A stretch of DNA of 64,000 nt. Origin: a virus. A program made the translations under genes and the position numbers. Numbering within the stretch: position 1 is the first letter of the stretch; the number at the start of each line of letters is the position of its first letter. The notes beneath the pieces are model-generated. The model did no database searches and was not told the origin of the DNA. It was given only the letters and a program-made list of their open reading frames with translations. Shown piece by piece: positions 1-64,000 of this stretch. The stretch covers positions 1 through 64,000 of IMG/VR virus record IMGVR_UViG_3300010413_000016. One strand, 5' to 3'.

Positions 1-981
1 CTAAACAAGGTTATTTCTGGTAGCTTTCTTAAAGGACTTCCCCAAGGTCGACTTTTATCATTCTCGGGACCATCAGGATCTGGAAAAAGTTTCCTTCTAT
101 GCAACGCAATGCGTGAAGCACACAAGGATGGTGCACATATCGTAGTACTTGATTCCGAAAACGCACTTGATGATGATTTCGTTAAAGCGATTGGGGTGGA
201 TCCAACAAACAACTACAGTTATATTCCTGTTGTTACAGTACCACAAGTTAAGAAAGTAATATCAGCTTTCATAACGGGGTATAAAAAGGAATATGGTAAC
301 GATCCCGATGCACCCAAATTATTGTTCGCTATCGATAGTCTCGATATGCTTCTAACGGAAACAGAAGAAGAGCAATTTGAAAAAGGTGTCACTAAGGGTG
401 ATCAAGGCCAACGAAACAAGCAATTGAAGGCTATGCTTCGTAGCTTTGTTCAAGCCATCAAAAGTTACAACATGTCTATGATTGTAACTTCTCAGGTGTA
501 CAAAAATCAAGATGTTACAAATGGTGAAGGCCTGTACATTGTATCTGATGCTGTCAAGTATTCTCTCTCGCAAATTATAATGTTGACCAAACTGAAATTG
601 CGCGACAAAGCAACAAGAGAAACTACCGGCGTTCGTATTAAGTGCGAAGGATACAAAACACGCTTTACTAAACCTTTCCAAAATGTAACCATTGAAGTTC
701 CATATGAAGAAGGTATGGATCCATACAATGGTCTACTTGAAGTGGCTACAGATATGGATGTTATTAAGCAACGTGGTGCATGGTATTATCTGGGCGATGA
801 CACCAAATGGAATGGTAAATCGTTACCAGCCGAGCATGCTCCTCAAGTGTTAGAATTCTGTGAAGCAAAGCGCGAAAAATTCTTAGATGCTCTCGTTTCA
901 GATGATGAAATAGAGATGCCAGATGATAAAACGTCAGCTAAGGCTAAGCGGAAAGCTAAATTTGATGAAGATAAATCCTAA
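1..981 (+). CDS. uvsX: UvsX/RecA-type recombinase (5' end outside window)
   Basis: Strand-exchange ATPase that coats ssDNA and drives recombination-dependent replication and repair. The frame is open from base 1, so the true start lies upstream; an internal ATG at 109 is not the start. The visible part begins just before Walker A (GPSGSGKS, visible residues 23-30), followed by a DSENALDDD acidic motif and a DSLDMLLT-like Walker B strand, as in phage UvsX rather than a bacterial RecA. The C-terminus is lysine-rich and acidic. It is followed by a strong terminator, and UvsY- and UvsW-like genes come next, the T4 recombination set. RecA-superfamily membership is clear; the UvsX label rests on motif context. 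Confidence 0.88.
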   Translation, partial: LNKVISGSFLKGLPQGRLLSFSGPSGSGKSFLLCNAMREAHKDGAHIVVLDSENALDDDFVKAIGVDPTNNYSYIPVVTVPQVKKVISAFITGYKKEYGNDPDAPKLLFAIDSLDMLLTETEEEQFEKGVTKGDQGQRNKQLKAMLRSFVQAIKSYNMSMIVTSQVYKNQDVTNGEGLYIVSDAVKYSLSQIIMLTKLKLRDKATRETTGVRIKCEGYKTRFTKPFQNVTIEVPYEEGMDPYNGLLEVATDMDVIKQRGAWYYLGDDTKWNGKSLPAEHAPQVLEFCEAKREKFLDALVSDDEIEMPDDKTSAKAKRKAKFDEDKS

Positions 982-999
982 TCAACTTTTGCTCATCGA

Positions 1000-1028
1000 A
1001 AACCTCAGTTAATCTGAGGTTTTTTTCG
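1000..1028 (+). terminator. Rho-independent terminator after uvsX
   Basis: Nine-base arms (AAACCTCAG and CTGAGGTTT) around a 5-base loop, running into a T tract, 18 bases after the uvsX stop codon. Confidence 0.9.
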
Positions 1029-1103
1029 TTACGCCCCTTATTCTTTTGTTGCCTCAGAACCACTGTTGTGGGAAAATACGAACACAAAATAAAAGGAATA
1101 ATA

Positions 1104-2150
1104 ATGGACGCTAAACAACTCGCGAAGAAAAATTTGTTAGTTAAGATGTATGCAGGATCAATCGCTTATGGCACAAACTTACCTACCTCTGATGTAGATT
1201 TTCGTGGAATTTTTTCTCCTGACCCAATCAACGTTCGCACACCATTTTTCAAAGTGAATGAGTACGAAGAAACAGACGAAGAAGATACAAAATATTACGA
1301 ACTATCACACTTCATGAAATTATGTGTGGATTGCAACCCAAATATTATTGAGTTGTTGTGGACAGATGAAAGTGATATTGTTTTTACTACACCTGCATAT
1401 AAATTGTTGCGCGAACATCGTCATGCTCTCCTTTCTAAAAAGATCGCATTCACAACGAGTGGCTATGCACTAGCTCAGTTGAAACGAATCAAAGGGCACA
1501 ATAAGTGGATCAATAATCCGCAACCGAAAGAGCCGCCTCGTCAAACAAAATTCGTATCTTTGTTGCAATATTTCACACCAGATCGAATCACTCATTTTGA
1601 CATTGAGAGTATTCGACGCGACCATCGTTTGATTCCATATGGCAGGGATGTGTATGGTGTTATTCAGTCCGAAGGACATGAAATTTTTTCTGATGATTAT
1701 ACGCTCAATACTGTTTATGAGCCAGATGCTAATGCGCCACGCCAAATGCCTCTGTATATTGTAAAATTCAACAAAGACGTATACAAAGAAGCAAAAGAAA
1801 AACATACTCAATATTGGGACTGGAAACAGAATCGAAATGCTGCACGTAGCGAACTAGAAGAAAAATTTGGGTATGACACAAAGCATGCTATGCATTTAGT
1901 GAGACTGTTGCGCATGGGACTCGAGGCCTTGCGGGATGAAGTGATTATCGTTAAGCGTCCTGATGCAAAGGAATTACTGGATATCAGAAACGGTGCCTGG
2001 ACATATGAGCAAGTAGTTGAATACGCTCAAGAAATGGACGAATTGGTTAGGAAAGAATGGTACAATAAATCCAATCTTCCAAAGAAACCAGACATCAAAT
2101 TTGCAGCAGAACTATTGATGGATATTCAAGATTGCTTGTGGAGTGACTAA
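1104..2150 (+). CDS. RlaP-type nucleotidyltransferase (DNA polymerase beta superfamily)
   Basis: 348 aa. The N-terminal GSIAYGTNLPTSDVD segment is the GSxAYG...DxD nucleotidyltransferase signature of the RlaP family (PF10127), which transfers nucleotides to RNA ends in RNA-repair contexts; the phage substrate is unknown. The start at 1104 is preferred over an upstream ATG at 1068 because AAAGG at 1092-1096 lies just before it. A possible weak promoter (TTGCCT at 1049, GAAAAT at 1072, 17-base spacer) precedes it, and TTATTC plus TTTT at 1038-1047 can pair with the SD region, like other leaders in this window. The stop overlaps the next start (TAATG). Confidence 0.82.
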   Translation: MDAKQLAKKNLLVKMYAGSIAYGTNLPTSDVDFRGIFSPDPINVRTPFFKVNEYEETDEEDTKYYELSHFMKLCVDCNPNIIELLWTDESDIVFTTPAYKLLREHRHALLSKKIAFTTSGYALAQLKRIKGHNKWINNPQPKEPPRQTKFVSLLQYFTPDRITHFDIESIRRDHRLIPYGRDVYGVIQSEGHEIFSDDYTLNTVYEPDANAPRQMPLYIVKFNKDVYKEAKEKHTQYWDWKQNRNAARSELEEKFGYDTKHAMHLVRLLRMGLEALRDEVIIVKRPDAKELLDIRNGAWTYEQVVEYAQEMDELVRKEWYNKSNLPKKPDIKFAAELLMDIQDCLWSD

Positions 2151-2695
2151 TGGCAAAAATTTCAGTTCTACTTAAGAAACGTGAAAGGCAGTACCTTTCG
2201 TTAACCAATATTATTTTAAATGCCGCTTCTTGTGTAACGGAAGCGTCAGGTGATTTTATTAGGTCGCTAATGAATGGCACGTTTGCTGGTGAGACCACCA
2301 TTGAATGGAAATCAATAATCCCCATTGGCGATAACATTCAATTCATTGGAAAGTTAATACTCGATGTTGGTGGCACAGTAACATATGAAGGCGAAACGGT
2401 TGAGATAACCGAAGCAAACCAACCATATTTTCAATATCCAATTAACGTAGTACTGCCAAGTGATATTGTCGATCGAGGAGATAAACAAGAGATTACTCGC
2501 CATCTATATGAATACCAAGACGAACACGCCGAAGTTGTATATGACGAAGAACCTGATGTTCAGGATATGGAAGATGAGATTTTAACAACAACTGTTGAAG
2601 AAGCGTCAACCTCTACGTCACTTGGTAAACTTTCAGAAGAACAAAAAGAAAAATATGATATGTTCAAGTATTTGACTAGGAGTAACAAACATTGA
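2150..2695 (+). CDS. hypothetical phage protein
   Basis: 181 aa, not recognised. The N-terminal part is mixed alpha/beta with a basic start (KKRERQ); the C-terminal third is strongly acidic (residues about 118-150 rich in D and E). The start ATG overlaps the stop of the nucleotidyltransferase by one base, and its stop overlaps the TTG start of the uvsY-like gene, so translation is probably coupled across this uvsX-uvsW region. Confidence 0.72.
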   Translation: MAKISVLLKKRERQYLSLTNIILNAASCVTEASGDFIRSLMNGTFAGETTIEWKSIIPIGDNIQFIGKLILDVGGTVTYEGETVEITEANQPYFQYPINVVLPSDIVDRGDKQEITRHLYEYQDEHAEVVYDEEPDVQDMEDEILTTTVEEASTSTSLGKLSEEQKEKYDMFKYLTRSNKH

Positions 2696-3150
2696 GTAGA
2701 ATTCCTGAACTTGGAGAAGGGTACTCTAATCTTCCAAGTATAATAGCTGAATATGAAGATTTGTTATCAGGCGTAGAAGAAAAAATTTCCATCAAAGGAA
2801 AATCAATTGAACACGCCAATCGGGAGAATCCAACATGGCAGTTATATTATGATCAAAAACGAATAGAACTCCACACTTTGGTGAGATATCTCGAAAGCCA
2901 AATGTCGCGCGTCAGAGGAAAATTATTTCGTTCGTATACTGAGGCTCATCAACGGGAATTGTCTGACAGAGCAAAGGACAAATATATCGATAACGAAGAT
3001 GCATTTTTGGCGATTAATGAATTGTATCTTGAAATCAAAGAAGTATATGACAAATATCAGGCTGTATGCGATGCGTACAAGTCAAGAGGGTATGCTCTAA
3101 ACAACATAACAAAGGTTCGTGTTGCATCACTAGAAGACGCAATGATATAA
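2692..3150 (+). CDS. uvsY: UvsY-like recombination mediator
   Basis: 152 aa. UvsY loads UvsX onto SSB-coated ssDNA. The C-terminal third has the pattern of T4 UvsY: a helix ending in DAYKSRGYALNN, matching T4 DAIKSRGFAIKH, then a short basic tail. The rest is predicted helical, as in T4 UvsY, and the length is close to the T4 protein (137 aa). The start is TTG at 2692, with AGGAG at 2680-2684, and it overlaps the previous stop (TTGA). Neighbours are uvsX upstream and uvsW downstream; uvsY and uvsW also adjoin in T4. The similarity is short, so the call rests on motif plus synteny. Confidence 0.72.
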   Translation: MSRIPELGEGYSNLPSIIAEYEDLLSGVEEKISIKGKSIEHANRENPTWQLYYDQKRIELHTLVRYLESQMSRVRGKLFRSYTEAHQRELSDRAKDKYIDNEDAFLAINELYLEIKEVYDKYQAVCDAYKSRGYALNNITKVRVASLEDAMI

Positions 3151-3214
3151 TAAGAGTGAGAATAATCTCGCCACAATAACTACCAAAACTCAACAAACCA
3201 AACTATCGCTATAT

Positions 3215-3237
3215 TTTGGGTATCCTATATACCCAAA
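3215..3237 (+). repeat. inverted repeat in the uvsW leader
   Basis: Perfect 9-base arms TTTGGGTAT and ATACCCAAA around a 5-base loop, with no T tract after it. It lies in the 123-base gap between uvsY-like and uvsW. It could be an operator or a leader hairpin; no convincing promoter was seen next to it. Confidence 0.6.
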
Positions 3238-3273
3238 TGACTAGCAATATGTTGAGTAAACGTAGGACTTTTA

Positions 3274-4773
3274 ATGAATAATAACAAATGCAAAGTAGTA
3301 ATTTTAGATGAAGTAACATGTACGTTCGTAGGTTTGCATCCTGACCATGTAATGTATTTTTATGAAGAGTATGGAGTGTTTGCAAACAACCACTTTTTCA
3401 ATCCTAAATTTAAACTTGGGAGCTGGGATGGAAAGATACGTCACTTTCACAAAACAGGCAAAACATATATCAACTTGCTTCCTGACATAATTCCTCGTGT
3501 TATCCGTCTTGGTTATAGTGTAGCTATTGACGATCGCCGGACAAATAAATCCATTGATCCACCAGTCATTACTAAAGACTTCTTCGAGGGGGTATTTGAT
3601 CGCGACACTGGTGAGCCATGGACCATGCGCGAGTATCAGGTTGATATGGTCAACGCATTATTACAAAATGGGGGTGGCGTCGGTATTGCAGGTACTGGTG
3701 CTGGCAAAACTAGTATGACAGCTGCAATAGCTCTTGCATATGAACAAGCTGCAAACTTTCGATCGATTATCATCGTTCCTGATAAAAATTTGACTGATCA
3801 GACGTTTCGAGAATATGAATTCTTCGGGTTAGATGTTGGTGAATATAGTGGTGAGCGCAAAGACACCTCACATCAACACATAGTATCAACTTGGCAAGCA
3901 CTCCAAAATAATCCAACAATTCTCCAAACATTCCAAGTAATCATCGTAGATGAAGCACACGGAATTCGTGGTAAAACTCTGACAGAACTGCTGAATAATG
4001 CTGCCAAAAGCGTAGCATATAGATTCGGTGTGACTGGAACATTACCCAAAGAACCCGCTGATGCTATGGCTGTTCGAATAGCTGTTGGTGATGTCCAATA
4101 TACAATTCCTGCACATGTGTTAATTGATCAAGGATATCTAGCCAAGCTTCAGATTGACATTTATCAACTGGATATTAATTTGCGTAAACAGTATAATGAA
4201 TATTTGGAAGAAGATCACGAAAAGGTACTAACATACAAACAATTCAAAGACAGCTACTTTCCCGATTGGCATTCAGAAAAGCGATTTCTACAAACAGAAA
4301 AAGAAAGGTTGGCATGGATCGTTGACTTGATTGAATCAAAACGATCCGAAAGAAAAGGGAATGTGTTCTGCTTGGTAGACGGTGTTCGATTTGGCAAAAA
4401 ATTGACCGAAATGATAGATGGTGCTGTCTTTGTATATGGTAAAGATAAGATGGCAGATCGCCGCCGTGTGTATGATCTATTCAAAGAGAATGACAACTTG
4501 GTAGTAATCGCAAATGTGCAAGTTGCTAGTACAGGTTTGGACATCAAACGAATATTCAACTTGATGTTTATTGATGTAGGAAAATCATTTATTCGAGTCA
4601 TTCAAACGATTGGCAGAGGACTAAGAAAAGCACCTGATAAAGATGAAGTAAACGTATCGGATGTTTGCTCTGACTTAAAGTACTCAAAACGTCATTTGCG
4701 TGAACGGACCAAATTTTACAAAGAACAGATGTACCCATATAACAAAAAAGTGGTTGACTATTCATCGGAATGA
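3274..4773 (+). CDS. uvsW: UvsW-type superfamily 2 helicase
   Basis: 499 aa, matching T4 UvsW in size (502 aa). UvsW is a DNA/RNA helicase that unwinds R-loops and branched DNA and switches replication from origins to recombination. Motifs in order: an N-terminal small domain (about 1-115), Walker A GTGAGKT at 140-146, DEAH at 226-229, a VTGTL motif III segment, then the second RecA fold with ASTGLDIKR and QTIGRGLRK (motifs V and VI). SD GTAGGA lies about 8 bases before the ATG. A strong promoter for the next gene lies across its last codons. Confidence 0.93.
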   Translation: MNNNKCKVVILDEVTCTFVGLHPDHVMYFYEEYGVFANNHFFNPKFKLGSWDGKIRHFHKTGKTYINLLPDIIPRVIRLGYSVAIDDRRTNKSIDPPVITKDFFEGVFDRDTGEPWTMREYQVDMVNALLQNGGGVGIAGTGAGKTSMTAAIALAYEQAANFRSIIIVPDKNLTDQTFREYEFFGLDVGEYSGERKDTSHQHIVSTWQALQNNPTILQTFQVIIVDEAHGIRGKTLTELLNNAAKSVAYRFGVTGTLPKEPADAMAVRIAVGDVQYTIPAHVLIDQGYLAKLQIDIYQLDINLRKQYNEYLEEDHEKVLTYKQFKDSYFPDWHSEKRFLQTEKERLAWIVDLIESKRSERKGNVFCLVDGVRFGKKLTEMIDGAVFVYGKDKMADRRRVYDLFKENDNLVVIANVQVASTGLDIKRIFNLMFIDVGKSFIRVIQTIGRGLRKAPDKDEVNVSDVCSDLKYSKRHLRERTKFYKEQMYPYNKKVVDYSSE

Positions 4774-4782
4774 TGGTATAAT
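4754..4782 (+). promoter_or_regulatory. sigma70-type promoter
   Basis: TTGACT, 17-base spacer, TATAAT at the end of uvsW. The spacer carries CTATTC (4758-4763), complementary to GAATAG (4803-4808) that overlaps the SD of the next gene. Confidence 0.8.
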
Positions 4783-4813
4783 AGGACACCAAACAATAAT
4801 AAGAATAGGTATT

Positions 4814-5299
4814 ATGTTAATTTTTGACAATGATAAAGCAATCATATTGGACAATGTCCATACGCCCACTGCAACGGACCATTTCTGGGTTTTGGATTTA
4901 AACATGATGGATTACACATTAACTCCATTGTTGGTGTTGGAAGAAGTAATATCACCGTCAATCGAACTCATGGTAGGCGGCTTTCAATTTATTCTGCCTG
5001 CAAATTGGAAAGTGCTGGTAGCCGACGAAGATACAATGCAATTAGATGTTGTCGAAGTTGCTGATTTGGGCGGAAAGGAATTCAAAGCATTGATATATGG
5101 TCCTGATAAACCAATGGCTGAACTTGAAACTATTGTTGTCACAAATTACTTTCCGAGTTATAAGAATGTTGGACCATCTCTAAATAAACACCAGATGCTA
5201 TGCCATCCAATCTCACCAACTTCGTGGATCAATGTATCTCCATCAGATTCATATAATAAGTACCTTAAAGGCTGCACAGCAGGCGACATTATTTCATAG
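4814..5299 (+). CDS. hypothetical phage protein
   Basis: 161 aa, not recognised; mostly beta-type sequence with no transmembrane segment. The frame is open further upstream inside uvsW, but the ATG at 4814 follows AATAGGT and lies about 25 bases downstream of the expected transcription start, so it is taken as the start. It is the first gene of a unit running through the small acidic proteins to the GroES-like gene. Confidence 0.75.
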   Translation: MLIFDNDKAIILDNVHTPTATDHFWVLDLNMMDYTLTPLLVLEEVISPSIELMVGGFQFILPANWKVLVADEDTMQLDVVEVADLGGKEFKALIYGPDKPMAELETIVVTNYFPSYKNVGPSLNKHQMLCHPISPTSWINVSPSDSYNKYLKGCTAGDIIS

Positions 5300-5307
5300 G
5301 AACAATT

Positions 5308-5709
5308 ATGGCTAGAAAAAGAAACAAAAAAATATCATTGCTCGAATTTCGAGCTTGGCTAGAAGGCGTAGAAGAACTTCAACCATCTGATTGGAGTCCG
5401 TCTGCTGAACAGTGGAAATTGATTCGCGAAAAGATTAAACTAATCAAAGAACCAGAACCAGAAGTGGTGAAAGAGAGCACACCTGCCCCACCTCAATCAC
5501 CAGTATCAACTGAAAATGCACCAATGATGCCTCAGTTCAATAGAGAACCAGCACTACCACCTCTTGTACCGAGCAGTATTCCTTTGGATGCAGAGATTGA
5601 GATGTCTCCTGAGGCCAAACGTTTGCTTCAAGGTAATCCATCTATTCCAGCACAACCCGGTCAACCTGGTCCAGTAGATGATACATATACCTCAAGCCCC
5701 TTCCAGTAA
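5308..5709 (+). CDS. hypothetical proline-rich phage protein
   Basis: 133 aa. The N-terminal 55 residues are basic and helical; the remainder is low complexity, rich in proline, glutamate and serine (PQSPVSTENAP, PAQPGQPGPVDD), so it is likely disordered. SD GGAACA lies just upstream. The 3' end overlaps the start of the DnaE-like fragment by 32 bases. Function unknown. Confidence 0.72.
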   Translation: MARKRNKKISLLEFRAWLEGVEELQPSDWSPSAEQWKLIREKIKLIKEPEPEVVKESTPAPPQSPVSTENAPMMPQFNREPALPPLVPSSIPLDAEIEMSPEAKRLLQGNPSIPAQPGQPGPVDDTYTSSPFQ

Positions 5710-6274
5710 AACGGAGTTGACCAATCGTACTTTGTGGTACGATGGGGATTATACAGTCAAAAGCACTGATGTAATACGTGTGTTTGCGTCAGGCGCTAAT
5801 ACTTGTGGCGTTTTTGTGGATGAGATGACAAAAGACATTGAAGGGTTTAATCGCCTCGTCCCAGAATCACAGCAAATTAATGTAAAAACGTCAGTACGCG
5901 ATATCTCTTCTGATTGGGCACTGCCAGAAGAATATATGTCACTGGACGTACGTGATTATGTTGTAGCACAACTATATAATCATCTCCAAGATGAGGAGAT
6001 GATTGATAATTTAGGCAATGTAACCAAAGAAGGCAAAGATCGTATCCTACGAACTTCCAAGGAGTTAGAGCTATTTACTCACCATAACTTAATGGACGTT
6101 TTGCGTGTGATCATTTTTATCATAAATACGCTAAGTGAGCGTGATGCGGTGTGGGGGGTTGGACGTGGAAGTAGTGTGTCTTCATACGTTTTGTACCTCA
6201 TCGGCGCTCATGACATAGATAGTTGCAAGTATGACCTAGATTTTGGCGACTTTCTACATCTGGATCACATATAA
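5678..6274 (+). CDS. DnaE-like family C DNA polymerase, N-terminal palm fragment
   Basis: 198 aa. It resembles the middle of the bacterial Pol III alpha subunit: a helical block (about 90-160) followed by WGVGRGSSVSSYVLYLIG, equivalent to the GPGRGSxAGSLVAY palm motif, then DIDSCKYDLDFGDFL, equivalent to DLDPLxFDLLFERFL. The protein ends four residues later, exactly where Pol III alpha would go on with N-P-x-R and the catalytic D-x-D. The matching second part is the gene at 20783. No PHP domain is seen. The ATG at 5678 has a weak SD; TTG at 5717 is another possible start. The next gene starts 14 bases after the stop, so no intron fits here. Confidence 0.75.
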   Translation: MIHIPQAPSSKTELTNRTLWYDGDYTVKSTDVIRVFASGANTCGVFVDEMTKDIEGFNRLVPESQQINVKTSVRDISSDWALPEEYMSLDVRDYVVAQLYNHLQDEEMIDNLGNVTKEGKDRILRTSKELELFTHHNLMDVLRVIIFIINTLSERDAVWGVGRGSSVSSYVLYLIGAHDIDSCKYDLDFGDFLHLDHI

Positions 6275-6287
6275 AACGGAGATAATA

Positions 6288-6656
6288 ATGGGTAAAAAAG
6301 TAAAGAGTGCACGTGGTGAGATAATTGACCTTGATTTGTTTAGAATTAAGGAACAGATCGCATCCATGCCTGCACCTGTAGATGTAAAACAACGACAAGA
6401 CTTTATAGAACGTCGTCTCCGCCGTCGCTTAAAGAAAAAGCCGGTAGAAACTACGCCTTCAGTGGAGGTCGAACCACAACTTCCAGTTACTGATAAAGTT
6501 GAAAATGATAAACTAGAACAAGAAGCAATCATACCACCAGAACAAGAAGAAACTATCACAACAGATGAGAGCACAGATGACAAGCCAGCAAAACGCACCA
6601 CAAAACAACGAGCAAGACCAAAGCGAAAAACAAAATCCACTGAATCTTCAGAATGA
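6288..6656 (+). CDS. conserved phage protein, charged
   Basis: 122 aa. It begins GKKVKSARGEIIDLDLFR, a conserved start I associate with small proteins of T4-like phages, with an arginine-rich segment at 48-60 (RRLRRRLKKK) and an acidic, threonine-rich, probably disordered tail that ends in a basic patch. The ATG at 6288, with ACGGAG seven bases before it, is chosen over the longer frame from 6243, which would overlap the polymerase fragment. Function unknown. Confidence 0.78.
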   Translation: MGKKVKSARGEIIDLDLFRIKEQIASMPAPVDVKQRQDFIERRLRRRLKKKPVETTPSVEVEPQLPVTDKVENDKLEQEAIIPPEQEETITTDESTDDKPAKRTTKQRARPKRKTKSTESSE

Positions 6657-6990
6657 AGAGTTAGTAGCTCTTCGTGATCATATCGTCTTTCAATTTGAAC
6701 AAGATGGTCTACGAGTCAATTCAGGTGGCAATGTATCTGATGCATTCCAAGAGAAGACAAATTGGGGATTCGAGTTTTTTGATTACAACGAAAGTACCAA
6801 TCACCCAAGATGGGGAACGGTCGTTGTTGTTGGTCCAGAAGTAAAGGAGCACATAGTACCAGGGATGCGTGTACTTATTGACGCTCTACGTTGGACCAAC
6901 CATGTTGTATACAAAAACCAGAAGTATTGGAGAACGGATGAAACCAATCTTCTGGCATATGATGCGGATTCCATTCCAGACAAAAACTAA
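6565..6990 (+). CDS. GroES/gp31-like co-chaperonin (probable)
   Basis: 141 aa. After a polar 30-residue extension, the pattern is GroES-like: LRDHIVFQF first strand, a mobile-loop-like segment, WGTVVVVGPEVKE (compare GKVLAVG), VPGMRVLID, and the final strand TNLLAYD (compare ESDILAI). GroES homologs cap GroEL; T4 uses gp31 to fold the major capsid protein. The start is either 6565 or the ATG at 6577; both overlap the previous gene and lack a good SD. A divergent relative is likely, but the call is not certain. Confidence 0.55.
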   Translation: MRAQMTSQQNAPQNNEQDQSEKQNPLNLQNEELVALRDHIVFQFEQDGLRVNSGGNVSDAFQEKTNWGFEFFDYNESTNHPRWGTVVVVGPEVKEHIVPGMRVLIDALRWTNHVVYKNQKYWRTDETNLLAYDADSIPDKN

Positions 6991-6996
6991 TAAATA
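6989..6996 (+). promoter_or_regulatory. T4-like late promoter box
   Basis: AATAAATA, one base from the T4 late box TATAAATA, overlapping the stop of the GroES-like gene and 24 bases before the next ATG. Confidence 0.55.
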
Positions 6997-7020
6997 CCCC
7001 GTAGTTAAAGGAGAACTAAC

Positions 7021-8076
7021 ATGGTATTTATAACAGTATTGATCTTAGTAACGCTATCAATTGCTGGCTCAGCCGCATTTTTTAGTATATATGGATTGGC
7101 ACAAATCTTCTCGGGAGCGTTCTGGCCAGTTGTAATTATGGCAGGATCTCTTGAGGCTGGAAAGTTAGTAGCAGCTTCCTATGCCTATCGCTATTGGAAC
7201 AAGATGAATATTTTCATGCTTGGCTACCTATTGTTGGCAATTTTGGTGCTAATGTCCATCACGTCAGCTGGAATATTTGGATTTCTTTCATCTGCATATC
7301 AGCAGGATATCCTTCCAATAAAACTGCAACAACAAAAGTTAGCACTATTAGAGAAAGAAAAAACTGAATTGACAGCTCTAAAAAGCGAACGCCTTGAACG
7401 AAAGCAACAAATTGACGCAGATATTGCAGCACTACCAAATAACTACGTTACTGGTCGTCAACGGTTGATGAAATCGTATGGTCCCGAAATTGCACAACTG
7501 AGAAAAGATATTTCAGACTATACGACAGAAATTAGAGCCAAAACGCTTCAAATCTCAGACATCAAAAATAAAGTAACTCAAGCAGAAGTACACGTTGGAC
7601 CAATTGTCTTCATCGCATCTGCTTTCAATAAGGATGTTGATGATGCAACCAAATGGCTAATCCTATTGATAATTTTCGCATTTGATCCACTTGCAATTGT
7701 GTTAACTATTGGTGTGAATAAGGCCTTGTTGGAACGAACATATTCACGAGAACAAACACAGTCATCGAGTTCTCTTCTTGATGCTTTTGATGGAATAACG
7801 TTCGAAGTATCTACAGATGATGATAGCGGAGATGATGAAGATGACGAGGAAGAAGGAATTGGTAGCGAAGAAGTTGAGATATTTACAGAACCTGAACCAT
7901 CTGTAAATGATGTGTCGCAACTTGGCCCAGATCACCAAGAACAAAAAACACAACCAAAGGCACGAGTCGTCAAGGAAGAGACCCAACCAATTCCACGAAT
8001 GATAGAGGAACCAATTGCACCACGTCCTCGTTCTGCATCAACAAAACTATATAAACCACACTCATATCACGAGTAA
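7021..8076 (+). CDS. coiled-coil membrane protein
   Basis: 351 aa. Three hydrophobic segments near the N-terminus (about 1-25, 33-55, 61-90) are followed by a long charged coiled coil (about 95-185: repeated Q/E/K heptads), a fourth membrane span (about 213-235, WLILLIIFAFDPLAIVLTIG) and a disordered acidic tail. The layout resembles bacterial DUF4407-type proteins and a membrane protein common in T4-like phages. The role is unknown. SD AAAGGAG lies seven bases upstream, and a late promoter box lies in the gap. Confidence 0.8.
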   Translation: MVFITVLILVTLSIAGSAAFFSIYGLAQIFSGAFWPVVIMAGSLEAGKLVAASYAYRYWNKMNIFMLGYLLLAILVLMSITSAGIFGFLSSAYQQDILPIKLQQQKLALLEKEKTELTALKSERLERKQQIDADIAALPNNYVTGRQRLMKSYGPEIAQLRKDISDYTTEIRAKTLQISDIKNKVTQAEVHVGPIVFIASAFNKDVDDATKWLILLIIFAFDPLAIVLTIGVNKALLERTYSREQTQSSSSLLDAFDGITFEVSTDDDSGDDEDDEEEGIGSEEVEIFTEPEPSVNDVSQLGPDHQEQKTQPKARVVKEETQPIPRMIEEPIAPRPRSASTKLYKPHSYHE

Positions 8077-8080
8077 TGTG

Positions 8081-8109
8081 TTGACAACTTTTTCTCCTTG
8101 TGGTATGGT
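8081..8109 (+). promoter_or_regulatory. sigma70-type promoter with -10 in a hairpin loop
   Basis: TTGACA (8081-8086), 17-base spacer, TATGGT (8104-8109). The -10 starts at the last base of the 5' arm of the inverted repeat below and otherwise lies in its loop. It drives the clamp-loader gene. Confidence 0.8.
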
Positions 8110-8124
8110 TTCACCACAAGGAGA
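8093..8124 (+). promoter_or_regulatory. 12-bp hairpin that covers the clamp-loader SD
   Basis: Perfect arms TCTCCTTGTGGT (8093-8104) and ACCACAAGGAGA (8113-8124) with an 8-base loop. The 3' arm contains the SD AAGGAG of the gene at 8134. RNA initiated near 8116 would lack the 5' arm. Confidence 0.8.
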
Positions 8125-8133
8125 AAAATAATA

Positions 8134-9069
8134 ATGAACTTAGATAAGCACACACTCTGGACCGAGAAGTATCGTCCCAGAACTCTCAAAGAATACATTT
8201 TCCATGATGAGCGACAGCAATTGTCAATCGAAAACATGGTAGCAAATGGTACTATCCCGCACTTATTACTGTCTGGCGTTCAGGGTAGTGGTAAAACTAC
8301 ATTAGCACAAATTATCATTAATGAATTAGGCGTTGATCCAATGGATGTGTTGACGCTGAACGCATCAGATGAGAATTCTGTTGATGTCATGAGAGACAAG
8401 ATTAGGAATTTTGTATCCACATTTGCAATGGGAGATTTTAAAATTGTCCATCTGGAAGAAGCGGATTACGTATCATTAGCAGGACAAGCGGTTCTGCGTA
8501 AGTTGATGGAAGATGAATACGCTGATTCAGCCCGATTTATACTGACTTGTAACTACGAAAGCAAAATAATGCCTGCTATTCGATCCCGCTGTCAACAGTT
8601 CCGTTTTAAAGCTCCTGATCGAACTGATGTTACTGAATATATCGCTGGAATTTTGTTAAGTGAACACATCAAATTTGATTTAGAGTTGTTGGACAAATAC
8701 ATTGTAGTTGGTTATCCCGATGTTCGCAAAATCGTAAACTTAATTCAGCAAAACTCTTCTTCGGGATCTCTATTATCTTTATCCCAAGAAACGGAGACGG
8801 GCGATTATAAATTCGCATTACTTGATTTGATAGAACGAGATGCGTGGGAAGATGCTAGAGCATTGGTATGCGAAAGTGTTGCAAATGAAGAATGGGAAGA
8901 CTTGTATCGATTCCTATACGAAAATCTAGACAAAGCACCAAAATACTCAATAAGAGACAAGTGGGAGGCAGGAATTGTTGTCATTGCTGACCACTTATAT
9001 AAACATTCAATTGTTGCCGATCCAGAGATCAACGCATCAGCAATGTTTATAAGACTATCACAAATTTAA
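8134..9069 (+). CDS. 44: sliding-clamp loader large subunit (gp44-like)
   Basis: 311 aa, close to T4 gp44 (319 aa). This AAA+ ATPase opens the sliding clamp and loads it at primer-template junctions. It starts with WTEKYRPRTLKEY (the RFC-type N-terminal motif), then Walker A GVQGSGKT (48-55), Walker B-like HLEEAD (about 106-111) and the arginine finger SRC (151-153). The ATG at 8134 is used rather than 8098, because the SD AAGGAG sits at 8118-8123 and the promoter lies between the two. Translation from read-through RNA should be blocked by the leader hairpin. Confidence 0.92.
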   Translation: MNLDKHTLWTEKYRPRTLKEYIFHDERQQLSIENMVANGTIPHLLLSGVQGSGKTTLAQIIINELGVDPMDVLTLNASDENSVDVMRDKIRNFVSTFAMGDFKIVHLEEADYVSLAGQAVLRKLMEDEYADSARFILTCNYESKIMPAIRSRCQQFRFKAPDRTDVTEYIAGILLSEHIKFDLELLDKYIVVGYPDVRKIVNLIQQNSSSGSLLSLSQETETGDYKFALLDLIERDAWEDARALVCESVANEEWEDLYRFLYENLDKAPKYSIRDKWEAGIVVIADHLYKHSIVADPEINASAMFIRLSQI

Positions 9070-9078
9070 GGAGTTACG

Positions 9079-9552
9079 ATGACTATAGATTATAATGGTC
9101 CAATGTTCTTCAATCCTCAAAAAATTTCAGATATTTCTTGCGATGAAGAAAAAGTTAATAATGAGCCCATCGCCGCATATGTGGATACATTTCGGACTAA
9201 TTACCACAATCAACTTGATGATGAATTTATGGATTCATTAATAAAAACAATAGAGGTTGATTATGATATCCAACTTCCATCAAGTATTGGTTATTCAACT
9301 ACGGCTGATTGGAGTGCGTGTGCAGCATCAAATGTAGTCCCTCCGCAGTGGACTGAAACGAATATAGCTCTAACTCTTGAAGAATTAAAGAGACAGGTCG
9401 ATGCATTAACTGAGAAGGTCGATGGACTCCGTGCTAACCAACCAATCGAATACTCATTTAAAATGGTCAAATCTAACCAACGACCAGTAGATGATGTTGA
9501 CGCCACAAAGTTAAAGTGGGACCAAGCAATGGAGATAGTTGAACGTGGCTAA
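9079..9552 (+). CDS. hypothetical phage protein
   Basis: 157 aa, not recognised. An acidic, mixed N-terminal region is followed by a leucine-heptad helix at about 96-116 (LEELKRQVDALTEKV), likely a coiled coil. SD AAGGAG precedes the ATG, 9 bases after the clamp-loader stop. Its place between the large and small clamp-loader genes suggests co-transcription, but nothing links it to the clamp loader biochemically. Confidence 0.75.
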   Translation: MTIDYNGPMFFNPQKISDISCDEEKVNNEPIAAYVDTFRTNYHNQLDDEFMDSLIKTIEVDYDIQLPSSIGYSTTADWSACAASNVVPPQWTETNIALTLEELKRQVDALTEKVDGLRANQPIEYSFKMVKSNQRPVDDVDATKLKWDQAMEIVERG

Positions 9553-9898
9553 AAAAAGAAAAGTAGAAAACGAAACAGACCAACAAGCAAAGGAGCGTAA
9601 GCTGCTTGAAACTGTTGCGAATGCAGCAAACCGAAGTGAGAAGACATCTTGGAACCGTAAGATGGACAATATGGTAAAGCTATTGTCCAAAATACAACCA
9701 ATTGAACAAAAAATTCTTGACATTATCAAGAATGAGAAACTTCCTATCCAAGACGAAATTCAAGTCTTGCGCAACACAATGCTACACGAATGCGTTCATC
9801 CTTATGAATACCTTGTCATCGAAGGGGAAAATCAGGTTCGATGCAAATTTTGCAACAAACTGTTGAGTGTACCAAATGACAGCACAGAAAAAGTATAA
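9545..9898 (+). CDS. hypothetical protein with a zinc-ribbon-like end
   Basis: 117 aa. A basic N-terminus (AKKRKVEN) and a helical middle precede a possible zinc site: HECVH near residue 85 and CKFC near residue 104. GTG at 9545 is preferred (GGAG at 9531-9534); TTG at 9539 is the other option. It overlaps its neighbours on both sides (8 bases upstream, about 23 downstream), so coupling is likely. Confidence 0.7.
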   Translation: MAKKRKVENETDQQAKERKLLETVANAANRSEKTSWNRKMDNMVKLLSKIQPIEQKILDIIKNEKLPIQDEIQVLRNTMLHECVHPYEYLVIEGENQVRCKFCNKLLSVPNDSTEKV

Positions 9899-10355
9899 AG
9901 TAGATATTTTTCGTTTGTTGGGAAGTCTCAGTAAACGAAGTACTCATGCTTATGATGAGTTGACTGCCGATGAAAAGAAAACCGTACAGCCACTGATTCT
10001 GATGAGATGGATGTCTGGTACAAGTGATGCACGACAAGTATACTTTCTGAATGAGTTAGTTAACCCTTTTGTGTTCCCATTCTATAAACACAATGAACTA
10101 TTGGTCAAGTTGCTATCGATATGTGGTCCTGGTCAACCACGAAGATATAAGTGGGTAAAAGCCTCAAGCAAAAAATCAACTAAGCTGCCTGAATCGACCA
10201 AGGTAGTACAAGAAGTGTTTGGGTACAATAAAACAGATGCTGTCGATGCCTTACGTATTTTAAGTGATAATGACATATTGTCTTATGCCACTAGTCTTGG
10301 TCGGCAAGATGATGAGATTAAAGTGATCAAAAAAGAACTTAAGTCACGAGGGTAA
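9876..10355 (+). CDS. 62: clamp-loader small subunit (gp62-like, probable)
   Basis: 159 aa. It resembles a group of phage clamp-loader A subunits with VDIFRLLGSLSK at the start, LMRWMSGTSDARQVYFLNEL in the middle and a C-terminal segment DILSYATSLGRQDDEI. In T4, gp62 (187 aa) is the non-ATPase partner of gp44. It lies 0.8 kb downstream of the gp44-like gene, as expected. The ATG at 9876 overlaps the preceding gene; GTG at 9867 is an alternative. The assignment is by remembered family pattern and synteny. Confidence 0.6.
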   Translation: MTAQKKYKVDIFRLLGSLSKRSTHAYDELTADEKKTVQPLILMRWMSGTSDARQVYFLNELVNPFVFPFYKHNELLVKLLSICGPGQPRRYKWVKASSKKSTKLPESTKVVQEVFGYNKTDAVDALRILSDNDILSYATSLGRQDDEIKVIKKELKSRG

Positions 10356-10357
10356 TA

Positions 10358-11038
10358 ATGTCTGATACGCGCTACCAATGCGATTTTTGTGGGCAACGTT
10401 TTGTCCGTGAAGATAGATTTCTGAAGCACAAATGCAAACAAATGGAACGTGATGAACAGTTTCATTCTCAAGATGGCCAGACTGCATGGTCATACTATCA
10501 GAGTTGGATGAAAGCATACCGAAGAGTTGTACCAAGTCCGAAGTCTTTTCTTCACTCTAAATTCTTCAACGCTTTTTATCGCTTTGCGTTGTTTGTTAAA
10601 AGAGCTCAGATTCCAGATACGGACATATTCATTCGGCTGATGAGAGAAAAAGATATCTCGCCTGTTTTGTGGGATAATGATCAAGTATATGCTCTGTACT
10701 TAGAACATATCGATCGTCGCATGGGACCCATAAGACACGCTGAAATATCTATCAATACCTTATTCGACTTGGCGGATGATTCGAACGTGGATGTGTCTGA
10801 AGTATTTGAAACTATCACACCGAATCAGCTAATTCAGCTAATTCGTCAGCGCAAAATATCTCCTTGGATACTTCTTAACAGCTCGAAATTTAAAGAATTT
10901 TTTGTATCCAAGACAACTTCCGAAGAGAAAATCATTCTCGAATCGATCATTCGTCCACCTTATTGGAAAGAAAAGTTCCAGACCAAAACTAAGGAATTGA
11001 CAGCAATACGAAAGTATATCACAGAATTGCGGCTGTAA
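10358..11038 (+). CDS. conserved phage protein with N-terminal C2H2 zinc finger
   Basis: 226 aa. A single classical finger occupies residues 7-27: YQCDFCGQRF, then H and C ligands in FLKHKCKQM. The rest is helical and conserved in T4-like phages next to the clamp loader (patterns GQTAWSYYQSWMK and IILESIIRPPYW). It probably binds nucleic acid; function unknown. SD GAGGG lies 7 bases before the ATG and the gene starts 3 bases after gp62-like. Confidence 0.75.
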   Translation: MSDTRYQCDFCGQRFVREDRFLKHKCKQMERDEQFHSQDGQTAWSYYQSWMKAYRRVVPSPKSFLHSKFFNAFYRFALFVKRAQIPDTDIFIRLMREKDISPVLWDNDQVYALYLEHIDRRMGPIRHAEISINTLFDLADDSNVDVSEVFETITPNQLIQLIRQRKISPWILLNSSKFKEFFVSKTTSEEKIILESIIRPPYWKEKFQTKTKELTAIRKYITELRL

Positions 11039-11053
11039 GTGTAGGGCAATCGA

Positions 11054-11061
11054 CATAAATA
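11054..11061 (+). promoter_or_regulatory. T4-like late promoter box
   Basis: CATAAATA, 31 bases before the first tail-fibre-type gene, which fits a late virion gene. Confidence 0.65.
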
Positions 11062-11092
11062 GCTCATAGAATAGTACTACTATGGGTGAACT

Positions 11093-11761
11093 ATGTCCAA
11101 AACATTCATTATTAAACCAACATCAGGATCATCTGGTGCATTTACGATCAAACCAGGAGCCTTGGATGGTCCTGGTGGCCTCGAACGTCACACTGACTTA
11201 CGTTTGTATGGATTAGGCATACATGAGTGGGGTGATGGTGTAGGTGAAGATTTGTACCGCCTCCTTGAAAATTTTTCATGTCCTCAAAAAGAGAGTGGGG
11301 ATTATTATGCGCCTCGAGCTGCATATGATTATAATCCCAGCACAGATCCTGTCCAACCAAAATCCGAACATGATATAGCTCCAGGATACGGTATAACCAC
11401 ACCTGTTTTAGGCCAAAAGTGGTTCAATACCAGTCAAGACCGTACGTTTGTATACACCTCAACTGGATGGCTTCCTGAATCGGGAATCCACATGTCTATA
11501 TCATTCGATAACACTGGCGCAGTTCTAAAAACTACAGGTGGTGGTTCCGTTACTAGAAACGGAACTGGCGATTTTACTATTTCCTTTCCAAACGCTGGTA
11601 CCACTTTATATTCAATCTCAGGTTCAGGTAGTAGCAGTTCTTCGGATACTACAGTGACACCTGTAGATGGTACATTTGCCACCACTAGTGTTCGTGTACT
11701 GTTTAAAGCGGCTGGCATCGCATATGATCCACAGCAGGCGAGTGTGATTATCACTTTGTAA
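11093..11761 (+). CDS. tail-fibre-type virion protein (short paralog)
   Basis: 222 aa. It contains the module shared by this block: FTIKPGALDGPGGL, LRLYGLGIHEWGDG, LYRLLENFSCP and GQKWFNT, then a glycine/serine/threonine-rich beta region. The four following fibre-type genes carry the same module (LYGKGTPNYGEGF..., MLENFAGG...GQLWYN), so all are paralogs. It probably forms part of the tail fibre or its adaptor. Late promoter upstream; no further promoter seen until 14050. Confidence 0.78.
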   Translation: MSKTFIIKPTSGSSGAFTIKPGALDGPGGLERHTDLRLYGLGIHEWGDGVGEDLYRLLENFSCPQKESGDYYAPRAAYDYNPSTDPVQPKSEHDIAPGYGITTPVLGQKWFNTSQDRTFVYTSTGWLPESGIHMSISFDNTGAVLKTTGGGSVTRNGTGDFTISFPNAGTTLYSISGSGSSSSSDTTVTPVDGTFATTSVRVLFKAAGIAYDPQQASVIITL

Positions 11762-11775
11762 GGTAAGAATTAACA

Positions 11776-13467
11776 ATGTCGAAAAAAATATTTACCGTCA
11801 ATTTTGTTGACCCTTCAAAAACTACAGTCGACTTAAGTCCATCAGCATTATCGGGTCCATCGGGTACCGCATCGCGCCGGTCTGATTTGGATTTGATGGG
11901 AATGGGGCACTCATTGTGGGGAGAGTACATTCTAAATGACATACTGCACTTACTAGAAAACTTCGCCTGTAGTGAAGATTTGCATAGTATCATTGCTGTA
12001 AGTACGGGCGCAGGAACACTGACATTCAGTGGTGATGTTACAAAAAGTTTCGTATCTGGCGAAACGTTTGAAATTATCAATTCTGACACAAACAATGGAA
12101 CGTGGACAGTTGCTAGTTTAAGTAGCTATAATGATGTAAGTGATGAGACGACAGTTACAGTTGTTGAAGCATTGAATGCAACATCAACTTATGGACAAGC
12201 GGGACAAGTTGGAATACCAAATAGATCTCTCTTTTATGGTCCTACTACTCCAACTGAAGGGCAAATTTGGTACAACCAAACTCGTCAGCAAGCATTTGTG
12301 TATAGAACTACAACAGGATCACCTATAACTGGATCATGGGATCGCATTAATGGACTAACAGTAGGTTCTACTCAACCAACAACCCCCTCACAAGGTGATC
12401 TGTGGTGGGACACGACAACTTATGCTGCAACTGCCAATGAGTATGGTCGTAATCTTAAAATATATGTGTCTGGAGCCTGGGTTCGTGTAGTTGAAAATTA
12501 TCTTCCACTTGATGGCAGCAAGACCGTACAAGGTAATATCAACATGGGTGGATTCCTAATTGAGAATGTTGGAAATCCGAACACCAGTGATGATGCTCTA
12601 AATCTAGGTTATGCTGATGGTAGATATGTCAACGTAACAGGCGACACGATGACAGGCATTCTCAATATGGGTGCAAACCGAATTGAGAATGTTGGAAATC
12701 CGAACACCAATGATGATGCTCTAAATCTAGGTTATGCTGATGGTAGATACGTCAACGTAACAGGCGATATAATGACAGGCATTCTCAATATGGGTGCAAA
12801 CCGAATTGAGAATCTAGCATCTCCTAATTCGAGTGATGATGCTCTAAATCTAGGTTATGCTGATGGTAGATATGTCAACGTAACAGGCGACACGATGACA
12901 GGATACCTAACTCTCAACGCTAATCCAACTGCAAATCTTCATTCTGCTACAAAACAGTATGTTGATACAGAAGTCAGCTCTGGCGTCGCTGGTGTAACTG
13001 ATCCCGTTCGAACACCAGGGTACAACGTTGAGGCTATTGCTTATAGTACTGGAAACTGGAACAGTGGCGATGAGGTGTTGTGGACAATTGCAACATTTAC
13101 GAGTGCAGCAACAGGCGATTTCATAGTCAGAGTTCGCTGTGCGGGATTTGCAGACAACCAATGGTTGTTATATAAGAACGCAACTCAGATAGCGTCAGTA
13201 TTTAATACACATAGTGGAACATGGACTTATGACCGATACCTGTCAGACAAAATTGTGTCTCTCGTTCCAGGTGACGTTCTAACTCTAAAGTTCAGAACCA
13301 AGTGGTCAGGATCATATGCAACTGGTGGATGGATTCATGTAATGTCTGACTACCTACCGTTGTCATCGATGTCCCATACGGGTACACAAAACATTGAAAC
13401 GATGGGTGGAAGGCTAGATGTTACACCACTTTCACCAGCTAATGAAAACAACACATTAACGTGGTAA
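11776..13467 (+). CDS. tail-fibre protein with tandem repeats
   Basis: 563 aa. The shared N-terminal module (GMGHSLWGEYI, LLENFACS, GQIWYNQ) is followed by a region with three near-identical 41-residue repeats (residues 253-375; core DDALNLGYADGRYVNVTGD and MTGILNMGANRIENV), a pattern typical of trimeric fibre shafts. The C-terminal 150 residues form a beta-rich domain. The ATG is preceded by AAGGTAAGAAT. Repeat copy number could vary and change fibre length. Confidence 0.82.
   Translation: MSKKIFTVNFVDPSKTTVDLSPSALSGPSGTASRRSDLDLMGMGHSLWGEYILNDILHLLENFACSEDLHSIIAVSTGAGTLTFSGDVTKSFVSGETFEIINSDTNNGTWTVASLSSYNDVSDETTVTVVEALNATSTYGQAGQVGIPNRSLFYGPTTPTEGQIWYNQTRQQAFVYRTTTGSPITGSWDRINGLTVGSTQPTTPSQGDLWWDTTTYAATANEYGRNLKIYVSGAWVRVVENYLPLDGSKTVQGNINMGGFLIENVGNPNTSDDALNLGYADGRYVNVTGDTMTGILNMGANRIENVGNPNTNDDALNLGYADGRYVNVTGDIMTGILNMGANRIENLASPNSSDDALNLGYADGRYVNVTGDTMTGYLTLNANPTANLHSATKQYVDTEVSSGVAGVTDPVRTPGYNVEAIAYSTGNWNSGDEVLWTIATFTSAATGDFIVRVRCAGFADNQWLLYKNATQIASVFNTHSGTWTYDRYLSDKIVSLVPGDVLTLKFRTKWSGSYATGGWIHVMSDYLPLSSMSHTGTQNIETMGGRLDVTPLSPANENNTLTW
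12532..12900 (+). repeat. three tandem 123-base repeats in a fibre gene
   Basis: Units 12532-12654, 12655-12777 and 12778-12900, each encoding 41 residues with DDALNLGYADGRYVNVTGD in every unit. DNA identity between units is high, consistent with recent duplication. Confidence 0.9.
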
Positions 13468-13478
13468 AAGGTAACAAC

Positions 13479-14054
13479 ATGACATATTACATTCTTTTGA
13501 CACCCAGAAACCAAGTGGTCGACGTAGTAGAAACGTCAAACGGTAACTTGCCACCTGACGCAGTTGAAATATCTCAGGAGCAGTTTGAACTCTTGAATAG
13601 TGAACCAACAGTACAATATGAATACGTGTCTGGTGAAGTACAAAAAAGCATATATGCTGATGTTGCTCAAAAGGTAAATGCTGCAATTTCGGACGCATCA
13701 GAAACATGCAAACACCAAATTATCAACAACTTTACTTCGTCCGTATTGGGGTCTGAACATCAATACAAGAATACACTTGAAGATCAAGTAAATCTGATGG
13801 ACTTAAATTCAAATGGTATTGGAGCAGATATTAAGTGCGTTGATATTGAAGCGAAAACTGATTTTGCTTTTAAGCGCCATACGGCAGAACAGGTATCTCA
13901 GCTATATGTTGAGATGACACAACACAAATTTACATGCCTCAAAAATTTTAGCGACATCAAAGAACGACTAATTAGTATCCAAGATGAGTATCACTCTTCG
14001 GTGGAGGACGCTGAGATTTTAATAGACGAGACGTTGGCTACACAAAGACGATAA
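13479..14054 (+). CDS. DUF4376-type tail-fibre assembly protein
   Basis: 191 aa. The C-terminal half fits DUF4376: SVLGSEHQYKNTLEDQVNLM, then FKRHTAEQVSQLYVEM and a closing helix. DUF4376 proteins sit beside phage tail fibres and probably act as chaperones or fibre-associated proteins. The ATG at 13479 (with AAAGG before it) is preferred over 13461, which overlaps the fibre gene. Its place between two fibre genes supports the role. Confidence 0.72.
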   Translation: MTYYILLTPRNQVVDVVETSNGNLPPDAVEISQEQFELLNSEPTVQYEYVSGEVQKSIYADVAQKVNAAISDASETCKHQIINNFTSSVLGSEHQYKNTLEDQVNLMDLNSNGIGADIKCVDIEAKTDFAFKRHTAEQVSQLYVEMTQHKFTCLKNFSDIKERLISIQDEYHSSVEDAEILIDETLATQRR

Positions 14055-14057
14055 ATA
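14050..14057 (+). promoter_or_regulatory. T4-like late promoter box
   Basis: GATAAATA overlapping the stop codon of the DUF4376-type gene, 26 bases before the next fibre gene. Confidence 0.65.
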
Positions 14058-14083
14058 AAAGAATACACTAACCGGAAAAACGA

Positions 14084-16267
14084 ATGGCTGCTTTACAATA
14101 TACTATCAAGTTTACAGATACTGCAAAGAATGAGTTTGTAGTAACACCTTATGGTGCTGATGGACCAAGAAGTCCTACAAATCCGTTGCTTATCGATCAT
14201 GCTGTCCGTGCAAGTACGACACTTAAGTTATATGGTAAGGGCACGCCCAACTATGGTGAAGGTTTCGAGCAGAATATGGTATACATGCTTGAGAACTTTG
14301 CTGGTGGATCCGCACCCGTATACCCTATAGAGGGCCAACTTTGGTATAACAACGGTAGCAGCGGAAGCCCTCTGTTGCCAGCGGAAATGTTCGTTTATAA
14401 TGGAGGGAGTAGTTGGGATGCGGTGATGCTATCAACTGGTACATCTCCAATGACAGGCCCTTTGACACTATCTGGTAATCCAACAAGTAATTTGCATGCA
14501 GCTCCGAAACAATACGTTGATTTAGTAGGAACCTCTCTTTCTGCCCACATATCAGATACAACAGTTCACTTGACAAGTGACCAAAATGTTCTTCTTGATG
14601 GTTTAAATTTACCAGCATTATCAGCAGCAAACATTAACACTCTAGTAGGGGTAAGTACTGCACAGCCACTACAAACGCAAATTGATAGTAAAATAGGTCG
14701 CGCTGGGGACACGATGGATTTAAACGCTGACTTAACATTTAATGGTGGTGAGCCTAGAGGACTTCCATTTACCCCAACAGCTGGTGATGCTGCTGCTTCA
14801 AAAAATTATGTCGATAATCAACTTGGTAGTGGAGCAGGTGGTGACGGTGTGCTTACATCAACAGCATGGGTAGCTGGACAAGGAACAGTTGGTAGCGTAA
14901 ATGATAACATCCTCCAACTAACTGTCACATATCCACATGGCTCTCCTAACTATACAGTTTTTCAAATAGATGGGATATCACGTTATGGCCACGGTCATAC
15001 TGCTAGTGAAATAACATTCGATAATTCCGTTCTAACTTTATACCCAGCAGACATGCAAGGTGTTGTGGAGTATGTTGATACAGTATTAGATACAAAAGCA
15101 CCAACAAATAGCCCTACATTTAATGGTGGTGTCACAATCAATGGTATCTTAACACTTAGTCAAAATCCATCAACGGATTATGAAGCAGCTACAAAACAAT
15201 ATGTCGATAGTGTTGTTGGTGGCATTACGCAACCAAACGCTGTTGTTGATATTTCTCGAGAACTGCAATTCACTCCAGGTGGGTCACCACTAAGTAACAT
15301 ATACCAGGTTCCACAATTTGTTGCAGACTCTAATTCTCTCTTTGTTTACATTAACGGTATCAAACAATATTGTAACACATACGGAGGTTACCAAGAAGCA
15401 ACATTCGACTCAAATATCATATACGTTGATAGTTTATCCGTAACGAGTATGGATAATTCCATTCCATATCATTTTAATCTTACTGTTGATGGTGTTGGTC
15501 CTACATTAGTTACAATTCCTGCGTTGTCCTCTATTTCAACGTTTGGTAGTTTTGTGAGCACACTTACGACTAGAATACAAGCAGCTGGATTTAATGCTGG
15601 TGCTGAGATTATTAATACATCAACAATAGCAATTCGCTCATACAACTCAGGTAGTACAGCAGCAATCTCAATTACAGATCCAAATACAGGGTCTCCGTTA
15701 TTGTATAACTATTTGTTCAACATTCCATCACCTGTTTCTATTGTACGGCCTGAATTTGTTGGTGATTTCTCAAATCCTGATTCAGCATTCTGGACACCAG
15801 ACCATATAGTTATATCTGGAAACGTTACAGCTGATTTTCCTGTCGGTAAACAATTTACCATCAGAAACTCTAGCACTGATTATGGTTCATATGATGGAAT
15901 TTATACTGTGTATACATCAGGTGCTACATATAGTAGTGGACCAAACGAAACAACTATTCCAGTTGCTATTGCTGATAATTCAGCAATACCTTCGCAACTC
16001 CTTACAACATATAGTCCATGGCTTGGATCGCCAGTACCACCTGCACCAGTCGTATCAAATGCTGGAGTTGTTTATTTGACTTACATTGGAGGATTAACTA
16101 GTTTGGGAACTCCTTCAGTTGGTATAGATGGAGATTACAGAGAAATTGTGTACGTTGGATCTCCAAGTGTACCTGCACAGGCTGCACCTGGAACATCTTC
16201 AACGTGGATCGAATTCAATTATGACATTCCTGCCAATTCGAGAATGGAAGTCAATGTTTTTAACTAA
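14084..16267 (+). CDS. tail-fibre protein
   Basis: 727 aa. The shared module lies at the N-terminus (FVVTPYGADGPRSP, LKLYGKGTPNYGEG, YMLENFAGG, EGQLWYN), followed by fibre-shaft patterns that recur twice (LTLSGNPTSNLHAAPKQYVD and LTLSQNPSTDYEAATKQYVD) and a long beta-rich C-terminal region with low charge. It is paralogous to its neighbours on both sides. No catalytic domain was recognised. Confidence 0.82.
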   Translation: MAALQYTIKFTDTAKNEFVVTPYGADGPRSPTNPLLIDHAVRASTTLKLYGKGTPNYGEGFEQNMVYMLENFAGGSAPVYPIEGQLWYNNGSSGSPLLPAEMFVYNGGSSWDAVMLSTGTSPMTGPLTLSGNPTSNLHAAPKQYVDLVGTSLSAHISDTTVHLTSDQNVLLDGLNLPALSAANINTLVGVSTAQPLQTQIDSKIGRAGDTMDLNADLTFNGGEPRGLPFTPTAGDAAASKNYVDNQLGSGAGGDGVLTSTAWVAGQGTVGSVNDNILQLTVTYPHGSPNYTVFQIDGISRYGHGHTASEITFDNSVLTLYPADMQGVVEYVDTVLDTKAPTNSPTFNGGVTINGILTLSQNPSTDYEAATKQYVDSVVGGITQPNAVVDISRELQFTPGGSPLSNIYQVPQFVADSNSLFVYINGIKQYCNTYGGYQEATFDSNIIYVDSLSVTSMDNSIPYHFNLTVDGVGPTLVTIPALSSISTFGSFVSTLTTRIQAAGFNAGAEIINTSTIAIRSYNSGSTAAISITDPNTGSPLLYNYLFNIPSPVSIVRPEFVGDFSNPDSAFWTPDHIVISGNVTADFPVGKQFTIRNSSTDYGSYDGIYTVYTSGATYSSGPNETTIPVAIADNSAIPSQLLTTYSPWLGSPVPPAPVVSNAGVVYLTYIGGLTSLGTPSVGIDGDYREIVYVGSPSVPAQAAPGTSSTWIEFNYDIPANSRMEVNVFN

Positions 16268-16285
16268 TTTATAAGAGATTGCTAA

Positions 16286-18232
16286 ATGGCTAACAAATAC
16301 ACAATTATATTATCTGATGGTGCGACGCAGTTTAATGTATATGACCACGAACAAAACGGCCCCGGAAACATATCTACTGGACGCTTCATTGGGGTTGTTA
16401 ATTTAACTGGCGGTGCCGGATCAAACTATTTTGAACTTGAAGATGATTTAACTTATCGCTTCGTTGCTGGATTCACTTTTACAGTTTCAGGATCAGGAAC
16501 TCCATCAGTCAACAATGACGGAACGTATACGGTTGCCCCAGCTGGATCAACTTATAATGCGGTGACAAGAAGAACTTCGATCCCTGTGGTTGAAGCAATT
16601 ACAACAGCCGGTCTGCCTTATGGTCAAATAACATATTCGATCCCAACAACCGAAGAAGCCACATCTCTGTTAATTCCTGGTCGTGGAACTTTAAATTATG
16701 GCGAAAATCACATTAGTAACTTGGTGCATATATTAGAGAATTTCTCTAACACATCAGCTCCAACAAACCCTATAGAAGGTCAACATTGGTTTAATCCTAT
16801 AGATCGATCGACTAGCACATATAAAGAAATTCCAAATTCCCCAGGAAATTATGAGTGGATACCTGATAATCTAGTATCTCAAGTTACTCACGAACCTACT
16901 GGTTTTCCTAACCGCACCGACTCCATTTTTTCTTTTGTGGACGGTACTGGTGTATTCTCTATTCATCCAACAGGCACAAGTTACGATTACTACATTGCAG
17001 GCGTAAAATATACTGAAACGGGTACCAAAAACATATCAATATCCGATGTTGAAGGATTGCATTTTGTTTACTTCGATAGCACTCAAACGCTGCAAGAAAT
17101 AGTATCTTTTGATGTTAACACATTGTTTAGAAATGGTGCTTTTATTGCAGTAATTTACTGGGACGCAACAAATAAACGAGCTGTTTATCTTGGTGAAGAA
17201 CGTCACAGTATCATCATGGATGGCGATACTCACTATCACCTTCACACAACCTTGGGCACGCAGTACATGTCAGGGTTGGGAATATCAAACATCAATACCG
17301 CTGGAACGGGTGCTAATAACACAGATGTTCAATTTGGAGTAGATAATGGCGTTATTCGTGATGAGGACATCATTCTTGATATTGCAACAGGTACCCCTCA
17401 AGTACTAACTCCTTATGCTTATATTCCAGTCTTCTATCGTTCTGGAGCAAATGGTGTTTGGAGACTCAAAGATGCAGACGCTTATCCATTAATCTACAAT
17501 GGAACAGCAGGCTGGGGTGGTGGTAGTCCACAAGCACGTCCACCTTACAACGCATTGGTTGGATCACCAGCGGTATGGAGTTTGGTTGAAGTACCCGAAG
17601 GTGATTATCTGTTGATGCATTATCTTGCTACCAACGATGTTAATCATCCAATAATCGGTATTCAAGGTCAGAATTCATATGTTGATATCACGAGCGCTAG
17701 AGATGGTGCAAATAACGAATTAAATACACTAACGGGATTACCTTTCCAAGAATTTACGCCAATCGCTTCCATCATATTTCAATGTAGTTCATTCTATACT
17801 AATGTACCACACGCAAGAATTCAACCTGCTGCTGGTGGTGATTATGTTGACTGGAGATCAGTAGAAAACTTTGTTGTTGGAGCTGTTCCAACTCAACACG
17901 GGAACTTAGGCGGACTATTAAAAGATGATCACCCTCAGTATCTCAACACCACTAGAGGTGATGCTAGGTACTACACACAATCACAAGTTGATCAAGCTAT
18001 AATTCCTGACTACGATCTTCAAGCAGGAACTGGTACCGCAAGTTATACAACGTCATTTACCTTTAGCTCTCCAACATTGGGAACTGCAACATTGCAGGTT
18101 TTTGTTAATGGTGTTAAACAAGTGGAAGGTGGTGCCAAGGCATATGTTTCGACTGCACCAAATACAGTTACATTTAATGCTGGTGCAATTCCAGTGGCAG
18201 GTGATGATGTTGAATTCTACGGATTCGGCTAA
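16286..18232 (+). CDS. tail-fibre protein
   Basis: 648 aa. The shared N-terminal module is interrupted by a beta-rich insertion: QNGPGNIST early, then LLIPGRGTLNYGEN and HILENFSN...EGQHWFN. From about residue 205 it is paralogous to the next gene: a histidine-rich stretch (MDGDTHYHLHTTLGTQYMSG), VIRDEDI, LPFQEFTPIASIIFQ and a closing domain ending in DDVEFYGF. The conserved histidines may coordinate metal ions in the fibre, as in other phage fibre tips; that is inference. Confidence 0.82.
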   Translation: MANKYTIILSDGATQFNVYDHEQNGPGNISTGRFIGVVNLTGGAGSNYFELEDDLTYRFVAGFTFTVSGSGTPSVNNDGTYTVAPAGSTYNAVTRRTSIPVVEAITTAGLPYGQITYSIPTTEEATSLLIPGRGTLNYGENHISNLVHILENFSNTSAPTNPIEGQHWFNPIDRSTSTYKEIPNSPGNYEWIPDNLVSQVTHEPTGFPNRTDSIFSFVDGTGVFSIHPTGTSYDYYIAGVKYTETGTKNISISDVEGLHFVYFDSTQTLQEIVSFDVNTLFRNGAFIAVIYWDATNKRAVYLGEERHSIIMDGDTHYHLHTTLGTQYMSGLGISNINTAGTGANNTDVQFGVDNGVIRDEDIILDIATGTPQVLTPYAYIPVFYRSGANGVWRLKDADAYPLIYNGTAGWGGGSPQARPPYNALVGSPAVWSLVEVPEGDYLLMHYLATNDVNHPIIGIQGQNSYVDITSARDGANNELNTLTGLPFQEFTPIASIIFQCSSFYTNVPHARIQPAAGGDYVDWRSVENFVVGAVPTQHGNLGGLLKDDHPQYLNTTRGDARYYTQSQVDQAIIPDYDLQAGTGTASYTTSFTFSSPTLGTATLQVFVNGVKQVEGGAKAYVSTAPNTVTFNAGAIPVAGDDVEFYGFG

Positions 18233-18257
18233 TTGATATATTAAGGACATTATAAGA

Positions 18258-20741
18258 ATGGTTAAAAAGACGTACCCAATTAAATCCGACCAATTAGACG
18301 TCGGTACATCTCAAGGTCAAATTCCTGTACTGGGAGCAGGTGGGTCACTACCAGCTGGCATTCCTGTGGATTCATCTAGTGTTACTTACAACAATACAAC
18401 ATCGAAACTAAATGCAACTCAACTGCAGGCACTCGGTGATGAGATGGCTAAACTACACGATAATACGCTTGATCCTACTGGCATCATCACACGTGGTGAC
18501 AATACGTTAACGTTCGATGATGTTACTCGCACGGTCACGTTGGCTCCAACTGGAACCAGTTTCAGTTATTACATCCACGGCATTGAGTATGTTGTTACTA
18601 GTCCTCTCACGCTCGTTATTCCTGACGTCGAAGGAATGTACTTTGTATACATTGACGTTGATGGGGCACTCCATTCAACGTCAATTTTCTCAGTAGACAT
18701 CATATTAAATTTTGCGTATGTATCTGCAATATATTGGGATGCGACAAACAAAACTGGGGTATATGTGGCTGATGAACGCCATGGGATAACGATGGACGGA
18801 CAAACTCACATGCACCTTCACTTATCCCTTGGAACACAATACATTTCAGGGTTCGGGTTGAGCAATTTTGTCATTGATGGTAATGGGACACTTGCAACGC
18901 AAGCACAATTTGGGGCTGATAACGGTATCATCCGTGACGAAGATCTGCAACACACAATAACAAGTGGAAGTCCACAAACACTATACCCTATAGCGCAAGT
19001 TCCAATCATGTGGCGTTCTGGTGCAAATGGTAATTGGAGAATTAAGGCAGCTGACTCATATCCAATTATCTACAGTGGAGATAGCTCTGGGTATGTTGGA
19101 GCAAGTGGTCTATTACCATACAACCAGTGGACTGGTACTACGTGGCAACTGACACAATTAGCTGATGCGGATCATGTATTGGTTCACTACTTTGCGACAA
19201 ACGATATTAACCATCCGTTTGTCGGTATCCATGGTATCAATAAATACGCTACCATAACACTTGCAAGAGCTGGTGCAAATGAAGAATTATCGTCGCTATC
19301 AGGCCTACCTTTCCAGGAATTTGTACCAATCGGTACCGTAATATTCCAAACAGATCTAGCGTTCACAAACACCCCTAAAGCTGCAGTAAGATCGACCGAT
19401 CTTGGCACATCGTACGTGGATTGGAGAAATAGTGCACAATTTTCTTCTGTTGGGATTTTCACTGATCATGGAAATTTGAGTGGTCTTTCTGACGACGATC
19501 ATATTCAATACCACAACGATGCTCGCGGTGACGCTCGTTACTATACGCAAAGTCAATTAAACACAAGAATCAATCACCCATCAACAGGTGTGTTTTCTGG
19601 TGGTAACGTAACGTTGGGGACTGGAACTGGTTCTCCGGTTACAACAAACAAATTTTCAATAGCTGCAGGGGTTGGTTTGATAGTCGATAACGTTACCAAT
19701 CCTCAAAATCCAACATATCAAGTTGTAAGTTGGCCTGCTTATAATGACGTTACGGTTACAAATATTGCTACCACCGATAAAACTGTCGTAGGTATTACTA
19801 GTGCAGGGACTGTATTCCAACAATCAACGAGTGCTTCACCACAAGATCATAGAACGAAAATAGTTTTAGGAACGTTAGCTCACTTTAATCACACAAGCAT
19901 CGAAGGGATAAGAAGCGACGGTCATCCTGTGTATGATATCAACGCTCGATTTAATGATTTTGGACATTCGGTGGGTGCATTTAACATATCTGGAAACGTG
20001 TATGGAGCTGATGGAGCATCACTATCTATAACAAAATCTGCAGGCACGAGTTATCAGGTTGGTTCAAACTTTATAGTTGATGCATACTCTCCAGATATTA
20101 CAACAGATCCTGCTGCGTCCCCTGTTAATTTCAGATACAGTTATCGAAATGGGTCAGGTGGGTATACGGAAACAACATCTACAACATTGATCGATCCAGG
20201 CCATTATGACAATGGGACTGGCACACTCGCAACTGTGTCCACAAACTCATGGACCGCTCAAATAATATCATATTTCCCTGGGGCAGACCAACACCGTATA
20301 CAATATGGACAAAAAGTCTTTGCGTCTTCATCAGATGCTTTAGCTGCCGTACCATACATATCGCATCAACACAATCCAATATTATATGAAGAAGGCATTA
20401 TTAGAGGGTATTTGATTGTACGTGGGAATGCCACGAATCTGACGTTGACAACAGATGCTGTCTTCGTCGAAGCTGCAAAGTTCTCGGGCGCTGGCGGAAC
20501 GATACCACCACTGACAGGTCACGCGTATGACTTACAAACGGCTGGTGCAAGCCAATCTATATTCACAACTGCATTCACATTTGCTCCAACTGCAAACGGT
20601 CGAACCTATTTGTCAGTGTACGTCAATCGAACAAAGCAGATAGAAGGAGGTAGTTACGACTATACAGTGACAGGAACAAACCAAATAACGTTTGTCACCC
20701 CTCTGACCGGTGGAGAAGTTGTCGAATTTTATGGGTTGTGA
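18258..20741 (+). CDS. tail-fibre protein, longest paralog
   Basis: 827 aa. It shares the middle and C-terminal domains with the previous gene (MDGQTHMHLHLSLGTQYISG, LPFQEFVPIGTVIFQ, final VVEFYGL) but has a different N-terminus (TYPIKSDQLDVGTSQGQIP), so it may attach distally while the paralog attaches proximally. The C-terminal domain FTFAPTANGRTYLSVYVN...KQIEGG is also in the previous protein. The last codons overlap the promoter of the polymerase fragment downstream. Confidence 0.82.
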   Translation: MVKKTYPIKSDQLDVGTSQGQIPVLGAGGSLPAGIPVDSSSVTYNNTTSKLNATQLQALGDEMAKLHDNTLDPTGIITRGDNTLTFDDVTRTVTLAPTGTSFSYYIHGIEYVVTSPLTLVIPDVEGMYFVYIDVDGALHSTSIFSVDIILNFAYVSAIYWDATNKTGVYVADERHGITMDGQTHMHLHLSLGTQYISGFGLSNFVIDGNGTLATQAQFGADNGIIRDEDLQHTITSGSPQTLYPIAQVPIMWRSGANGNWRIKAADSYPIIYSGDSSGYVGASGLLPYNQWTGTTWQLTQLADADHVLVHYFATNDINHPFVGIHGINKYATITLARAGANEELSSLSGLPFQEFVPIGTVIFQTDLAFTNTPKAAVRSTDLGTSYVDWRNSAQFSSVGIFTDHGNLSGLSDDDHIQYHNDARGDARYYTQSQLNTRINHPSTGVFSGGNVTLGTGTGSPVTTNKFSIAAGVGLIVDNVTNPQNPTYQVVSWPAYNDVTVTNIATTDKTVVGITSAGTVFQQSTSASPQDHRTKIVLGTLAHFNHTSIEGIRSDGHPVYDINARFNDFGHSVGAFNISGNVYGADGASLSITKSAGTSYQVGSNFIVDAYSPDITTDPAASPVNFRYSYRNGSGGYTETTSTTLIDPGHYDNGTGTLATVSTNSWTAQIISYFPGADQHRIQYGQKVFASSSDALAAVPYISHQHNPILYEEGIIRGYLIVRGNATNLTLTTDAVFVEAAKFSGAGGTIPPLTGHAYDLQTAGASQSIFTTAFTFAPTANGRTYLSVYVNRTKQIEGGSYDYTVTGTNQITFVTPLTGGEVVEFYGL

Positions 20742-20747
20742 TATAAT
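20719..20747 (+). promoter_or_regulatory. sigma70-type promoter flanked by an inverted repeat
   Basis: TTGTCG, 17-base spacer, TATAAT. Arms GGGTTGT (20733-20739) and ACAACCC (20757-20763) flank the -10. The predicted RNA start is near 20754. Confidence 0.65.
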
Positions 20748-20782
20748 GGAGATATAACAACCCCCTACGTGGCTCATACCTT

Positions 20783-21373
20783 ATGGATATTGATATTGAT
20801 TTGCCAACAACGTTTGATCCAATCAATCACTTTAACAACATTGTAAATGCGTCGATGGTTAAAGATGGCGATTTAAAGAAACATCCTGTTGGCGTATATT
20901 TCCAAACAATGCCAACAGATGCAAAAACTGGTTTAGCAGCAATTCCTTATGACAAAGCAGAGGAATTAGGATTCTTTAAGATTGATTTTCTGCATTTATC
21001 GTTGTTGGATTATTTTGAAAGCAAAAATGAAATTCGGACATTAATTAAAGTTGAACCTGATTGGCTATTGTTACAAAGTGCATCTGTCGTTCAGCATTTG
21101 TTTCAAATTCATCGTCATTATGAAGTTGTAGCTCGTGTTAGGCCAACTTCTATACAAGAGTTAGCTGATTGCATAGCTCTAATAAGACCAGCCAAGCGCA
21201 GTCTTATGGAGGCATATTTGAAAGATCGTAAAAACACGAGACCTCATCTATATGCCAAACCAGCCGACGGCAAATATTACTTTAAGAAGGGACACGCAAT
21301 CGCATATGCCCTCAACATTGTATTGCAACTTCACTTAATTAAAAGTGGAATAATTGACATAGAACATAAATAA
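20783..21373 (+). CDS. DnaE-like family C DNA polymerase, C-terminal palm fragment
   Basis: 196 aa. It begins MDIDIDLP, equivalent to the catalytic PDxDIDF of Pol III alpha (D401 and D403 in E. coli DnaE). It goes on with KKHPVGVYF (compare KHAGGVV), FFKIDFLHLSLLDYF (compare VKFDFLGLRTL, third catalytic Asp D555), RPTSIQELADCIALIRPAKR (compare the FRPGP region) and FKKGHAIAYAL (compare FNKSHSAAYAL). It is the direct continuation of the fragment at 5678. In-frame codons just before the ATG (20756-20782) read N-N-P-L-R-G-S-Y-L, the conserved lead-in, but have no usable start codon and follow a stop at 20744. SD is weak. Confidence 0.78.
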   Translation: MDIDIDLPTTFDPINHFNNIVNASMVKDGDLKKHPVGVYFQTMPTDAKTGLAAIPYDKAEELGFFKIDFLHLSLLDYFESKNEIRTLIKVEPDWLLLQSASVVQHLFQIHRHYEVVARVRPTSIQELADCIALIRPAKRSLMEAYLKDRKNTRPHLYAKPADGKYYFKKGHAIAYALNIVLQLHLIKSGIIDIEHK

Positions 21374-21377
21374 TAGC

Positions 21378-21824
21378 ATGTCATCAATAATCGAAAAAGA
21401 GATTCTCACCACAGTGCATCTTTCTGATGCTCAACGTATAGTATTGACCAAAATATTATCATCCCCAACGCCCCAAGTTGCTTATGAATCAATTTCAGCT
21501 ACCCGTAATTTGGTTGCAGCAAGGAATTTGATGGCAAAATTGGGATTGATATTGGTGACAGATAATACAGCAGCTATAACTCAGCCAGGCCGTGAAGTTG
21601 CAAAGGATGAAGCTCTAATCGATGATACGGGGAAATTAACGGATGAGGGTGAACGTTATGCCCAAGCAGATCGCCTATCTGACTTGAAGCCTGAAACAGA
21701 TAATGAACCTACATCAACTGATGGCAACTTAGCAGCTCCACCAATGGAATCTACTAAGTTGATACAGGGAATAAACGCTGAGTTGAAATACTTAAGAGAA
21801 GTGATTAAAAAAGTCACACCTTAA
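21378..21824 (+). CDS. hypothetical phage protein
   Basis: 148 aa. The N-terminal 70 residues are helical, resembling a winged-helix-like fold (LSDAQRIVLTKILSS...NLMAKLGLI), followed by a polar linker and a C-terminal amphipathic helix (ELKYLREVIKKV). It starts 4 bases after the polymerase fragment and converges, with 11 bases of overlap, on the minus-strand gene that follows. Function unknown. Confidence 0.7.
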   Translation: MSSIIEKEILTTVHLSDAQRIVLTKILSSPTPQVAYESISATRNLVAARNLMAKLGLILVTDNTAAITQPGREVAKDEALIDDTGKLTDEGERYAQADRLSDLKPETDNEPTSTDGNLAAPPMESTKLIQGINAELKYLREVIKKVTP

Positions 21825-22266
21825 GTTTGTTGTATTTGATATCGACGCCAACAGGAACTGGTTTTCTCTTCCGACGTTTAACACTCTGAACACTGTCCAT
21901 TTCAAATCTTGGTAAAGGTCCAATGATTCGAGTTATGAATTCTGTGCTAAACGTCTTATAAATTGCAGACACGTCATTCGATAGTCCCAGACGAGAAAAC
22001 TCAAACGATAAAGGATATACAGATCGTTTTTCATCGAACCAGTTTAATGCAACACGAATGACCAACTCTTCGTCTACTTGTGTCGGACCACATAAATCAA
22101 GTACGTATGCTCGAACAGTTTTATCATTAGCATTATCAATGATTGCTAATATTGGATTTTCTCTATACTGTATTAGCGTGATAAACGGATATCCCGAATA
22201 ATCACTTGGATGTTCTTCTACAATTAGTGGAATCGGATTCCCACGAATTCTTTTCTTTTCTACCAT
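21814..22266 (-). CDS. conserved phage protein on the opposite strand
   Basis: 150 aa, the only convincing minus-strand gene between 1 and 54.7 kb. It starts ATGGTAGAA with GAGG seven bases upstream. It is basic near the C-terminus (SVKRRKRKPVPVG) with a beta-rich core (PFITLIQYRENPILAIID). Similar proteins occur in T4-like phages, but the role is not known to me. It overlaps the preceding + gene tail to tail. Confidence 0.72.
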   Translation of the reverse strand: MVEKKRIRGNPIPLIVEEHPSDYSGYPFITLIQYRENPILAIIDNANDKTVRAYVLDLCGPTQVDEELVIRVALNWFDEKRSVYPLSFEFSRLGLSNDVSAIYKTFSTEFITRIIGPLPRFEMDSVQSVKRRKRKPVPVGVDIKYNKLKV

Positions 22267-22338
22267 TATTACCTCATTTGTGGACGCCTACAGAGAATAT
22301 ATATCAATATGAAATTGCAAGACCAAAGTTTAGGTAAC

Positions 22339-22346
22339 CATAAATA
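22339..22346 (+). promoter_or_regulatory. T4-like late promoter box
   Basis: CATAAATA, 21 bases before the ATG at 22368. Confidence 0.65.
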
Positions 22347-22367
22347 CCTTATCACAGAGGAAACCCT

Positions 22368-23147
22368 ATGACAAAATTACGGTTCAAACACTATATCAAG
22401 CAGTTAGATGATAAAATGTTATCAAAAACACGAAAGCGACTAAACGCAAAATCTCCAAAAAAGCGAATGTTTGGGGAAATTGAGGAAGGTCAAGGTGAAC
22501 TCGACATATCCGAAGACACGCTCCAAGAGTTTTTGAGTGGGATCGTTCGTCATGGCGAAGAAGAACAAGAAACTACCACTACAGGAAACAAAATCGATCT
22601 CGCTCGACAGCTTTTCCAGACACTAATTAATAGACCTGACATGAACCGTCAGTCTATAATTCAGCACTTTGTTGATCGAGTTGGAGTGACACACTCAACT
22701 GCCGTGTCTTATTATGAAAGATTGGCAAAAGAAGCAGGTCTAACAAGAACGGACGACAAGGAAGATTTGGGACAGAGTATTGATATGACTGCTGGCACAA
22801 AAACTCCTCCTTCAACAGCACCCATTAAAGAATTGCCAGCTGATACCCACGCCGAACTGACTGATGAGATTGGTGAGCCAAGTAACGAAGAACGCACTGG
22901 TGTAATTCGTACAGTTAAGGATGCTCATCTGATATACAAAAAAAGATCAGAGGATGGCACATTTGAAGAGTTGTGGATATACAACGTAAGTGATAATATG
23001 CGAGACGAGTTAAAGATCCGCCGCGACATTCTAGCTGGCACAGACATACCTAAGCACAAAACGAAGTCTCCAGATGGTTCTCAATCGTATAGCATCAGTA
23101 CTGTTGGTAATGCTCAATACGTTCACATTAAGGGTCTTCCAAACTAG
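22368..23147 (+). CDS. phage protein with a short HTH-like domain, late gene
   Basis: 259 aa. A basic N-terminus (residues 1-35) precedes a central domain at about 70-120 (LARQLFQTLINRPDM...STAVSYYERLAKEAG) that resembles the small repeated domain of the early proteins at 56419, 59921 and 61015 (GQHPARKDVITRFMAEL...GASTYHYNIKKKL). The C-terminal part (IRTVKDAHLIYKKRSEDG) looks like a separate beta domain. Late promoter upstream, so possibly a virion or packaging protein. The domain probably binds nucleic acid (inference). Confidence 0.75.
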   Translation: MTKLRFKHYIKQLDDKMLSKTRKRLNAKSPKKRMFGEIEEGQGELDISEDTLQEFLSGIVRHGEEEQETTTTGNKIDLARQLFQTLINRPDMNRQSIIQHFVDRVGVTHSTAVSYYERLAKEAGLTRTDDKEDLGQSIDMTAGTKTPPSTAPIKELPADTHAELTDEIGEPSNEERTGVIRTVKDAHLIYKKRSEDGTFEELWIYNVSDNMRDELKIRRDILAGTDIPKHKTKSPDGSQSYSISTVGNAQYVHIKGLPN

Positions 23148-23176
23148 TTGACTTGACACACAAATTCCAGTATTAT
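23148..23176 (+). promoter_or_regulatory. sigma70-type promoter
   Basis: TTGACT directly after a TAG stop, 17-base spacer, TATTAT. Arms TGACC (23176-23180) and GGTCA (23190-23194) sit at the expected RNA start, and GGTCA touches the SD GAGG. Confidence 0.65.
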
Positions 23177-23197
23177 GACCACATAACGAGGTCAAAT

Positions 23198-23479
23198 ATG
23201 GAAAATAAAAATAAGAAAGATGTTAAGGGGCCGATATCAGTAACAGATGACATTACCCCAATAACACACCAACCAGTAAATCAAATCACCGCCAATGAAT
23301 GGAGCGCACTTTCTCTCACAGAACTGTGGGAACAGCGCGTTACGCTTGATAATAGGCTTAACTACGCTCTCCAACTTGGCCACTCCGAATTAATTAAGCA
23401 ACTACAACGAGGGCTATCACAGCTTGATGAAATCATCAAACAGCGCTCATCAACTTCTGACGACTCAGGATTAATATGA
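23198..23479 (+). CDS. hypothetical phage protein
   Basis: 93 aa. A polar N-terminus is followed by a helical hairpin (WEQRVTLDNRLNYALQLGHSE, then LIKQLQRGLSQLDEII). The ATG at 23198 is chosen because GAGG lies 7 bases upstream and the promoter overlaps the longer frame. Its stop overlaps the next start (ATGA). First gene of a five-gene unit through the kinase at 24781. Confidence 0.72.
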   Translation: MENKNKKDVKGPISVTDDITPITHQPVNQITANEWSALSLTELWEQRVTLDNRLNYALQLGHSELIKQLQRGLSQLDEIIKQRSSTSDDSGLI

Positions 23480-23673
23480 GCACTGTATCTGACGCTATAC
23501 GAGCCGAACTCATTGAAAAAATTGAACTGTCACGACAGTATAACACCAAGATTCAAGAAGCAAAGACTTCAACAAAGAAAAAATACTATTTGCAAAAACT
23601 CAAAGCGAATAATAACTTGGTCAGCGAAATGTTATTAACATTAGATAAAATTGGTAAGGGGAAGAAAGAATGA
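23476..23673 (+). CDS. small helical protein
   Basis: 65 aa, basic, predicted almost fully helical, possibly a coiled coil (AELIEKIELSRQYNTKIQEAK). It overlaps the genes on both sides by four bases. Not recognised. Confidence 0.68.
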   Translation: MSTVSDAIRAELIEKIELSRQYNTKIQEAKTSTKKKYYLQKLKANNNLVSEMLLTLDKIGKGKKE

Positions 23674-24080
23674 CTGCCTCCTTTTTAACTAAAAGTGGTG
23701 AGCTCAAAAAGAGAGCTGTGGGTAACGATACCATATCAGATATGATCATTCTTGGAGCAAGCGAAGACGAAGAAGAATGGTCGCCGATTGAAGTAGTAAC
23801 ATTAAAACAACACGCAAGAGACCAAGCAACCACGATTGCTTGGAATGATCTATCAGTAACACCAACCACTGCTGATGCAAGAATAGACACAATTGCTAGG
23901 GCACAATTTCATACTCTTCAAGAATTTGTACAGGTACTCGACGACAAAATTCTTATTGGAGTAAATTGTGATACCGTAGACGACAACGCAATTGATAAGG
24001 CGATGTTGATGTTAATTGACGTTCCTGACTTTACAGCTGGAACATATTTGACTTTTGGTGATAAAATACAAGTACTATGA
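23670..24080 (+). CDS. hypothetical phage protein
   Basis: 136 aa, acidic, mixed alpha/beta; not recognised. The middle (VVTLKQHARDQATTIAWNDL) looks helical and the end (GTYLTFGDKIQVL) beta. ATGA overlaps on both sides tie it to the unit 23198-25356. Confidence 0.72.
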   Translation: MTASFLTKSGELKKRAVGNDTISDMIILGASEDEEEWSPIEVVTLKQHARDQATTIAWNDLSVTPTTADARIDTIARAQFHTLQEFVQVLDDKILIGVNCDTVDDNAIDKAMLMLIDVPDFTAGTYLTFGDKIQVL

Positions 24081-24787
24081 ATATATTGCAACCTATTAAA
24101 GAAAACTTCTCAGATGAAATTGCGCTACTAACTACAATTCAAACAAAATTTCCATCTGCTATTATTGCAGGAGGTGCGGTCCGTGATTTATTATTGAACC
24201 GACCTCGAAAAGATATTGATATTTTTGTCCACGAGAGTGATGCTGAACAAAGTTTACTTAGCGCATCACTCTTACAAGATATGTTAAAAGATCACTTGCC
24301 AGATCAACTGCCGACTAGTGACTTAAATCCATTCATGCCAAAGTCTCAAAGCATGAATATGGCTACACAACGGAGAGCACCAATTTTTCGCAAATGCACT
24401 TCATTCACGGATGATGATATTGCCGCAAATAGCGTAATAGTGGATGTATTTGGTGGTACAACTTCAAGAAATGTGGACTTTGACATTATTGTAACCAGTT
24501 GTTCTCCAAAAACTTACGTGCAAGAGTATTTTGATATTGGTCTTTGTAAGGTATTTTTTGATGGCAAATCGTGGACTTGTCATAGCGATTTCGTGGATGA
24601 TTACAGAAACAATACGATAACGGTATGTGGAGCTCATATGGGTGCTCAGGAAATTACACGTAGTGTGACAGGTCATGCAAAACGCGTACAGGCAAAGTAT
24701 CCAAACCTTACAATTGCTCTCTCTCCACGCAACCAGAAAATTCTTGACAATGCTAAACCACCTACAGGTCTGATTAACCCATGCTAG
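24077..24787 (+). CDS. CCA/poly(A)-polymerase-type nucleotidyltransferase head domain
   Basis: 236 aa. The motif IIAGGAVRDLLLNRPRKDID at residues about 31-50 is the G-G-x-V-R-D...D-x-D signature of class II nucleotidyltransferases (tRNA CCA-adding enzyme and poly(A) polymerase head). The tRNA-binding body domains are missing, so it is a stand-alone head, perhaps modifying RNA ends or another small substrate. It overlaps the kinase gene by 7 bases. With the RlaP-type gene at 1104 the window has two unrelated nucleotidyltransferase families. Confidence 0.78.
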   Translation: MNILQPIKENFSDEIALLTTIQTKFPSAIIAGGAVRDLLLNRPRKDIDIFVHESDAEQSLLSASLLQDMLKDHLPDQLPTSDLNPFMPKSQSMNMATQRRAPIFRKCTSFTDDDIAANSVIVDVFGGTTSRNVDFDIIVTSCSPKTYVQEYFDIGLCKVFFDGKSWTCHSDFVDDYRNNTITVCGAHMGAQEITRSVTGHAKRVQAKYPNLTIALSPRNQKILDNAKPPTGLINPC

Positions 24788-25356
24788 TAGCAATATCAGG
24801 AAGTCAAGGAAGTGGAAAATCAACCATCCTTACGTGTATAAGTGAGATGGGATATAATACTGTAACAAGAAAAACTTCAAGATCAATTTTGGCAGATTGG
24901 GGAGTTTCGTTGCAGGAAGTGAATAACAATTCTGAATTAACGTTGCGGTTTCAAGAAGAAATAACAAAACGCAAATATAAAGATGAAGCGCAGTACGCTA
25001 AGTCCAATGAGTTGTGGTTCACAGAACGCACTCACGCAGACTTGATGACTTACGCACTTGTTTCGTTAGGAAAGGATAACGTTCATAGTGATTGGCTTAA
25101 CGAGTATTATGTTACGTGTATGAAGCACAACCAAGCGTATGACTTAGCATTTTACCTACGAGCCGGACACTTTACTCCAGTACATGATGGTGTGCGTGGG
25201 TCAAATCATCACTATAGTCGAATGGTAGACCTAACAATGCTTGACATGACACAACAAATGGTGCATAATAGTAAATTAACTGTCGTTGAAACGCCAGATC
25301 TGGAACAAAGAGTAAACATTATTACTCTTCAAGCAGAATCATTATTAAACAAATAA
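24781..25356 (+). CDS. P-loop kinase (AAA_28/deoxynucleotide-kinase-like)
   Basis: 191 aa. Walker A is GSQGSGKST at residues 7-15. The remainder follows small-molecule kinases of the NadR/AAA_28 or deoxynucleoside kinase type: FTERTHADLMTYAL (Walker B-like), YDLAFYLRAG and a helical C-terminus. It probably phosphorylates a nucleotide or nucleoside, but the substrate cannot be read from the sequence. Last gene of the overlapping unit; FolE2 follows 14 bases later. Confidence 0.78.
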   Translation: MLVAISGSQGSGKSTILTCISEMGYNTVTRKTSRSILADWGVSLQEVNNNSELTLRFQEEITKRKYKDEAQYAKSNELWFTERTHADLMTYALVSLGKDNVHSDWLNEYYVTCMKHNQAYDLAFYLRAGHFTPVHDGVRGSNHHYSRMVDLTMLDMTQQMVHNSKLTVVETPDLEQRVNIITLQAESLLNK

Positions 25357-25370
25357 CAAGAGGAAAAAAA

Positions 25371-26462
25371 ATGTCGGGACACTGCAACTGTGACAATTGC
25401 GAAAGTACTGCCGTAACTGAAACGGGGACTGAGCACCAAGCACCAACTGGTGAATACAACTATACCGATTACTCTGAAAAAATGACTGATCTCGTTTTTT
25501 CCTATGACAAAGATTTCTATCCATTGGATAGCGATCTTCCAGATCCACAAGTAGATCCTATTATTCCAGGAGCAAAGGTACCCCTACAGAAGGTAGGTAT
25601 TGCTCCAGTAGATCTACCCATTCGTGTAAAGCGTCGAGATGGGGACGATCAAATTCTCCAAGCTCAAGCGTCTTTGTATTGTTCTCTTGATGATGAGAAT
25701 GCTAAAGGATTAAACCTTAGTCGTCTTTACATTCTTATGCACAATACAATTAAGGACCACCTCACTGTAGATGGAATTAAATCAGCTCTACAGGAGATGG
25801 CTACAAAACAAGGTAGCAATAGCGCATTCTGCAAGCTGAGATTTAAGTATCCTTGGGTGCAAAAAGCGTTACGCACGCGTATGCCCTTAACACAAGAAGA
25901 TACCGACTCTGGAGCATTCATAACTCTTGATGATGGTAATAAGATCAGCCTTAGGAAGATGGAAGGTCATATTGCTTATAATGTAACTCTTGAGGGACGA
26001 TATCAACGCGACTCCGTTAAACCGTATACCTTCTATCTGACAGTTGAGTACGTATACAGTTCGACCTGTCCATGTAGTTTTGAGTTGGCACACAATGCCA
26101 AAGAAAAACGTGATGCAGCAGCCAACGCTCATAGCCAGCGTAGTATTATGAAAACTACTGTCGAATTTGATCCTAACAACGTTGTGTGGATCGAAGATCT
26201 GGTAGAACTGCACCGCGAAAAGATTCCAACGGAAGTTCAGGTCATTGTAAAGCGACGTGATGAACAAGCATTCGCTGAGTTGAATGGTTCCAATCTGCTA
26301 TTCTCTGAGGATGCTGTGAGACTGATGTTTGGTGCTTTGAATGAGTGGTACGATGATGGAAAGATCTATGACTTCTGTGTTGTCACTAGCCACGAAGAAA
26401 GTCTACATCCTTGGAACGCAATTGCAATGGCTTGGAAACATAGCGACATTACGCCCAAGTAA
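25371..26462 (+). CDS. folE2: GTP cyclohydrolase I type 2 (FolE2)
   Basis: 363 aa. It makes 7,8-dihydroneopterin triphosphate from GTP, the first step to preQ0. FolE2 hallmarks: VGIAPVDLPIRV (about 74-85), GLNLSRLYILMH, the metal-ligand motif SSTCPCS at 230-236 (Cys 233 and 235), AHSQRS and VVWIEDLVEL. The cysteine-rich start CNCDNC is unusual and may bind metal. SD GAGGAAA lies before the ATG. QueE, QueD and a DpdA-like gene in the same window point to 7-deazaguanine synthesis rather than folate. Confidence 0.92.
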   Translation: MSGHCNCDNCESTAVTETGTEHQAPTGEYNYTDYSEKMTDLVFSYDKDFYPLDSDLPDPQVDPIIPGAKVPLQKVGIAPVDLPIRVKRRDGDDQILQAQASLYCSLDDENAKGLNLSRLYILMHNTIKDHLTVDGIKSALQEMATKQGSNSAFCKLRFKYPWVQKALRTRMPLTQEDTDSGAFITLDDGNKISLRKMEGHIAYNVTLEGRYQRDSVKPYTFYLTVEYVYSSTCPCSFELAHNAKEKRDAAANAHSQRSIMKTTVEFDPNNVVWIEDLVELHREKIPTEVQVIVKRRDEQAFAELNGSNLLFSEDAVRLMFGALNEWYDDGKIYDFCVVTSHEESLHPWNAIAMAWKHSDITPK

Positions 26463-26500
26463 TACTTGGGCTCATATAACACAACAAAAAGGAAAGAAAA

Positions 26501-26695
26501 ATGGCTACAATAGAACAAAGAGTGCTGACAATCGGTCCCAATAATGGGGTGCGAGTTTATAAATCAATTCGTGCAACCAGTAGAGCCCTGAGTGGGACTG
26601 GGTCCGATGATATGCGATCTACCATTTCTCGTCGGTTGAGTGAAGGTGGTGGTTATATTGGTGATGTGTTCATTACATCTGCAACCAAATATTAA
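26501..26695 (+). CDS. small basic hypothetical protein
   Basis: 64 aa, rich in R, S, T and G; not recognised. A good SD (AAAGGAAAG) precedes the ATG and a strong terminator follows, so it closes the FolE2 transcription unit. Confidence 0.7.
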   Translation: MATIEQRVLTIGPNNGVRVYKSIRATSRALSGTGSDDMRSTISRRLSEGGGYIGDVFITSATKY

Positions 26696-26703
26696 CACAA
26701 GAC

Positions 26704-26727
26704 AAAGGCCCTTCGGGGCCTTTTTTC
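26704..26727 (+). terminator. Rho-independent terminator (UUCG loop)
   Basis: Arms AAGGCCC (26705-26711) and GGGCCTT (26716-26722) around the stable TTCG tetraloop, with a T run. Confidence 0.95.
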
Positions 26728-26745
26728 ATCGTCATATATACCTAT

Positions 26746-27012
26746 ATGATGAATACCAAAAAAGAAATATACTTTAGCATCGCTGAAAAAGAGATCATTA
26801 ATTGGATGGTGAATCAAGCTGGAACCACTCAAATTGAAGCTGTTGAGCATGTCATCTCACAAAAACGAGAACTTGCGTATATTCATGGCCAAAGAGGCAA
26901 TTTAGCACTTCAACGGCAACTCCTCAAAGAAATTAATGAGTGGGACGACCAGGCTGAACAAGACTATCAAAATATCGCTCAAAAAGAACAAAAAATATAC
27001 GTCCCAGGTTGA
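26746..27012 (+). CDS. small helical hypothetical protein
   Basis: 88 aa, charged and almost entirely helical (KEIINWMVNQAGTTQIEAVE, then LALQRQLLKEINEWDDQAEQ). No clear SD before ATG 26746 (a second ATG at 26749). The stop codon forms part of the -35 of the next promoter. Function unknown. Confidence 0.62.
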   Translation: MMNTKKEIYFSIAEKEIINWMVNQAGTTQIEAVEHVISQKRELAYIHGQRGNLALQRQLLKEINEWDDQAEQDYQNIAQKEQKIYVPG

Positions 27013-27037
27013 CTTTATTCGTGGGTTCGGGTATAGT
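27009..27037 (+). promoter_or_regulatory. sigma70-type promoter beside a late-like box
   Basis: TTGACT, 17-base spacer, TATAGT. Arms AGTTAGTAA (27035-27043) and TTACTAACT (27057-27065) overlap the -10 end and the leader. GTAAATA at 27040-27046 resembles a late box. Confidence 0.75.
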
Positions 27038-27079
27038 TAGTAAATACCTTAGCAAATTACTAACTTATTAGGAGGCAGT

Positions 27080-27469
27080 ATGTTTCACCCCATTGAAATC
27101 CCATTCGAATCAAAAATGTTGTTCAACGTCGTCAAGCTCAAAGAAGGCGTATCTATGGATGATGTAGAACTTGTCCTTGGCGAGATGTGTAACACAGTAA
27201 AGAACACATATGGCAATGACGCAGGTGGCTTTATCGCAGGTCAGGTTTTCAAATATGCTGGTTTTATTTCCGACGAAGGATCTGTCAATCAACCCAGCGA
27301 TGAAACCGAAAACCATATCGCGATCGTCACTTACTGGAAGTCCTTCGAACAGCATGAAGTATCTCATGCAGATGCTGTGTTCCTGGACAAGTTTTCGGCG
27401 CTGGCGGAACTGTGCGAAAATACGTACGAAATTGGGTATGACTTGTTGTGGCAAGGCGTCCCTGAATAA
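27080..27469 (+). CDS. ABM/dimeric alpha-beta barrel-like protein
   Basis: 129 aa. The C-terminal half has the order strand-helix seen in antibiotic-biosynthesis-monooxygenase or EthD-like dimeric barrels (HIAIVTYWKSFEQHEVSHAD, then FSALAELCENTYEIGYDLLW), but this is a shape argument only. SD AGGAGG lies before the ATG. Own sigma70 promoter and a possible late box. A hairpin follows the stop (27478-27498). Confidence 0.65.
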   Translation: MFHPIEIPFESKMLFNVVKLKEGVSMDDVELVLGEMCNTVKNTYGNDAGGFIAGQVFKYAGFISDEGSVNQPSDETENHIAIVTYWKSFEQHEVSHADAVFLDKFSALAELCENTYEIGYDLLWQGVPE

Positions 27470-27477
27470 ATTACACT

Positions 27478-27515
27478 TTGGAGGCCCTGTGCCTCCAACC
27501 ATTTTAATGTGAGGC
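27478..27515 (+). promoter_or_regulatory. hairpin with alternative pairing to the next SD
   Basis: Arms TTGGAGGC (27478-27485) and GCCTCCAA (27491-27498) form an 8-bp stem. The same GCCTC could instead pair with the SD GAGGC at 27511-27515. A weak terminator or a translational switch are both possible. Confidence 0.45.
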
Positions 27516-27520
27516 AATTA

Positions 27521-27733
27521 GTGAAAACGTTAATTGGAACGGTTACAATCATAACAGTTGAAGATGAAAACTATATAGAAGATGTGTACAGAGATCTAAC
27601 AGAACTAAGACGTGAATTTATTCATCCTCATGGGGTACTATCTGAAATTAGTAAGCAAAAACAAAAAGATCTTGTTGATGAAGGTTACCATATCCAATCA
27701 GTTTGCATTGACCCAACGGAATTAATTTGGTAA
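27521..27733 (+). CDS. hypothetical small protein
   Basis: 70 aa, alpha/beta; not recognised. GTG at 27521 is preferred because GAGGC lies 5 bases upstream; the frame is open from ATG 27509. The 3' end contains the -35 of the following promoter. Confidence 0.62.
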   Translation: MKTLIGTVTIITVEDENYIEDVYRDLTELRREFIHPHGVLSEISKQKQKDLVDEGYHIQSVCIDPTELIW

Positions 27734-27736
27734 AAT
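27708..27736 (+). promoter_or_regulatory. sigma70-type promoter
   Basis: TTGACC, 17-base spacer, TAAAAT, directly followed by the SD-covering hairpin. Confidence 0.75.
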
Positions 27737-27737
27737 A

Positions 27738-27761
27738 TTCTTCGAATAATCATTCGGAGAA
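27738..27761 (+). promoter_or_regulatory. 10-bp hairpin that covers the SD
   Basis: TTCTTCGAAT (27738-27747) pairs with ATTCGGAGAA (27752-27761), one G-T wobble, 4-base loop. The SD CGGAGA is in the 3' arm; the predicted RNA start (about 27743) falls inside the 5' arm. Confidence 0.75.
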
Positions 27762-27765
27762 CAAG

Positions 27766-28113
27766 ATGTGTGAAGTCATAGAAACTGGATTCAAAATCAG
27801 ACGTCGCAGTGACGGTCTCTTTTCAACTGGTGGCATGTATCCGAAGTTTAACACGAAAGGGAAACTTTGGCGACAGCGAAATTTTCTGACAAATCACCTC
27901 CATGTAGTATCATCCTTGAGCGTATACGACGATTGTGATGTTGTAATCGTTGAAGTGAGAGTACAAGATACTTCTCAGACTGTTGAAGAGTTCTGTGCGT
28001 CTGCCAGGCAGACCAAAAAAGATAAAGAACTCTCCGCAAAAAAGGCCATGGAGGACAAACGAAAAGAGGAACGGCGAGTCTTATACAAGACACTTCAAAA
28101 AGAATTTGGTTAA
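27766..28113 (+). CDS. conserved phage protein (GLFSTGG family)
   Basis: 115 aa. It carries the pattern RRRSDGLFSTGGMYPKF...GKLWRQRNFLTNHL, which I recognise from small phage proteins of unknown function, then a VVIVEVRV strand and a charged helix (KKAMEDKRKEERRVLYK). The ATG at 27766 is chosen from SD CGGAGA (27755-27760). Expression is probably limited to transcripts from its own promoter because of the hairpin. Confidence 0.75.
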   Translation: MCEVIETGFKIRRRSDGLFSTGGMYPKFNTKGKLWRQRNFLTNHLHVVSSLSVYDDCDVVIVEVRVQDTSQTVEEFCASARQTKKDKELSAKKAMEDKRKEERRVLYKTLQKEFG

Positions 28114-28127
28114 TTTGTAGTTGACCA

Positions 28128-28156
28128 TTGACATCCAACTCCTATTGTTGTAGTAT
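28128..28156 (+). promoter_or_regulatory. sigma70-type promoter with -10 in a long hairpin
   Basis: TTGACA, 17-base spacer, TAGTAT. The -10 overlaps the loop end of the 5' arm and the expected RNA start (about 28163) is in the loop. Confidence 0.8.
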
Positions 28157-28183
28157 ATGAATATAACTATAACAATAGGAGTT
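28137..28183 (+). promoter_or_regulatory. 18-bp hairpin that covers the SD
   Basis: 28137-28154 pairs with 28166-28183: 13 perfect pairs, one G-T, then four more. The 3' arm holds the SD AGGAG (28177-28181). The loop is 11 bases. Confidence 0.82.
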
Positions 28184-28192
28184 TTTCTTTTT

Positions 28193-28567
28193 ATGGTAAA
28201 AGAAGTATTCTGCACACTTCAAATAGAAGGTACACACAACTGGCCTTCCTGCCCCTTTGACGAAGTAGCTTATCTTCGTGATCCACACAGACACGTATTT
28301 CATATTAAAGCTCATAAACCCGTATTTCATGACGATCGTGACGTTGAGTTTATTATGCTCAAACACAAGATTCAAAAATTTTTGATTGGAAAATATTGGT
28401 CAGGCTACACACCTCGAGAAGAATTTTCAGGAACAGCTGTTTGTGAATTTGGTTCCATGTCTTGTGAGATGATAGCACAAGAACTTATCGAAGTATTTGA
28501 CCTTTCTCGTTGTGAAGTATCCGAAGATAATGAGAATGGCGCCATCGTAACGAACGTTACCGACTAG
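28193..28567 (+). CDS. conserved phage protein, possibly T-fold (PTPS-like)
   Basis: 124 aa. It contains GTHNWPSCP, then LRDPHRHVFHIKAH and FHDDRDVEFIMLKHKIQKFL. The spacing of H...HRH followed by a strand and then a helix recalls the zinc site of 6-pyruvoyl/6-carboxytetrahydropterin synthases (H...HGH), though the overall match is weak. Related short phage proteins are annotated as unknown. The ATG at 28193 lies 11 bases after AGGAG. If T-fold, it could act near the QueD/FolE2 pathway; this is inference only. Confidence 0.7.
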   Translation: MVKEVFCTLQIEGTHNWPSCPFDEVAYLRDPHRHVFHIKAHKPVFHDDRDVEFIMLKHKIQKFLIGKYWSGYTPREEFSGTAVCEFGSMSCEMIAQELIEVFDLSRCEVSEDNENGAIVTNVTD

Positions 28568-28576
28568 GAAAAATAT

Positions 28577-29014
28577 ATGGCCAACGAATTGCTGCTCACA
28601 GGGAAACTGCTCGAGTGTAACGTGGTTCTTCCGACAGGAAGAATGTACTCCAAAAAAGAGATGGTAGACGTAATCCACCAATTCAAAGTCGAAATTAGCA
28701 ACGCGCCTAAATTTGGTACAATTTCCAACGATGCTAGCGCTGTGGTGGGCGTGCAAAACATATCTCATCGTATAGTTGATGTGTACATGGAAGGGAATAG
28801 TGTATACTGCACAATATCTGTCCTGGATACTCCCAAAGGCAATTTCGTGTCTTCTTTATTTGATGCCAACGTGCCAATGAAGTTGTTGCCAATGGTGTTC
28901 GGCAAAATAGAAGAGAAATCAGGAATACAAAAAGTCACACCAATGTCAATTGCAAGCATCAACGTATCGCAAACTGATGATGACAGTAACGAATTAATCA
29001 AATTAGAGAACTAG
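28577..29014 (+). CDS. prohead-protease-like fold protein, catalytic residue not evident
   Basis: 145 aa. The order LPTGRMYSKKEM, then NISHRIVDVYMEGNSVYCTISVLDTPKG, then VPMKLLPMVFG is that of phage S80-type prohead proteases (GRxYP, SHxI, ILDTPxG, S-S-R-G), but the serine-bearing SSRG segment is replaced by KLLPMVFG. It may be a non-catalytic paralog. SD GGAAAA lies 8 bases before the ATG; the DpdA-like gene follows directly. Confidence 0.6.
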   Translation: MANELLLTGKLLECNVVLPTGRMYSKKEMVDVIHQFKVEISNAPKFGTISNDASAVVGVQNISHRIVDVYMEGNSVYCTISVLDTPKGNFVSSLFDANVPMKLLPMVFGKIEEKSGIQKVTPMSIASINVSQTDDDSNELIKLEN

Positions 29015-29015
29015 T

Positions 29016-29888
29016 ATGACGTCTTACAAACCAACAATCCCAATGAATGAACCACAGTTTTGTTTTATTGCACCAATCGAATATCTAGATTTCGTACCAC
29101 AAGAATCTCGTGCGCACCTTGTGTTGGCACATCTTGTTGATTCCAGTGAAACCTACGCCAGCTTTTATAAGAAGCGTTCGGAGGATGGTGATTACATCAT
29201 GATGGACAACTCAGCGTATGAGTTAAAAGAACCATACAGTCCTGACAAACTACTGGAGTTGGCTAATAAGTGTGGAGCAGTTGCCATTGTTCTTCCTGAC
29301 TATCCATTCCAACCATGTGAAGTGACTATTGAGGCAGCCGAGAAATTCATTCCACAGTTCAAGGAAGAAGGTTACGATACGTTCTTTGTTCCCCAGTCAG
29401 AGAAAGGCAATTTGGATGATTGGCTAGAAGGATACAAGTACGCATCACAACATCCAGACATTGACATCATCGGCATGTCGATTCTTGGAATCCCAAATGC
29501 GATTCCCCATATTGATCCAGCTTTTAGTCGTGTAGTAATGACTCAAATGCTCAAAGATCGCAACATGCTATCAAACATTAAACGTCATCATTACTTGGGA
29601 CTGAATTCAGGACCAAAACTTGAGATCCCTTCACTGTTACGCATGGGAGTATTGGACACGATTGACTCGTCAGGACCAGTTTGGGCAGGAATTGTAGGTC
29701 ACCAATATACCAACGAAGCAGACAGTCTTCAGATGGTATCAAAGATTAAGTTGCCGGTGAACTTTGAATTGCCAGGCAGCAAAGATGAGATGACACACGA
29801 ACGTATTAAACACAACATCAAGATGACTCAAGAATTGTTTGATCCTGAATTTTGGAACAGGGGTTCGGTTTGGTACGCGGAAGAGTGA
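29016..29888 (+). CDS. dpdA: TGT/DpdA-like DNA transglycosylase (probable)
   Basis: 290 aa. A TIM-barrel protein of the tRNA-guanine transglycosylase superfamily by pattern: FCFIAPIEYLDF, YIMMDNSAYEL, IVLPDYPFQ, FFVPQSEKG, IDIIGMSILGIP, HYLGLNSGPKLEIPSLL and DTIDSSGPVWAG. Phage DpdA enzymes exchange guanine in DNA for a 7-deazaguanine. Aspartates in MMDNSAYE, LPDYPF and DTIDSSG are candidates for the catalytic pair. FolE2, QueE and QueD in the same window support this role; a bacterial tRNA TGT would be longer and have a clear C-terminal zinc site, not seen here. Confidence 0.68.
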   Translation: MTSYKPTIPMNEPQFCFIAPIEYLDFVPQESRAHLVLAHLVDSSETYASFYKKRSEDGDYIMMDNSAYELKEPYSPDKLLELANKCGAVAIVLPDYPFQPCEVTIEAAEKFIPQFKEEGYDTFFVPQSEKGNLDDWLEGYKYASQHPDIDIIGMSILGIPNAIPHIDPAFSRVVMTQMLKDRNMLSNIKRHHYLGLNSGPKLEIPSLLRMGVLDTIDSSGPVWAGIVGHQYTNEADSLQMVSKIKLPVNFELPGSKDEMTHERIKHNIKMTQELFDPEFWNRGSVWYAEE

Positions 29889-30187
29889 CTCTAGACTACA
29901 TGGATCTGGAAAATTTTCCAGATGAACTCAGAGGAGTATTGGTGGGGCCTAATATTCCACCAACGCCTCGTGAGTGTGCCGCTTTAACACCACATTGGAA
30001 AGATTGTATCAAGTTGGACGATAGAAAAATTTTCGTGTGGCTGGAAGGAATGTATACATCACAACTAGACAACGCTTGGTATCAGTGCGACGACAAAGAA
30101 GAAAAAGAAGAACTTCGGTTACAGATACTAGAAAAAAGACAAGAGTGGTTACAGTTCTGGCTGAAAAACATTTACCACGAACAATAA
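29885..30187 (+). CDS. small hypothetical protein coupled to dpdA
   Basis: 100 aa, tryptophan-rich (HWKDCI, IFVWLEGMY, EWLQFWLKNIY); not recognised. GTG at 29885 overlaps the dpdA-like stop (GTGA) and follows GGAAGA; ATG 29900 is an alternative. Translational coupling suggests a functional link with the transglycosylase, but no domain supports it. Confidence 0.65.
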   Translation: MTLDYMDLENFPDELRGVLVGPNIPPTPRECAALTPHWKDCIKLDDRKIFVWLEGMYTSQLDNAWYQCDDKEEKEELRLQILEKRQEWLQFWLKNIYHEQ

Positions 30188-30202
30188 TAACAAAGGAAAA
30201 AA

Positions 30203-30751
30203 ATGTTTATAAATCCAAAGATAGCAATTGAGAATGGATGGATTATTCCACCTTCTGACAATTTTGATTGGGAAAAATATGTTCAACCAAATGCAATAGA
30301 CTTTACGATCGATAGCTTGTTTACAATCAACGACAAAGTATCATTCATTATTAGCGAATCAGGTAAACAAATGCGCAAAGGTGAACCCGTTGTGGCAAAT
30401 CAGTTTGAAGATGGTTTATCATATTGGATGTTAGAATCCAATTCTGTTTATGACTTTATGTCAAACTTTTATGTTAACTTGCCTGATGGTGTTGCTTGTG
30501 AAATGATTGTTCGTAGCACATTTAATCGCAACGGAATCTTCCTCACAAGTGGATTATACGATAGTGGATTCAAAGGTAATATAGCTGGAGCACTGCATAA
30601 CCGTAGTGGTGTTGCATATATCTCTCCAGGCACACGTGTTGGCCAAATTAAATTCATTGCATCTGATAGCGAAGGCTCATATGCAGGCCAATACAACACA
30701 GAAAATGGCCAGCACTGGTCAGATGCAATTAAAAATAAGGAAGATAAATGA
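30203..30751 (+). CDS. dcd: dCTP deaminase/dUTPase family protein
   Basis: 182 aa. Family motifs: VQPNAIDFTIDSLF (N-terminal strand), the catalytic/binding VRSTFNRNGIF, YDSGFKGNIAGALHN and GTRVGQIKFI, then a C-terminal QYNTENGQHW lid. Members convert dCTP to dUTP or hydrolyse dUTP, feeding dTTP or an altered-base pool. Slightly shorter than bacterial Dcd (193 aa). SD AAAGGAAA; the stop overlaps the next ATG (ATGA). Confidence 0.85.
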   Translation: MFINPKIAIENGWIIPPSDNFDWEKYVQPNAIDFTIDSLFTINDKVSFIISESGKQMRKGEPVVANQFEDGLSYWMLESNSVYDFMSNFYVNLPDGVACEMIVRSTFNRNGIFLTSGLYDSGFKGNIAGALHNRSGVAYISPGTRVGQIKFIASDSEGSYAGQYNTENGQHWSDAIKNKEDK

Positions 30752-31392
30752 TTTTTGAAACTATGGCGGCAGCATTCGTAATCACGAGTGGGTGGTTTTG
30801 GGTTGGTACGGTACTAACGTTTTTGATTATTTTAGCATTGTCAGAAAATGATCACAATTGGCTAGCTGGTATCTTTGCAGGTGGTTTTGTGTATGTAGTA
30901 ACCACAACAAATCCAACGTTGTTTGATTGGAGTTGGTCATCGATTATTTTTGTGTCACTACTGTATGTTGTTATTGGCTGTTTATGGTCACTAGCCAAAT
31001 GGTTCTTCTATGTACGTAGCTATGCAGAAGCTTTTAAGGAATATAAACTACGGTGGATTCGTAAGTATAACAAACAGCATCCCAATTCACCTATTGCCGA
31101 AGATGCAAGTGTACGGCTTTCACAAGTTTGTGATGACAATTTATCAAACTTCCATAGCTTTATGAGAGCACATGCGCATCAAGGTAAACTAATGACATCC
31201 AATCTGCCAAGGTGGACAAACGAAAAGGATAGAATCGTTCCGTGGATAATGTTTTGGCCAACCTCTTTTGTGTGGACAATGTTAAATGAGCCTACTGTTC
31301 GAATGGCCAAAGCAGCATACCAATCAATGGGCAAACTTTTTGATTCTATTACCAAATCTGTTAACTTGAGCGTTGGCGTTTCCGATGAATAA
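30748..31392 (+). CDS. phage membrane protein
   Basis: 214 aa. Three or four hydrophobic segments in the first 100 residues (about 8-35, 42-55, 64-85) precede a cytoplasmic helical region with basic and aromatic residues and a final hydrophobic patch (IMFWPTSFVWTML). Not recognised beyond similarity of type to inner-membrane proteins of large T4-like phages. It overlaps the dcd-like gene by 4 bases. Confidence 0.75.
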   Translation: MIFETMAAAFVITSGWFWVGTVLTFLIILALSENDHNWLAGIFAGGFVYVVTTTNPTLFDWSWSSIIFVSLLYVVIGCLWSLAKWFFYVRSYAEAFKEYKLRWIRKYNKQHPNSPIAEDASVRLSQVCDDNLSNFHSFMRAHAHQGKLMTSNLPRWTNEKDRIVPWIMFWPTSFVWTMLNEPTVRMAKAAYQSMGKLFDSITKSVNLSVGVSDE

Positions 31393-31477
31393 TATTTTTG
31401 ATCGAATCAATTATGGATTTCGTCCAGGTGAGGTGGTAGTCTTTATGGCTACCACCAAACCAAAAAACAAAAATTAA
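31385..31477 (+). CDS. 30-residue peptide resembling a truncated P-loop lead-in
   Basis: MNNIFDRINYGFRPGEVVVF, then a ten-residue basic end. FRPGEVVVFMA looks like the strand before Walker A in DnaB/RecA-type ATPases (GFRPGExxxIxA), but the P-loop itself is absent. It overlaps the previous stop region by 8 bases and has a weak SD. The codons also encode an inverted repeat GGTGGTAG/CTACCACC (31432-31456). It may be a gene remnant. Confidence 0.4.
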   Translation: MNNIFDRINYGFRPGEVVVFMATTKPKNKN

Positions 31478-31491
31478 AAAAGAAGGCGCGT

Positions 31492-32130
31492 ATGAGCTCA
31501 CCAAAAGACAAACCAAGAGGGTACTTTAAGTACCTCTTGACAATTGATTGTGAGACCACAGGTCTCAACTTCGAGACAGACGACCCATCTGATGGACAAC
31601 AGACGGTATCGTGGGGAGTAATTGTAGCTGATGCTACTACTCTTAAACCAGTCGAAGACTTATATGTTGAAATCAAATGGAACGAAGAAAGTATTCGGAA
31701 ACGAGAAGAAGATCCATCGTTTGGTAAAAAAGCTGAAAAAATTCACGGACTGACACAAGATTATCTTGAACAAAATGGTGTAACAGAAGAAGAGGCCGTC
31801 ACTCAAATTGCTAACCTAATCCTAAAATATTGGGGACCAACTGTGAGCGTCAGAACGTTAGGACATAATGTTCACACTTTCGATATGCCATTTTTGCGAT
31901 CCATGTTCCGTCGAGTTGGAATTGAATTGAAATTCGGGAATCGACACTACGATACAAACAGCCTTGGGTTTATGGTTTATGAAACGTTCAATTCTGATGA
32001 TCTCTTTTCAATTATTGGCTTTGACGAACGTGGACAACATAACGCACTCGAGGATGCACACATGGCTCTTAAATCTGCTCGTGTAACTCGAAAGTTGTTC
32101 AAGGGGATGTTTGAAGGAGACACTAAATGA
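31492..32130 (+). CDS. DEDDh 3'-5' exonuclease (DnaQ/epsilon-like)
   Basis: 212 aa. ExoI motif TIDCETTG (Asp and Glu of DEDD), ExoII HNVHTFDMPF (Asp), and ExoIII HNALEDA with His and Asp five residues apart, which defines the DEDDh class. It probably proofreads or degrades DNA or RNA ends. A DnaQ-like exonuclease together with a DnaE-like polymerase fragment pair in one genome is notable, since Pol III alpha and epsilon are natural partners. SD AGAAGG. Confidence 0.88.
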   Translation: MSSPKDKPRGYFKYLLTIDCETTGLNFETDDPSDGQQTVSWGVIVADATTLKPVEDLYVEIKWNEESIRKREEDPSFGKKAEKIHGLTQDYLEQNGVTEEEAVTQIANLILKYWGPTVSVRTLGHNVHTFDMPFLRSMFRRVGIELKFGNRHYDTNSLGFMVYETFNSDDLFSIIGFDERGQHNALEDAHMALKSARVTRKLFKGMFEGDTK

Positions 32131-32588
32131 AACCATCAGTATACTTAGCAGGTACAATAACAGGCAGTTCTTTCACTGAAGCTACAGGTTGGCGAGAAGA
32201 CGTTACCCAAATCCTCGAAGCAAGTGGGATTGCATGCTTCTCTCCACTACGTACCAAGACTTACCTTCTCGAAGAAACCTGTATTGCTGACTCATATGAA
32301 GAAAAGGTGATGTCATCGCAACGTGGCATTTACGCAAGAGATTTTTATGATTGTAGATCCAAAGATGCAGTATTTGTTAATCTTCTTGGGGCAACGAAAG
32401 TTAGTATTGGTACTGTAATGGAAATTGCTTGGGCGACAGCGTATAGCAAACCTATTGTGTTAGTAATGGAAAAGGAAGGAAATCTACATGATCACGCGAT
32501 GATTCGAGAAGCCTGCCCATTTATAGTACACTCTCTCGAAGAAGGCATTCACATAATGAAATCAATTTTACTACCGTTAGGACACTGA
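32127..32588 (+). CDS. nucleoside 2-deoxyribosyltransferase-like protein
   Basis: 153 aa. Family pattern: SVYLAGTITG at the start (nucleotide-binding loop), ARDFYDCRSKDAVFVNLLG, SIGTVMEIAWATAYSKPIVLVME (catalytic Glu in the GTxMEI segment). These enzymes move or hydrolyse base-deoxyribose bonds and act in nucleotide salvage or altered-base metabolism. It overlaps the exonuclease gene by 4 bases. Confidence 0.8.
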   Translation: MKPSVYLAGTITGSSFTEATGWREDVTQILEASGIACFSPLRTKTYLLEETCIADSYEEKVMSSQRGIYARDFYDCRSKDAVFVNLLGATKVSIGTVMEIAWATAYSKPIVLVMEKEGNLHDHAMIREACPFIVHSLEEGIHIMKSILLPLGH

Positions 32589-32589
32589 T

Positions 32590-33978
32590 ATGGGAACACG
32601 CAAACAGGGATACAAGCGGATTCGGAGTGTAGCAGGTGATCTTTTACTATCACCATATGAAGATTATTCAAATAATAGAACTATGTTGAGATTTAAATGT
32701 CTTGGTTGTGATCAAGTATTCGAGACAACATCCTATCTATACCAAAAAAGCGAAGACGGAAAACGTTGTGTGTCGTGTAAACGAAGAAACGTGGTCACCG
32801 ACAATGATACTCGGGAGGAGTTTATATCGCGATGCGAAGAGGTTCATGGAAAGTATTATAACTATTCACAGTTGCCACATACATTCTCTAAAACCGAAAA
32901 AGTAACTATAATTTGTCCTAAACATGGCAAGTTCACTCAAACGCCAGACGTTCATCTACGCGGAAGTGGCTGCCCAAAATGTAAGGTTGAAAAGGTAACA
33001 CAAGTAACGAGATCAAACAAAACAGATTTTATTTTTAAAGCAAATAAAATACATGATTTTAAGTTCAATTATACCAATGTAACATATGTTAATGCAATAA
33101 CGCCTGTAACTATAATTTGTCCTAAACATGGCAAGTTCACTCAAACGCCAGACGTTCATCTACGCGGAAGTGGCTGCCCAAAATGCTATTCAAGCTCTCA
33201 AATAAGAACTATCCAACAAACGTTAGATAATCATAATATTTTATATGTAAGCGAAAAAACTTTTGCAGGATGTATTGGTATTGGGGGCAAACTATTGCGT
33301 TTTGACATATACATTCCCGAATTTAACACCTGTATCGAGTACGATGGACCTCACCATTATCGGCCAACAATATATGGTGGTTATACAATTGAGCAGGCTA
33401 CTAATAATTTCAAAAAACAAAAACAAAATGATACTATTAAAAATGACTTTTGTACCAATAACCACATAGATCTTATACGCATACCATACACACAGAATCA
33501 TCCTGATGCTACAGTACTTAAATATTTAAATACAAAGCAACCTGAAAGGTTTATGTATACATGGGATGATTTATCAGTGGATGTTAAGAAGATTATTAAT
33601 TACATCATGTCATTTGACTATGAAAGATTCGCGGTGTATGGTATCAAACGTGGGGGGATACCTTTTGCTATTCCTGTATCGTATCATTTTGAAAATCAAT
33701 GTGAGCTAGGAATAGTGACGTATCAAAGATACGATAATAATGATACAAAAGTATCACATGATATCAACCACTCAACCAAAGATATACCTATTTTTGTAAT
33801 TGATGATCTAATCAGTTCTGGTGAAACTATGAGTAAAGTAGTCAAGTCGCTACAACACAAATACAAAAAAGCAAAGATACATCCTATTGTAATATTCGGA
33901 GACGAGAATGAAGAAGGTATCTTTTTTATTCGAGCTCATCCAAAGCAATGGATTGTTTTTCCTTATGAAGCGGAATAG
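32590..33978 (+). CDS. homing-type endonuclease fused to a phosphoribosyltransferase
   Basis: 462 aa. Residues about 1-70 hold a zinc-ribbon-like start (CLGCDQVF, CVSCKRR). Residues about 75-200 hold two copies of a repeat containing VTIICPKHGKFTQTP and GSGCPKC, as in phage HNH/VSR-type homing enzymes. Residues about 200-310 form a PD-(D/E)XK/VSR-like nuclease (LRFDIYIPEFNTCIEYDGPHHY). From about 317 (MYTWDDLS) a type I phosphoribosyltransferase follows, with PRPP loop VIDDLISSGETM. The PRTase part looks complete and begins at a methionine, so an endonuclease has probably fused in frame upstream of it. Confidence 0.82.
   Translation: MGTRKQGYKRIRSVAGDLLLSPYEDYSNNRTMLRFKCLGCDQVFETTSYLYQKSEDGKRCVSCKRRNVVTDNDTREEFISRCEEVHGKYYNYSQLPHTFSKTEKVTIICPKHGKFTQTPDVHLRGSGCPKCKVEKVTQVTRSNKTDFIFKANKIHDFKFNYTNVTYVNAITPVTIICPKHGKFTQTPDVHLRGSGCPKCYSSSQIRTIQQTLDNHNILYVSEKTFAGCIGIGGKLLRFDIYIPEFNTCIEYDGPHHYRPTIYGGYTIEQATNNFKKQKQNDTIKNDFCTNNHIDLIRIPYTQNHPDATVLKYLNTKQPERFMYTWDDLSVDVKKIINYIMSFDYERFAVYGIKRGGIPFAIPVSYHFENQCELGIVTYQRYDNNDTKVSHDINHSTKDIPIFVIDDLISSGETMSKVVKSLQHKYKKAKIHPIVIFGDENEEGIFFIRAHPKQWIVFPYEAE
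32902..32981 (+). repeat. 80-base direct repeat, copy 1
   Basis: Identical to 33106-33185, 204 bases apart (68 codons); encodes the zinc-ribbon module ending in GSGCPKC. Confidence 0.92.
33106..33185 (+). repeat. 80-base direct repeat, copy 2
   Basis: Identical to 32902-32981. Flanking codons differ, so the identity is from recent duplication or gene conversion, not selection alone. Confidence 0.92.
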
Positions 33979-34011
33979 GATCACAATGGAACAAATTATA
34001 AGCTATAATTG

Positions 34012-34041
34012 TTGACTCCTATTACCCTCTTATGATATAAT
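34012..34041 (+). promoter_or_regulatory. sigma70-type promoter
   Basis: TTGACT, 18-base spacer, TATAAT. TCCTATT (34017-34023) is complementary to AATAGGA (34067-34073), the SD of the next gene. A second inverted repeat AATTATA/TATAATT lies just upstream (33994-34010). Confidence 0.75.
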
Positions 34042-34081
34042 TATACTATGTAAAATTTAACTTTTGAATAGGACAACCGTT

Positions 34082-34609
34082 ATGAATAAAGCTAAAACAT
34101 TAACTTGGAATGATCGAATCGCGTTGATTGAACATTATAAACCTGATGACAATACTATTTGTCAAGTGTTTGGTGTAACGCCAAATGAGTTGGTTGCTGC
34201 ACGCCACATGGAAGGAAACGGTACGCTTGTGCCAACGCCCAATATCGATTATGCTTCATACAAGCATCTATTTGTAACCGCCACGTCATCCACAAAAGAT
34301 GTTCCAAAAGAATCTTCTGCCACTTCAGTGAAAGTAGAACCTGGAGGCAAACCAGAAACTGCAACGAAGAAGTCAAAAACTCCTCAGAAGCGTGGAAGAA
34401 AAGGTGATAAAATCACAAAAGCGTTTGAAGCTATTCCCGAAATCCCAGTTGATGCAGAAACGTTTGCAGAGACTCATTCTGTTTCTTTAGCTGTATTGCG
34501 TCAAAGCAAACGATTTGACAAGACCAATATCAATGGTAGTGTTAAAGTTAAAAAAGACAAAGAGTCGGGCAAGTTGATGATCTGGCGCGAAGCATTGAAC
34601 GAAGAATGA
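34082..34609 (+). CDS. conserved T4-like phage protein
   Basis: 175 aa. The pattern LTWNDRIALIEHY...VFGVTPNEL, a disordered middle and a C-terminal KTPQKRGRKGDKITKAFEAIP...VLRQSKRFD is shared with hypothetical proteins of T4-like cyanophages and others. The RGRKG patch resembles an AT-hook, so DNA binding is plausible. The ATG at 34082 follows AATAGGA; TTG at 34064 is rejected for lack of an SD. Confidence 0.78.
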   Translation: MNKAKTLTWNDRIALIEHYKPDDNTICQVFGVTPNELVAARHMEGNGTLVPTPNIDYASYKHLFVTATSSTKDVPKESSATSVKVEPGGKPETATKKSKTPQKRGRKGDKITKAFEAIPEIPVDAETFAETHSVSLAVLRQSKRFDKTNINGSVKVKKDKESGKLMIWREALNEE

Positions 34610-34616
34610 GGTCATA

Positions 34617-35531
34617 ATGGAACGAACCGAAAAAAAATATACCTATAGCGAAATCTTTCATTCATTTCAAGGTGAAGGAACATATACTGGCCGCAACACT
34701 GCATGGATTAGATTCTTTCTGTGCAACCTCCAGTGTTCAGGATTCGGACAGAAAGATCCAACAGATCCGTCTACCTATATCTTGCCCTATAAAGATTTGG
34801 ATGTTAGTAAGTACACTAATATTGAAGACCTTCCTGTCTTTGAGTATGGCTGCGATTCGAGCTATACTTGGGCCAAGAAATATAAACACCTAGCAAAAAA
34901 AGCGTCGGCGTTTGAAATATGTGATAGGATTCAGGCCGTTTTAGCCCACGAGACTAATCCGGGCGGATTATTTTTGCATCCTATATCAAGACAGCATACT
35001 AATTTAGCATTTACTGGCGGCGAGCCGATGTTAAATCAAGAAGCGATGGAATCGATTATCATCGAATTTGCTGAACGTCACAACTCTCCTCTCTACGTCA
35101 CGGTAGAAACAAATGGAACTATTGATATTGCAAATCCTGAATTGCAGACAATCATTGAAGAGTGGTATGCTGATGAAGGAGCAGAGTGGTTTTGGTCCGT
35201 AAGTCCTAAGCTATTCTCGACGAGCGGCGAACTGGCTAAAAAAGCTATTCGTCCCGAAGTCGTCAGCATGTATGCCAATATGAGTAATCACGGACACTTG
35301 AAGTATGTTGTAAACGGAACAAATCAAAGTTGGGATGAAGTTGAACAAGCAACTGAAGCATTTCGTAAAGAAGGTGTCGGTTGGGACGTCTACATTATGC
35401 CAGTTGGAGCAACGAAAGAGCAGCAAGAAGATGAACAAATTGCTGAAATTGCAATGGAAGCTATGAAACGTGGATATCATGTATCTGGACGATTGCATTG
35501 CTACATTTTCGGAAATAAAATCGGCACGTAA
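34617..35531 (+). CDS. queE: 7-carboxy-7-deazaguanine synthase, phage type (QueE)
   Basis: 304 aa. This radical-SAM enzyme converts 6-carboxytetrahydropterin to 7-carboxy-7-deazaguanine. It starts YSEIFHSFQGEGTYTGR, the QueE signature. Cluster cysteines are C36 and C40 (FFLCNLQCSGFG); the usual third Cys three residues on is Phe 43, and the likely third ligand is C79 in EYGCDSS, as in other phage QueE proteins. TGGEPM (SAM binding) and a VETNGT motif follow. Starts 8 bases after the previous gene. Confidence 0.88.
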   Translation: MERTEKKYTYSEIFHSFQGEGTYTGRNTAWIRFFLCNLQCSGFGQKDPTDPSTYILPYKDLDVSKYTNIEDLPVFEYGCDSSYTWAKKYKHLAKKASAFEICDRIQAVLAHETNPGGLFLHPISRQHTNLAFTGGEPMLNQEAMESIIIEFAERHNSPLYVTVETNGTIDIANPELQTIIEEWYADEGAEWFWSVSPKLFSTSGELAKKAIRPEVVSMYANMSNHGHLKYVVNGTNQSWDEVEQATEAFRKEGVGWDVYIMPVGATKEQQEDEQIAEIAMEAMKRGYHVSGRLHCYIFGNKIGT

Positions 35532-35537
35532 TTTGTC

Positions 35538-35566
35538 TTGACATACTACCCTTAATCCAATACAAT
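35538..35566 (+). promoter_or_regulatory. sigma70-type promoter of the channel cassette
   Basis: TTGACA, 17-base spacer, TACAAT, just after queE. Confidence 0.82.
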
Positions 35567-35598
35567 ACCCTCTCTGGAAAAAATCCTTTGAGGGTATT
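35564..35598 (+). promoter_or_regulatory. hairpin that covers the SD of the channel gene
   Basis: AATACCCTC (35564-35572) pairs with GAGGGTATT (35590-35598), 9 bp, with an inner GGA/TCC step. The SD GAGGG is in the 3' arm. RNA from the promoter should begin near 35573, just past the 5' arm. Confidence 0.75.
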
Positions 35599-35601
35599 TT
35601 T

Positions 35602-36615
35602 ATGTTACGTAAAATTATTACTGTACTGTTGTTTGTAGTTGCAACAAACGTTTTTGCATCGCCGTTGTATACTATCGGTGTCAAAGAAGCTAAACCCTTT
35701 TCATATAAAGAGAATGGCCAATGGAAAGGAATCAGCATTAATTTGATCAGACTGCTATCCGAGGACATGGGCTTCAGATATAAATTCGTGGAAGACAAAA
35801 CAGTCGATCAGTTAATTGGTGATACGGAAAACCATGCAACTGACTTTTCTATAGCTGCGGTATCGACGACAGCTGCCCGCGAAAAGGTTGTTGATTTTTC
35901 GCATCCTTATTTCTCCACATCAATGGGAATTCTGTCTTATGGGAAACCACCTTGGTATGAAACTGTCTGGTGGATCGCAAAACGGCTACTAATAACGTTG
36001 GTGATCTTTATCGTCGGACTGTACATTGTTGGAGCCTTGGCTGACAAAATTGATGGCGATGAGAATATACGCAATCCGCACGAAGGTGCTTGGTGGGCAT
36101 TGGTAACCTTTACTACGACAGGTTATGGTGACTACGTTCCAAAGACGGGCAAAGGAAAAATATTCGCATCTATTTGGATGGTCGCTAGTCTGATATTGTT
36201 GTCAACATTTACAGGTTATTTGGCGTCAGCGATGACGATTAAACAAATGTCCACAGCGCCTATCACTCTTGGTAACCTTTATTCGTCTTCCGTTGTTACG
36301 GTTAAAGGTACCACTAGTCAACGATTGTTAGATAATCTTGGTATTAAGTATCATTCTGTGCAAACAGCAGATGAAGCTGTCGATTTGGTAATGAAACGAC
36401 GGGTGAGAGCGTTTGCATATGATAGTGCGTTGCTCCAATATTATGCGAACACCAACGGTAATTTGTCGATGGTAACCGTTGATGCGAATAATGAAAATTA
36501 TGCTATCGTTTTTCCTCAAGGGTCACAGTTGACAGAACAGTTTAATGTCGGTATACTTAGGGTCATGACGTCACCGAAGTGGAAAGATGTACGTCACGAA
36601 TATTTTGTTCAATAA
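35602..36615 (+). CDS. prokaryotic ionotropic glutamate receptor-like K+ channel (GluR0-like)
   Basis: 337 aa. Signal peptide (1-19, cut near FAS). Residues about 22-115 form the first half of a type 3 solute-binding domain (YTIGVKEAKPFSYKENGQWK, AAVSTTAAREKVVDFSHPYF). A membrane helix (about 120-146), a K+ filter TTTGYGD (171-177) in a re-entrant loop and a second helix (about 188-212) follow. The second half of the binding domain is about 215-335. This is the S1-pore-S2 order of GluR0, so a ligand-gated K+ channel in the inner membrane is predicted. First gene of a four-gene cassette. Confidence 0.88.
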   Translation: MLRKIITVLLFVVATNVFASPLYTIGVKEAKPFSYKENGQWKGISINLIRLLSEDMGFRYKFVEDKTVDQLIGDTENHATDFSIAAVSTTAAREKVVDFSHPYFSTSMGILSYGKPPWYETVWWIAKRLLITLVIFIVGLYIVGALADKIDGDENIRNPHEGAWWALVTFTTTGYGDYVPKTGKGKIFASIWMVASLILLSTFTGYLASAMTIKQMSTAPITLGNLYSSSVVTVKGTTSQRLLDNLGIKYHSVQTADEAVDLVMKRRVRAFAYDSALLQYYANTNGNLSMVTVDANNENYAIVFPQGSQLTEQFNVGILRVMTSPKWKDVRHEYFVQ

Positions 36616-36634
36616 CCAAACAAGGAGATGACAA

Positions 36635-38320
36635 GTGTCATTTAAATCAAGTATTAAGAAAATCGCCTTATTGGCCACTATCGTTGCAATCGCAGCACCC
36701 ATGGCATATGCGCCTGTTGCAGATGCAAAGAGTTTTGGTGGAGGCCGTAGCTTTTCTTCTTCCTCGTTCAGCCGTAGCTCTTCCTATTCATCTCGATCGA
36801 GTGGAAGCTTCTGGGGGAGCAGCAAGAAGTCTTCGTCCTACTCGTCTGCAAAAACGTATACTTCCAGCAAGCCGGTCCAGAAGAAATCTACTTCCGTTAA
36901 GCCAGTTTCATCTGCCAAGAGTTCGAAGTTTGGAGCGTCCAAACCGAAGTCCTTCCAACACGTTGGAACGGGCTACCAAACTGCGTCAGCGAAGTACTCT
37001 CTGAAAGCTCAACGAGCTAAGTTCAAGAAGCCAGCGTACACTTCAACTGCGGGGTCGAAAGTTAATCGTAGCTTTGCCTACAAGAAGACTTACAGCTCCA
37101 ATCCTGTTTACGCATCGGCGAGACACAGCAACCGTAGTACCTATTTCGATCGCCGTCATCGTTACTACAGCAGCTATCATGTGCCGACCTACGTATACAA
37201 TGTGTCGCCGTCCTATGGTTTGTGGGATACTATCTTCCTGTACAGCATGTTAAATAATATGTCGAACGCATCAACTTTTGCATATAACCATCAGCATGAT
37301 GCAGACTATATGGCATGGAGACGTGAAGCTGAGCGTCAAGCTCAAACCAACGCCGACCTTCGAGCTGAACTTGCCTCTTTGGATTCGAAGATATCCAAGA
37401 TGAGTGGACCTGTAAATCCTAACTACCTGCCTAAAGGTGTTGATGCTGACATCGCTCTGTCTCAGGAAGCTCTCGCTTCCCAGAAGCCCACTTTGCGAGT
37501 GTGTGTTGGAAGTAAATCTGGAGCATACTACCGCGTCACAAGTCTGCTTCAACAAGGCCAAAATTCAGTGAACGTTGATATTATCACCACTGAAGGTTCA
37601 CTGGATACGATTGATGCTATTGCCGACGGCAAGTGCGATGGTGGATTTGTTCAAAGCAACAGTTACTGGAACTACGTTGAGACTAAGCAGAGTGCCAACC
37701 TTCCATTCACACGTATGTTCTCACCCTTCAAAGAGACTGTACACCTCGTATGCAATGCTCGAAGTGGCATCAAAAATGTAGATGATCTGGACTCCGATAA
37801 CCATGTGTACTTCCCACAGAAATCTGGAGCCGCATCAACCTGGGCAGATTTCGTTGCTGATGATAGTGACTACCGTGATGTGCAAACTTCTCTGACCAAT
37901 CCTGCTCTTAAGGTTGGATCTACCGAAGAAGCATTCCTAAAGGCTGGTCAGGATAAGAATGGTTGTGCAATGTATGTTGTAGCTGCAGGAGCAACTTCTA
38001 TCATGCGTAATACTGACAACGGTGCCAAAGCTAGCAATCTTGTGTTGGTTAATGTGAAGGAAGATGGTGTCACTGACACGACTGATCCGTCTGGTGCCCA
38101 TGTGTATTCAACTACGGAACTGAACAAGAAAACGTATCCTAACCTTCTTCGCAAAGCTGGTTGGTTCGGTCTGTTCTCTGGTAATGTCAACACTCTGAAA
38201 GTCAACGCTGATTTTATTATCAGCGATGCTTGGAAGGACAAGAACAAAGATGCATATCCTGAAATGGCAAATGTGTTTGTAGGAATGACTCCTACCATTC
38301 ACAAGACTGTTCACCAGTAA
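36635..38320 (+). CDS. secreted Ser-rich protein with TAXI-type periplasmic binding domain
   Basis: 561 aa. GTG start with AAGGAG 6 bases upstream. Signal peptide (about 1-31, ending ADA). A long Ser/Lys/Tyr low-complexity region (about 32-180), an aromatic stretch (LWDTIFLYSMLNNM), a short coiled coil (EAERQAQTNADLRAELASL) and from about 286 a TAXI/NMT1-like fold: LRVCVGSKSGAYYRV, EGSLDTIDAIADGKCDGGFVQ and FPQKSGAASTW. TAXI proteins bind small acids for TRAP transporters; no transporter is nearby, so it may sense a ligand together with the channel. Confidence 0.82.
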   Translation: MSFKSSIKKIALLATIVAIAAPMAYAPVADAKSFGGGRSFSSSSFSRSSSYSSRSSGSFWGSSKKSSSYSSAKTYTSSKPVQKKSTSVKPVSSAKSSKFGASKPKSFQHVGTGYQTASAKYSLKAQRAKFKKPAYTSTAGSKVNRSFAYKKTYSSNPVYASARHSNRSTYFDRRHRYYSSYHVPTYVYNVSPSYGLWDTIFLYSMLNNMSNASTFAYNHQHDADYMAWRREAERQAQTNADLRAELASLDSKISKMSGPVNPNYLPKGVDADIALSQEALASQKPTLRVCVGSKSGAYYRVTSLLQQGQNSVNVDIITTEGSLDTIDAIADGKCDGGFVQSNSYWNYVETKQSANLPFTRMFSPFKETVHLVCNARSGIKNVDDLDSDNHVYFPQKSGAASTWADFVADDSDYRDVQTSLTNPALKVGSTEEAFLKAGQDKNGCAMYVVAAGATSIMRNTDNGAKASNLVLVNVKEDGVTDTTDPSGAHVYSTTELNKKTYPNLLRKAGWFGLFSGNVNTLKVNADFIISDAWKDKNKDAYPEMANVFVGMTPTIHKTVHQ

Positions 38321-38334
38321 GAGAGGCCAGTCCA

Positions 38335-39000
38335 ATGTGGAATTACATCAAACGTAAAATTGGACTGGGTGGTGCGGACAAGGATGTCCCAGCCTCCGAA
38401 CAGTTCTATTCGCCTCTACGAATCGCTCTGCATAGTACAATCGGACTGGATACTGTCGATTGGATCGTTGTACAGCAGGATCTGAGCCCCAATTTCAGCG
38501 TTCCTGTCGGAAAGATGGAAGTTCTTGCAATTGGACAAACGGAACAAGGCATATACCGTTTCTACTTGCAAGATGAAAAAAGTACCGAATTCGTATTGCA
38601 AGTGTTGTGCGATAAAGATCATCGAACTGGCGATGAGAAAGTGAGCGAAATTATGTTGTTCAAGCAGGTTTCATCTCACTATCCATCTTCGGATGAAGCA
38701 TGGTCAGAGTACATCAAAGACTTCGGTCTTAAGACATTCATTCTTGATGACATCACTTATGACCGAGTATGGGGTGATGAAATGTCCGAAGTTGCTGAAC
38801 CGATTAAATTTGATGAGCATATCATTGCTCCTCAAGAAGAGTACGATTATGAAGATAGTTACATGTTGTATGTCAGAGAGATCGGTGGACAGGACATCTC
38901 GGAATTCGCTCTCATCGGAATCGAAGAAAGCAGTGACTCAGCAGAAGTGGTAACACACATTGGGCTGACCGTTTATCCTTCAAACGTGACAGTTCAGTAG
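38335..39000 (+). CDS. DUF2491 (YjfK-like) protein
   Basis: 221 aa. It begins MWNYIKRKIGLGG and continues with LDTVDWIVVQQDLSPNFSVP, matching my memory of DUF2491, the family of E. coli YjfK. In E. coli, yjfK lies beside the PspA homolog yjfJ; here too the PspA homolog is next. Soluble, acidic; biochemical role unknown. It starts 14 bases after the TAXI gene (GAGAGG SD) and appears more GC-rich than the phage core. Confidence 0.78.
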   Translation: MWNYIKRKIGLGGADKDVPASEQFYSPLRIALHSTIGLDTVDWIVVQQDLSPNFSVPVGKMEVLAIGQTEQGIYRFYLQDEKSTEFVLQVLCDKDHRTGDEKVSEIMLFKQVSSHYPSSDEAWSEYIKDFGLKTFILDDITYDRVWGDEMSEVAEPIKFDEHIIAPQEEYDYEDSYMLYVREIGGQDISEFALIGIEESSDSAEVVTHIGLTVYPSNVTVQ

Positions 39001-39052
39001 CCCCAAACAACTTTTTAATGTATAGTGTTATTTTCAACTTAGGAGATTAAAC

Positions 39053-39808
39053 ATGATTGGTCGTTTCTTTAAGCACTACGGCAAACAAAAAATCACTGAT
39101 GGTATTAACGCGCTGAATGACGCCATCGTTTCTTTTGACCCTGTTGGTGCATCCGAGGCAGCCATTGCCGAAATGGAAGAGAACTTCGACAGTATCAACC
39201 GCGAATACTCGAAAGCGAAACAGGACTGGGCACGCGAACAGAAAGAGGCTGACGAAATCGTTGCTCTGTACGACAAGCGCCTGGCCGCTGCTGAACACAT
39301 CCAGAACCAACTCGCTACCGATCCTGACAATGGCCAGCTATCTGATGCCCTCGATCAGTTGGTATCGGCACTGGAAGGAATGCAGGATGATGTCGAGCGC
39401 GAGAAAGAAGAAGCAGCTGATGCGAAGGAAGTGATGACGGAACTCGAAGCTACTGTCAAGATGTATGCTGACAAGCTCAAGACTGCACGCACAGACATGA
39501 AGAAGGCTGCAAACGCAATGGAAAAAGCCAAGCGTCAGGAAGAGCGTGCCAATGCTCAAGCTGATCGTGCTGCTCAACTTGCGGGGATTAAATCTCAAGC
39601 GTCTGGAATCAGTTCTGCCCTTGAGAGCATGAATCGCCAAGCTACCGAGGCTCAGGCACGTGCTGATGCTGCTAAGCGGAAAGCTGAACTTCTCGGTCCT
39701 TCCACAGTCGACGACAACGACGCAGTGGCAGCCGCAATGGCTGCTGTATCTGGAACCGCCGGCCCAGCCGCTTCTGTAACAGATCGTCTGGCGGCCCTTA
39801 AGAAATAA
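39053..39808 (+). CDS. PspA/IM30 (YjfJ-like) membrane-remodelling protein
   Basis: 251 aa. Almost entirely coiled coil, as in PspA/Vipp1 (ESCRT-III relatives): an N-terminal amphipathic start (MIGRFFKHYGKQKITDGINALNDA), then long heptads rich in A, E, K and Q to about residue 215 and a short Ala-rich tail. Such proteins form rods on damaged inner membrane and hold the proton gradient. SD TAGGAG; weak TATAGT upstream. Last gene of the cassette, followed by a strong terminator. Confidence 0.85.
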   Translation: MIGRFFKHYGKQKITDGINALNDAIVSFDPVGASEAAIAEMEENFDSINREYSKAKQDWAREQKEADEIVALYDKRLAAAEHIQNQLATDPDNGQLSDALDQLVSALEGMQDDVEREKEEAADAKEVMTELEATVKMYADKLKTARTDMKKAANAMEKAKRQEERANAQADRAAQLAGIKSQASGISSALESMNRQATEAQARADAAKRKAELLGPSTVDDNDAVAAAMAAVSGTAGPAASVTDRLAALKK

Positions 39809-39826
39809 GGATCCGTCGCTTCGTCT

Positions 39827-39856
39827 AAAAGGGACCTAATCTAGGTCCCTTTTTTA
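39827..39856 (+). terminator. Rho-independent terminator after the pspA-like gene
   Basis: Arms AAAAGGGACCTA and TAGGTCCCTTTT, 12 bp, 3-base loop, with a T tract; closes the channel cassette. Confidence 0.95.
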
Positions 39857-39867
39857 TTATATTTTTG

Positions 39868-39896
39868 TTGTGCCGTTGCACACTTTTTGATATAAT
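39868..39896 (+). promoter_or_regulatory. sigma70-type promoter
   Basis: TTGTGC, 17-base spacer, TATAAT, directly downstream of the terminator. Confidence 0.7.
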
Positions 39897-39920
39897 AAGT
39901 AGAACTAGAGGAAGTAAGTT

Positions 39921-40352
39921 ATGACAACCAAAAAAATATACAGAGCTGGAACAATTCCTTACATTATCAATCCTGAAACATCTCAGATTGAGATGCTGTT
40001 TATGTATCCCAGCGATCCAAAATATGGAGGACCGTATTATCAATGCTGCAAAGGTCGAGTCGAAGAAGGTGAAACGAATCTTGAGGCCGCTCTCAGAGAA
40101 GCAACTGAAGAACTAGGACTGTTTACTGGGAACATTGATGGCGATCCACACAATCTTGGAAATTTTCTCGGACGTACAATGATGTACGTTGTTAAAGTCG
40201 AAGACAAGGATATGTTTGGCGATCCACATTTCGAAACGAGAGATACTAAGTGGATGACGCCAGAAGAATTCGAAGAAACTGGACGAAGTCTTCACAAGCC
40301 AATAGTGAAAGCAGCAGTTCGCTATATAAAAGAAAAAGAAAACATAAAATAA
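39921..40352 (+). CDS. Nudix hydrolase
   Basis: 143 aa. The Nudix box occupies residues 45-67: GRVEEGETNLEAALREATEELGL, split here as GRVEEGE then REATEELGL with all catalytic glutamates present. It hydrolyses a nucleoside diphosphate linked to another group; substrate unknown. T4 also encodes a Nudix enzyme (NudE). SD GAGGAAG. It shares a transcription unit with queD 19 bases downstream. Confidence 0.9.
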   Translation: MTTKKIYRAGTIPYIINPETSQIEMLFMYPSDPKYGGPYYQCCKGRVEEGETNLEAALREATEELGLFTGNIDGDPHNLGNFLGRTMMYVVKVEDKDMFGDPHFETRDTKWMTPEEFEETGRSLHKPIVKAAVRYIKEKENIK

Positions 40353-40371
40353 TTAACATAGAGGTCAAAGA

Positions 40372-40989
40372 ATGAGTTGGGAAATTAGCAAAGAGTTTGG
40401 ATTCGACTATGGTCACCGTGTATGGTCACAAAAGTTGAACAAAGAATATAGCATCGATGATGAAACGGTGTGCAGACACATTCATGGTCACCGAGGACAA
40501 GTACACATTCACTTATCTGCAGAGTGTTTGACAAACGGAATGTGTACTGATTTCAAACATCTCAACTGGGCAAAAAAGTTTCTAGATGATTACATTGATC
40601 ATAAGTTTATCCTCGATACTAATGATCCATGGTTTATCAACATTATCAACGCAACCCCTGTTTTTGAAGATGGTAAGTTTGTACGAGTAAAAACTACGTA
40701 TCCATTGAACACTTCCGAAATCAATGAGCTTAACGTTAAAGAGGTGTTCGTACCAGGAACTGAACATTTTGCGGGATATATTCTGGAGGTTGATCACCTA
40801 CAAGGACCAGAAAAAGAGTTTTTTGAAGGATTCTTCTTGGTTAAATTCTTACCAACGTCTGAAAATCTGTCTCAGTGGCTGTTTGAATGCGTAGATGCAA
40901 AAATGTCACTGATTGATGTCACAACTTCCAAGATTGAGTGGTGGGAAACACCAAAAAGTTGCTCTGTTTTCACTCGACCTGATAAATAA
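40372..40989 (+). CDS. queD: 6-carboxytetrahydropterin synthase (QueD)
   Basis: 205 aa. T-fold enzyme that converts dihydroneopterin triphosphate to 6-carboxytetrahydropterin, the QueE substrate. Zinc ligands H15 (FDYGHRV), H38 and H40 (CRHIHGHRG), catalytic-type C34, and CTDFKHL (compare MVxDF). Longer than bacterial QueD (about 120 aa) by an insertion (about 85-150) before the C-terminal LSQWLFECV segment. SD GAGG. Confidence 0.9.
   Translation: MSWEISKEFGFDYGHRVWSQKLNKEYSIDDETVCRHIHGHRGQVHIHLSAECLTNGMCTDFKHLNWAKKFLDDYIDHKFILDTNDPWFINIINATPVFEDGKFVRVKTTYPLNTSEINELNVKEVFVPGTEHFAGYILEVDHLQGPEKEFFEGFFLVKFLPTSENLSQWLFECVDAKMSLIDVTTSKIEWWETPKSCSVFTRPDK
40981..40988 (+). promoter_or_regulatory. 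T4-like late promoter box
   Basis: GATAAATA overlapping the queD stop codon, 30 bases before the next ATG. Confidence 0.65.
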
Positions 40990-41018
40990 GTGTATAAACA
41001 CCAATTTAGGGGTCAAAG

Positions 41019-41213
41019 ATGTTGTTATCGCAGCTATTTGAAGCGGTTATGAGTAAAAAGAAGAAAAAGAAGCAGGACGAACTGCCACAAGTACGCAACT
41101 TCGTTGCAAAAAACGCACAACGAGCTGGCGCTGGAGCACATGCTGACAAGAAAGGAAAGCATGCAAATCGCCAACGTCAAAAGAAACAGTGGAAGAAGGA
41201 GGAAGGATTGTGA
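41019..41213 (+). CDS. small very basic phage protein
   Basis: 64 aa, one third Lys/Arg (MSKKKKKKQDELPQVRN, KKGKHANRQRQKKQWKKE), probably disordered and DNA- or RNA-binding; short relatives occur in T4-like phages. The start at 41019 (MLLSQLFE) is followed by an internal ATG at 41049; the first is kept because GGGGTCA and a late box precede it. Confidence 0.7.
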   Translation: MLLSQLFEAVMSKKKKKKQDELPQVRNFVAKNAQRAGAGAHADKKGKHANRQRQKKQWKKEEGL

Positions 41214-41734
41214 GTCTCTTTAAAGAAATTGACAAAGCTATTCGTGAAAAAGATATGGTCGAAACTGCAATCAAGGAAGTGTGTGCCAAGCACACAGAAG
41301 AGGAAGAAGAAAGTGTCGCAAGTGCGTGTAAAAAGTACATGAATCCATCCCGAGCCAACGATTTTGCAAAGGTAATCGCGCAGCTAATGGATAACGGCGC
41401 ATCTTATGGGGATGCAAAAGCACAAGCATTTGACGAAACAGAAATGCCACCTTCCAATAGTCCTTGCTGCAAATTCATTCGTTCGGCAGTTGCAAAATAC
41501 CGCAAGAAGTCGGTTTCAGAATCGGAAGTAATCAACGAAGCTCGTCGTAAAGTTGGCGAATACGAAAATGCAGATACTGGTCGTAAGGCTGTGTTGTACA
41601 AAGATCCTGAGTGGGAAGAATTTCAAGTGGAATTTTTTCAAGATGGAAAGCACCAAAAGAAAGCAACATATCACACCGATGACAAGCAAGATGCAATTGA
41701 TACTGGAAAAGGATTTATTAACAAAAAGTTCTAA
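41210..41734 (+). CDS. conserved phage protein
   Basis: 174 aa. GTG at 41210 has a perfect SD (AAGGAGG, 7-base spacing) and overlaps the previous stop. It has an acidic N-terminal helix, a cysteine-containing middle (NSPCCKFIRSAVAKYRKK) and a C-terminal beta domain (EFQVEFFQDGKHQKKATYHTDDKQDA). Present in T4-like phages by my recollection; role unknown. It shares the late promoter at 40981. Confidence 0.75.
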   Translation: MSLFKEIDKAIREKDMVETAIKEVCAKHTEEEEESVASACKKYMNPSRANDFAKVIAQLMDNGASYGDAKAQAFDETEMPPSNSPCCKFIRSAVAKYRKKSVSESEVINEARRKVGEYENADTGRKAVLYKDPEWEEFQVEFFQDGKHQKKATYHTDDKQDAIDTGKGFINKKF

Positions 41735-41753
41735 CTAGTACACAGCATACTTT

Positions 41754-41783
41754 AAAAGGGGGACTAAATTGTCCCCTTTTTTA
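41754..41783 (+). terminator. Rho-independent terminator
   Basis: AAAAGGGGGAC (41754-41764) pairs with GTCCCCTTTT (41771-41780) and ends in a T run; 4 bases before the rIIA -35. Confidence 0.92.
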
Positions 41784-41786
41784 TTG

Positions 41787-41815
41787 TTGGATTCCACTAA
41801 CGCCTCTTGTATAAT
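41787..41815 (+). promoter_or_regulatory. sigma70-type promoter of rIIA
   Basis: TTGGAT, 17-base spacer, TATAAT. Confidence 0.78.
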
Positions 41816-41832
41816 ATTAATATCTAGGAGGC
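41802..41832 (+). promoter_or_regulatory. stem that covers the rIIA SD
   Basis: GCCTCTT (41802-41808, in the promoter spacer) pairs with AGGAGGC (41826-41832, the SD), one G-T pair. The RNA start (about 41822) would be in the loop. Confidence 0.65.
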
Positions 41833-41837
41833 AAATT

Positions 41838-44150
41838 TTGAAACTTCACACCAAAACAAATACCATCGAACGGGGTGGCGTGTATGCTGAAAACGCATTC
41901 ACAATTAAGACAACAGCAAAAGCGTTTGATATTCTTTCAAGTGGGTTATATACCGATCCAATCGCAGCTATAGTTAGAGAGCTGAGCTGCAATGCATCTG
42001 ATGCGCATGTGGCCGCTGGAAAACCAACCGAACCTTTCATCATTCACCTTCCAAATGAACTCGAACCATATTTCTCAGTAATTGATAATGGTACTGGCTT
42101 ATCTGATGAAAATATTCGTGGTGAATTGGTTCCTACTACAACGGTAGAAGGTGACAGAATCGTTCCTATGTTGGACGAGGAGGGTAACCAATTGTACCAC
42201 CGCGCTGGTGGTTTATATACTACGTACTTTGAGTCTACAAAAACAGATTCAAACGATTTCGTCGGCGCACTTGGACTTGGTTCTAAGAGTCCATTCAGTT
42301 ATGCTCGAGCGTTTGATGTCATTTCACGCTACAACGGAACAAAGCTGGTATATTCTGTTTTTCTTAACGAGAGCAACATTCCTTCTGTTGCCTTATTGGG
42401 GAAAAAATCAACTGACGAACCAAACGGTCTTGAAGTCAGAATTGCCATCAGATCGGAAGACTTTAGTGCATTCGCTGAAAAAGTATCACACGAACTTCGA
42501 TTTTTCGACATCAAACCTAACATCATCGGATCATGTAATTTTGAGTTTGTAGATACTCCAGAACCGATTGTATCAGGAGAAGGGTGGTCACTATTTCGTT
42601 CTAGTAGATGGGGCAGTAACCACGTGACAGCAATTCAAGGTAATGTTGCATACCATGTCAACACTGATCAATTGTACAGCCACCTCAGTGATTCAGCTCG
42701 CGCACTTATCGGAGACGTGGACATTGCTTTGTTCTTTGACATTGGTCAGTTAGAATTTGCTGCTAACCGTGAAGAAATTCGATATGACGAAGACACACTA
42801 AGCAACATTATAGATAGACTCGAACAAATGTGTTCAGATTTAACAAAATATGCGAATGATATAATCAGTCCATATTCTGACAGTCGGTGGAACGCAGCAA
42901 TTGCTTTCGAATCTCTCTCCAAGGAATGGTTTTTGGGAGATCATAATCTTCGAATATTTCTGTCTCACAAAACCAAAGAACTTGAAGATGATTCTGTTCT
43001 AAAAGATCTTGTTGTCAAGGGAAACTATGTACAAATTAACAATGATATCAGAGGACACGAGATCGTTGAATATACATACAGAGCACGAGGCAGAATTACC
43101 AGAGAAGGAAGGGTTGAAAATACGAGTGTGAATCCACGCAGCGATACGGTTGTGTTTTACAATGATATTAAAACACGTGGTATCACTCAAATTAAAGAAT
43201 ATCTTCGCAATTCACAGGAAATCAATACAGCGTTGGTCATTACTCCTCTAAAAATTCCTCGAGCAGTCAATACATTCAACGAGGCATATGAAACGCCATT
43301 TACAGATTATGACGAAGAGTACGAATATATCATCGATAGTTTGGGTCATCCTGAAGTTAAAATAGCAAGCATTGACACAGAGACTGTTAAACGAAAAATC
43401 GGAAATGGAACGAAAGCACCCATCTATATTCCAAATGGATATCACTCAGTTAGACGCGGTATGTGGGATACGACATACACAGCAGATTGGAAAACGGCGG
43501 AACTTGGTTCGGTGTATGATAGTACAGATGAATTTTTGTGGTTCCTGCTCGAACATCGTTCAAACATAATTGATGATGAAGGTGGTACGGTATATTGGGA
43601 ATCTCGTAGCATTAGTGATAATATAGCCAATATGGTTAACATCATAAATGAGCACTTTGGTACAAATTACGAAATGGATAATGTGTATGGTGTCTCAGTA
43701 ACAGCTCAAAGAAAAATATCCAAAAAATCCAATTGGACGAATTTATTCGAATTATATTTGTCAGCACTAGAGTCATACTCTCCAACATTGGAGTATATGC
43801 AAATCAAAAATGTAACAACAGATAATGATAATTTTGGAATACTGGCCATGCTGGAAGATTCACAAGCCCGATCCAAAATTTTAGGTCTTGATCGATCGTC
43901 GCCTTTTCGCCAAGCGGTTGAGCCAGCGATAACTAGTATAGTGGAACATGAAGGCAATGTCTCAGCAGCAAGAAAAGTTCTGAGTATCTGGAATTCCCAA
44001 CGTATCTTTGACACACACGTTCCAAACGATGTTGCTCCTTTCTTTGAAAAGGGGCAATTTAACAAATATGAAATGTTGCCGGTAGTCGGAAATTATACTC
44101 GCAACATCGACAAAATTATAAACTATATCAATCTTATAGATAGGAGCTAA
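41838..44150 (+). CDS. rIIA: RIIA lysis-inhibition/exclusion protein
   Basis: 770 aa (T4 RIIA 725 aa). The N-terminal GHKL-type ATPase fold is clear: AIVRELSCNASDAHVAAG (N box), FSVIDNGTGLSDE (G1), ALGLGSKSPFSY (G2), then LFFDIGQLEFAANREEIRYD. Membrane-associated in T4, where rII genes affect lysis and counter lambda Rex exclusion. TTG start at 41838 with AGGAGGC six bases before; other in-frame codons upstream overlap the promoter. rIIB follows one base after the stop. Confidence 0.92.
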   Translation: MKLHTKTNTIERGGVYAENAFTIKTTAKAFDILSSGLYTDPIAAIVRELSCNASDAHVAAGKPTEPFIIHLPNELEPYFSVIDNGTGLSDENIRGELVPTTTVEGDRIVPMLDEEGNQLYHRAGGLYTTYFESTKTDSNDFVGALGLGSKSPFSYARAFDVISRYNGTKLVYSVFLNESNIPSVALLGKKSTDEPNGLEVRIAIRSEDFSAFAEKVSHELRFFDIKPNIIGSCNFEFVDTPEPIVSGEGWSLFRSSRWGSNHVTAIQGNVAYHVNTDQLYSHLSDSARALIGDVDIALFFDIGQLEFAANREEIRYDEDTLSNIIDRLEQMCSDLTKYANDIISPYSDSRWNAAIAFESLSKEWFLGDHNLRIFLSHKTKELEDDSVLKDLVVKGNYVQINNDIRGHEIVEYTYRARGRITREGRVENTSVNPRSDTVVFYNDIKTRGITQIKEYLRNSQEINTALVITPLKIPRAVNTFNEAYETPFTDYDEEYEYIIDSLGHPEVKIASIDTETVKRKIGNGTKAPIYIPNGYHSVRRGMWDTTYTADWKTAELGSVYDSTDEFLWFLLEHRSNIIDDEGGTVYWESRSISDNIANMVNIINEHFGTNYEMDNVYGVSVTAQRKISKKSNWTNLFELYLSALESYSPTLEYMQIKNVTTDNDNFGILAMLEDSQARSKILGLDRSSPFRQAVEPAITSIVEHEGNVSAARKVLSIWNSQRIFDTHVPNDVAPFFEKGQFNKYEMLPVVGNYTRNIDKIINYINLIDRS

Positions 44151-44151
44151 C

Positions 44152-45210
44152 ATGGCATCTTTTATTAAATCTTCTACCCACATCTCGATTGTGTTCGATG
44201 ATGGGGAATCGGCAACAATTTATGCTTCACAGGAAAACTACGACCCTGTATGTGCAGCCATCAAACAAGATGATTGGAGTCTCGCCCAGCACCTAGCGTT
44301 TCCAGTTAATGAGGTCAAGGCCAACCTTGCTCCTCTTGGTGATCGGGTTTCAGTTGAGCATGGAGTTGTGTCTTTGGATGGGACAGCAATTCATAACACT
44401 CTTACCGAGCGCATGCTACAAATGCACAGTGAAGGATTTAATATTGCTCCAATGGCAAAATTCCTCGAGAATCTGATGGACAATCCATCTTATCGAGCGG
44501 TGAACGAACTGTATACATTCCTTGAACAATCAGACCTACCAATCACCGAGGATGGTCACTTCATCGCCTATAAACGTGTCGCCAGTGACTTTACAGACAT
44601 GTATTCACATACGATGGACAACTCTCCAGGCAAGGTGGTATCGATGCCTCGCAATCAAGTGAACGAAGATAAGAACGTAACGTGCTCACGTGGACTGCAC
44701 TTCTGCTCACGTTCTTACTTACCTCACTATGGTGATGTTCCGGATTCGAGAGTGGTTATGGTTAAAATTAATCCGCGTGACGTTGTGTCCATTCCCGCAG
44801 ATTATAACAATGCTAAAGGTCGTTGTAGTCGGTATGAAGTTATCAGGGATCTCCAGCTCAAAGAGACTGGAAACAATTCATACCTTCCTGTTGAACGATT
44901 GGAAAAATCATATCTGCCTCCCGAGGAAGTTTCAGCACCAATTGAAGAGATTAGAACTCCCACCGAAGATGTTGAGCAAGAAGTTCCAAAGGAAAGTCAA
45001 ACCAAAGCGGTCGCTGCCTACTACTCTAAGGATAACACTGAGCCATTTGATGTGTTTGCTTCGCCACGAGATGCTCAAGAAGCGATTGGTGTCGATTCTT
45101 CTAGTATTTCTAAAGTGTGCAGAGGGCAACGTAACACAGCAGGTGGATATGTTTGGAAGTGGACAGATCTTCCACCTACAGTAACTCTACACACCTCCTC
45201 AAGCGACTGA
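44152..45210 (+). CDS. rIIB: RIIB protein with C-terminal NUMOD1-like domain
   Basis: 352 aa (T4 RIIB 312 aa). It works with RIIA. The core region is typical (DGHFIAYKRVASDFTDMYSHT, VTCSRGLHFCSRSYLPHY). After a PE-rich linker (about 250-290), residues about 300-340 form a NUMOD1-like DNA-binding motif (FASPRDAQEAIGVDSSSISK, then GGYVWKW), commonly found in homing endonucleases. SD TAGGAG. Confidence 0.9.
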   Translation: MASFIKSSTHISIVFDDGESATIYASQENYDPVCAAIKQDDWSLAQHLAFPVNEVKANLAPLGDRVSVEHGVVSLDGTAIHNTLTERMLQMHSEGFNIAPMAKFLENLMDNPSYRAVNELYTFLEQSDLPITEDGHFIAYKRVASDFTDMYSHTMDNSPGKVVSMPRNQVNEDKNVTCSRGLHFCSRSYLPHYGDVPDSRVVMVKINPRDVVSIPADYNNAKGRCSRYEVIRDLQLKETGNNSYLPVERLEKSYLPPEEVSAPIEEIRTPTEDVEQEVPKESQTKAVAAYYSKDNTEPFDVFASPRDAQEAIGVDSSSISKVCRGQRNTAGGYVWKWTDLPPTVTLHTSSSD

Positions 45211-45211
45211 C

Positions 45212-45643
45212 ATGATAACAACTATAATTGCAAGTTTGTACTTCTGGACGCTACTAGTGAGAACTCGTCTAAGAGAGCTAACCTCACTAGTAGCTGAGGG
45301 GGCAGCTACGGTACAGCAAGCGTATTATTTTTCTGATATGGAGGATGACCACGAGACGAAAGATCAAATCGAAAACGTTGATTTTCCTAAACTTCAACGG
45401 CATAATTTGTTGGTAGGAATATCCACAACAGTAACGGCGTGGTCACTTGTTGTTAATGCAATTTCTCTGTTTGCATTAACGTATGCTGCAATGACAGGAT
45501 ACGTCATATCACATGTCGTTTACATGACAACGATATTAGCAGTGGCAGGTATTAATGCAGGAACTATACTGATTCACACAAACGTGCACAAGTGGAAAGA
45601 TTCCATCAGCACTATCATTGATAAGTACGCATTACAACAATAA
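45212..45643 (+). CDS. small membrane protein
   Basis: 143 aa. Three hydrophobic segments: 1-18 (IIASLYFWTLLV), about 70-95 and about 98-122, with a charged middle (MEDDHETKDQIENVD). Not recognised. It begins one base after the rIIB stop without a strong SD, so it is probably coupled to rIIB and may share the membrane context of the RII proteins. Confidence 0.68.
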   Translation: MITTIIASLYFWTLLVRTRLRELTSLVAEGAATVQQAYYFSDMEDDHETKDQIENVDFPKLQRHNLLVGISTTVTAWSLVVNAISLFALTYAAMTGYVISHVVYMTTILAVAGINAGTILIHTNVHKWKDSISTIIDKYALQQ

Positions 45644-45665
45644 CATGAAAGGAGCTTAGACGCTA

Positions 45666-46628
45666 GTGATAACTTCTTTAACGAACGCTAAAATTTTTAC
45701 AGGTAACTCTAATCCAGCCCTTGCACGTAAAGTTGCTCGAGCTCTTCATCTTCCACTAGGAAAAATTGAAGTTGAACATTTTAGTGATGGGGAGGTTCGC
45801 GTTGAAATTGGAGAACCTGTCCGTGACGATACTGTTTTTATCGTTCAATCAACTTGTGCTCCAACAAACGACAATTTGATGGAATTGATCATCATGGCTG
45901 ATGCATTTCGTCGGTCAGCTGTAAAGAAAATCGTTGCCGTAATTCCATATTACGGGTATGCGCGACAAGATAGACGACCCGACCACACTCGAACACCAAT
46001 CACATCTCGTTTGGTAGCTGATATGATTCAAGTCGCTGGTGTTGATCAAGTTGTCGTTGTTGATATTCACTCTGGACAGCAGCAAGGCTTCTTTACTATT
46101 CCAGTCATTAATGTGTCAGCTGCACCTGAGATCGTGGGAGATATTTGGAGACATCATGGCAATAACATTGACAATGTATCAATTGTGTCTCCTGACACGG
46201 GTGGCGTTGTCCGTGCTCGTTCAATCGCAAAACAGCTCAATGACGCTGATCTAGCAATTGTTGATAAGAGACGTCCAAAAGCCAATGAATCTCAAGTGAT
46301 GAATGTAATTGGAGATGTCGAGGGTAAAACGTGCATCGTTGTAGATGATATGATCGACACGGCTGGAACTCTATGCAAAGCAGCTGCTGCTTTAGTTGAA
46401 CGTGGAGCAGATAAAGTTATTGCATATGCAACGCACCCAGTATTTTCTGGACCAGCATACGATAATATCGAAAACTCAGTACTATCTGAGGTCGTAGTAA
46501 TGGATACGATCCCAGTATCACACGAATCTCCAAAAATTCGCACAATATCAATCGCAAATCTTATTGCAGAGACTCTCAGTCGATCCCAAAACGGCAAATC
46601 AGTTAGTGAACTGTACGTTGGCCACTAG
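45666..46628 (+). CDS. prs: ribose-phosphate pyrophosphokinase (PRPP synthetase)
   Basis: 320 aa, full length against bacterial Prs (about 315). It makes PRPP from ribose 5-phosphate and ATP. Motifs: FSDGEVRVEI, YYGYARQDRRPDHTRTPIT (ATP/Mg loop), VVVDIHSGQQQGFF, SPDTGGVVRAR and the PRPP loop VVDDMIDTAGTL (about 225-236). GTG start with AAGGAG upstream. PRPP could feed the phosphoribosyltransferase fusion at 32590 or nucleotide synthesis. Confidence 0.93.
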   Translation: MITSLTNAKIFTGNSNPALARKVARALHLPLGKIEVEHFSDGEVRVEIGEPVRDDTVFIVQSTCAPTNDNLMELIIMADAFRRSAVKKIVAVIPYYGYARQDRRPDHTRTPITSRLVADMIQVAGVDQVVVVDIHSGQQQGFFTIPVINVSAAPEIVGDIWRHHGNNIDNVSIVSPDTGGVVRARSIAKQLNDADLAIVDKRRPKANESQVMNVIGDVEGKTCIVVDDMIDTAGTLCKAAAALVERGADKVIAYATHPVFSGPAYDNIENSVLSEVVVMDTIPVSHESPKIRTISIANLIAETLSRSQNGKSVSELYVGH

Positions 46629-46636
46629 GAGGCAAA

Positions 46637-46912
46637 ATGGATAACGTAACAAAATTCCCAACAAATTCGCAGAAAGAAGGTGATATTGTAGCTGGAACCT
46701 CATTCTATCTATTGGACGAATACTGGTTTTCACCAGGAGGAAACCAATCTACTATTGGAGTAGTTCTTGTTGAAGATTCTATAATGCATGTCGTCAAATC
46801 ATACATTGGAACTGGAACGGATGCGGCAGAAATAGCAAAGTGGGGCGCTAAAGTGCCAAGAGATATGGCCGAAAGTATTTTTGGCCCTCAACCTAACTGG
46901 CATATACGATAA
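46637..46912 (+). CDS. small hypothetical protein
   Basis: 91 aa; beta-rich first half and a helical segment (DAAEIAKWGAKVPRDMAESI). SD AGGAGG. Not recognised. The late box of the next gene overlaps its stop. Confidence 0.7.
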   Translation: MDNVTKFPTNSQKEGDIVAGTSFYLLDEYWFSPGGNQSTIGVVLVEDSIMHVVKSYIGTGTDAAEIAKWGAKVPRDMAESIFGPQPNWHIR

Positions 46913-46915
46913 ATA
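46908..46915 (+). promoter_or_regulatory. T4-like late promoter box
   Basis: GATAAATA overlapping the stop codon, 30 bases before the ATG at 46946. Confidence 0.65.
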
Positions 46916-46945
46916 CGAAAAAACATCATTCGTATAGGACCTAAC

Positions 46946-47515
46946 ATGAAAATTCTACAACAAATTAACGAAACAGTTAATGCTGTGAACAAGCAACACC
47001 AGATTGTCTCGACTAACATCGATATCGTTCTCGAAAAAAGCACTGATCTTACTGCAGATCAGTTAAACGAAGCAGTTACAAACTGGTTAGCTCGCCTACG
47101 TGGTGCAGCGGAAAAAGGAAACGTCGATCCTTCCAAAAAACAAGGAATCGCATACGTACTGGGAGCTCTAATGGCGCTAAGTGATCCAAATATCGCTGAT
47201 GCTCTAGATGAACGCAATGATTTGGGAACAATGCTGTATGCTGTTAGCAGTGATAATAAAGAAGACAGCAAAGCAGCTCTGCAACGCTTGGTTCAAATTG
47301 GTCGTCACCCTAGCTTAAAAAGTTACGTGGCACAAGCTAGTGAAACTTTGGATAATCCTGACACGATTAATCAAGTTGCCAATCAACTTCAAACAAAGAT
47401 TGATCAAGTAATGCGCAGCAAATTGTCGAAAGAACGTCAAACGACTCAAAGTAATCAAGCTCAGCAAACAACTCCAAAGCTGGGCCTCAAAGATGAGATG
47501 AATAAGCAGCAATAA
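46946..47515 (+). CDS. hypothetical late protein, helical
   Basis: 189 aa, almost wholly helical with a Gln/Thr-rich tail (about 160-189). Behind a late box, so a virion or morphogenesis role is possible. SD is poor (AGGACC). Not recognised. Confidence 0.7.
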   Translation: MKILQQINETVNAVNKQHQIVSTNIDIVLEKSTDLTADQLNEAVTNWLARLRGAAEKGNVDPSKKQGIAYVLGALMALSDPNIADALDERNDLGTMLYAVSSDNKEDSKAALQRLVQIGRHPSLKSYVAQASETLDNPDTINQVANQLQTKIDQVMRSKLSKERQTTQSNQAQQTTPKLGLKDEMNKQQ

Positions 47516-47531
47516 CGTAATTGGGTGACAG

Positions 47532-47560
47532 TTGTCACATACTATTTTTTAGGGTAATAT
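47532..47560 (+). promoter_or_regulatory. sigma70-type promoter
   Basis: TTGTCA, 17-base spacer, TAATAT; TGACA/TGTCA repeat at 47526-47537. Confidence 0.65.
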
Positions 47561-47592
47561 TGTCGTAACTGGTAATTTATCGGAGATAGAAC

Positions 47593-47796
47593 ATGGGACA
47601 GCTGAATGACATCCAACGTACGTCAGTATACAAATACATCGGCCCTACAATCGATTTTGACTTTGATGGGCCTGATGATACCATCCTCAGCGATGAGGTA
47701 TTTGTAACAGATCAAATGATGGATAACTTCCGTAAAAATTGCGTCCAAATGGGACTAATGGAAGAGATTTCTATCGAAGACTTGGAACGGCTCTAG
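47593..47796 (+). CDS. small acidic hypothetical protein
   Basis: 67 aa, acidic (FDFDGPDDTILSDE). SD CGGAGA. Its last codons form the 5' arm of the following terminator. Not recognised. Confidence 0.68.
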   Translation: MGQLNDIQRTSVYKYIGPTIDFDFDGPDDTILSDEVFVTDQMMDNFRKNCVQMGLMEEISIEDLERL

Positions 47797-47808
47797 GGCC
47801 GTTTTCCT
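47786..47808 (+). terminator. terminator overlapping the stop codon
   Basis: AACGGC (47786-47791) and GCCGTT (47798-47803) with a T-rich end; the stop TAG is in the loop. Confidence 0.75.
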
Positions 47809-47904
47809 TCCTCTCAATCGTAATAATTCCCCTTCTGGTGGATTTCCCTTTTCAGAAGGGAGAAAATATGTTTTAAACTGAAAACATATTGATTCTAGAG
47901 GAAG
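47807..47904 (+). promoter_or_regulatory. structured leader of the zinc-ribbon gene
   Basis: CTTCCTCT (47807-47814) is complementary to the SD AGAGGAAG (47897-47904); nested within are CCCTTCTG/CAGAAGGG and ATATGTTTT/AAAACATAT stems. Together they could hide the SD. Confidence 0.55.
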
Positions 47905-47907
47905 AAA

Positions 47908-48153
47908 ATGAGCGTATTAGAGTGTAGTCGTAATGGTTGCGAGAACATAATGTGTGACAGATATTCTCCAGCTTATGGTTATATCTGCAATGAATGTTTC
48001 GAGGAACTAGTAGAGACTGGACCAACAACTGACATCAGTGAGTTTATGAACACTCTCAAAGAGCCCCATAAAACTTCAAGAGCTGAAGCATACGCTCGAT
48101 ATGATGCCGCATTCACATTATGGTATTGGGTAATTAACGAGGAAGAAAAATGA
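47908..48153 (+). CDS. small zinc-ribbon protein
   Basis: 81 aa. CSRNGCENIMC and CNECF give two cysteine pairs within the first 31 residues, a likely zinc ribbon; the rest is helical. SD AGAGGAAG. The stop overlaps the macro-domain start (ATGA), so the two are coupled. Confidence 0.72.
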   Translation: MSVLECSRNGCENIMCDRYSPAYGYICNECFEELVETGPTTDISEFMNTLKEPHKTSRAEAYARYDAAFTLWYWVINEEEK

Positions 48154-48593
48154 AAGAAGTAAAAGGTGATCTAATCGCCCTTGCAGAACAAGGTAACTTT
48201 GATGTTATTGTGCATGGATGTAATTGTTTTAACACAATGGGCGCTGGTATCGCTGCGACTATTCGTAGCAAATATCCTCAAGTGTACCAAGTAGACTGCG
48301 AAACGGTAAAAGGTGATCGGTCAAAGCTGGGAACATATACCGCAGCGGTCACTGGGAAGTTTGTCATTATCAATGCTTACACACAATATACGTACAATCC
48401 AAGAACGAACCCCGTAGATTATGATGCCATTCGTGAAGTCTTCAAAAAGATCAAAAAAGACTTTGCAGGTAAGCGTATTGGATATCCTCTAATTGGTGCC
48501 GGACTTGCTGGAGGTGATTGGAACAAGATTTCGACCATCATCGATGAAGAACTTGCTGGCGAAGATCATACTGTTGTGATCTACCAACCGTAG
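48150..48593 (+). CDS. macro-domain (ADP-ribose binding) protein
   Basis: 147 aa, a complete single macro domain: VKGDLIALAEQGNFDVIVHGCNC start (given here in parts: KGDLIAL, IVHGCNCFNTMGAG), IINAYTQ, and YPLIGAGLAGGDWN. Macro domains bind or remove ADP-ribose. In a phage it could reverse ADP-ribosylation by host toxins or tune phage ADP-ribosyltransferases. The glycine-rich loops are intact, so catalysis is plausible. Confidence 0.88.
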   Translation: MKEVKGDLIALAEQGNFDVIVHGCNCFNTMGAGIAATIRSKYPQVYQVDCETVKGDRSKLGTYTAAVTGKFVIINAYTQYTYNPRTNPVDYDAIREVFKKIKKDFAGKRIGYPLIGAGLAGGDWNKISTIIDEELAGEDHTVVIYQP

Positions 48594-48598
48594 GATGA

Positions 48599-48727
48599 AT
48601 GACGAAACGGATATCGCGCGGTCGAATGAAGCAAGGGTTTCATGATAGTATAACAAATAGTATTCTGCTGGTTGTTGGAATACTATTTGTTGTTTTGTTT
48701 ATTTTAATTGTACTTGGTGGACGCTAA
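48599..48727 (+). CDS. 42-residue membrane peptide
   Basis: MTKRISRGRMKQG then a single membrane span (ILLVVGILFVVLFILIVLGG). AGGA lies about 4 bases before the ATG and the stop overlaps the next start (TAATG). Positive-inside start predicts the C-terminus outside. The gene contains a 14-bp inverted repeat. Confidence 0.6.
   Translation: MTKRISRGRMKQGFHDSITNSILLVVGILFVVLFILIVLGGR
48652..48691 (+). repeat. 14-bp inverted repeat inside the membrane peptide gene
   Basis: AACAAATAGTATTC and GAATACTATTTGTT, perfect, 12-base loop, followed by a T-rich stretch; could work as an attenuator. Confidence 0.75.
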
Positions 48728-48813
48728 TGATCGTAGTAGTTAACATTGTAATAGTAGGAATTGGTGTTCTTGTTGGAACGATTTTTGCTGTAACCTTTCC
48801 AATTTGTGAGTGA
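48727..48813 (+). CDS. 28-residue membrane peptide
   Basis: MIVVVNIVIVGIGVLVGTIF, then AVTFPICE: one hydrophobic span. It overlaps the previous stop by one base and ends 6 bases before the next ATG, so it fits the packed operon. No SD of its own; coupling expected. Confidence 0.5.
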   Translation: MIVVVNIVIVGIGVLVGTIFAVTFPICE

Positions 48814-48819
48814 TTGTAA

Positions 48820-49191
48820 ATGAAAAAACAATATGATTACATTGAAGGCCAGACAATCGAAGTTAAGACAGATGTGAATGGTTCGATTTCATTTGAAATA
48901 ACGACAATGCTTGGTGATACCTATCCTGTAACATTATCATCAGAAGACGCGTCAGAACTAGTTGAAGAGCTTTCTGAAGAATTGTTACCTTGGAGACCAA
49001 TCGAAACAGCACCAACTGATACGAAAACAATGTTTGTCGTAATTGCGTTGGGTGTAAAACCTGTAGGAACGTTCCCATACGATTCCGATCCATATTGTGT
49101 GTGGCACCATGATGGTGTCTTCGTAAGATGGCCACACGACTTCCCACCGACGCACTGGTTACCACTACCTCCAAAAACAAGAAAGAAATAA
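48820..49191 (+). CDS. DUF551-like protein
   Basis: 123 aa. The C-terminal half has the DUF551 pattern: LLPWRPIETAPTD...WHHDGVFV...PTHWLPLPP, common in phage and prophage proteins of unknown role. The N-terminal 60 residues are a separate beta-rich segment. A weak SD precedes the ATG. Confidence 0.75.
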   Translation: MKKQYDYIEGQTIEVKTDVNGSISFEITTMLGDTYPVTLSSEDASELVEELSEELLPWRPIETAPTDTKTMFVVIALGVKPVGTFPYDSDPYCVWHHDGVFVRWPHDFPPTHWLPLPPKTRKK

Positions 49192-49202
49192 GGATCAAAT
49201 AT

Positions 49203-49763
49203 ATGGGCGCGTTACTGATATACATTTTGGTAGTTGCAATGTTTCCTCTATTAGGATACTTTTTCGATTATCGTAGTATGGGCCGAAAGGAAGAGTACAC
49301 TCGCAAAGTATTTAATGAATACTTCACTGTGGGACTAAAAATTGGTACAGTTATAACCATAATCTTAATTTGTGCATTGGTTTCATTGTCTGGCAAAGTT
49401 CTTAAATTTGGACCATCTGTTGATTGTGTTAAACAATCAACCAATATTCCGATCGTTTCTGTGTTCAGAGACAAATCTTATACCAGCAGTTTCATTTTAG
49501 GTACCGGTGGTGGTACGTCTGTAACAAAATACTATACGTACATCTCGTTACCTCAAGGACTAAAACTGATTGATTTTAGTGTCGCGACTACTTACATCGT
49601 CGAGGATGATGATGCCCCACACTTTGAACGATTCGACTACATGTGTCCAAAGACAGTGAAACATTGGTTACTATCAACACCACTTGAAATGAGATATAAC
49701 GTTGGCAAAGAAGGCAGACTGCATGTTCCACCTGGAACCATAATGCGTAGTTTCAAACTATAG
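49203..49763 (+). CDS. membrane-anchored hypothetical protein
   Basis: 186 aa. Two membrane spans (1-20 and about 40-62) and a beta-rich soluble domain of 120 residues. ATG 49203 follows AAGGATC; the longer frame from 49128 overlaps the previous gene and is rejected. Not recognised. Confidence 0.72.
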   Translation: MGALLIYILVVAMFPLLGYFFDYRSMGRKEEYTRKVFNEYFTVGLKIGTVITIILICALVSLSGKVLKFGPSVDCVKQSTNIPIVSVFRDKSYTSSFILGTGGGTSVTKYYTYISLPQGLKLIDFSVATTYIVEDDDAPHFERFDYMCPKTVKHWLLSTPLEMRYNVGKEGRLHVPPGTIMRSFKL

Positions 49764-49772
49764 GACAACGTT

Positions 49773-50006
49773 ATGGTAGCGAAAAAAGATGCACCAAAGC
49801 TAGACTTTGCTGGTGGTAAACTGGACATACTTGGACGGCAATTAATAATGGGCCAACAAGTTGCATTCAACCCGCCAAAATACAAAGGAATCACAATTGG
49901 CCACATTGCTGGATTTACCGAAAAGATGGTCCGTGTGAAATATCGGGATCATATGAATAGAATTAAGATAACGGTCGTATATGCAAGGGACTGTGCAATT
50001 CTTTAG
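49773..50006 (+). CDS. small beta-rich hypothetical protein
   Basis: 77 aa. The segment GQQVAFNPPKYKGITIGHIAGF...VRVKYRD looks like a small barrel (SH3/KOW-like), which might bind nucleic acid; weak evidence. SD AGGACA. Confidence 0.65.
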   Translation: MVAKKDAPKLDFAGGKLDILGRQLIMGQQVAFNPPKYKGITIGHIAGFTEKMVRVKYRDHMNRIKITVVYARDCAIL

Positions 50007-50018
50007 AAAGAGGTTCGA

Positions 50019-50282
50019 ATGAAGATAATTGAAGAACTCAATGACATTGAGGAACATGACGAATATGTTTTTAGGCTCGAAAGCAAAGAGTGTGCCGTTC
50101 GAGCGATCGCAGAACTTGGACGCCATGGGATAGTTGTTGGGGTCGGAAAGACTCCATCGCCTCATGTGTCAATCTTTACTCATGGATGGACAGGAAAATA
50201 TGAGGCAGTTATTGGCTACGCTCGGATGCTTCTTAAAGGTATTCCGTATTACGAAAACAACATATTGCGATTTAAACGATGA
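50019..50282 (+). CDS. small hypothetical protein
   Basis: 87 aa, alpha/beta; SD AGAGG; stop overlaps the next ATG. Not recognised. Confidence 0.68.
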   Translation: MKIIEELNDIEEHDEYVFRLESKECAVRAIAELGRHGIVVGVGKTPSPHVSIFTHGWTGKYEAVIGYARMLLKGIPYYENNILRFKR

Positions 50283-50536
50283 ACTGCAAAGTCCATCTCC
50301 GTAACATGACATCTGCTCGAATTTATCGCATGTCAGTCGCACACAGAAAAATTCAAGACATCATATACCGAGCTAAGCAGCACAATCAACAATCTCTAGC
50401 TGCCTTCCTTCATCTTGAGGGAGAATACATCTTGGAATATATTACATCAATGGCTAATGTACATCCTCTTGCGATTGCGATATGTGGACATGACGACGAG
50501 GCATTTCTCATGCCAGTTCAAGTGTGTGATGATTGA
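50279..50536 (+). CDS. small hypothetical protein
   Basis: 85 aa, N-terminal helix rich in R, K and H, hydrophobic end with CGHDDEAFLMP. Overlaps both neighbours. Not recognised. Confidence 0.65.
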   Translation: MNCKVHLRNMTSARIYRMSVAHRKIQDIIYRAKQHNQQSLAAFLHLEGEYILEYITSMANVHPLAIAICGHDDEAFLMPVQVCDD

Positions 50537-50738
50537 CGAAACGCTTTGGCGCCACCGCCTTCAAGTCAAACGAGAGATTATCGAAATATATGGTGACATA
50601 ATCACTGAGCTCCGTTTTGAGCTTACTGAGTTACAACAAAAGTATGATCAACAAGTCAAACACGCGCAAGATGCTGATCAGCGTCTTTTAGAATGTGAAT
50701 ATGACTTAGACAAGTTATCAGAAAAACTGAAAACATAA
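50529..50738 (+). CDS. small coiled-coil protein
   Basis: 69 aa, heptads throughout (ITELRFELTELQQKYDQQVK, ECEYDLDKLSEKLK). ATG 50529 overlaps the preceding stop by 8 bases; a longer frame from 50415 lies inside the previous gene and is rejected. Confidence 0.66.
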   Translation: MIDETLWRHRLQVKREIIEIYGDIITELRFELTELQQKYDQQVKHAQDADQRLLECEYDLDKLSEKLKT

Positions 50739-50758
50739 TACCCACAAAGAGATTCCAC

Positions 50759-51724
50759 ATGCATTTTACAGTTTTGGTTACTGGAGAGAATATTGGAGAG
50801 CAACTTGCTCCGTTTCAAGAGAACAACATGGGCGACTGTCCCAAACAGTACCTTGAATTCTTCAATGTAGAAGATGAGTATAGGAGCGAGTATGAGACGG
50901 GTTCATCAACAATGGTTGTTATGTCTGATGGCCGTCTTGTTTCTCAGTACGCAGTTCAGTTCTACGAACGCGGAGAGCTTGGTACTCGTTTTCATAAAAT
51001 TCCCGAAAACCTTGAGCAACGTGAAATTCCGCACACCGAACGGTATCCAACGTTTGGAGAATTTCTCGAATCTTGTCACGGATACGAAAAGGATAAAGAG
51101 ACTGGCAAGTATGGATACTGGGAAAATCCTAACGCAAAATGGGACTGGTATCAGCTTGGCGGCAGATGGTCTGGATTCCTTCAAATCAAACCAAACCCAG
51201 TCGGTGAAGTTTATCTTGGCGACAAGAGTCTAACATTTCCGAGGCGCACCGAAAAGGGGGAAGCGGACTCTGCACTTAAGAAAGATATTGACTTTCAAAA
51301 GATGCGAATGCAAGCAAAGGTGAAAGCTCACGAAGCGTATGATGAGTTTGAAGCCGCAATCGAAAAACACAATGTTACAGACTTTGGTGTTTCTCGTGAG
51401 CAATTTGATAAGATGCATTCGGGCCTCGGCAACAAAGAGCTCCGCGAACTTTGGTTTAATATACCGTTAAATCGAGCACTATCTAACGAACGAATTTGGA
51501 CAACTGATCCTGTCGAAGAATTCTTTATTTTTACAGGTGGTCGTGAAGCATTCGTTCAACATGCTATTGATACTTCATTTGTTCTCTACGCATTTCTTCA
51601 TGAAGGAAAGTGGTACGAAAAAAGCTTTGGAAAGAACGAAAAAGTATGGGACAGCAATTTCATGTTGTTGATTGATGCTCTGCCAGATGATACAAGGCTC
51701 TCTGTCGTAGACTGCCACATTTAA
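50759..51724 (+). CDS. conserved phage protein (WDWYQLGGRWSG family)
   Basis: 321 aa. It holds the signature WDWYQLGGRWSGFL and a C-terminal SNFMLLIDALPDDTRLSVVD, which I recognise from large hypothetical proteins of phages and some bacteria; no function is known. Two-domain layout with a charged helical middle (about 175-215). SD AGAGAT. Confidence 0.75.
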   Translation: MHFTVLVTGENIGEQLAPFQENNMGDCPKQYLEFFNVEDEYRSEYETGSSTMVVMSDGRLVSQYAVQFYERGELGTRFHKIPENLEQREIPHTERYPTFGEFLESCHGYEKDKETGKYGYWENPNAKWDWYQLGGRWSGFLQIKPNPVGEVYLGDKSLTFPRRTEKGEADSALKKDIDFQKMRMQAKVKAHEAYDEFEAAIEKHNVTDFGVSREQFDKMHSGLGNKELRELWFNIPLNRALSNERIWTTDPVEEFFIFTGGREAFVQHAIDTSFVLYAFLHEGKWYEKSFGKNEKVWDSNFMLLIDALPDDTRLSVVDCHI

Positions 51725-51741
51725 TATAATAGGAAAATAAC

Positions 51742-52635
51742 ATGGGAACAAGACACCTAATAGCTGTAGTAGCAGATGATGAATACAAGATTGCTCAATA
51801 TGGACAATGGGATGGATATCCTTCTGGTCAGGGAGTGGATATCCTCAAATTCCTTCACGAGACGAACATCGTCGAGTTTAAGAACACACTACGAAACGTC
51901 CGATGGATAACACAAGAAGAATGGGATGACATTATTGAAAACCACTCAGATGGTGGCAGTATTATATTTGGAAGCGACCATGCAAAATATTGGGAAACTC
52001 AGCTCAAACGGTTTAGTCGAGACACGGGATCAGATATTCTTGCAATGGTTCGTGATGGAGAAGCTACAACACTTCGCAACAACATTAGTTTTGCTGGAGA
52101 CTCTCTTTTTTGTGAGTATGCATATGTCATCGATCTCGATAATCTGACATTTGAAGTGTACGAAGGATTTAACAAAGAACCTATCACGCACGGTCGCTTC
52201 CTTTCCAGCGACGAAAGTCTCACTCACACGGATGGGTATGAACCCGTTAAACTGATCAAGACATATTCCCTCGTTGATCTTCCGTCAAAGGAACAATTCC
52301 TTGCTGACCTCGAGCCACCCGATGAAGATGGAGAGGACGAAGAAGATACGGGTGTAGAGCCTGTGAGACATAGTGTTTATAAAGTGACAACCGATGACTG
52401 GTATCCTTCATATAAACTTGCCAATGGGACATCGCTAGTCAAAGTCAGCTTTTTGCAACTTCTGCCTTCCAATGATCGATACAACTGGCGCGTGTGCGTA
52501 TGGGGAGCAGACGATTGTGGAATGGAAAAGGACTTTGGAGACAAACATACCGCATGGAGCTGTTATCTTGAAATAATTGGCCATGATGATGTCACAAGAG
52601 ATCTATTAACCAAAATTGGATTAGTATCAGCCTAA
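51742..52635 (+). CDS. conserved phage protein (MGTRHLI family)
   Basis: 297 aa. The start GTRHLIAVVADDEYKIAQYG and the motif QWDGYPSGQG define a widespread phage and bacterial family of unknown function, possibly related to N-terminal-nucleophile folds but unproven. The C-terminal 90 residues follow an acidic linker (PPDEDGEDEEDTG). SD AGGAAAA. Confidence 0.76.
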   Translation: MGTRHLIAVVADDEYKIAQYGQWDGYPSGQGVDILKFLHETNIVEFKNTLRNVRWITQEEWDDIIENHSDGGSIIFGSDHAKYWETQLKRFSRDTGSDILAMVRDGEATTLRNNISFAGDSLFCEYAYVIDLDNLTFEVYEGFNKEPITHGRFLSSDESLTHTDGYEPVKLIKTYSLVDLPSKEQFLADLEPPDEDGEDEEDTGVEPVRHSVYKVTTDDWYPSYKLANGTSLVKVSFLQLLPSNDRYNWRVCVWGADDCGMEKDFGDKHTAWSCYLEIIGHDDVTRDLLTKIGLVSA

Positions 52636-52641
52636 AAGGAA

Positions 52642-53271
52642 ATGACGATGTATTGCAATTGCCCGCTATCTTTTCCACGAATAACAACCAACCTTACGTT
52701 GGAGCAGACAACATGTCGGACCTGCGGTCGAGAAATCCGTTCCTCTTTGCCTTCTGGTGCAGTGACGAATGCAAGCCGTGTAATTAAAAAGATGAGCACA
52801 GAAGATGTTCTTCGTGGTGTTATTGTTGAGAAAAAGCCATGGGCCGCGAAGATGAAGACGGAAGATGTGTGGGTGCGCGAAGAAGGAATCGATTCTCTTG
52901 CCGCTGCTATCTTTCATGAGTATGAAATTGGTATAATTGATGTTGCGACGGTCAATTGGCAAGATTTTGACTGGGATTTCTTCAATCAATATGGTGGGAT
53001 TCCTGTTTCAGATGATGGAAAAGACAAATTCGAACGGTCCCCATCTTCACTCTCCTGCATGACAGAGCTACGCGAATCTCCTTTCTATTATTGGATAGGA
53101 GACAAGCACCCTCCTGTTCCTAACGATGTTGAATTTACTGCGAAGTTAAGATGTGGCGATATCCTCGTTGGGACTGCTTCAGAATTTGACTGGGAACACA
53201 ATGGTAGTAATGGTGATATTATCGCATTCCGACTAACTGGCAAAATTGTACCGAATATTGAGGAAGATTGA
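52642..53271 (+). CDS. hypothetical protein, paralog A
   Basis: 209 aa. A Cys-rich start (YCNC, TCRTCGR) suggests a zinc ribbon in the first 30 residues. The C-terminal part (DFDWDFFNQYGGIPV, SPFYYWIG, NGDIIAFRLTG) is shared with the next gene, so the two arose by duplication. SD AAGGAAA. Function unknown. Confidence 0.72.
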   Translation: MTMYCNCPLSFPRITTNLTLEQTTCRTCGREIRSSLPSGAVTNASRVIKKMSTEDVLRGVIVEKKPWAAKMKTEDVWVREEGIDSLAAAIFHEYEIGIIDVATVNWQDFDWDFFNQYGGIPVSDDGKDKFERSPSSLSCMTELRESPFYYWIGDKHPPVPNDVEFTAKLRCGDILVGTASEFDWEHNGSNGDIIAFRLTGKIVPNIEED

Positions 53272-53272
53272 T

Positions 53273-53833
53273 ATGAGAACAGTTCCCGATTTGGAACCAT
53301 GGGAAGTAATGAAAGCGGCAAGCGAAGGCAAGCGAATTGCATTCAAATGGCGAGAAGGGCCAGGAAACATTCCAGCAATTCAAGAGTGTAGCTACCCTCC
53401 TGCTTTTGACTGGCACCGTTGTGAATACTTCGTCATTGTTCCACCCAATAACCATTGGGACGAATTTGATTACGAGTTCTTCGACCTGTATGGTGGGCTA
53501 CCTGTAACGTATATCAGTGGTGGTCCAACGGAAGGAATAACCGATGGACGCAATCTTCATGGGCTGGACGATAATGCCGCTCTACGTCCCTCCCCATTCT
53601 ACTTCTGGGGTGGTGGTGCATGTCCCGTTCCGGAGAATGCTGAAGTCGATGTGCGGTATCGTGGAAGAGACACAGAGATTACTCTTGCTGGCAACTTGCA
53701 GTGGAGCCATTCCCCTTTTGACTCTCCTATGGATTCTTCGCTAAAAAGCGCACTTGGAGATATCATTGCATTCAGACTGACTGGCAATGTTGCAAGCTAT
53801 AAACAAGGAGACGTTGGTGAAAGCGCTATCTAA
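53273..53833 (+). CDS. hypothetical protein, paralog B
   Basis: 186 aa. Shares DEFDYEFFDLYGGLPV, SPFYFWGGG and LGDIIAFRLTG with paralog A but lacks the Cys-rich start. The N-terminal WEVMKAASEGKRIAFKWREG recalls phage DUF2829/MW1434-type proteins, which often sit in such small-gene clusters. ATG 53273 follows GAGGAAG. Confidence 0.72.
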   Translation: MRTVPDLEPWEVMKAASEGKRIAFKWREGPGNIPAIQECSYPPAFDWHRCEYFVIVPPNNHWDEFDYEFFDLYGGLPVTYISGGPTEGITDGRNLHGLDDNAALRPSPFYFWGGGACPVPENAEVDVRYRGRDTEITLAGNLQWSHSPFDSPMDSSLKSALGDIIAFRLTGNVASYKQGDVGESAI

Positions 53834-54428
53834 AAACTCAGAGATACTGGCACACTTACACTCACTGCATCGGAAGATCAAAGTAATCCGTTCCTCCCTT
53901 TTGATCAAAATCACCAAGCGCAAACAGCTTGAAGCTGAGCTATCACTGATCAAAAACCCCGCCATTGCTCATGAGTTGCGAGATCGAGCATATCAGTATC
54001 GTGGCTATTACGCTCAGATCAAGAACCCTCGGTACGCGTTGCTCGATCGCATCAAGGATAAGTTCAGATCCACACCGTCCAAACCAATGACAATACTTGA
54101 TCCTGTTGACGTTCGAGCGAAGAACAGACATGATTTCAAAGTAGCGTGGGCACAGCAAAAGGAGGTCATTAGAAATGGTGAGTCATCCTCTACGTCGAAC
54201 CAATTCAACGCGTTCACGTCTTCCGATCGGTACTTCCCTAAAATTCTTAGAGGACACCTCATATACGCATGGTCTGGAAGAATGCAATATCTTGATGAAG
54301 TGGAACATAACCTAACTCAAATCATTGAAAAGATTACGGCTCTGTTCCAAGCTGATAGTAATATCGAGATCACGCTTTCTGATCAAGAAATCGAAGTAAT
54401 ACAACAAGCAAATAACATTACACCCTAG
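53817..54428 (+). CDS. hypothetical helical protein
   Basis: 203 aa, mainly helical, basic in its first half. GTG 53817 with AAGGAG 6 bases before is preferred; an in-frame ATG further upstream lies inside paralog B. Not recognised. Confidence 0.7.
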   Translation: MKALSKNSEILAHLHSLHRKIKVIRSSLLIKITKRKQLEAELSLIKNPAIAHELRDRAYQYRGYYAQIKNPRYALLDRIKDKFRSTPSKPMTILDPVDVRAKNRHDFKVAWAQQKEVIRNGESSSTSNQFNAFTSSDRYFPKILRGHLIYAWSGRMQYLDEVEHNLTQIIEKITALFQADSNIEITLSDQEIEVIQQANNITP

Positions 54429-54440
54429 AAGGATATAAAA

Positions 54441-54773
54441 ATGAGCGAGCAATACCTGGTAGTACAGTCCGAATTTGATTATGCAGATGAGTTTGATGTG
54501 TACGGACTCTTCATTACAACAAAATCGGACTTTGATAAGATGATGGAAGAAGCGAAGAAGTACTTCGATGTGCATGGTGATTATGAAGGGTGGTTTGGTA
54601 CGAATGAGGCTATACTCATTGAATCGTTTGAGGACTATCAGGCAGGTCTGCACGTATCAGAAATTACAGAAGAGACATACCACACATTAAACAAAGCGCT
54701 AAATCCGTATTATAAAGGTGAGAGTAAACCCTTCTCATGTGGACGTTTTTTCTTCATCGAATTGGACGAGTAA
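54441..54773 (+). CDS. small acidic hypothetical protein
   Basis: 110 aa, acidic and aromatic (EFDYADEFDVYGLF, YFDVHGDYEGWFG). SD AGAAGGA. Last gene of the + strand before the convergent junction. Not recognised. Confidence 0.7.
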   Translation: MSEQYLVVQSEFDYADEFDVYGLFITTKSDFDKMMEEAKKYFDVHGDYEGWFGTNEAILIESFEDYQAGLHVSEITEETYHTLNKALNPYYKGESKPFSCGRFFFIELDE

Positions 54774-54781
54774 TCCCACAC

Positions 54782-54829
54782 TGGAGCTGGTTCACTCGAC
54801 ATTATCGTGTATTAAGTGAACCAGCTCCA
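54782..54829. terminator. 15-bp hairpin at the convergent junction
   Basis: Arms 54782-54796 and 54815-54829 (core GGAGCTGGTTCACT and its complement) with an 18-base loop, between the last + gene and the HNH stop (54792-54794, inside the stem). It can form in RNA from either strand; T tracts are weak. Confidence 0.7.
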
Positions 54830-55289
54830 CAAACTCTTTATAGCTCATATTCTGTTTCATTTTATTTACTCTCCACTGACATAACACTACATTACCTTCA
54901 ATATACCCCAAAGTGCTGTCAACGCGATCTAACGATAACGTCGTTGAGCTTTCGCCACATGTTGACATCGGTTCGCCAGTGTAAAAACACTTTCCGTCTT
55001 GAGCATCCCACATCTTTTCTATTTCTTCCAATGTTATGTTGAACTCAAGTCCTTTATATTTGGCTCGATTCTTTGCAGAGACAAAACGATATTGAATTGG
55101 ATTGTCCTTTACCCATTGGTTAAAATTCTTCTTTGCGTTAGTAATATACACTTGTTTATCTTCTTCAGATAATTGATGATACCGAGCCCTTGATTTTTTC
55201 TTGAGACATTCTTTACACGTCGATTTGCGTACGCCATAGAATTTTGATGGATCAGTCTCGCCACACGTGTTACATAGATGATTAGCCAT
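54792..55289 (-). CDS. HNH homing endonuclease
   Basis: 165 aa. An N-terminal zinc ribbon (CNTCGE, CKECLKKK), a basic helical region, then the HNH fold: GKCFYTGEPM, SLDRVDSTL, YIEGNVVLCQWRVNKMK. Free-standing HNH enzymes of this type are mobile in T4-like phages. SD AAGGAA before ATG (55289). It sits alone at the junction of the two transcription directions, with an odd homopolymer-rich region upstream. Confidence 0.88.
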   Translation of the reverse strand: MANHLCNTCGETDPSKFYGVRKSTCKECLKKKSRARYHQLSEEDKQVYITNAKKNFNQWVKDNPIQYRFVSAKNRAKYKGLEFNITLEEIEKMWDAQDGKCFYTGEPMSTCGESSTTLSLDRVDSTLGYIEGNVVLCQWRVNKMKQNMSYKEFVELVHLIHDNVE

Positions 55290-55472
55290 GGTTGGTTCCT
55301 TTTTGTATTATATAGGGAAACAAAAACTCATGGTTATTTTTGTGCCCTCCCATTTTCAGAACGATTTTTTTTTTTTAAAAATTTTTTCGCACCACGATTT
55401 TTCGATGGCGGGATATTTTCCGGGGGGGGGAGCAGAAACTCTAATCTAAGATCCATAATATTAACGGGAGAG

Positions 55473-55553
55473 ATGATTGTAGAAAATGTATGGGAACGTG
55501 TGGCGGAAATTGGCGGGCGATGTTTTCAGGGTGAAAAATTTGGTATACGTTGA
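55473..55553 (+). CDS. possible 26-residue peptide
   Basis: ATG with ACGGGAGAG directly upstream; MIVENVWERVAEIGGRCFQG and six more residues. No promoter is clear and the frame stays open upstream to 55278, crossing the homopolymers. Weak call. Confidence 0.25.
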   Translation: MIVENVWERVAEIGGRCFQGEKFGIR

Positions 55554-55609
55554 ACCTAGCAAAGAAGGGTATAATCGCCCATCGGTGTTCTTAGGGACCT
55601 GGCCTCTCG

Positions 55610-55638
55610 ATTTTACCAGATTCTATTTTCAAAGTCAA
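55610..55638 (-). promoter_or_regulatory. early promoter, no clear gene
   Basis: TTGACT (complement of 55633-55638), 17-base spacer, TAAAAT (complement of 55610-55615), pointing left into the homopolymer region. Confidence 0.6.
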
Positions 55639-55649
55639 CTGTTGACTTT
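55631..55649. repeat. palindrome with two divergent TTGACT boxes
   Basis: AAAGTCAAC-T-GTTGACTTT: perfect 9-base arms, each containing a -35 hexamer. Only the minus side has a -10 at the right distance. Confidence 0.8.
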
Positions 55650-55788
55650 TAGTTAGTGGGAGGAGCCGAGTCTCCTTCCACTCAGATCATAGCATTCATG
55701 TTGTCTTCTTCATCAAGATGGTGTACGACTTGCTACGTGACTTGTCTCCTCCCTATCAACTGTCGTGATTAGATTGATTGAAAGATAT

Positions 55789-55817
55789 ATTATCTCTCAC
55801 CCTAACTATGAAGTCAA
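55789..55817 (-). promoter_or_regulatory. early promoter, no clear gene
   Basis: TTGACT, 17 bases, GATAAT, right after the stop of the 32-residue peptide; followed by an SD-like GGGAGGAG but no good frame. Confidence 0.65.
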
Positions 55818-55916
55818 CTAGTACCCCATACCGACTGCAGCCACAGATGCTGCCATCAAGGTGATGATGGGAGTAACGATAACAACTGCCACAATGATGA
55901 TCACTTTCTGTTTCAT
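55818..55916 (-). CDS. 32-residue membrane peptide, paralog of 63828-63926
   Basis: MKQKVIIIVAVVIVTPIITL then a 12-residue end with VGMGY. One hydrophobic span after a charged start. The peptide at 63828 (MKEEVIIIAAVVVTTPTILA..., same GMGY end) is clearly related. GAGAGA SD about 6 bases before the ATG; own early promoter. Probably an early membrane-acting peptide. Confidence 0.65.
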   Translation of the reverse strand: MKQKVIIIVAVVIVTPIITLMAASVAAVGMGY

Positions 55917-55948
55917 CTCATCTCTCTTTTCTCTCAACTGTTGAAGCT

Positions 55949-55977
55949 ATTATAGCTCCAACAGTTGAAGAAGTCAA
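55949..55977 (-). promoter_or_regulatory. early promoter with -10 in an inverted repeat
   Basis: TTGACT, 17, TATAAT. Arms 55935-55948 and 55954-55967 pair in 13 of 14 positions around the -10. Confidence 0.85.
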
Positions 55978-55980
55978 CTG

Positions 55981-56316
55981 TTATTTTAATTCATACTTGC
56001 TAAACATATTGACGTCAATATCAGATGACAGAATTTGTTCAACTTCTTGTTTGATCTTGTTCATTCGTTTTGTGACAATGTCAACACTCACAGAACGTGA
56101 TTGATTGATATAGTAATCACTAGATTCAATATAGTTTAAATTGAATTGTTCTGTGAATTTGACGTCTGCATCATGAAAGTCAGACACAGTTGAATCTTCG
56201 TTCATAACAAAGATAATGAAGTCGTCATCAACACTACTGATGATACAGTTGTCTATGTTTGTATCAACTTCATGTTCAATAAACAGATAATTGAACGATA
56301 TGAATACTTTTTTCAT
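55981..56316 (-). CDS. early hypothetical protein
   Basis: 111 aa, acidic, alternating strands and helices; not recognised. ATG 56316 (MKKVFISFNY) has GAGAGATCAC before it; the longer frame to 56337 overlaps the leader and is rejected. Confidence 0.7.
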   Translation of the reverse strand: MKKVFISFNYLFIEHEVDTNIDNCIISSVDDDFIIFVMNEDSTVSDFHDADVKFTEQFNLNYIESSDYYINQSRSVSVDIVTKRMNKIKQEVEQILSSDIDVNMFSKYELK

Positions 56317-56346
56317 GTGATCTCTCAGTTCTCTCAACTCAGAGAT

Positions 56347-56375
56347 ACTATCTCATGATTCATGATTGAAGACAA
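56347..56375 (-). promoter_or_regulatory. early promoter
   Basis: TTGTCT, 17, GATAGT; GAGATA/TATCTC (56342-56354) is centred on the -10. Confidence 0.7.
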
Positions 56376-56418
56376 CAGATGGAGAGATTCAGATAATGAA
56401 TCTCTCCATCAACTGAAC

Positions 56419-56910
56419 TTATTTGCTCAGTTTCTTTTTGATGTTGTAGTGATATGTAGATGCACCTGCTTGAGTCATGTCAAGTTCTGCCATGAAACGA
56501 GTGATAACATCTTTTCTTGCAGGATGTTGACCATCAACTATCATACTGATGTATATTTCTTCTGCAATTTGTGACTTTGATACTTTCTTTTCTTTTTGTA
56601 CTTTGACCGTTTCTACTTTCGGCTTTGTATCTTTGATCTTACGAACTTTCTTCTGTTCAGTTATCTTTTCTTGTTGTGCAATAAATTCAACAATTTCCTT
56701 TTCAGTTTCAGTAACTGCATCTTCAACACTCAACATCTTACTGTCAACATGTGACATCATCCATTCTTGTTTGTATTCTTCTTTCCATTGTTTGAATGGA
56801 ATATAATCTTCAGAAGGAAATGATGCGGCTGCTTTCTCTTCTTTATACAGAGTCAGAAGTGAAATGTTATCCGGAAATTGTGATTCGATTTGATTGATTA
56901 CGTGTTGCAT
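56419..56910 (-). CDS. early protein with HPARKDVI domain, paralog 1
   Basis: 163 aa. N-terminal half: HVINQIESQFPDNISLLTLY; a charged Lys/Val-rich linker; C-terminal domain (about 115-163) GQHPARKDVITRFMAEL...GASTYHYNIKKKL. The gene at 59921 has the same order and the one at 61015 the same C-terminal domain. The domain is probably a small helical nucleic-acid binder (inference). ATG 56910 with GAGAGAGGA upstream. Confidence 0.75.
   Translation of the reverse strand: MQHVINQIESQFPDNISLLTLYKEEKAAASFPSEDYIPFKQWKEEYKQEWMMSHVDSKMLSVEDAVTETEKEIVEFIAQQEKITEQKKVRKIKDTKPKVETVKVQKEKKVSKSQIAEEIYISMIVDGQHPARKDVITRFMAELDMTQAGASTYHYNIKKKLSK
56450..56547 (-). repeat. 98-base identical repeat, copy 1
   Basis: Identical to 61046-61143; covers the coding sequence of the shared domain. 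Confidence 0.92.
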
Positions 56911-56939
56911 GTTGTTTTCCTCTCTCAATTGTTGAATCT

Positions 56940-56968
56940 ATTATCTGTCCAGTTGGTCACTTTGTCAA
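56940..56968 (-). promoter_or_regulatory. early promoter
   Basis: TTGACA, 17, GATAAT; leader with GAGAGAGGA. Confidence 0.78.
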
Positions 56969-57241
56969 CATGTTTCTGAAATTAATTTCAATCGATTCAT
57001 GTTTGTGTGCCAATGAGGACACCATCTAATAAAGAGAGGCTGAGGGCAACAATTAATTTGAGCCGATATTTGATCGGCTGATAAGGAGATGTGATTAGAG
57101 TTCCAACTTGATGGTTGGAGATGATGGGTGGATCAATTTGATCACTTCAGATCCACCCATCATATAATAGGTGGAGGCTACAAGTAGCCTCCTGAGTCGT
57201 CCGCCGGGAGAGATGAGAGAGAGGAGTGGCGGACGACTCTG
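56969..57241. other. noncoding region packed with hairpins
   Basis: Perfect stems in order on the + strand: AGCCGAT/ATCGGCT (57061-57079), TCCAAC/GTTGGA (about 57101-57119), ATGATGGGTGGATC and its complement (57121-57163), GGAGGCTAC/GTAGCCTCC (57173-57192) and a 12-bp stem at 57194-57239. No gene was supported. A minus transcript reading out of the 57-residue gene would contain them all; no T tract marks a classical terminator. Confidence 0.65.
57194..57239. repeat. 12-bp stem with purine-only loop (H1)
   Basis: GAGTCGTCCGCC and GGCGGACGACTC around a 22-base loop of GA repeats with one ATG. In minus RNA the loop is CU-rich and complementary to the GAGAGGAG leaders of nearby genes. Confidence 0.8.
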
Positions 57242-57415
57242 TTAACTTGCTAACTTCACTGTTGCCATCCCAAGTCCGTAACCGAACGCGAATATTGCGA
57301 TCGAGAGGCCGAGAACAGCTACCTTGGCGTTGTTACCAAGTGCCCCAAAGAATAGGACGATGAGACCTAGCACGAAGGCGACAACCCAGAGGATAACCGC
57401 CATAACTATCATCAT
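57242..57415 (-). CDS. 57-residue membrane protein
   Basis: Two hydrophobic spans (about 3-25 and 31-50: VILWVVAFVLGLIVLFFGAL, then VAVLGLSIAIFAFGYGLG). The start overlaps the stop of the 49-residue gene (ATGA), so the two are translated together, perhaps as partners in the membrane. Confidence 0.7.
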   Translation of the reverse strand: MMIVMAVILWVVAFVLGLIVLFFGALGNNAKVAVLGLSIAIFAFGYGLGMATVKLAS

Positions 57416-57561
57416 GGTTTAGTCCTGCCGTTCCATACTTGTAGAGCAACTCCCGTGAAGAAGCCAGACAAACAGACTAGAGTAGAGATGACATCGTTGG
57501 TGGCAATGTAGGCGCCCATTCCGATAATCACACCAAGTAATCCAAGTACAATTGCTTTCAT
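57412..57561 (-). CDS. 49-residue membrane protein
   Basis: MKAIVLGLLGVIIGMGAYIA, a short loop, then a second span (VISTLVCLSGFFTGVALQV). The start at 57561 is chosen because the predicted RNA start (about 57589) excludes most of the longer frame to 57624. Pairs with the 57-residue membrane gene. Confidence 0.65.
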   Translation of the reverse strand: MKAIVLGLLGVIIGMGAYIATNDVISTLVCLSGFFTGVALQVWNGRTKP

Positions 57562-57595
57562 CCCATCATTCCACTTTTGTCTCTCAACCGATGAC

Positions 57596-57624
57596 AGTAT
57601 CATCCCACTTTTATGTGGTGTCAA
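57596..57624 (-). promoter_or_regulatory. early promoter
   Basis: TTGACA, 17, GATACT, overlapping the end of the next gene upstream. Confidence 0.72.
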
Positions 57625-57896
57625 GCGGCCCTTTTCAGCTCAGGATGGTTAGTTGCCATCCAACGAACAAGGTCAGGAATGTTGTTGCTGAACTCTTCGA
57701 ACGGAACGGTCGTGTGGCTGAAGATTAGACCACCGCTGAGGAAGTCAATGTCGATCGTATTGTTTGCGTAGTTGATACAAGCTTTGCAGATCGAGTGTGC
57801 CTTGTTACGATCAGCTACATGAATGTACGTGACCTTCGCTGCAGGATAGTTGTTCGCCAAGTAGTCGTACATGTTGCCATTTGCTTCAACTTGCAT
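57621..57896 (-). CDS. early hypothetical protein
   Basis: 91 aa, mixed alpha/beta with two cysteines (SICKACINY). SD GAGAGGA, 9 bases before the ATG. Not recognised. Confidence 0.72.
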   Translation of the reverse strand: MQVEANGNMYDYLANNYPAAKVTYIHVADRNKAHSICKACINYANNTIDIDFLSGGLIFSHTTVPFEEFSNNIPDLVRWMATNHPELKRAA

Positions 57897-57923
57897 GTTA
57901 GTGTCCTCTCAATTGTTAGAGGA

Positions 57924-57952
57924 ATTATAGCTCAGCCACTCAAAAGAGTCAA
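57924..57952 (-). promoter_or_regulatory. early promoter
   Basis: TTGACT, 17, TATAAT. Confidence 0.8.
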
Positions 57953-57955
57953 CAG

Positions 57956-58171
57956 CTATTTGGATATTGCCCACATCGACGTGAGCGCATACAATGACCA
58001 CCCAAGCCCTTCGAAGAAGACAAACACAATCAGTGCTGATTTCAGTGGAATCAGCCACTTAACGTGATAGTCGCCATACGCTTCGATCTTGTTGTGATCT
58101 TCAAACAAAATGAATCTGGCATATTCTATCAAGATCAATATGATCAAGAACTCAAAATGGATGGCGTTCAT
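57956..58171 (-). CDS. early membrane protein
   Basis: 71 aa with two spans (FEFLIILILIEYARFILF and LIPLKSALIVFVFFEGLG). SD AAGGAG. Not recognised. Confidence 0.72.
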   Translation of the reverse strand: MNAIHFEFLIILILIEYARFILFEDHNKIEAYGDYHVKWLIPLKSALIVFVFFEGLGWSLYALTSMWAISK

Positions 58172-58197
58172 GTTTTCTTCTCCTTATTGGAGGAGTT

Positions 58198-58226
58198 ATT
58201 CTCCTACAACACACTTTCAGCATCAA
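58198..58226 (-). promoter_or_regulatory. early promoter, weaker
   Basis: TTGATG, 17, GAGAAT, inside the end of the next gene upstream; AGGAG/CTCCT (58191-58205) spans the -10. Confidence 0.5.
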
Positions 58227-58611
58227 CAGCTGAAAGTGGAAAACTTCCGACATAACGAGCTCGATTTTTACGGAAGACAGCTTGATATTTGCCAATGTTC
58301 ACGTCTTCGTGAGCATCAATTTGGTACACTTTAACAGAAAAGTTACTTTCATCCATTGCTTGACGAACACGTGATGATATTGTCCAGTCTTTAAGTTGTT
58401 GTTTGGAGCCAAATCCAAAGAACCAATTACGCCGATCATCATATTCGATGCTATCCCACATGAGGAAATGGTCATCTTCTGGCACTGGGTGTTTTGGGTC
58501 GGCGATCGAAGATACATATTCAAGGTCACCAAATGATACTGACCGATTGGTGGAATTGCGGTTGTACATTCCTGTACCCTTGGCATGTTCGACGCGTAGA
58601 ACTGTAATCAT
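58204..58611 (-). CDS. early hypothetical protein
   Basis: 135 aa, soluble; C-terminal half with DWTISSRVRQAMDESNFSVK. ATG 58611 with GAGAGGAG before it. The longer frame to 58668 runs through the promoter and is rejected. Not recognised. Confidence 0.72.
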   Translation of the reverse strand: MITVLRVEHAKGTGMYNRNSTNRSVSFGDLEYVSSIADPKHPVPEDDHFLMWDSIEYDDRRNWFFGFGSKQQLKDWTISSRVRQAMDESNFSVKVYQIDAHEDVNIGKYQAVFRKNRARYVGSFPLSAVDAESVL

Positions 58612-58639
58612 TTGTGATCTCCTCTCAATTGATGGGGCC

Positions 58640-58668
58640 ATTATAGCCCCACCCTGAGTTGAAGTCAA
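58640..58668 (-). promoter_or_regulatory. early promoter with -10 in an inverted repeat
   Basis: TTGACT, 17, TATAAT; GGGGC/GCCCC arms (58634-58650), extended to the third flanking base by one further pair each side of a mismatch. Confidence 0.85.
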
Positions 58669-58674
58669 CGGGAG

Positions 58675-58989
58675 TCACAGACGTTTCAGTTCAGACTCCA
58701 AACGATTTCGAAAATTCTTATATTGGTCGGTTTCGCTGTACTTCATGTAGAAGTCATGGTATGCCGGGCGAGGAGGTTGGGACAACAACTTCTCCCTGCC
58801 GATTGTGATGTCGAATTTCATCGTTTTCCACGAGCTTTGAAATTCATACGATACGCTACCAAACACCTCGATTCCTTTCAGAATCATAAGGGAGCCAGTG
58901 TTAGCCCAGTTGCGTTCTTGTTCGGACTCAAATCCACACTGGCTAATCAGGTCCATCAAATCTTTCAGGATACGGGTTTGCATTGACAT
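58675..58989 (-). CDS. early hypothetical protein
   Basis: 104 aa; helical ends and a beta middle (IEVFGSVSYEFQSSWKTMKF). SD GAGAGGAG. The start could be either of two close ATGs (58989 or 58983). Not recognised. Confidence 0.72.
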   Translation of the reverse strand: MSMQTRILKDLMDLISQCGFESEQERNWANTGSLMILKGIEVFGSVSYEFQSSWKTMKFDITIGREKLLSQPPRPAYHDFYMKYSETDQYKNFRNRLESELKRL

Positions 58990-59016
58990 GGCGATCTCCT
59001 CTCATTTAATAGAGAT

Positions 59017-59045
59017 ATTATAGCTCCATCCTATGATGAAGTCAA
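59017..59045 (-). promoter_or_regulatory. early promoter
   Basis: TTGACT, 17, TATAAT; leader GAGAGGAG. Confidence 0.82.
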
Positions 59046-59272
59046 CTGATTTTGTAAATCAGCAGGTCAGATTCTTCCCCAGCCTCACAGGCAAAGATTT
59101 CATCTACTTGTCCGAAGGTTGAGTATTTGAGGTAGGCTTCTTGTTTTTCATGTGAGTCTTCAATCTCATAAAAGATGAAGGCTGCTTGCTGATGGGTATC
59201 AGCCTCAATCACCCGGTGACTAGATTCGCGAGTGTCATAACGATCGAACCAAATTACTAAGAACTGTGCCAT
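59042..59272 (-). CDS. early hypothetical protein
   Basis: 76 aa: FLVIWFDRYDTRESSHRVIE, then a helix and an acidic end; a small ferredoxin-like fold is possible. SD AGAGAGA. Not recognised. Confidence 0.72.
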   Translation of the reverse strand: MAQFLVIWFDRYDTRESSHRVIEADTHQQAAFIFYEIEDSHEKQEAYLKYSTFGQVDEIFACEAGEESDLLIYKIS

Positions 59273-59309
59273 CTCTCTTCAATTCTCTCTTGTGTTAATT
59301 GATGAGACC

Positions 59310-59338
59310 AGCATAGCACATCCTCGTCTTAGAGTCAA
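59310..59338 (-). promoter_or_regulatory. early promoter
   Basis: TTGACT, 17, TATGCT. Confidence 0.7.
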
Positions 59339-59341
59339 CGA

Positions 59342-59860
59342 TTATTTGAATTCAAACGGACCATTAAACTTCTGCTTGTTGATAGTAACAGAAGTGATAG
59401 AAGAGATTTCGAAAGTTCGGATGATGACTTTGTTTTCCAGCCCACCCTGACTCGATTCTGGCTTACTTTCAGGAATACCTTCGATTTGATCTTTGGGAGT
59501 TACGACACCATCTACTTCGTAATGAGTAGTTCCCTTGTTGAGGAAGATGACTTCGAGGTAGTGTTTCTCTTTATATTCTACGAAAGGAATTCCTTCCAGC
59601 CGAGTTCCCCAAGTACGAGGACCAACAGTAAACGACTCAGGATCTTTACCTTCTTTACCGAGACGACGTTTCACCATCTCACCGTAGCCACTTTTCTCTT
59701 TGTTCTGAAAGACCATGACATTAGAGCCAACGGTTACCTTCCGAACGCGACCTTGCAGAAGATTATGACGACCACCACGAAGCTTGACGTTAGTGGAAGT
59801 GTCAATGCTGATGAAAGTTGCGCCATTAACAGCATCCATGATTTTGCGGATATTGTTCAT
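59342..59860 (-). CDS. early hypothetical protein
   Basis: 172 aa. The start FISIDTSTNVKLRGGRHNLLQGRV and the later beta segments suggest a nucleic-acid-binding beta fold, but no family was recognised. ATG 59860 with GAGAGGAG; the longer frame runs through the promoter. Confidence 0.72.
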   Translation of the reverse strand: MNNIRKIMDAVNGATFISIDTSTNVKLRGGRHNLLQGRVRKVTVGSNVMVFQNKEKSGYGEMVKRRLGKEGKDPESFTVGPRTWGTRLEGIPFVEYKEKHYLEVIFLNKGTTHYEVDGVVTPKDQIEGIPESKPESSQGGLENKVIIRTFEISSITSVTINKQKFNGPFEFK

Positions 59861-59879
59861 TCGTGATCTCCTCTCAATT

Positions 59880-59917
59880 GATGGGGCCATTATAGCCCCA
59901 TCCTGAGTTGAAGTCAA
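59880..59917 (-). promoter_or_regulatory. early promoter with -10 in an inverted repeat
   Basis: TTGACT (59912-59917), 17, TATAAT (59889-59894). Perfect arms GATGGGGC and GCCCCATC (59880-59887, 59895-59902). Confidence 0.88.
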
Positions 59918-59920
59918 CCG

Positions 59921-60400
59921 TTAGCTGAGTTTCTTTTTGATATTGTATTGATAAGTAGAAGCACCAGCTACTGACATGTTCAGTTCATTCATGAAACGTT
60001 GTACTACTTCCTTTCTTGCAGGATGGTTACCATTGACCATCATTTCCTGATAGACCTTCAAAGCACGTTCAGCTTTGGTTGGAACTTTCTCTTTCTTGAC
60101 TTTGACCTTAGGAGTACTTTTGATCTTCCGTACAGTTACCTTTTTCTCAGGTTTTGCCTGTTGTTGCTTTTGATCGTTTTCCATTTCTTCTTCAGACAAC
60201 TTGACAGCAGTCTCAGCATCAACCAATTTTGAAGTTGAGTGAGTCTCCAACCATTCTACTTTGTATGACGCTCTCCAATCCTGAAAGGAAGGAAACGGAT
60301 CTGAAGGAAAATCCATCTGCTCTTTCTCAATCTTGTATAGAGCAAGCAGGTTGATGTTGTTGGGGAATTTAGTTTCGATTGATTTGATTTGCTTCGCCAT
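59921..60400 (-). CDS. early protein with HPARKDVI-type domain, paralog 2
   Basis: 159 aa. Same order as paralog 1: IKSIETKFPNNINLLALY, a Lys/Val-rich linker, then GNHPARKEVVQRFMNEL...GASTYQYNIKKKL. The protein is diverged from paralog 1 in most positions, unlike the 61015 gene. SD GAGAGAGG, start ATG 60400. Confidence 0.76.
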   Translation of the reverse strand: MAKQIKSIETKFPNNINLLALYKIEKEQMDFPSDPFPSFQDWRASYKVEWLETHSTSKLVDAETAVKLSEEEMENDQKQQQAKPEKKVTVRKIKSTPKVKVKKEKVPTKAERALKVYQEMMVNGNHPARKEVVQRFMNELNMSVAGASTYQYNIKKKLS

Positions 60401-60437
60401 GCGAAATCCTCTCTCTCGTTTGTTAACTGTTGAAGCT

Positions 60438-60466
60438 ATTATCTTCTAAGTTGGGTCTCATGTCGA
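60438..60466 (-). promoter_or_regulatory. early promoter (proximal)
   Basis: TCGACA, 17, GATAAT; leader with GAGAGAGAGG. Confidence 0.6.
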
Positions 60467-60518
60467 CAAACTTTTCAATTTATTTTTCGTTGAAACACTT
60501 GCTGCATGTGATAGAGAG

Positions 60519-60547
60519 ACTATCCAATAAGATGGGCCTGTTGTCAA
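60519..60547 (-). promoter_or_regulatory. early promoter (distal)
   Basis: TTGACA, 17, GATAGT, with GATAG/CTATC around the RNA start. About 110 bases of leader before the gene at 60400. Confidence 0.65.
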
Positions 60548-60557
60548 CAGGAACAGC

Positions 60558-60602
60558 GAAAAAAATGGGTGGCAGCAAAATGAGAGAGGAGCTGCCACCC
60601 AT
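60558..60602 (-). terminator. 12-bp terminator with SD-complementary loop (H2)
   Basis: In minus RNA, ATGGGTGGCAGC and GCTGCCACCCAT (60565-60602) with a 14-base CU-rich loop and a U7 tract after it. It ends the unit of the gene at 60694. Confidence 0.85.
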
Positions 60603-60640
60603 AAGGGCAAGTTATCCGCCCTCAACATGTATTAATAATG

Positions 60641-60691
60641 CAACCGACAAAGAGAGTCCACAGGTTATGGGTTGAAATGCTTTGTCGGTTG
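60641..60691. repeat. 12-bp inverted repeat after gene 60694
   Basis: CAACCGACAAAG and CTTTGTCGGTTG with a 27-base loop, 3 bases past the stop codon. Confidence 0.8.
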
Positions 60692-60693
60692 CC

Positions 60694-60954
60694 TTAAACT
60701 GGTTTCTTGGCGACCTGCTCCATTATATAATCGCGCAGATCGTCTTTCATTTCTTCTTCACAATCATTGAAGTCGAACTTTTCAGTTCCATCAATGTTTG
60801 CAGCAAAAACGTTTGCCACACGTTGTGAAGTTTCATCAGAGAACCATTTGACGTTCAGACCAAGCTCATCAGCGAGTTCTTGACGTGTGTACGTTTGTTC
60901 TGCATTGCCGAACTGATCAGCAGGAACATGAAACTGCGCATTTGGATCTGACAT
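60694..60954 (-). CDS. early hypothetical protein
   Basis: 86 aa, acidic; YTRQELADELGLNVKWFSD resembles a short helix-turn-helix. SD GAGGAGA, 8 bases before the ATG. Not recognised. Confidence 0.72.
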   Translation of the reverse strand: MSDPNAQFHVPADQFGNAEQTYTRQELADELGLNVKWFSDETSQRVANVFAANIDGTEKFDFNDCEEEMKDDLRDYIMEQVAKKPV

Positions 60955-60972
60955 CTAACTTCTCCTCTCATT

Positions 60973-61011
60973 GGATGGAGCCATTATCGCTCCATCCTGA
61001 GTTGGTGTCAA
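60973..61011 (-). promoter_or_regulatory. early promoter with -10 in an inverted repeat
   Basis: TTGACA (61006-61011), 17, GATAAT (60983-60988). Arms GGATGGAGC and GCTCCATCC. Confidence 0.87.
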
Positions 61012-61014
61012 CAG

Positions 61015-61449
61015 TTATTCAGAACACTCTTTCTTGCAAGTATTTTGATATGTAGATGCACCTGCTTGAGTCATGTCAAGTTCTGCCATGAAACGAGTGA
61101 TAACATCTTTTCTTGCAGGATGTTGACCATCAACTATCATACTTTGGTAGATGGCAACTGCTTTTTCCTTTTTACTTGTACCATCTGTTGACTTTGTATG
61201 AGGTTTACGTTTGGTAGAGGTAGAAGTTGTCACTTCTTTCTCTTTTTTAGGAAGTGCAATTCTCCATTCTTTTGGCTCAGGAATTTCTTTGAGTGTGCCA
61301 TCATCATGAGGAATCTTTACAGTAGACCCATTAGGAGAAATCTCGATAATGGCATGCACTGCAGAGTAGTCAACTACTTTGCCATTATGAGTGAACTCAC
61401 CATTCTCATCTTCACCCTTCCACTCAACAAACTGACCTTTCGTAAACAT
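61015..61449 (-). CDS. early protein with HPARKDVI domain, paralog 3
   Basis: 144 aa. A different N-terminal domain (FTKGQFVEWKGEDENGEF... barrel-like) is joined to the domain GQHPARKDVITRFMAEL...GASTY, whose DNA is identical to paralog 1 over 98 bases. The last 11 residues differ (QNTCKKECSE), so the junction looks recombinational. ATG 61449 with GAGAGAGGAG. Confidence 0.76.
   Translation of the reverse strand: MFTKGQFVEWKGEDENGEFTHNGKVVDYSAVHAIIEISPNGSTVKIPHDDGTLKEIPEPKEWRIALPKKEKEVTTSTSTKRKPHTKSTDGTSKKEKAVAIYQSMIVDGQHPARKDVITRFMAELDMTQAGASTYQNTCKKECSE
61046..61143 (-). repeat. 98-base identical repeat, copy 2
   Basis: Identical to 56450-56547, 4.6 kb away. Confidence 0.92.
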
Positions 61450-61480
61450 TTTTGATTCTCCTCTCTCAACTGATGAGTCC

Positions 61481-61509
61481 ATTATAGATCCACCGGTTGA
61501 AGAAGTCAA
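61481..61509 (-). promoter_or_regulatory. early promoter
   Basis: TTGACT, 17, TATAAT; CAAC/GTTG outer arms. Confidence 0.82.
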
Positions 61510-61665
61510 CACAAATCATGAAATTTTTCTGTTGTTCCCAACTTCAACTATGTTGAAGGTGTGTTGATGTGAGTGATCAGATCTCATAACTGAATACTAT
61601 CTTCGTGATCAAATGTAGTGATAGAAGTGGATATATGCCACACTTCTAGCCTCTATTTTCTACCA

Positions 61666-61965
61666 TCAGTGGTGGAAATCATCATCAAAGAACGCGAACA
61701 GATACACCCCTTCTTCCTCGAGATTGTCAGAGTTAAATGCTAATCCCTTTTTGTGGTCACCTTTGTACTCAACGACAAAGTCTCCCAGCTCTGGATAGTC
61801 AACTTTGGGATGCCCAGCTTCTTGCATCAGTTCTACCAATTTGGCTGTGTCTCGTTCACTGATGCATGCATCGCCTGTGGACAAACTGAATGCATCGATA
61901 TCAATTACTTGAGTAACGATATCGAACATCTGTTGTGCCCACTCATTCAGAATCATGCCAGACAT
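61666..61965 (-). CDS. early hypothetical protein
   Basis: 99 aa, acidic; FSLSTGDACISERDTAKLVE and a beta C-terminus ending in DDDFHH. SD AAGGAG. A 7-bp hairpin (AGAAGTG/CACTTCT) follows its stop within 61625-61650. Not recognised. Confidence 0.72.
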   Translation of the reverse strand: MSGMILNEWAQQMFDIVTQVIDIDAFSLSTGDACISERDTAKLVELMQEAGHPKVDYPELGDFVVEYKGDHKKGLAFNSDNLEEEGVYLFAFFDDDFHH

Positions 61966-61986
61966 CTCATATCTCCTTCCTCAACT

Positions 61987-62024
61987 GATGATGCTACTAT
62001 CCCACATCATCACAAGAAGATCAA
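61987..62024 (-). promoter_or_regulatory. early promoter with -10 in an inverted repeat
   Basis: TTGATC (62019-62024), 17, GATAGT (61996-62001). Arms GATGATG and CATCATC. Confidence 0.75.
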
Positions 62025-62056
62025 CAACATCCCACTACCATCCCACTTTCGTGGAA

Positions 62057-62203
62057 CAAAAAAAGAGGCCGACATGTGCCAGCCTCGAAAAGGAGGACGC
62101 TTGTGGTCCTCAGGGGGAAGAAGTGGTCGGCGGCCAAGAGAGAGGAGAGAGGGCGGCCGCCAACCGGGTAAACTTTCAAGCTACATCGTTCTCCTCAACC
62201 GAT
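62057..62203 (-). ncRNA. candidate small RNA with start-stop leader
   Basis: An early promoter (62210-62238) drives RNA that has a GAGGAG SD, then AUG directly followed by UAG, a GC-rich stem with CU-rich loop (H3, about 62125-62165), a GAGGAC/GTCCTC stem (about 62092-62111) and a U7 terminator (62058-62086). Length about 150 bases. No protein frame is convincing; TTG at 62179 opens 55 codons but crosses the terminator. Confidence 0.4.
62058..62086 (-). terminator. minus-strand terminator
   Basis: GAGGC and GCCTC arms (62065-62069, 62082-62086) with one inner mismatch, followed in minus RNA by U7. Confidence 0.75.
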
Positions 62204-62209
62204 GACTCT

Positions 62210-62238
62210 ACTATACTTTATTCCGTGTTAGGATGCAA
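62210..62238 (-). promoter_or_regulatory. early promoter of the candidate RNA
   Basis: TTGCAT, 17, TATAGT; the -35 lies just upstream of the stop codon of the gene at 62228, within its coding end. Confidence 0.65.
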
Positions 62239-62506
62239 CAGGCTCCACCATGAAAGTTGTCAGCCAGTCGCATACATCTTCGTGGGTGAGCAGCTCAATA
62301 CCTTCCTCACCATCGCGAACGTACCAACTACATTCGTGGGCACATAGAGTGCTTGTTCCAACAATGTCAGTTACACTAAACTCGTTGGCTACCTCGATGA
62401 ACTGAGGAATCGTCAGTGATGAGCCATCTGAGTCGTTGTAGGCAATATCGCCATCAAGAGTATACTTGTGTCCATTGCCGAGTGTCGCTGCTCCATAAAT
62501 GTGCAT
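62228..62506 (-). CDS. early hypothetical protein
   Basis: 92 aa, acidic, with two cysteines (LCAHECSWYVRDGEEG). A helix-strand pattern without a recognised family. ATG 62506 with GAGAGGAG; the longer frame runs through the promoter. Confidence 0.72.
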   Translation of the reverse strand: MHIYGAATLGNGHKYTLDGDIAYNDSDGSSLTIPQFIEVANEFSVTDIVGTSTLCAHECSWYVRDGEEGIELLTHEDVCDWLTTFMVEPVAS

Positions 62507-62525
62507 TTGCTTTCTCCTCTCAATT

Positions 62526-62563
62526 GATGGGGCCATTATAGCCCCATCCTGAGTTGAAGTCAA
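62526..62563 (-). promoter_or_regulatory. early promoter with -10 in an inverted repeat
   Basis: TTGACT (62558-62563), 17, TATAAT (62535-62540). Arms GATGGGGC and GCCCCATC. Confidence 0.88.
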
Positions 62564-62565
62564 CG

Positions 62566-62877
62566 TTACATTGACCAATAGGTCTCTGAAGCAGGAGAGC
62601 ATGAGTTAGGAGTGTTGATCGGTTCCTGATACTCTTTGCCGCTCATCAGGTTGGTGCGAGTAACCATCTTCTCGATGTTCTCAGCAAAGTCACGACTGTC
62701 AGCAATCGCGTAGTCGTCCTTCGTAGCACCATCGTGGAGCTTACCTTTGTTGTCAAGACGAGTCAGCGCCGCTTTGGCTGCACGCTCAGTCTTGTAGCTC
62801 TCAACCCAACATCCCCACGACTTGCTCGGCGCTTTGAGGATCAGGGTGGTTTCTTTGTGATAGATTACGTAGCTCAT
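62566..62877 (-). CDS. early hypothetical protein
   Basis: 103 aa, basic; YVIYHKETTLILKAPSKSW then a helix (YKTERAAKAALTRLDNKGKL) typical of small phage proteins with a YxIY...K...A pattern; role unknown. SD GAGAGGAG. Confidence 0.74.
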   Translation of the reverse strand: MSYVIYHKETTLILKAPSKSWGCWVESYKTERAAKAALTRLDNKGKLHDGATKDDYAIADSRDFAENIEKMVTRTNLMSGKEYQEPINTPNSCSPASETYWSM

Positions 62878-62907
62878 TTTGTTTCTCCTCTCTCAAGTGT
62901 TGAAGTA

Positions 62908-62936
62908 ATTATAGCCCAACACCTGAGAGAAGTCAA
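62908..62936 (-). promoter_or_regulatory. early promoter
   Basis: TTGACT, 17, TATAAT. Confidence 0.82.
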
Positions 62937-62939
62937 CGG

Positions 62940-63167
62940 TTAGAGTTTCAACTCTTCTTTCAGCGCATCATAGATTGCCTGGCGAAATTCTCGAGTCTCT
63001 TCGGAGTACATGTCCTTGATATTCTCGTCGATCCAGTCGGCGATCTCTTCACCATCTTTGATGCCTCCATCACTGGCAAGCCACTCGTACGGACTTTCGA
63101 TTGGGTTCTCGTAGTGGGCCATCATCAGACAGGCAATGTGTTTGGCTGCCTTTGTCATTGTGTTCAT
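62940..63167 (-). CDS. early hypothetical protein
   Basis: 75 aa, helical and acidic; HIACLMMAHYENPIESPYEW. SD GAGGAG. Start ATG 63167 (a second ATG at 63158). The leader has the 29-base palindrome instead of a normal -10. Not recognised. Confidence 0.72.
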   Translation of the reverse strand: MNTMTKAAKHIACLMMAHYENPIESPYEWLASDGGIKDGEEIADWIDENIKDMYSEETREFRQAIYDALKEELKL

Positions 63168-63180
63168 TTATATCTCCTCA

Positions 63181-63209
63181 TTTGATGAGGAGCGTCGCTC
63201 CTCATCAAA
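63181..63209 (-). promoter_or_regulatory. 29-base perfect palindrome in place of a -10
   Basis: TTTGATGAGGAGCG and its complement around one base. TTGTCA (63214-63219) lies 17 bases from GACGCT, a poor -10. The 3' arm CTCCTCA can also pair with the SD TGAGGAG of the next gene. Confidence 0.75.
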
Positions 63210-63222
63210 CTGTTGACAACGT

Positions 63223-63537
63223 TTACTTTTCGCTGTTTTCGAGATGCTCTTTGTAGTACTCGATGGCAGCTTCAACGCGATCGTCACCATCGATGCCGTA
63301 GATCTTGTAGTCGCCCATCGTGGTGGTGTTCTCATCATTGATATACTCGAACCCACCATAGTACTCGAGTGAGCGGATATTGTGTGCCTTGGTGATGATC
63401 AGCTCGTCATTAAGGTCAACGAACACGTGACCAGCACGTGAGTCAAGGCCGATCTTGTCAGCACGAACGTATGGAAGATCCTCAATGACGTTGCCAAGCA
63501 TCTCGTTTGCTTCGTCGATTACGTTCAGTAGTTCCAT
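63223..63537 (-). CDS. early hypothetical protein
   Basis: 104 aa, acidic; IDEANEMLGNVIEDL helix, then HVFVDLNDELIITKAHN strands, then a helix at the end (VEAAIEYYKEHLEN). Not recognised. ATG 63537 with AAGGAGAG; the longer frame runs through the promoter. Confidence 0.73.
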   Translation of the reverse strand: MELLNVIDEANEMLGNVIEDLPYVRADKIGLDSRAGHVFVDLNDELIITKAHNIRSLEYYGGFEYINDENTTTMGDYKIYGIDGDDRVEAAIEYYKEHLENSEK

Positions 63538-63558
63538 TGCTTCTCTCCTTTCGTGATT

Positions 63559-63596
63559 GATGGGGCCATTATAGCCCCATCCTGAATTGAAGTCAA
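63559..63596 (-). promoter_or_regulatory. early promoter with -10 in an inverted repeat
   Basis: TTGACT (63591-63596), 17, TATAAT (63568-63573). Arms GATGGGGC and GCCCCATC. Confidence 0.88.
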
Positions 63597-63814
63597 CGTT
63601 CGATGTACTCACCGTTGAGCCAAGCCTGCATTACCTCTACAGTTTGACGTACTTGATCTTCGGTCATTTGGATGGAAGCAGGAGAACGGTCTCCTGGTAC
63701 GATACCTTGGTTCAGTTGAAGACAACGACCTGGTGTGATACCACGGAATGAAGTCAACATTACTTCTTGAACGTTTCCAGTTTCATCGATTGCTGATTTC
63801 AGATTGATGCTCAT
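63593..63814 (-). CDS. early hypothetical protein
   Basis: 73 aa. LTSFRGITPGRCLQLNQG then a helix (TEDQVRQTVEVMQAWLNGEY). SD GGGAGGA, 13 bases after the stop of the 32-residue peptide, so the two share a promoter. Not recognised. Confidence 0.72.
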   Translation of the reverse strand: MSINLKSAIDETGNVQEVMLTSFRGITPGRCLQLNQGIVPGDRSPASIQMTEDQVRQTVEVMQAWLNGEYIER

Positions 63815-63827
63815 GATGCATCCTCCC

Positions 63828-63926
63828 TTAGTACCCCATTCCAGTGGCAGTGAACAGGGCGAGTCCAGCCAGGATGGTCGGAGTGGTGACTACAACTGCT
63901 GCGATGATGATTACTTCCTCTTTCAT
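63828..63926 (-). CDS. 32-residue membrane peptide, paralog of 55818-55916
   Basis: MKEEVIIIAAVVVTTPTILA and a 12-residue end with TGMGY; one span. Clear paralog of the peptide 8 kb to the left. SD GAGAGGAG, own early promoter. Confidence 0.68.
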   Translation of the reverse strand: MKEEVIIIAAVVVTTPTILAGLALFTATGMGY

Positions 63927-63951
63927 GATGATCTCCTCTCACTATGAGTAC

Positions 63952-63980
63952 ATTATTGCTCAACCACACCAAGAAGTCAA
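63952..63980 (-). promoter_or_regulatory. early promoter
   Basis: TTGACT, 17, AATAAT. Confidence 0.75.
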
Positions 63981-64000
63981 CAGTGGTTGGGATCTTGGCC

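Follow-up and report, generated by a model that had tools for sequence, protein, structure and literature searches.

A cassette of four genes, in which a predicted GluR0-type ligand-gated K+ channel is joined to a secreted TAXI-like protein, a DUF2491 protein, and a PspA/Vipp1-like helical protein, was identified in a tailed phage and, in the same order, in three further phage contigs (363,531, 204,149, and 41,779 bases; L095, L096, and L122). Judged by sequence comparison, the cassette is real, conserved, mobile, and unusual. We interpret it, with roughly even confidence, as a moron of large phages, a mobile and self-contained module that acts at the membrane as a ligand-triggered guard.

Layout and surroundings of the cassette

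The window, meaning the whole stretch of 64,000 bases analyzed here, comprises bases 1–64000 of a 74,769-base virus record. Matches to phage families for a clamp loader, DNA helicase, DNA polymerase, tail fibre, rIIA, and rIIB clearly point to a tailed phage. The cassette consists of four plus-strand ORFs spanning 35602–39808 with gaps of 19, 14, and 52 nt, located where the original prediction had placed four adjacent genes. The features are as follows:

34610..39920, no strand assigned: segment with queE and the cassette, absent from the syntenic slot of the 363-kb phage (comparison with this collinear phage)
35538..35566, + strand: sigma70-type promoter TTGACA-17-TACAAT, 11/12 matches, within the 70 nt that separate queE from the channel gene
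35602..36615, + strand: predicted GluR0-type ligand-gated K+ channel, 337 aa (Pfam domains, PDB relatives)
36112..36132, + strand: selectivity filter TTTGYGD, residues 171–177 (alignment of phage channels)
36635..38320, + strand: secreted protein with a TAXI-like domain, 561 aa, GTG start (phrog_6856, TIGR02122, solved TAXI proteins)
38335..39000, + strand: DUF2491 (YjfK-like) protein, 221 aa (PF10679 match)
39053..39808, + strand: PspA/Vipp1-like helical protein, 251 aa (AlphaFold/PDB matches, end motifs)
39827..39853, + strand: Rho-independent terminator, 12-bp stem and T-rich tail

The promoter and terminator that had been proposed as the cassette's own are both in place, the latter a 12-bp hairpin followed by a T tract. 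Plus-strand sites of this promoter type number six in the window, versus approximately 1.25 expected.

The cassette had also been described as more GC-rich than its surroundings, which holds for 1-kb bins (0.44–0.48 versus ∼0.40 around) and only partly for the individual genes. Their GC contents, in cassette order, are 0.413, 0.463, 0.438, and 0.524 against a window gene mean of 0.411 (sd 0.033), such that only the last gene lies above all other genes in the window. In the other three phages, too, this helical-protein gene has the highest GC of the cassette, with a low GC3 of 0.247 in the 363-kb phage; the GC excess therefore largely reflects Ala-rich coding. The GC3 of the window cassette (0.39–0.48, versus 0.34, sd 0.05, for other long genes) leaves room for a mild foreign signal. 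GC and codon use are thus weak evidence of foreign origin and were rejected as proof of recent transfer.

Several other features of the window were recorded. A queE-like gene (34617–35531) and a queD-like gene (40372–40989) lie on either side of the cassette, and the collinear 363-kb phage has no match to either. Approximately 2 kb behind the cassette are rIIA and rIIB (41769–45210), the C-terminal end of rIIB being an HNH/NUMOD-like domain. A single protein encoded at 32590–33978 combines a homing-endonuclease-like part (phrog_559, residues 23–308) with a phosphoribosyltransferase-like part (phrog_8995, residues 320–461). On the minus strand, 11 near-consensus promoters (TTGAC[TA]-17-[TG]ATAAT) precede small genes between 55949 and 63596. 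Several of these have GATGGGGC-TATAATG-GCCCCATC in common, a palindrome across the −10 box that could be an operator or a leader hairpin.

Predicted proteins

The first cassette protein is arranged as signal peptide, binding lobe 1, M1–pore–M2, and binding lobe 2, with an SBP_bac_3 match (residues 24–336, E 1.5e-21) that is split by Ion_trans_2 (residues 137–212, E 2.7e-13). Among solved structures, it is closest to the Nostoc ionotropic glutamate receptor homologue (2pyy), and GluR0 (Slr1257, 1ii5) also ranks high; with the K+-type TxGYG filter of the window channel, these matches bear out the GluR0-like channel of the original prediction. Homologues in the other phages share 49% and 29% identity, and one more is recognized by the same Pfam domains. 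The filter reads TTTGYGD, TTTGYGD, TTVGLGD, and TQGYGD in the four phages (the last in the 42-kb contig), and all four conform to TxG[YL]GD. In the ligand pocket, T90, R93, and D274 are invariant in the three aligned phage channels, and R93 and D274 align with the corresponding columns of 2pyy. We take R93 to be the Arg that contacts the ligand carboxylate and D274 to be the acidic residue that contacts the amino group, following the pattern of the family. The phage channel thereby resembles GluR0 of Synechocystis and the Nostoc GLR in its lobe 1–M1–pore–M2–lobe 2 order, filter type, and ligand-contact positions, with the differences that it is phage-encoded and tied to a cassette; its K+ conduction is predicted.

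The 561-residue second protein comprises a signal peptide, a Ser-rich stretch, a conserved domain (residues ∼180–278), and a TAXI-like domain (281–560). The TAXI-type domain that had been proposed for this secreted protein is supported by a match to phrog_6856 at 5.9e-25 and by similarity to 1us4 and 8s4j, with related PDB entries described by their depositors as TAXI binding proteins or "putative GluR0 ligand binding core"; the TIGR02122 match (7.2e-10, 38.2 bits) lies under the curated cutoff of 84.35. Among the ORFs neighboring the window cassette (ORF list, Pfam), none encodes a TRAP permease, YjfI/DUF2170, DUF350, DUF1190, or a GSP-synthase-like ligase. Given that no TRAP permease is among these neighbors, the protein appears to carry a TAXI-like domain without being a TRAP transporter component. 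The TAXI domain alone is not diagnostic of the cassette, since a tblastn search of 50,697 phage records found TAXI domains on their own in EBPR siphovirus 2 and rhizobial phages.

The third gene conforms to its predicted identity as a YjfK-like DUF2491 protein, matching PF10679 with E 1.2e-24 and 87.2 bits against a gathering cutoff of 25. It is 24% identical to E. coli YjfK and has no signal peptide by eye. Its AlphaFold model is beta-rich and confident (pLDDT 89), and a fold search with this model returned only unrelated beta proteins at low TM.

The original description of the fourth protein as a PspA/IM30 homologue appears right at the level of fold and fails at the level of the family profile. 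PF04012 (PspA/IM30) gave no match even at E ≤ 10, BLASTP against E. coli YjfJ gave a negligible match, and profile comparison with five PspA-family proteins was weak (probability 25%). An AlphaFold model built with 40 aligned homologues (pLDDT 74) shows an N-terminal helix, a long hairpin (35–89, 94–176), and more helices. Its nine best PDB matches in a Foldseek search are Vipp1/PspA over nearly the full length (E ∼3e-3, high rmsd), with several further Vipp1/PspA entries among the top 22. Two motifs, DPx7IxEME at residues 29–42 and the C-terminal DRLAALKK, also resemble PspA/Vipp1; DPx7IxEME and D/E-x-L-A-x-L-K are found at corresponding positions in E. coli PspA (DPQKLVRLMIQEME) and Vipp1 (DELAALKASM), although these end motifs were picked out after the fact and DPx7IxEME is missing in two of the phages. 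The N-terminal helix has a marginal hydrophobic moment (0.24, shuffle fraction 0.065), and the values for other members are not significant. Compared with Vipp1/PspA (bacterial ESCRT-III), the helical protein is thus alike in predicted helix order, hairpin, end motifs, and best PDB matches, while differing in its lack of a PF04012 match, its weak profile match, and its marginally amphipathic first helix. A PspA/Vipp1-like fold outside PF04012 looks right for the modeled protein, short of proof. A structure search against viral proteins found no meaningful family, and assignment as JetC, LmuB, or ZorA was rejected, given that the respective PADLOC matches are generic to coiled coils.

Occurrence in phages and bacteria

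To gather further phage copies, alignments of three of the four cassette proteins were used to scan 2.9 million viral contigs in IMG/VR; single-sequence scans of the same collection found nothing, and alignments were needed for matches. In all three contigs retrieved, the channel–TAXI–DUF2491–helical protein order is complete, with gaps of 2–28 nt, and the identities of some cassette proteins among the phages fall to ∼30%. The 204-kb and 42-kb lineages are distant from the window phage. The former matches 10 of the 100 window ORFs, four of them cassette genes, and has a terminase gene adjoining the cassette; the latter encodes a DnaB-type helicase. Two ORFs behind the 42-kb cassette with a band-7-like look were not supported by Pfam. 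Among the 50,697 phage records, neither a nucleotide search with the cassette nor tblastn with the DUF2491 and helical proteins found a match; apart from the TAXI domains noted above, tblastn retrieved only isolated binding or pore domains. On a viral contig of 578 kb (L097:8001–10932), the gene for a remote homologue of the helical protein precedes those for DUF1190 and a GSP-synthase-like ligase, a polyamine-ligase version of the module; with this different gene set, it was not counted as a cassette.

Expression signals recur in position and differ in sequence among the window, 363-kb, and 204-kb phages. Directly ahead of the channel gene are TTGCAT-17-TACAAT in the 363-kb phage and TTGACA-17-TATAAT in the 204-kb phage, and both have terminator-like hairpins immediately 3′ of the last gene. 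No promoter-like site or hairpin terminator was seen around the cassette of the 42-kb contig.

In the 363-kb phage, a relative of the window phage, matches to 45 of the 100 window ORFs are largely collinear, with 2.7–48 kb of the window corresponding to 231–154 kb, reversed. The cassette of this phage is located at 107990–111947, ∼85 kb from the syntenic slot, where the pre-queE gene and the nudix gene lie <100 bases apart as an empty site. The segment that differs encompasses queE and the cassette and ends near the T tract of the terminator. Since the cassette is relocated in a collinear phage with an empty syntenic site, genome comparison establishes that the four genes move as one unit. The order kept in four phages, the promoter and terminator, and the different position in a collinear relative agree with the original view of one moron-like cassette, and the related phages retain both the channel filter and the helical protein. 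Because the same complete, ordered kit is present in three other phages, the four genes are probably one working membrane device and not four stray genes.

Shared bacterial neighborhoods, as expected for one system, were found, with three of the genes together in two Chromatiaceae and relatives of the module in a set of sister operons. Candidatus Thiosymbion oneisti and a second Chromatiaceae genome (G063) encode TAXI, DUF2491, and helical proteins in the same order as the phage cassette, differing from it in having no adjoining channel gene; no GluR0-type channel was found in the Thiosymbion draft. The Chromatiaceae helical proteins (64–66% identity) form one clade with the four phage proteins (support 99/92), among which they are placed when the tree is midpoint-rooted. 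Given these three-gene versions with no channel alongside, the channel may be coupled only loosely to the rest. A 20.8-kb Thiosymbion contig (NZ_FLUY01000130.1; L015/L016) is an inverted repeat and carries the three-gene operon twice, which is either an artefact of assembly or a true duplication. Outside Chromatiaceae, a class-wide search using the TAXI alignment retrieved just TAXI proteins of the ordinary or tandem kind, including proteins of ∼640 aa that resemble two tandem TAXI domains in a gammaproteobacterial genome (L160:2257–4188, L161:2224–4125).

The sister operon (e.g., Azospirillum, L004), present in >75 loci that are mostly alphaproteobacterial (Rhodospirillales) with some Chromatiales, encodes an N-terminal domain–TM–DUF2491 fusion, then DUF350, then a helical protein. 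Its N-terminal domain, common to residues 180–278 of the phage TAXI-like protein, its DUF2491 domain, and its helical protein (34–42% identity) are homologous to the phage cassette, whereas DUF2491 is fused, DUF350 occupies the membrane slot, and the TAXI domain is absent. No channel was found near sister operons by tblastn. DUF350 and DUF1190 flank the helical protein in Indioceanicola, where a GSP-synthase-like ligase and a Kch-type channel come next. A Rhizobium locus (L007) encodes an ion channel directly 5′ of DUF2491 within a PspA/YjfI/DUF350/DUF1190/ligase cluster, corresponding to the third PspA–CesT/Tir group described previously (PMC11237479). The same work described operons that combine PspA-type proteins and DUF2491 with a K+ channel, proposed for them a role in membrane dynamics, and linked such operons to polyamines (PMC11237479).

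The phage cassette resembles these operons of the E. coli yjfIJKLMC type (PMC11237479) in its DUF2491 and PspA-type helical proteins and in having a channel, which in some members, such as that of Rhizobium, directly precedes DUF2491. It differs in lacking YjfI/DUF2170, DUF350, DUF1190, and the GSP-synthase-like ligase, in adding a TAXI-like protein, and in a helical protein outside PF04012; furthermore, the yjf-type channel has a cytoplasmic sensing domain whereas the phage channel is of GluR0 type with a periplasmic ligand domain. We read the phage cassette as a GluR0/TAXI-equipped variant of known PspA–DUF2491–K+-channel membrane operons. The recurrent theme would be a PspA-type protein, DUF2491, and a small channel or membrane protein, with an external ligand-binding front end added in the predicted phage version.

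Proposed working and alternatives

What the module does in the cell we infer from its parts. The originally guessed roles, namely steadying of the membrane, a block to superinfection, and resistance to depolarizing abortive-infection systems, would be plausible for such a module. In our reading, the outer domain of the channel would respond to a periplasmic ligand resembling an amino acid, with the secreted TAXI-like protein probably binding ligand as well or presenting it. Ligand binding would open a K+ path and shift the membrane potential. The PspA/Vipp1-like protein, with DUF2491 as a guessed adaptor, would then assemble at the inner face of the stressed inner membrane and stabilize it, such that the cell remains sealed and energized while infection proceeds. 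The data separate this guard role poorly from counter-defence, lysis timing, and homeostasis, and our confidence in it is therefore evenly balanced.

In superinfection exclusion or counter-defence, the module would detect or offset depolarization by incoming phages or abortive-infection systems instead of general stress. Such a function would suit a moron-like unit that phages carry with its own signals and that is located in the window ∼2 kb before rIIA/rIIB; the rII proteins of T4 counteract the membrane-depolarizing Rex system. In the collinear 363-kb phage, however, the cassette is not beside rII, and three-gene bacterial relatives exist outside phages. Moreover, no specific defence or counter-defence model matches, the PADLOC defence-system models giving no known match beyond generic coiled coils, and we consider this function unlikely. 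The nearby rII lysis-inhibition genes, together with a K+-type channel bearing a periplasmic amino-acid-type binding domain, could equally be taken to indicate lysis timing or membrane collapse, whereby the channel would drain K+ or depolarize the host on cue and the PspA-like protein would restrain it until then. This is improbable in our estimation, as is the associated proposal that the cue would be, for example, amino acids from lysing neighbors: the accompanying genes look like those of membrane-protective operons, three of the genes persist in two bacteria with no lysis context, and the cassette of the 363-kb phage is not near rII.

Auxiliary host physiology, i.e., adjustment of the host's K+, osmotic, or polyamine/amino-acid balance that is not specifically tied to membrane damage, is suggested by the related bacterial operons, which include the GSP-synthase-like (peptide–spermidine) ligase, DUF1190, and K+ channels and have a described polyamine link (PMC11237479). 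No polyamine enzyme travels with the phage cassette, since the ligase, DUF1190, and DUF350 are absent, and we give this explanation a low probability. That the genes are passenger DNA, acquired from bacteria by chance and unused by the phage, would fit the bacterial three-gene version with its 64–66% identical helical protein; yet frames and order are intact across four phages so divergent that some genes reach only ∼30% identity, and expression signals are kept, leaving this already disfavored explanation very improbable.

Extending the membrane-guard reading, the cassette could tentatively be viewed as a complete, transferable phage signaling-to-membrane system, with an ionotropic-glutamate-receptor homologue that detects an external amino acid and in turn activates a viral PspA/ESCRT-III-like scaffold. 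That this scaffold would protect or reshape the inner membrane of the infected cell, as a counter-stress or counter-defence device, is likewise conceivable and somewhat doubtful. In the open-access literature, with subscription papers mostly outside the scope of the search, no paper was found that joins bacteriophage with GluR0, or phage-encoded with ESCRT-III and PspA. If the proposed working is correct, phages would have taken over an envelope-stress theme that was named after phage infection and coupled it to a ligand-gated channel. The cassette would then offer a small, expressible system for studying how external ligands, K+ flux, and membrane scaffolds connect, and its gene neighborhoods would provide a first role for DUF2491 and for an unannotated helical-protein family found at >75 bacterial loci.
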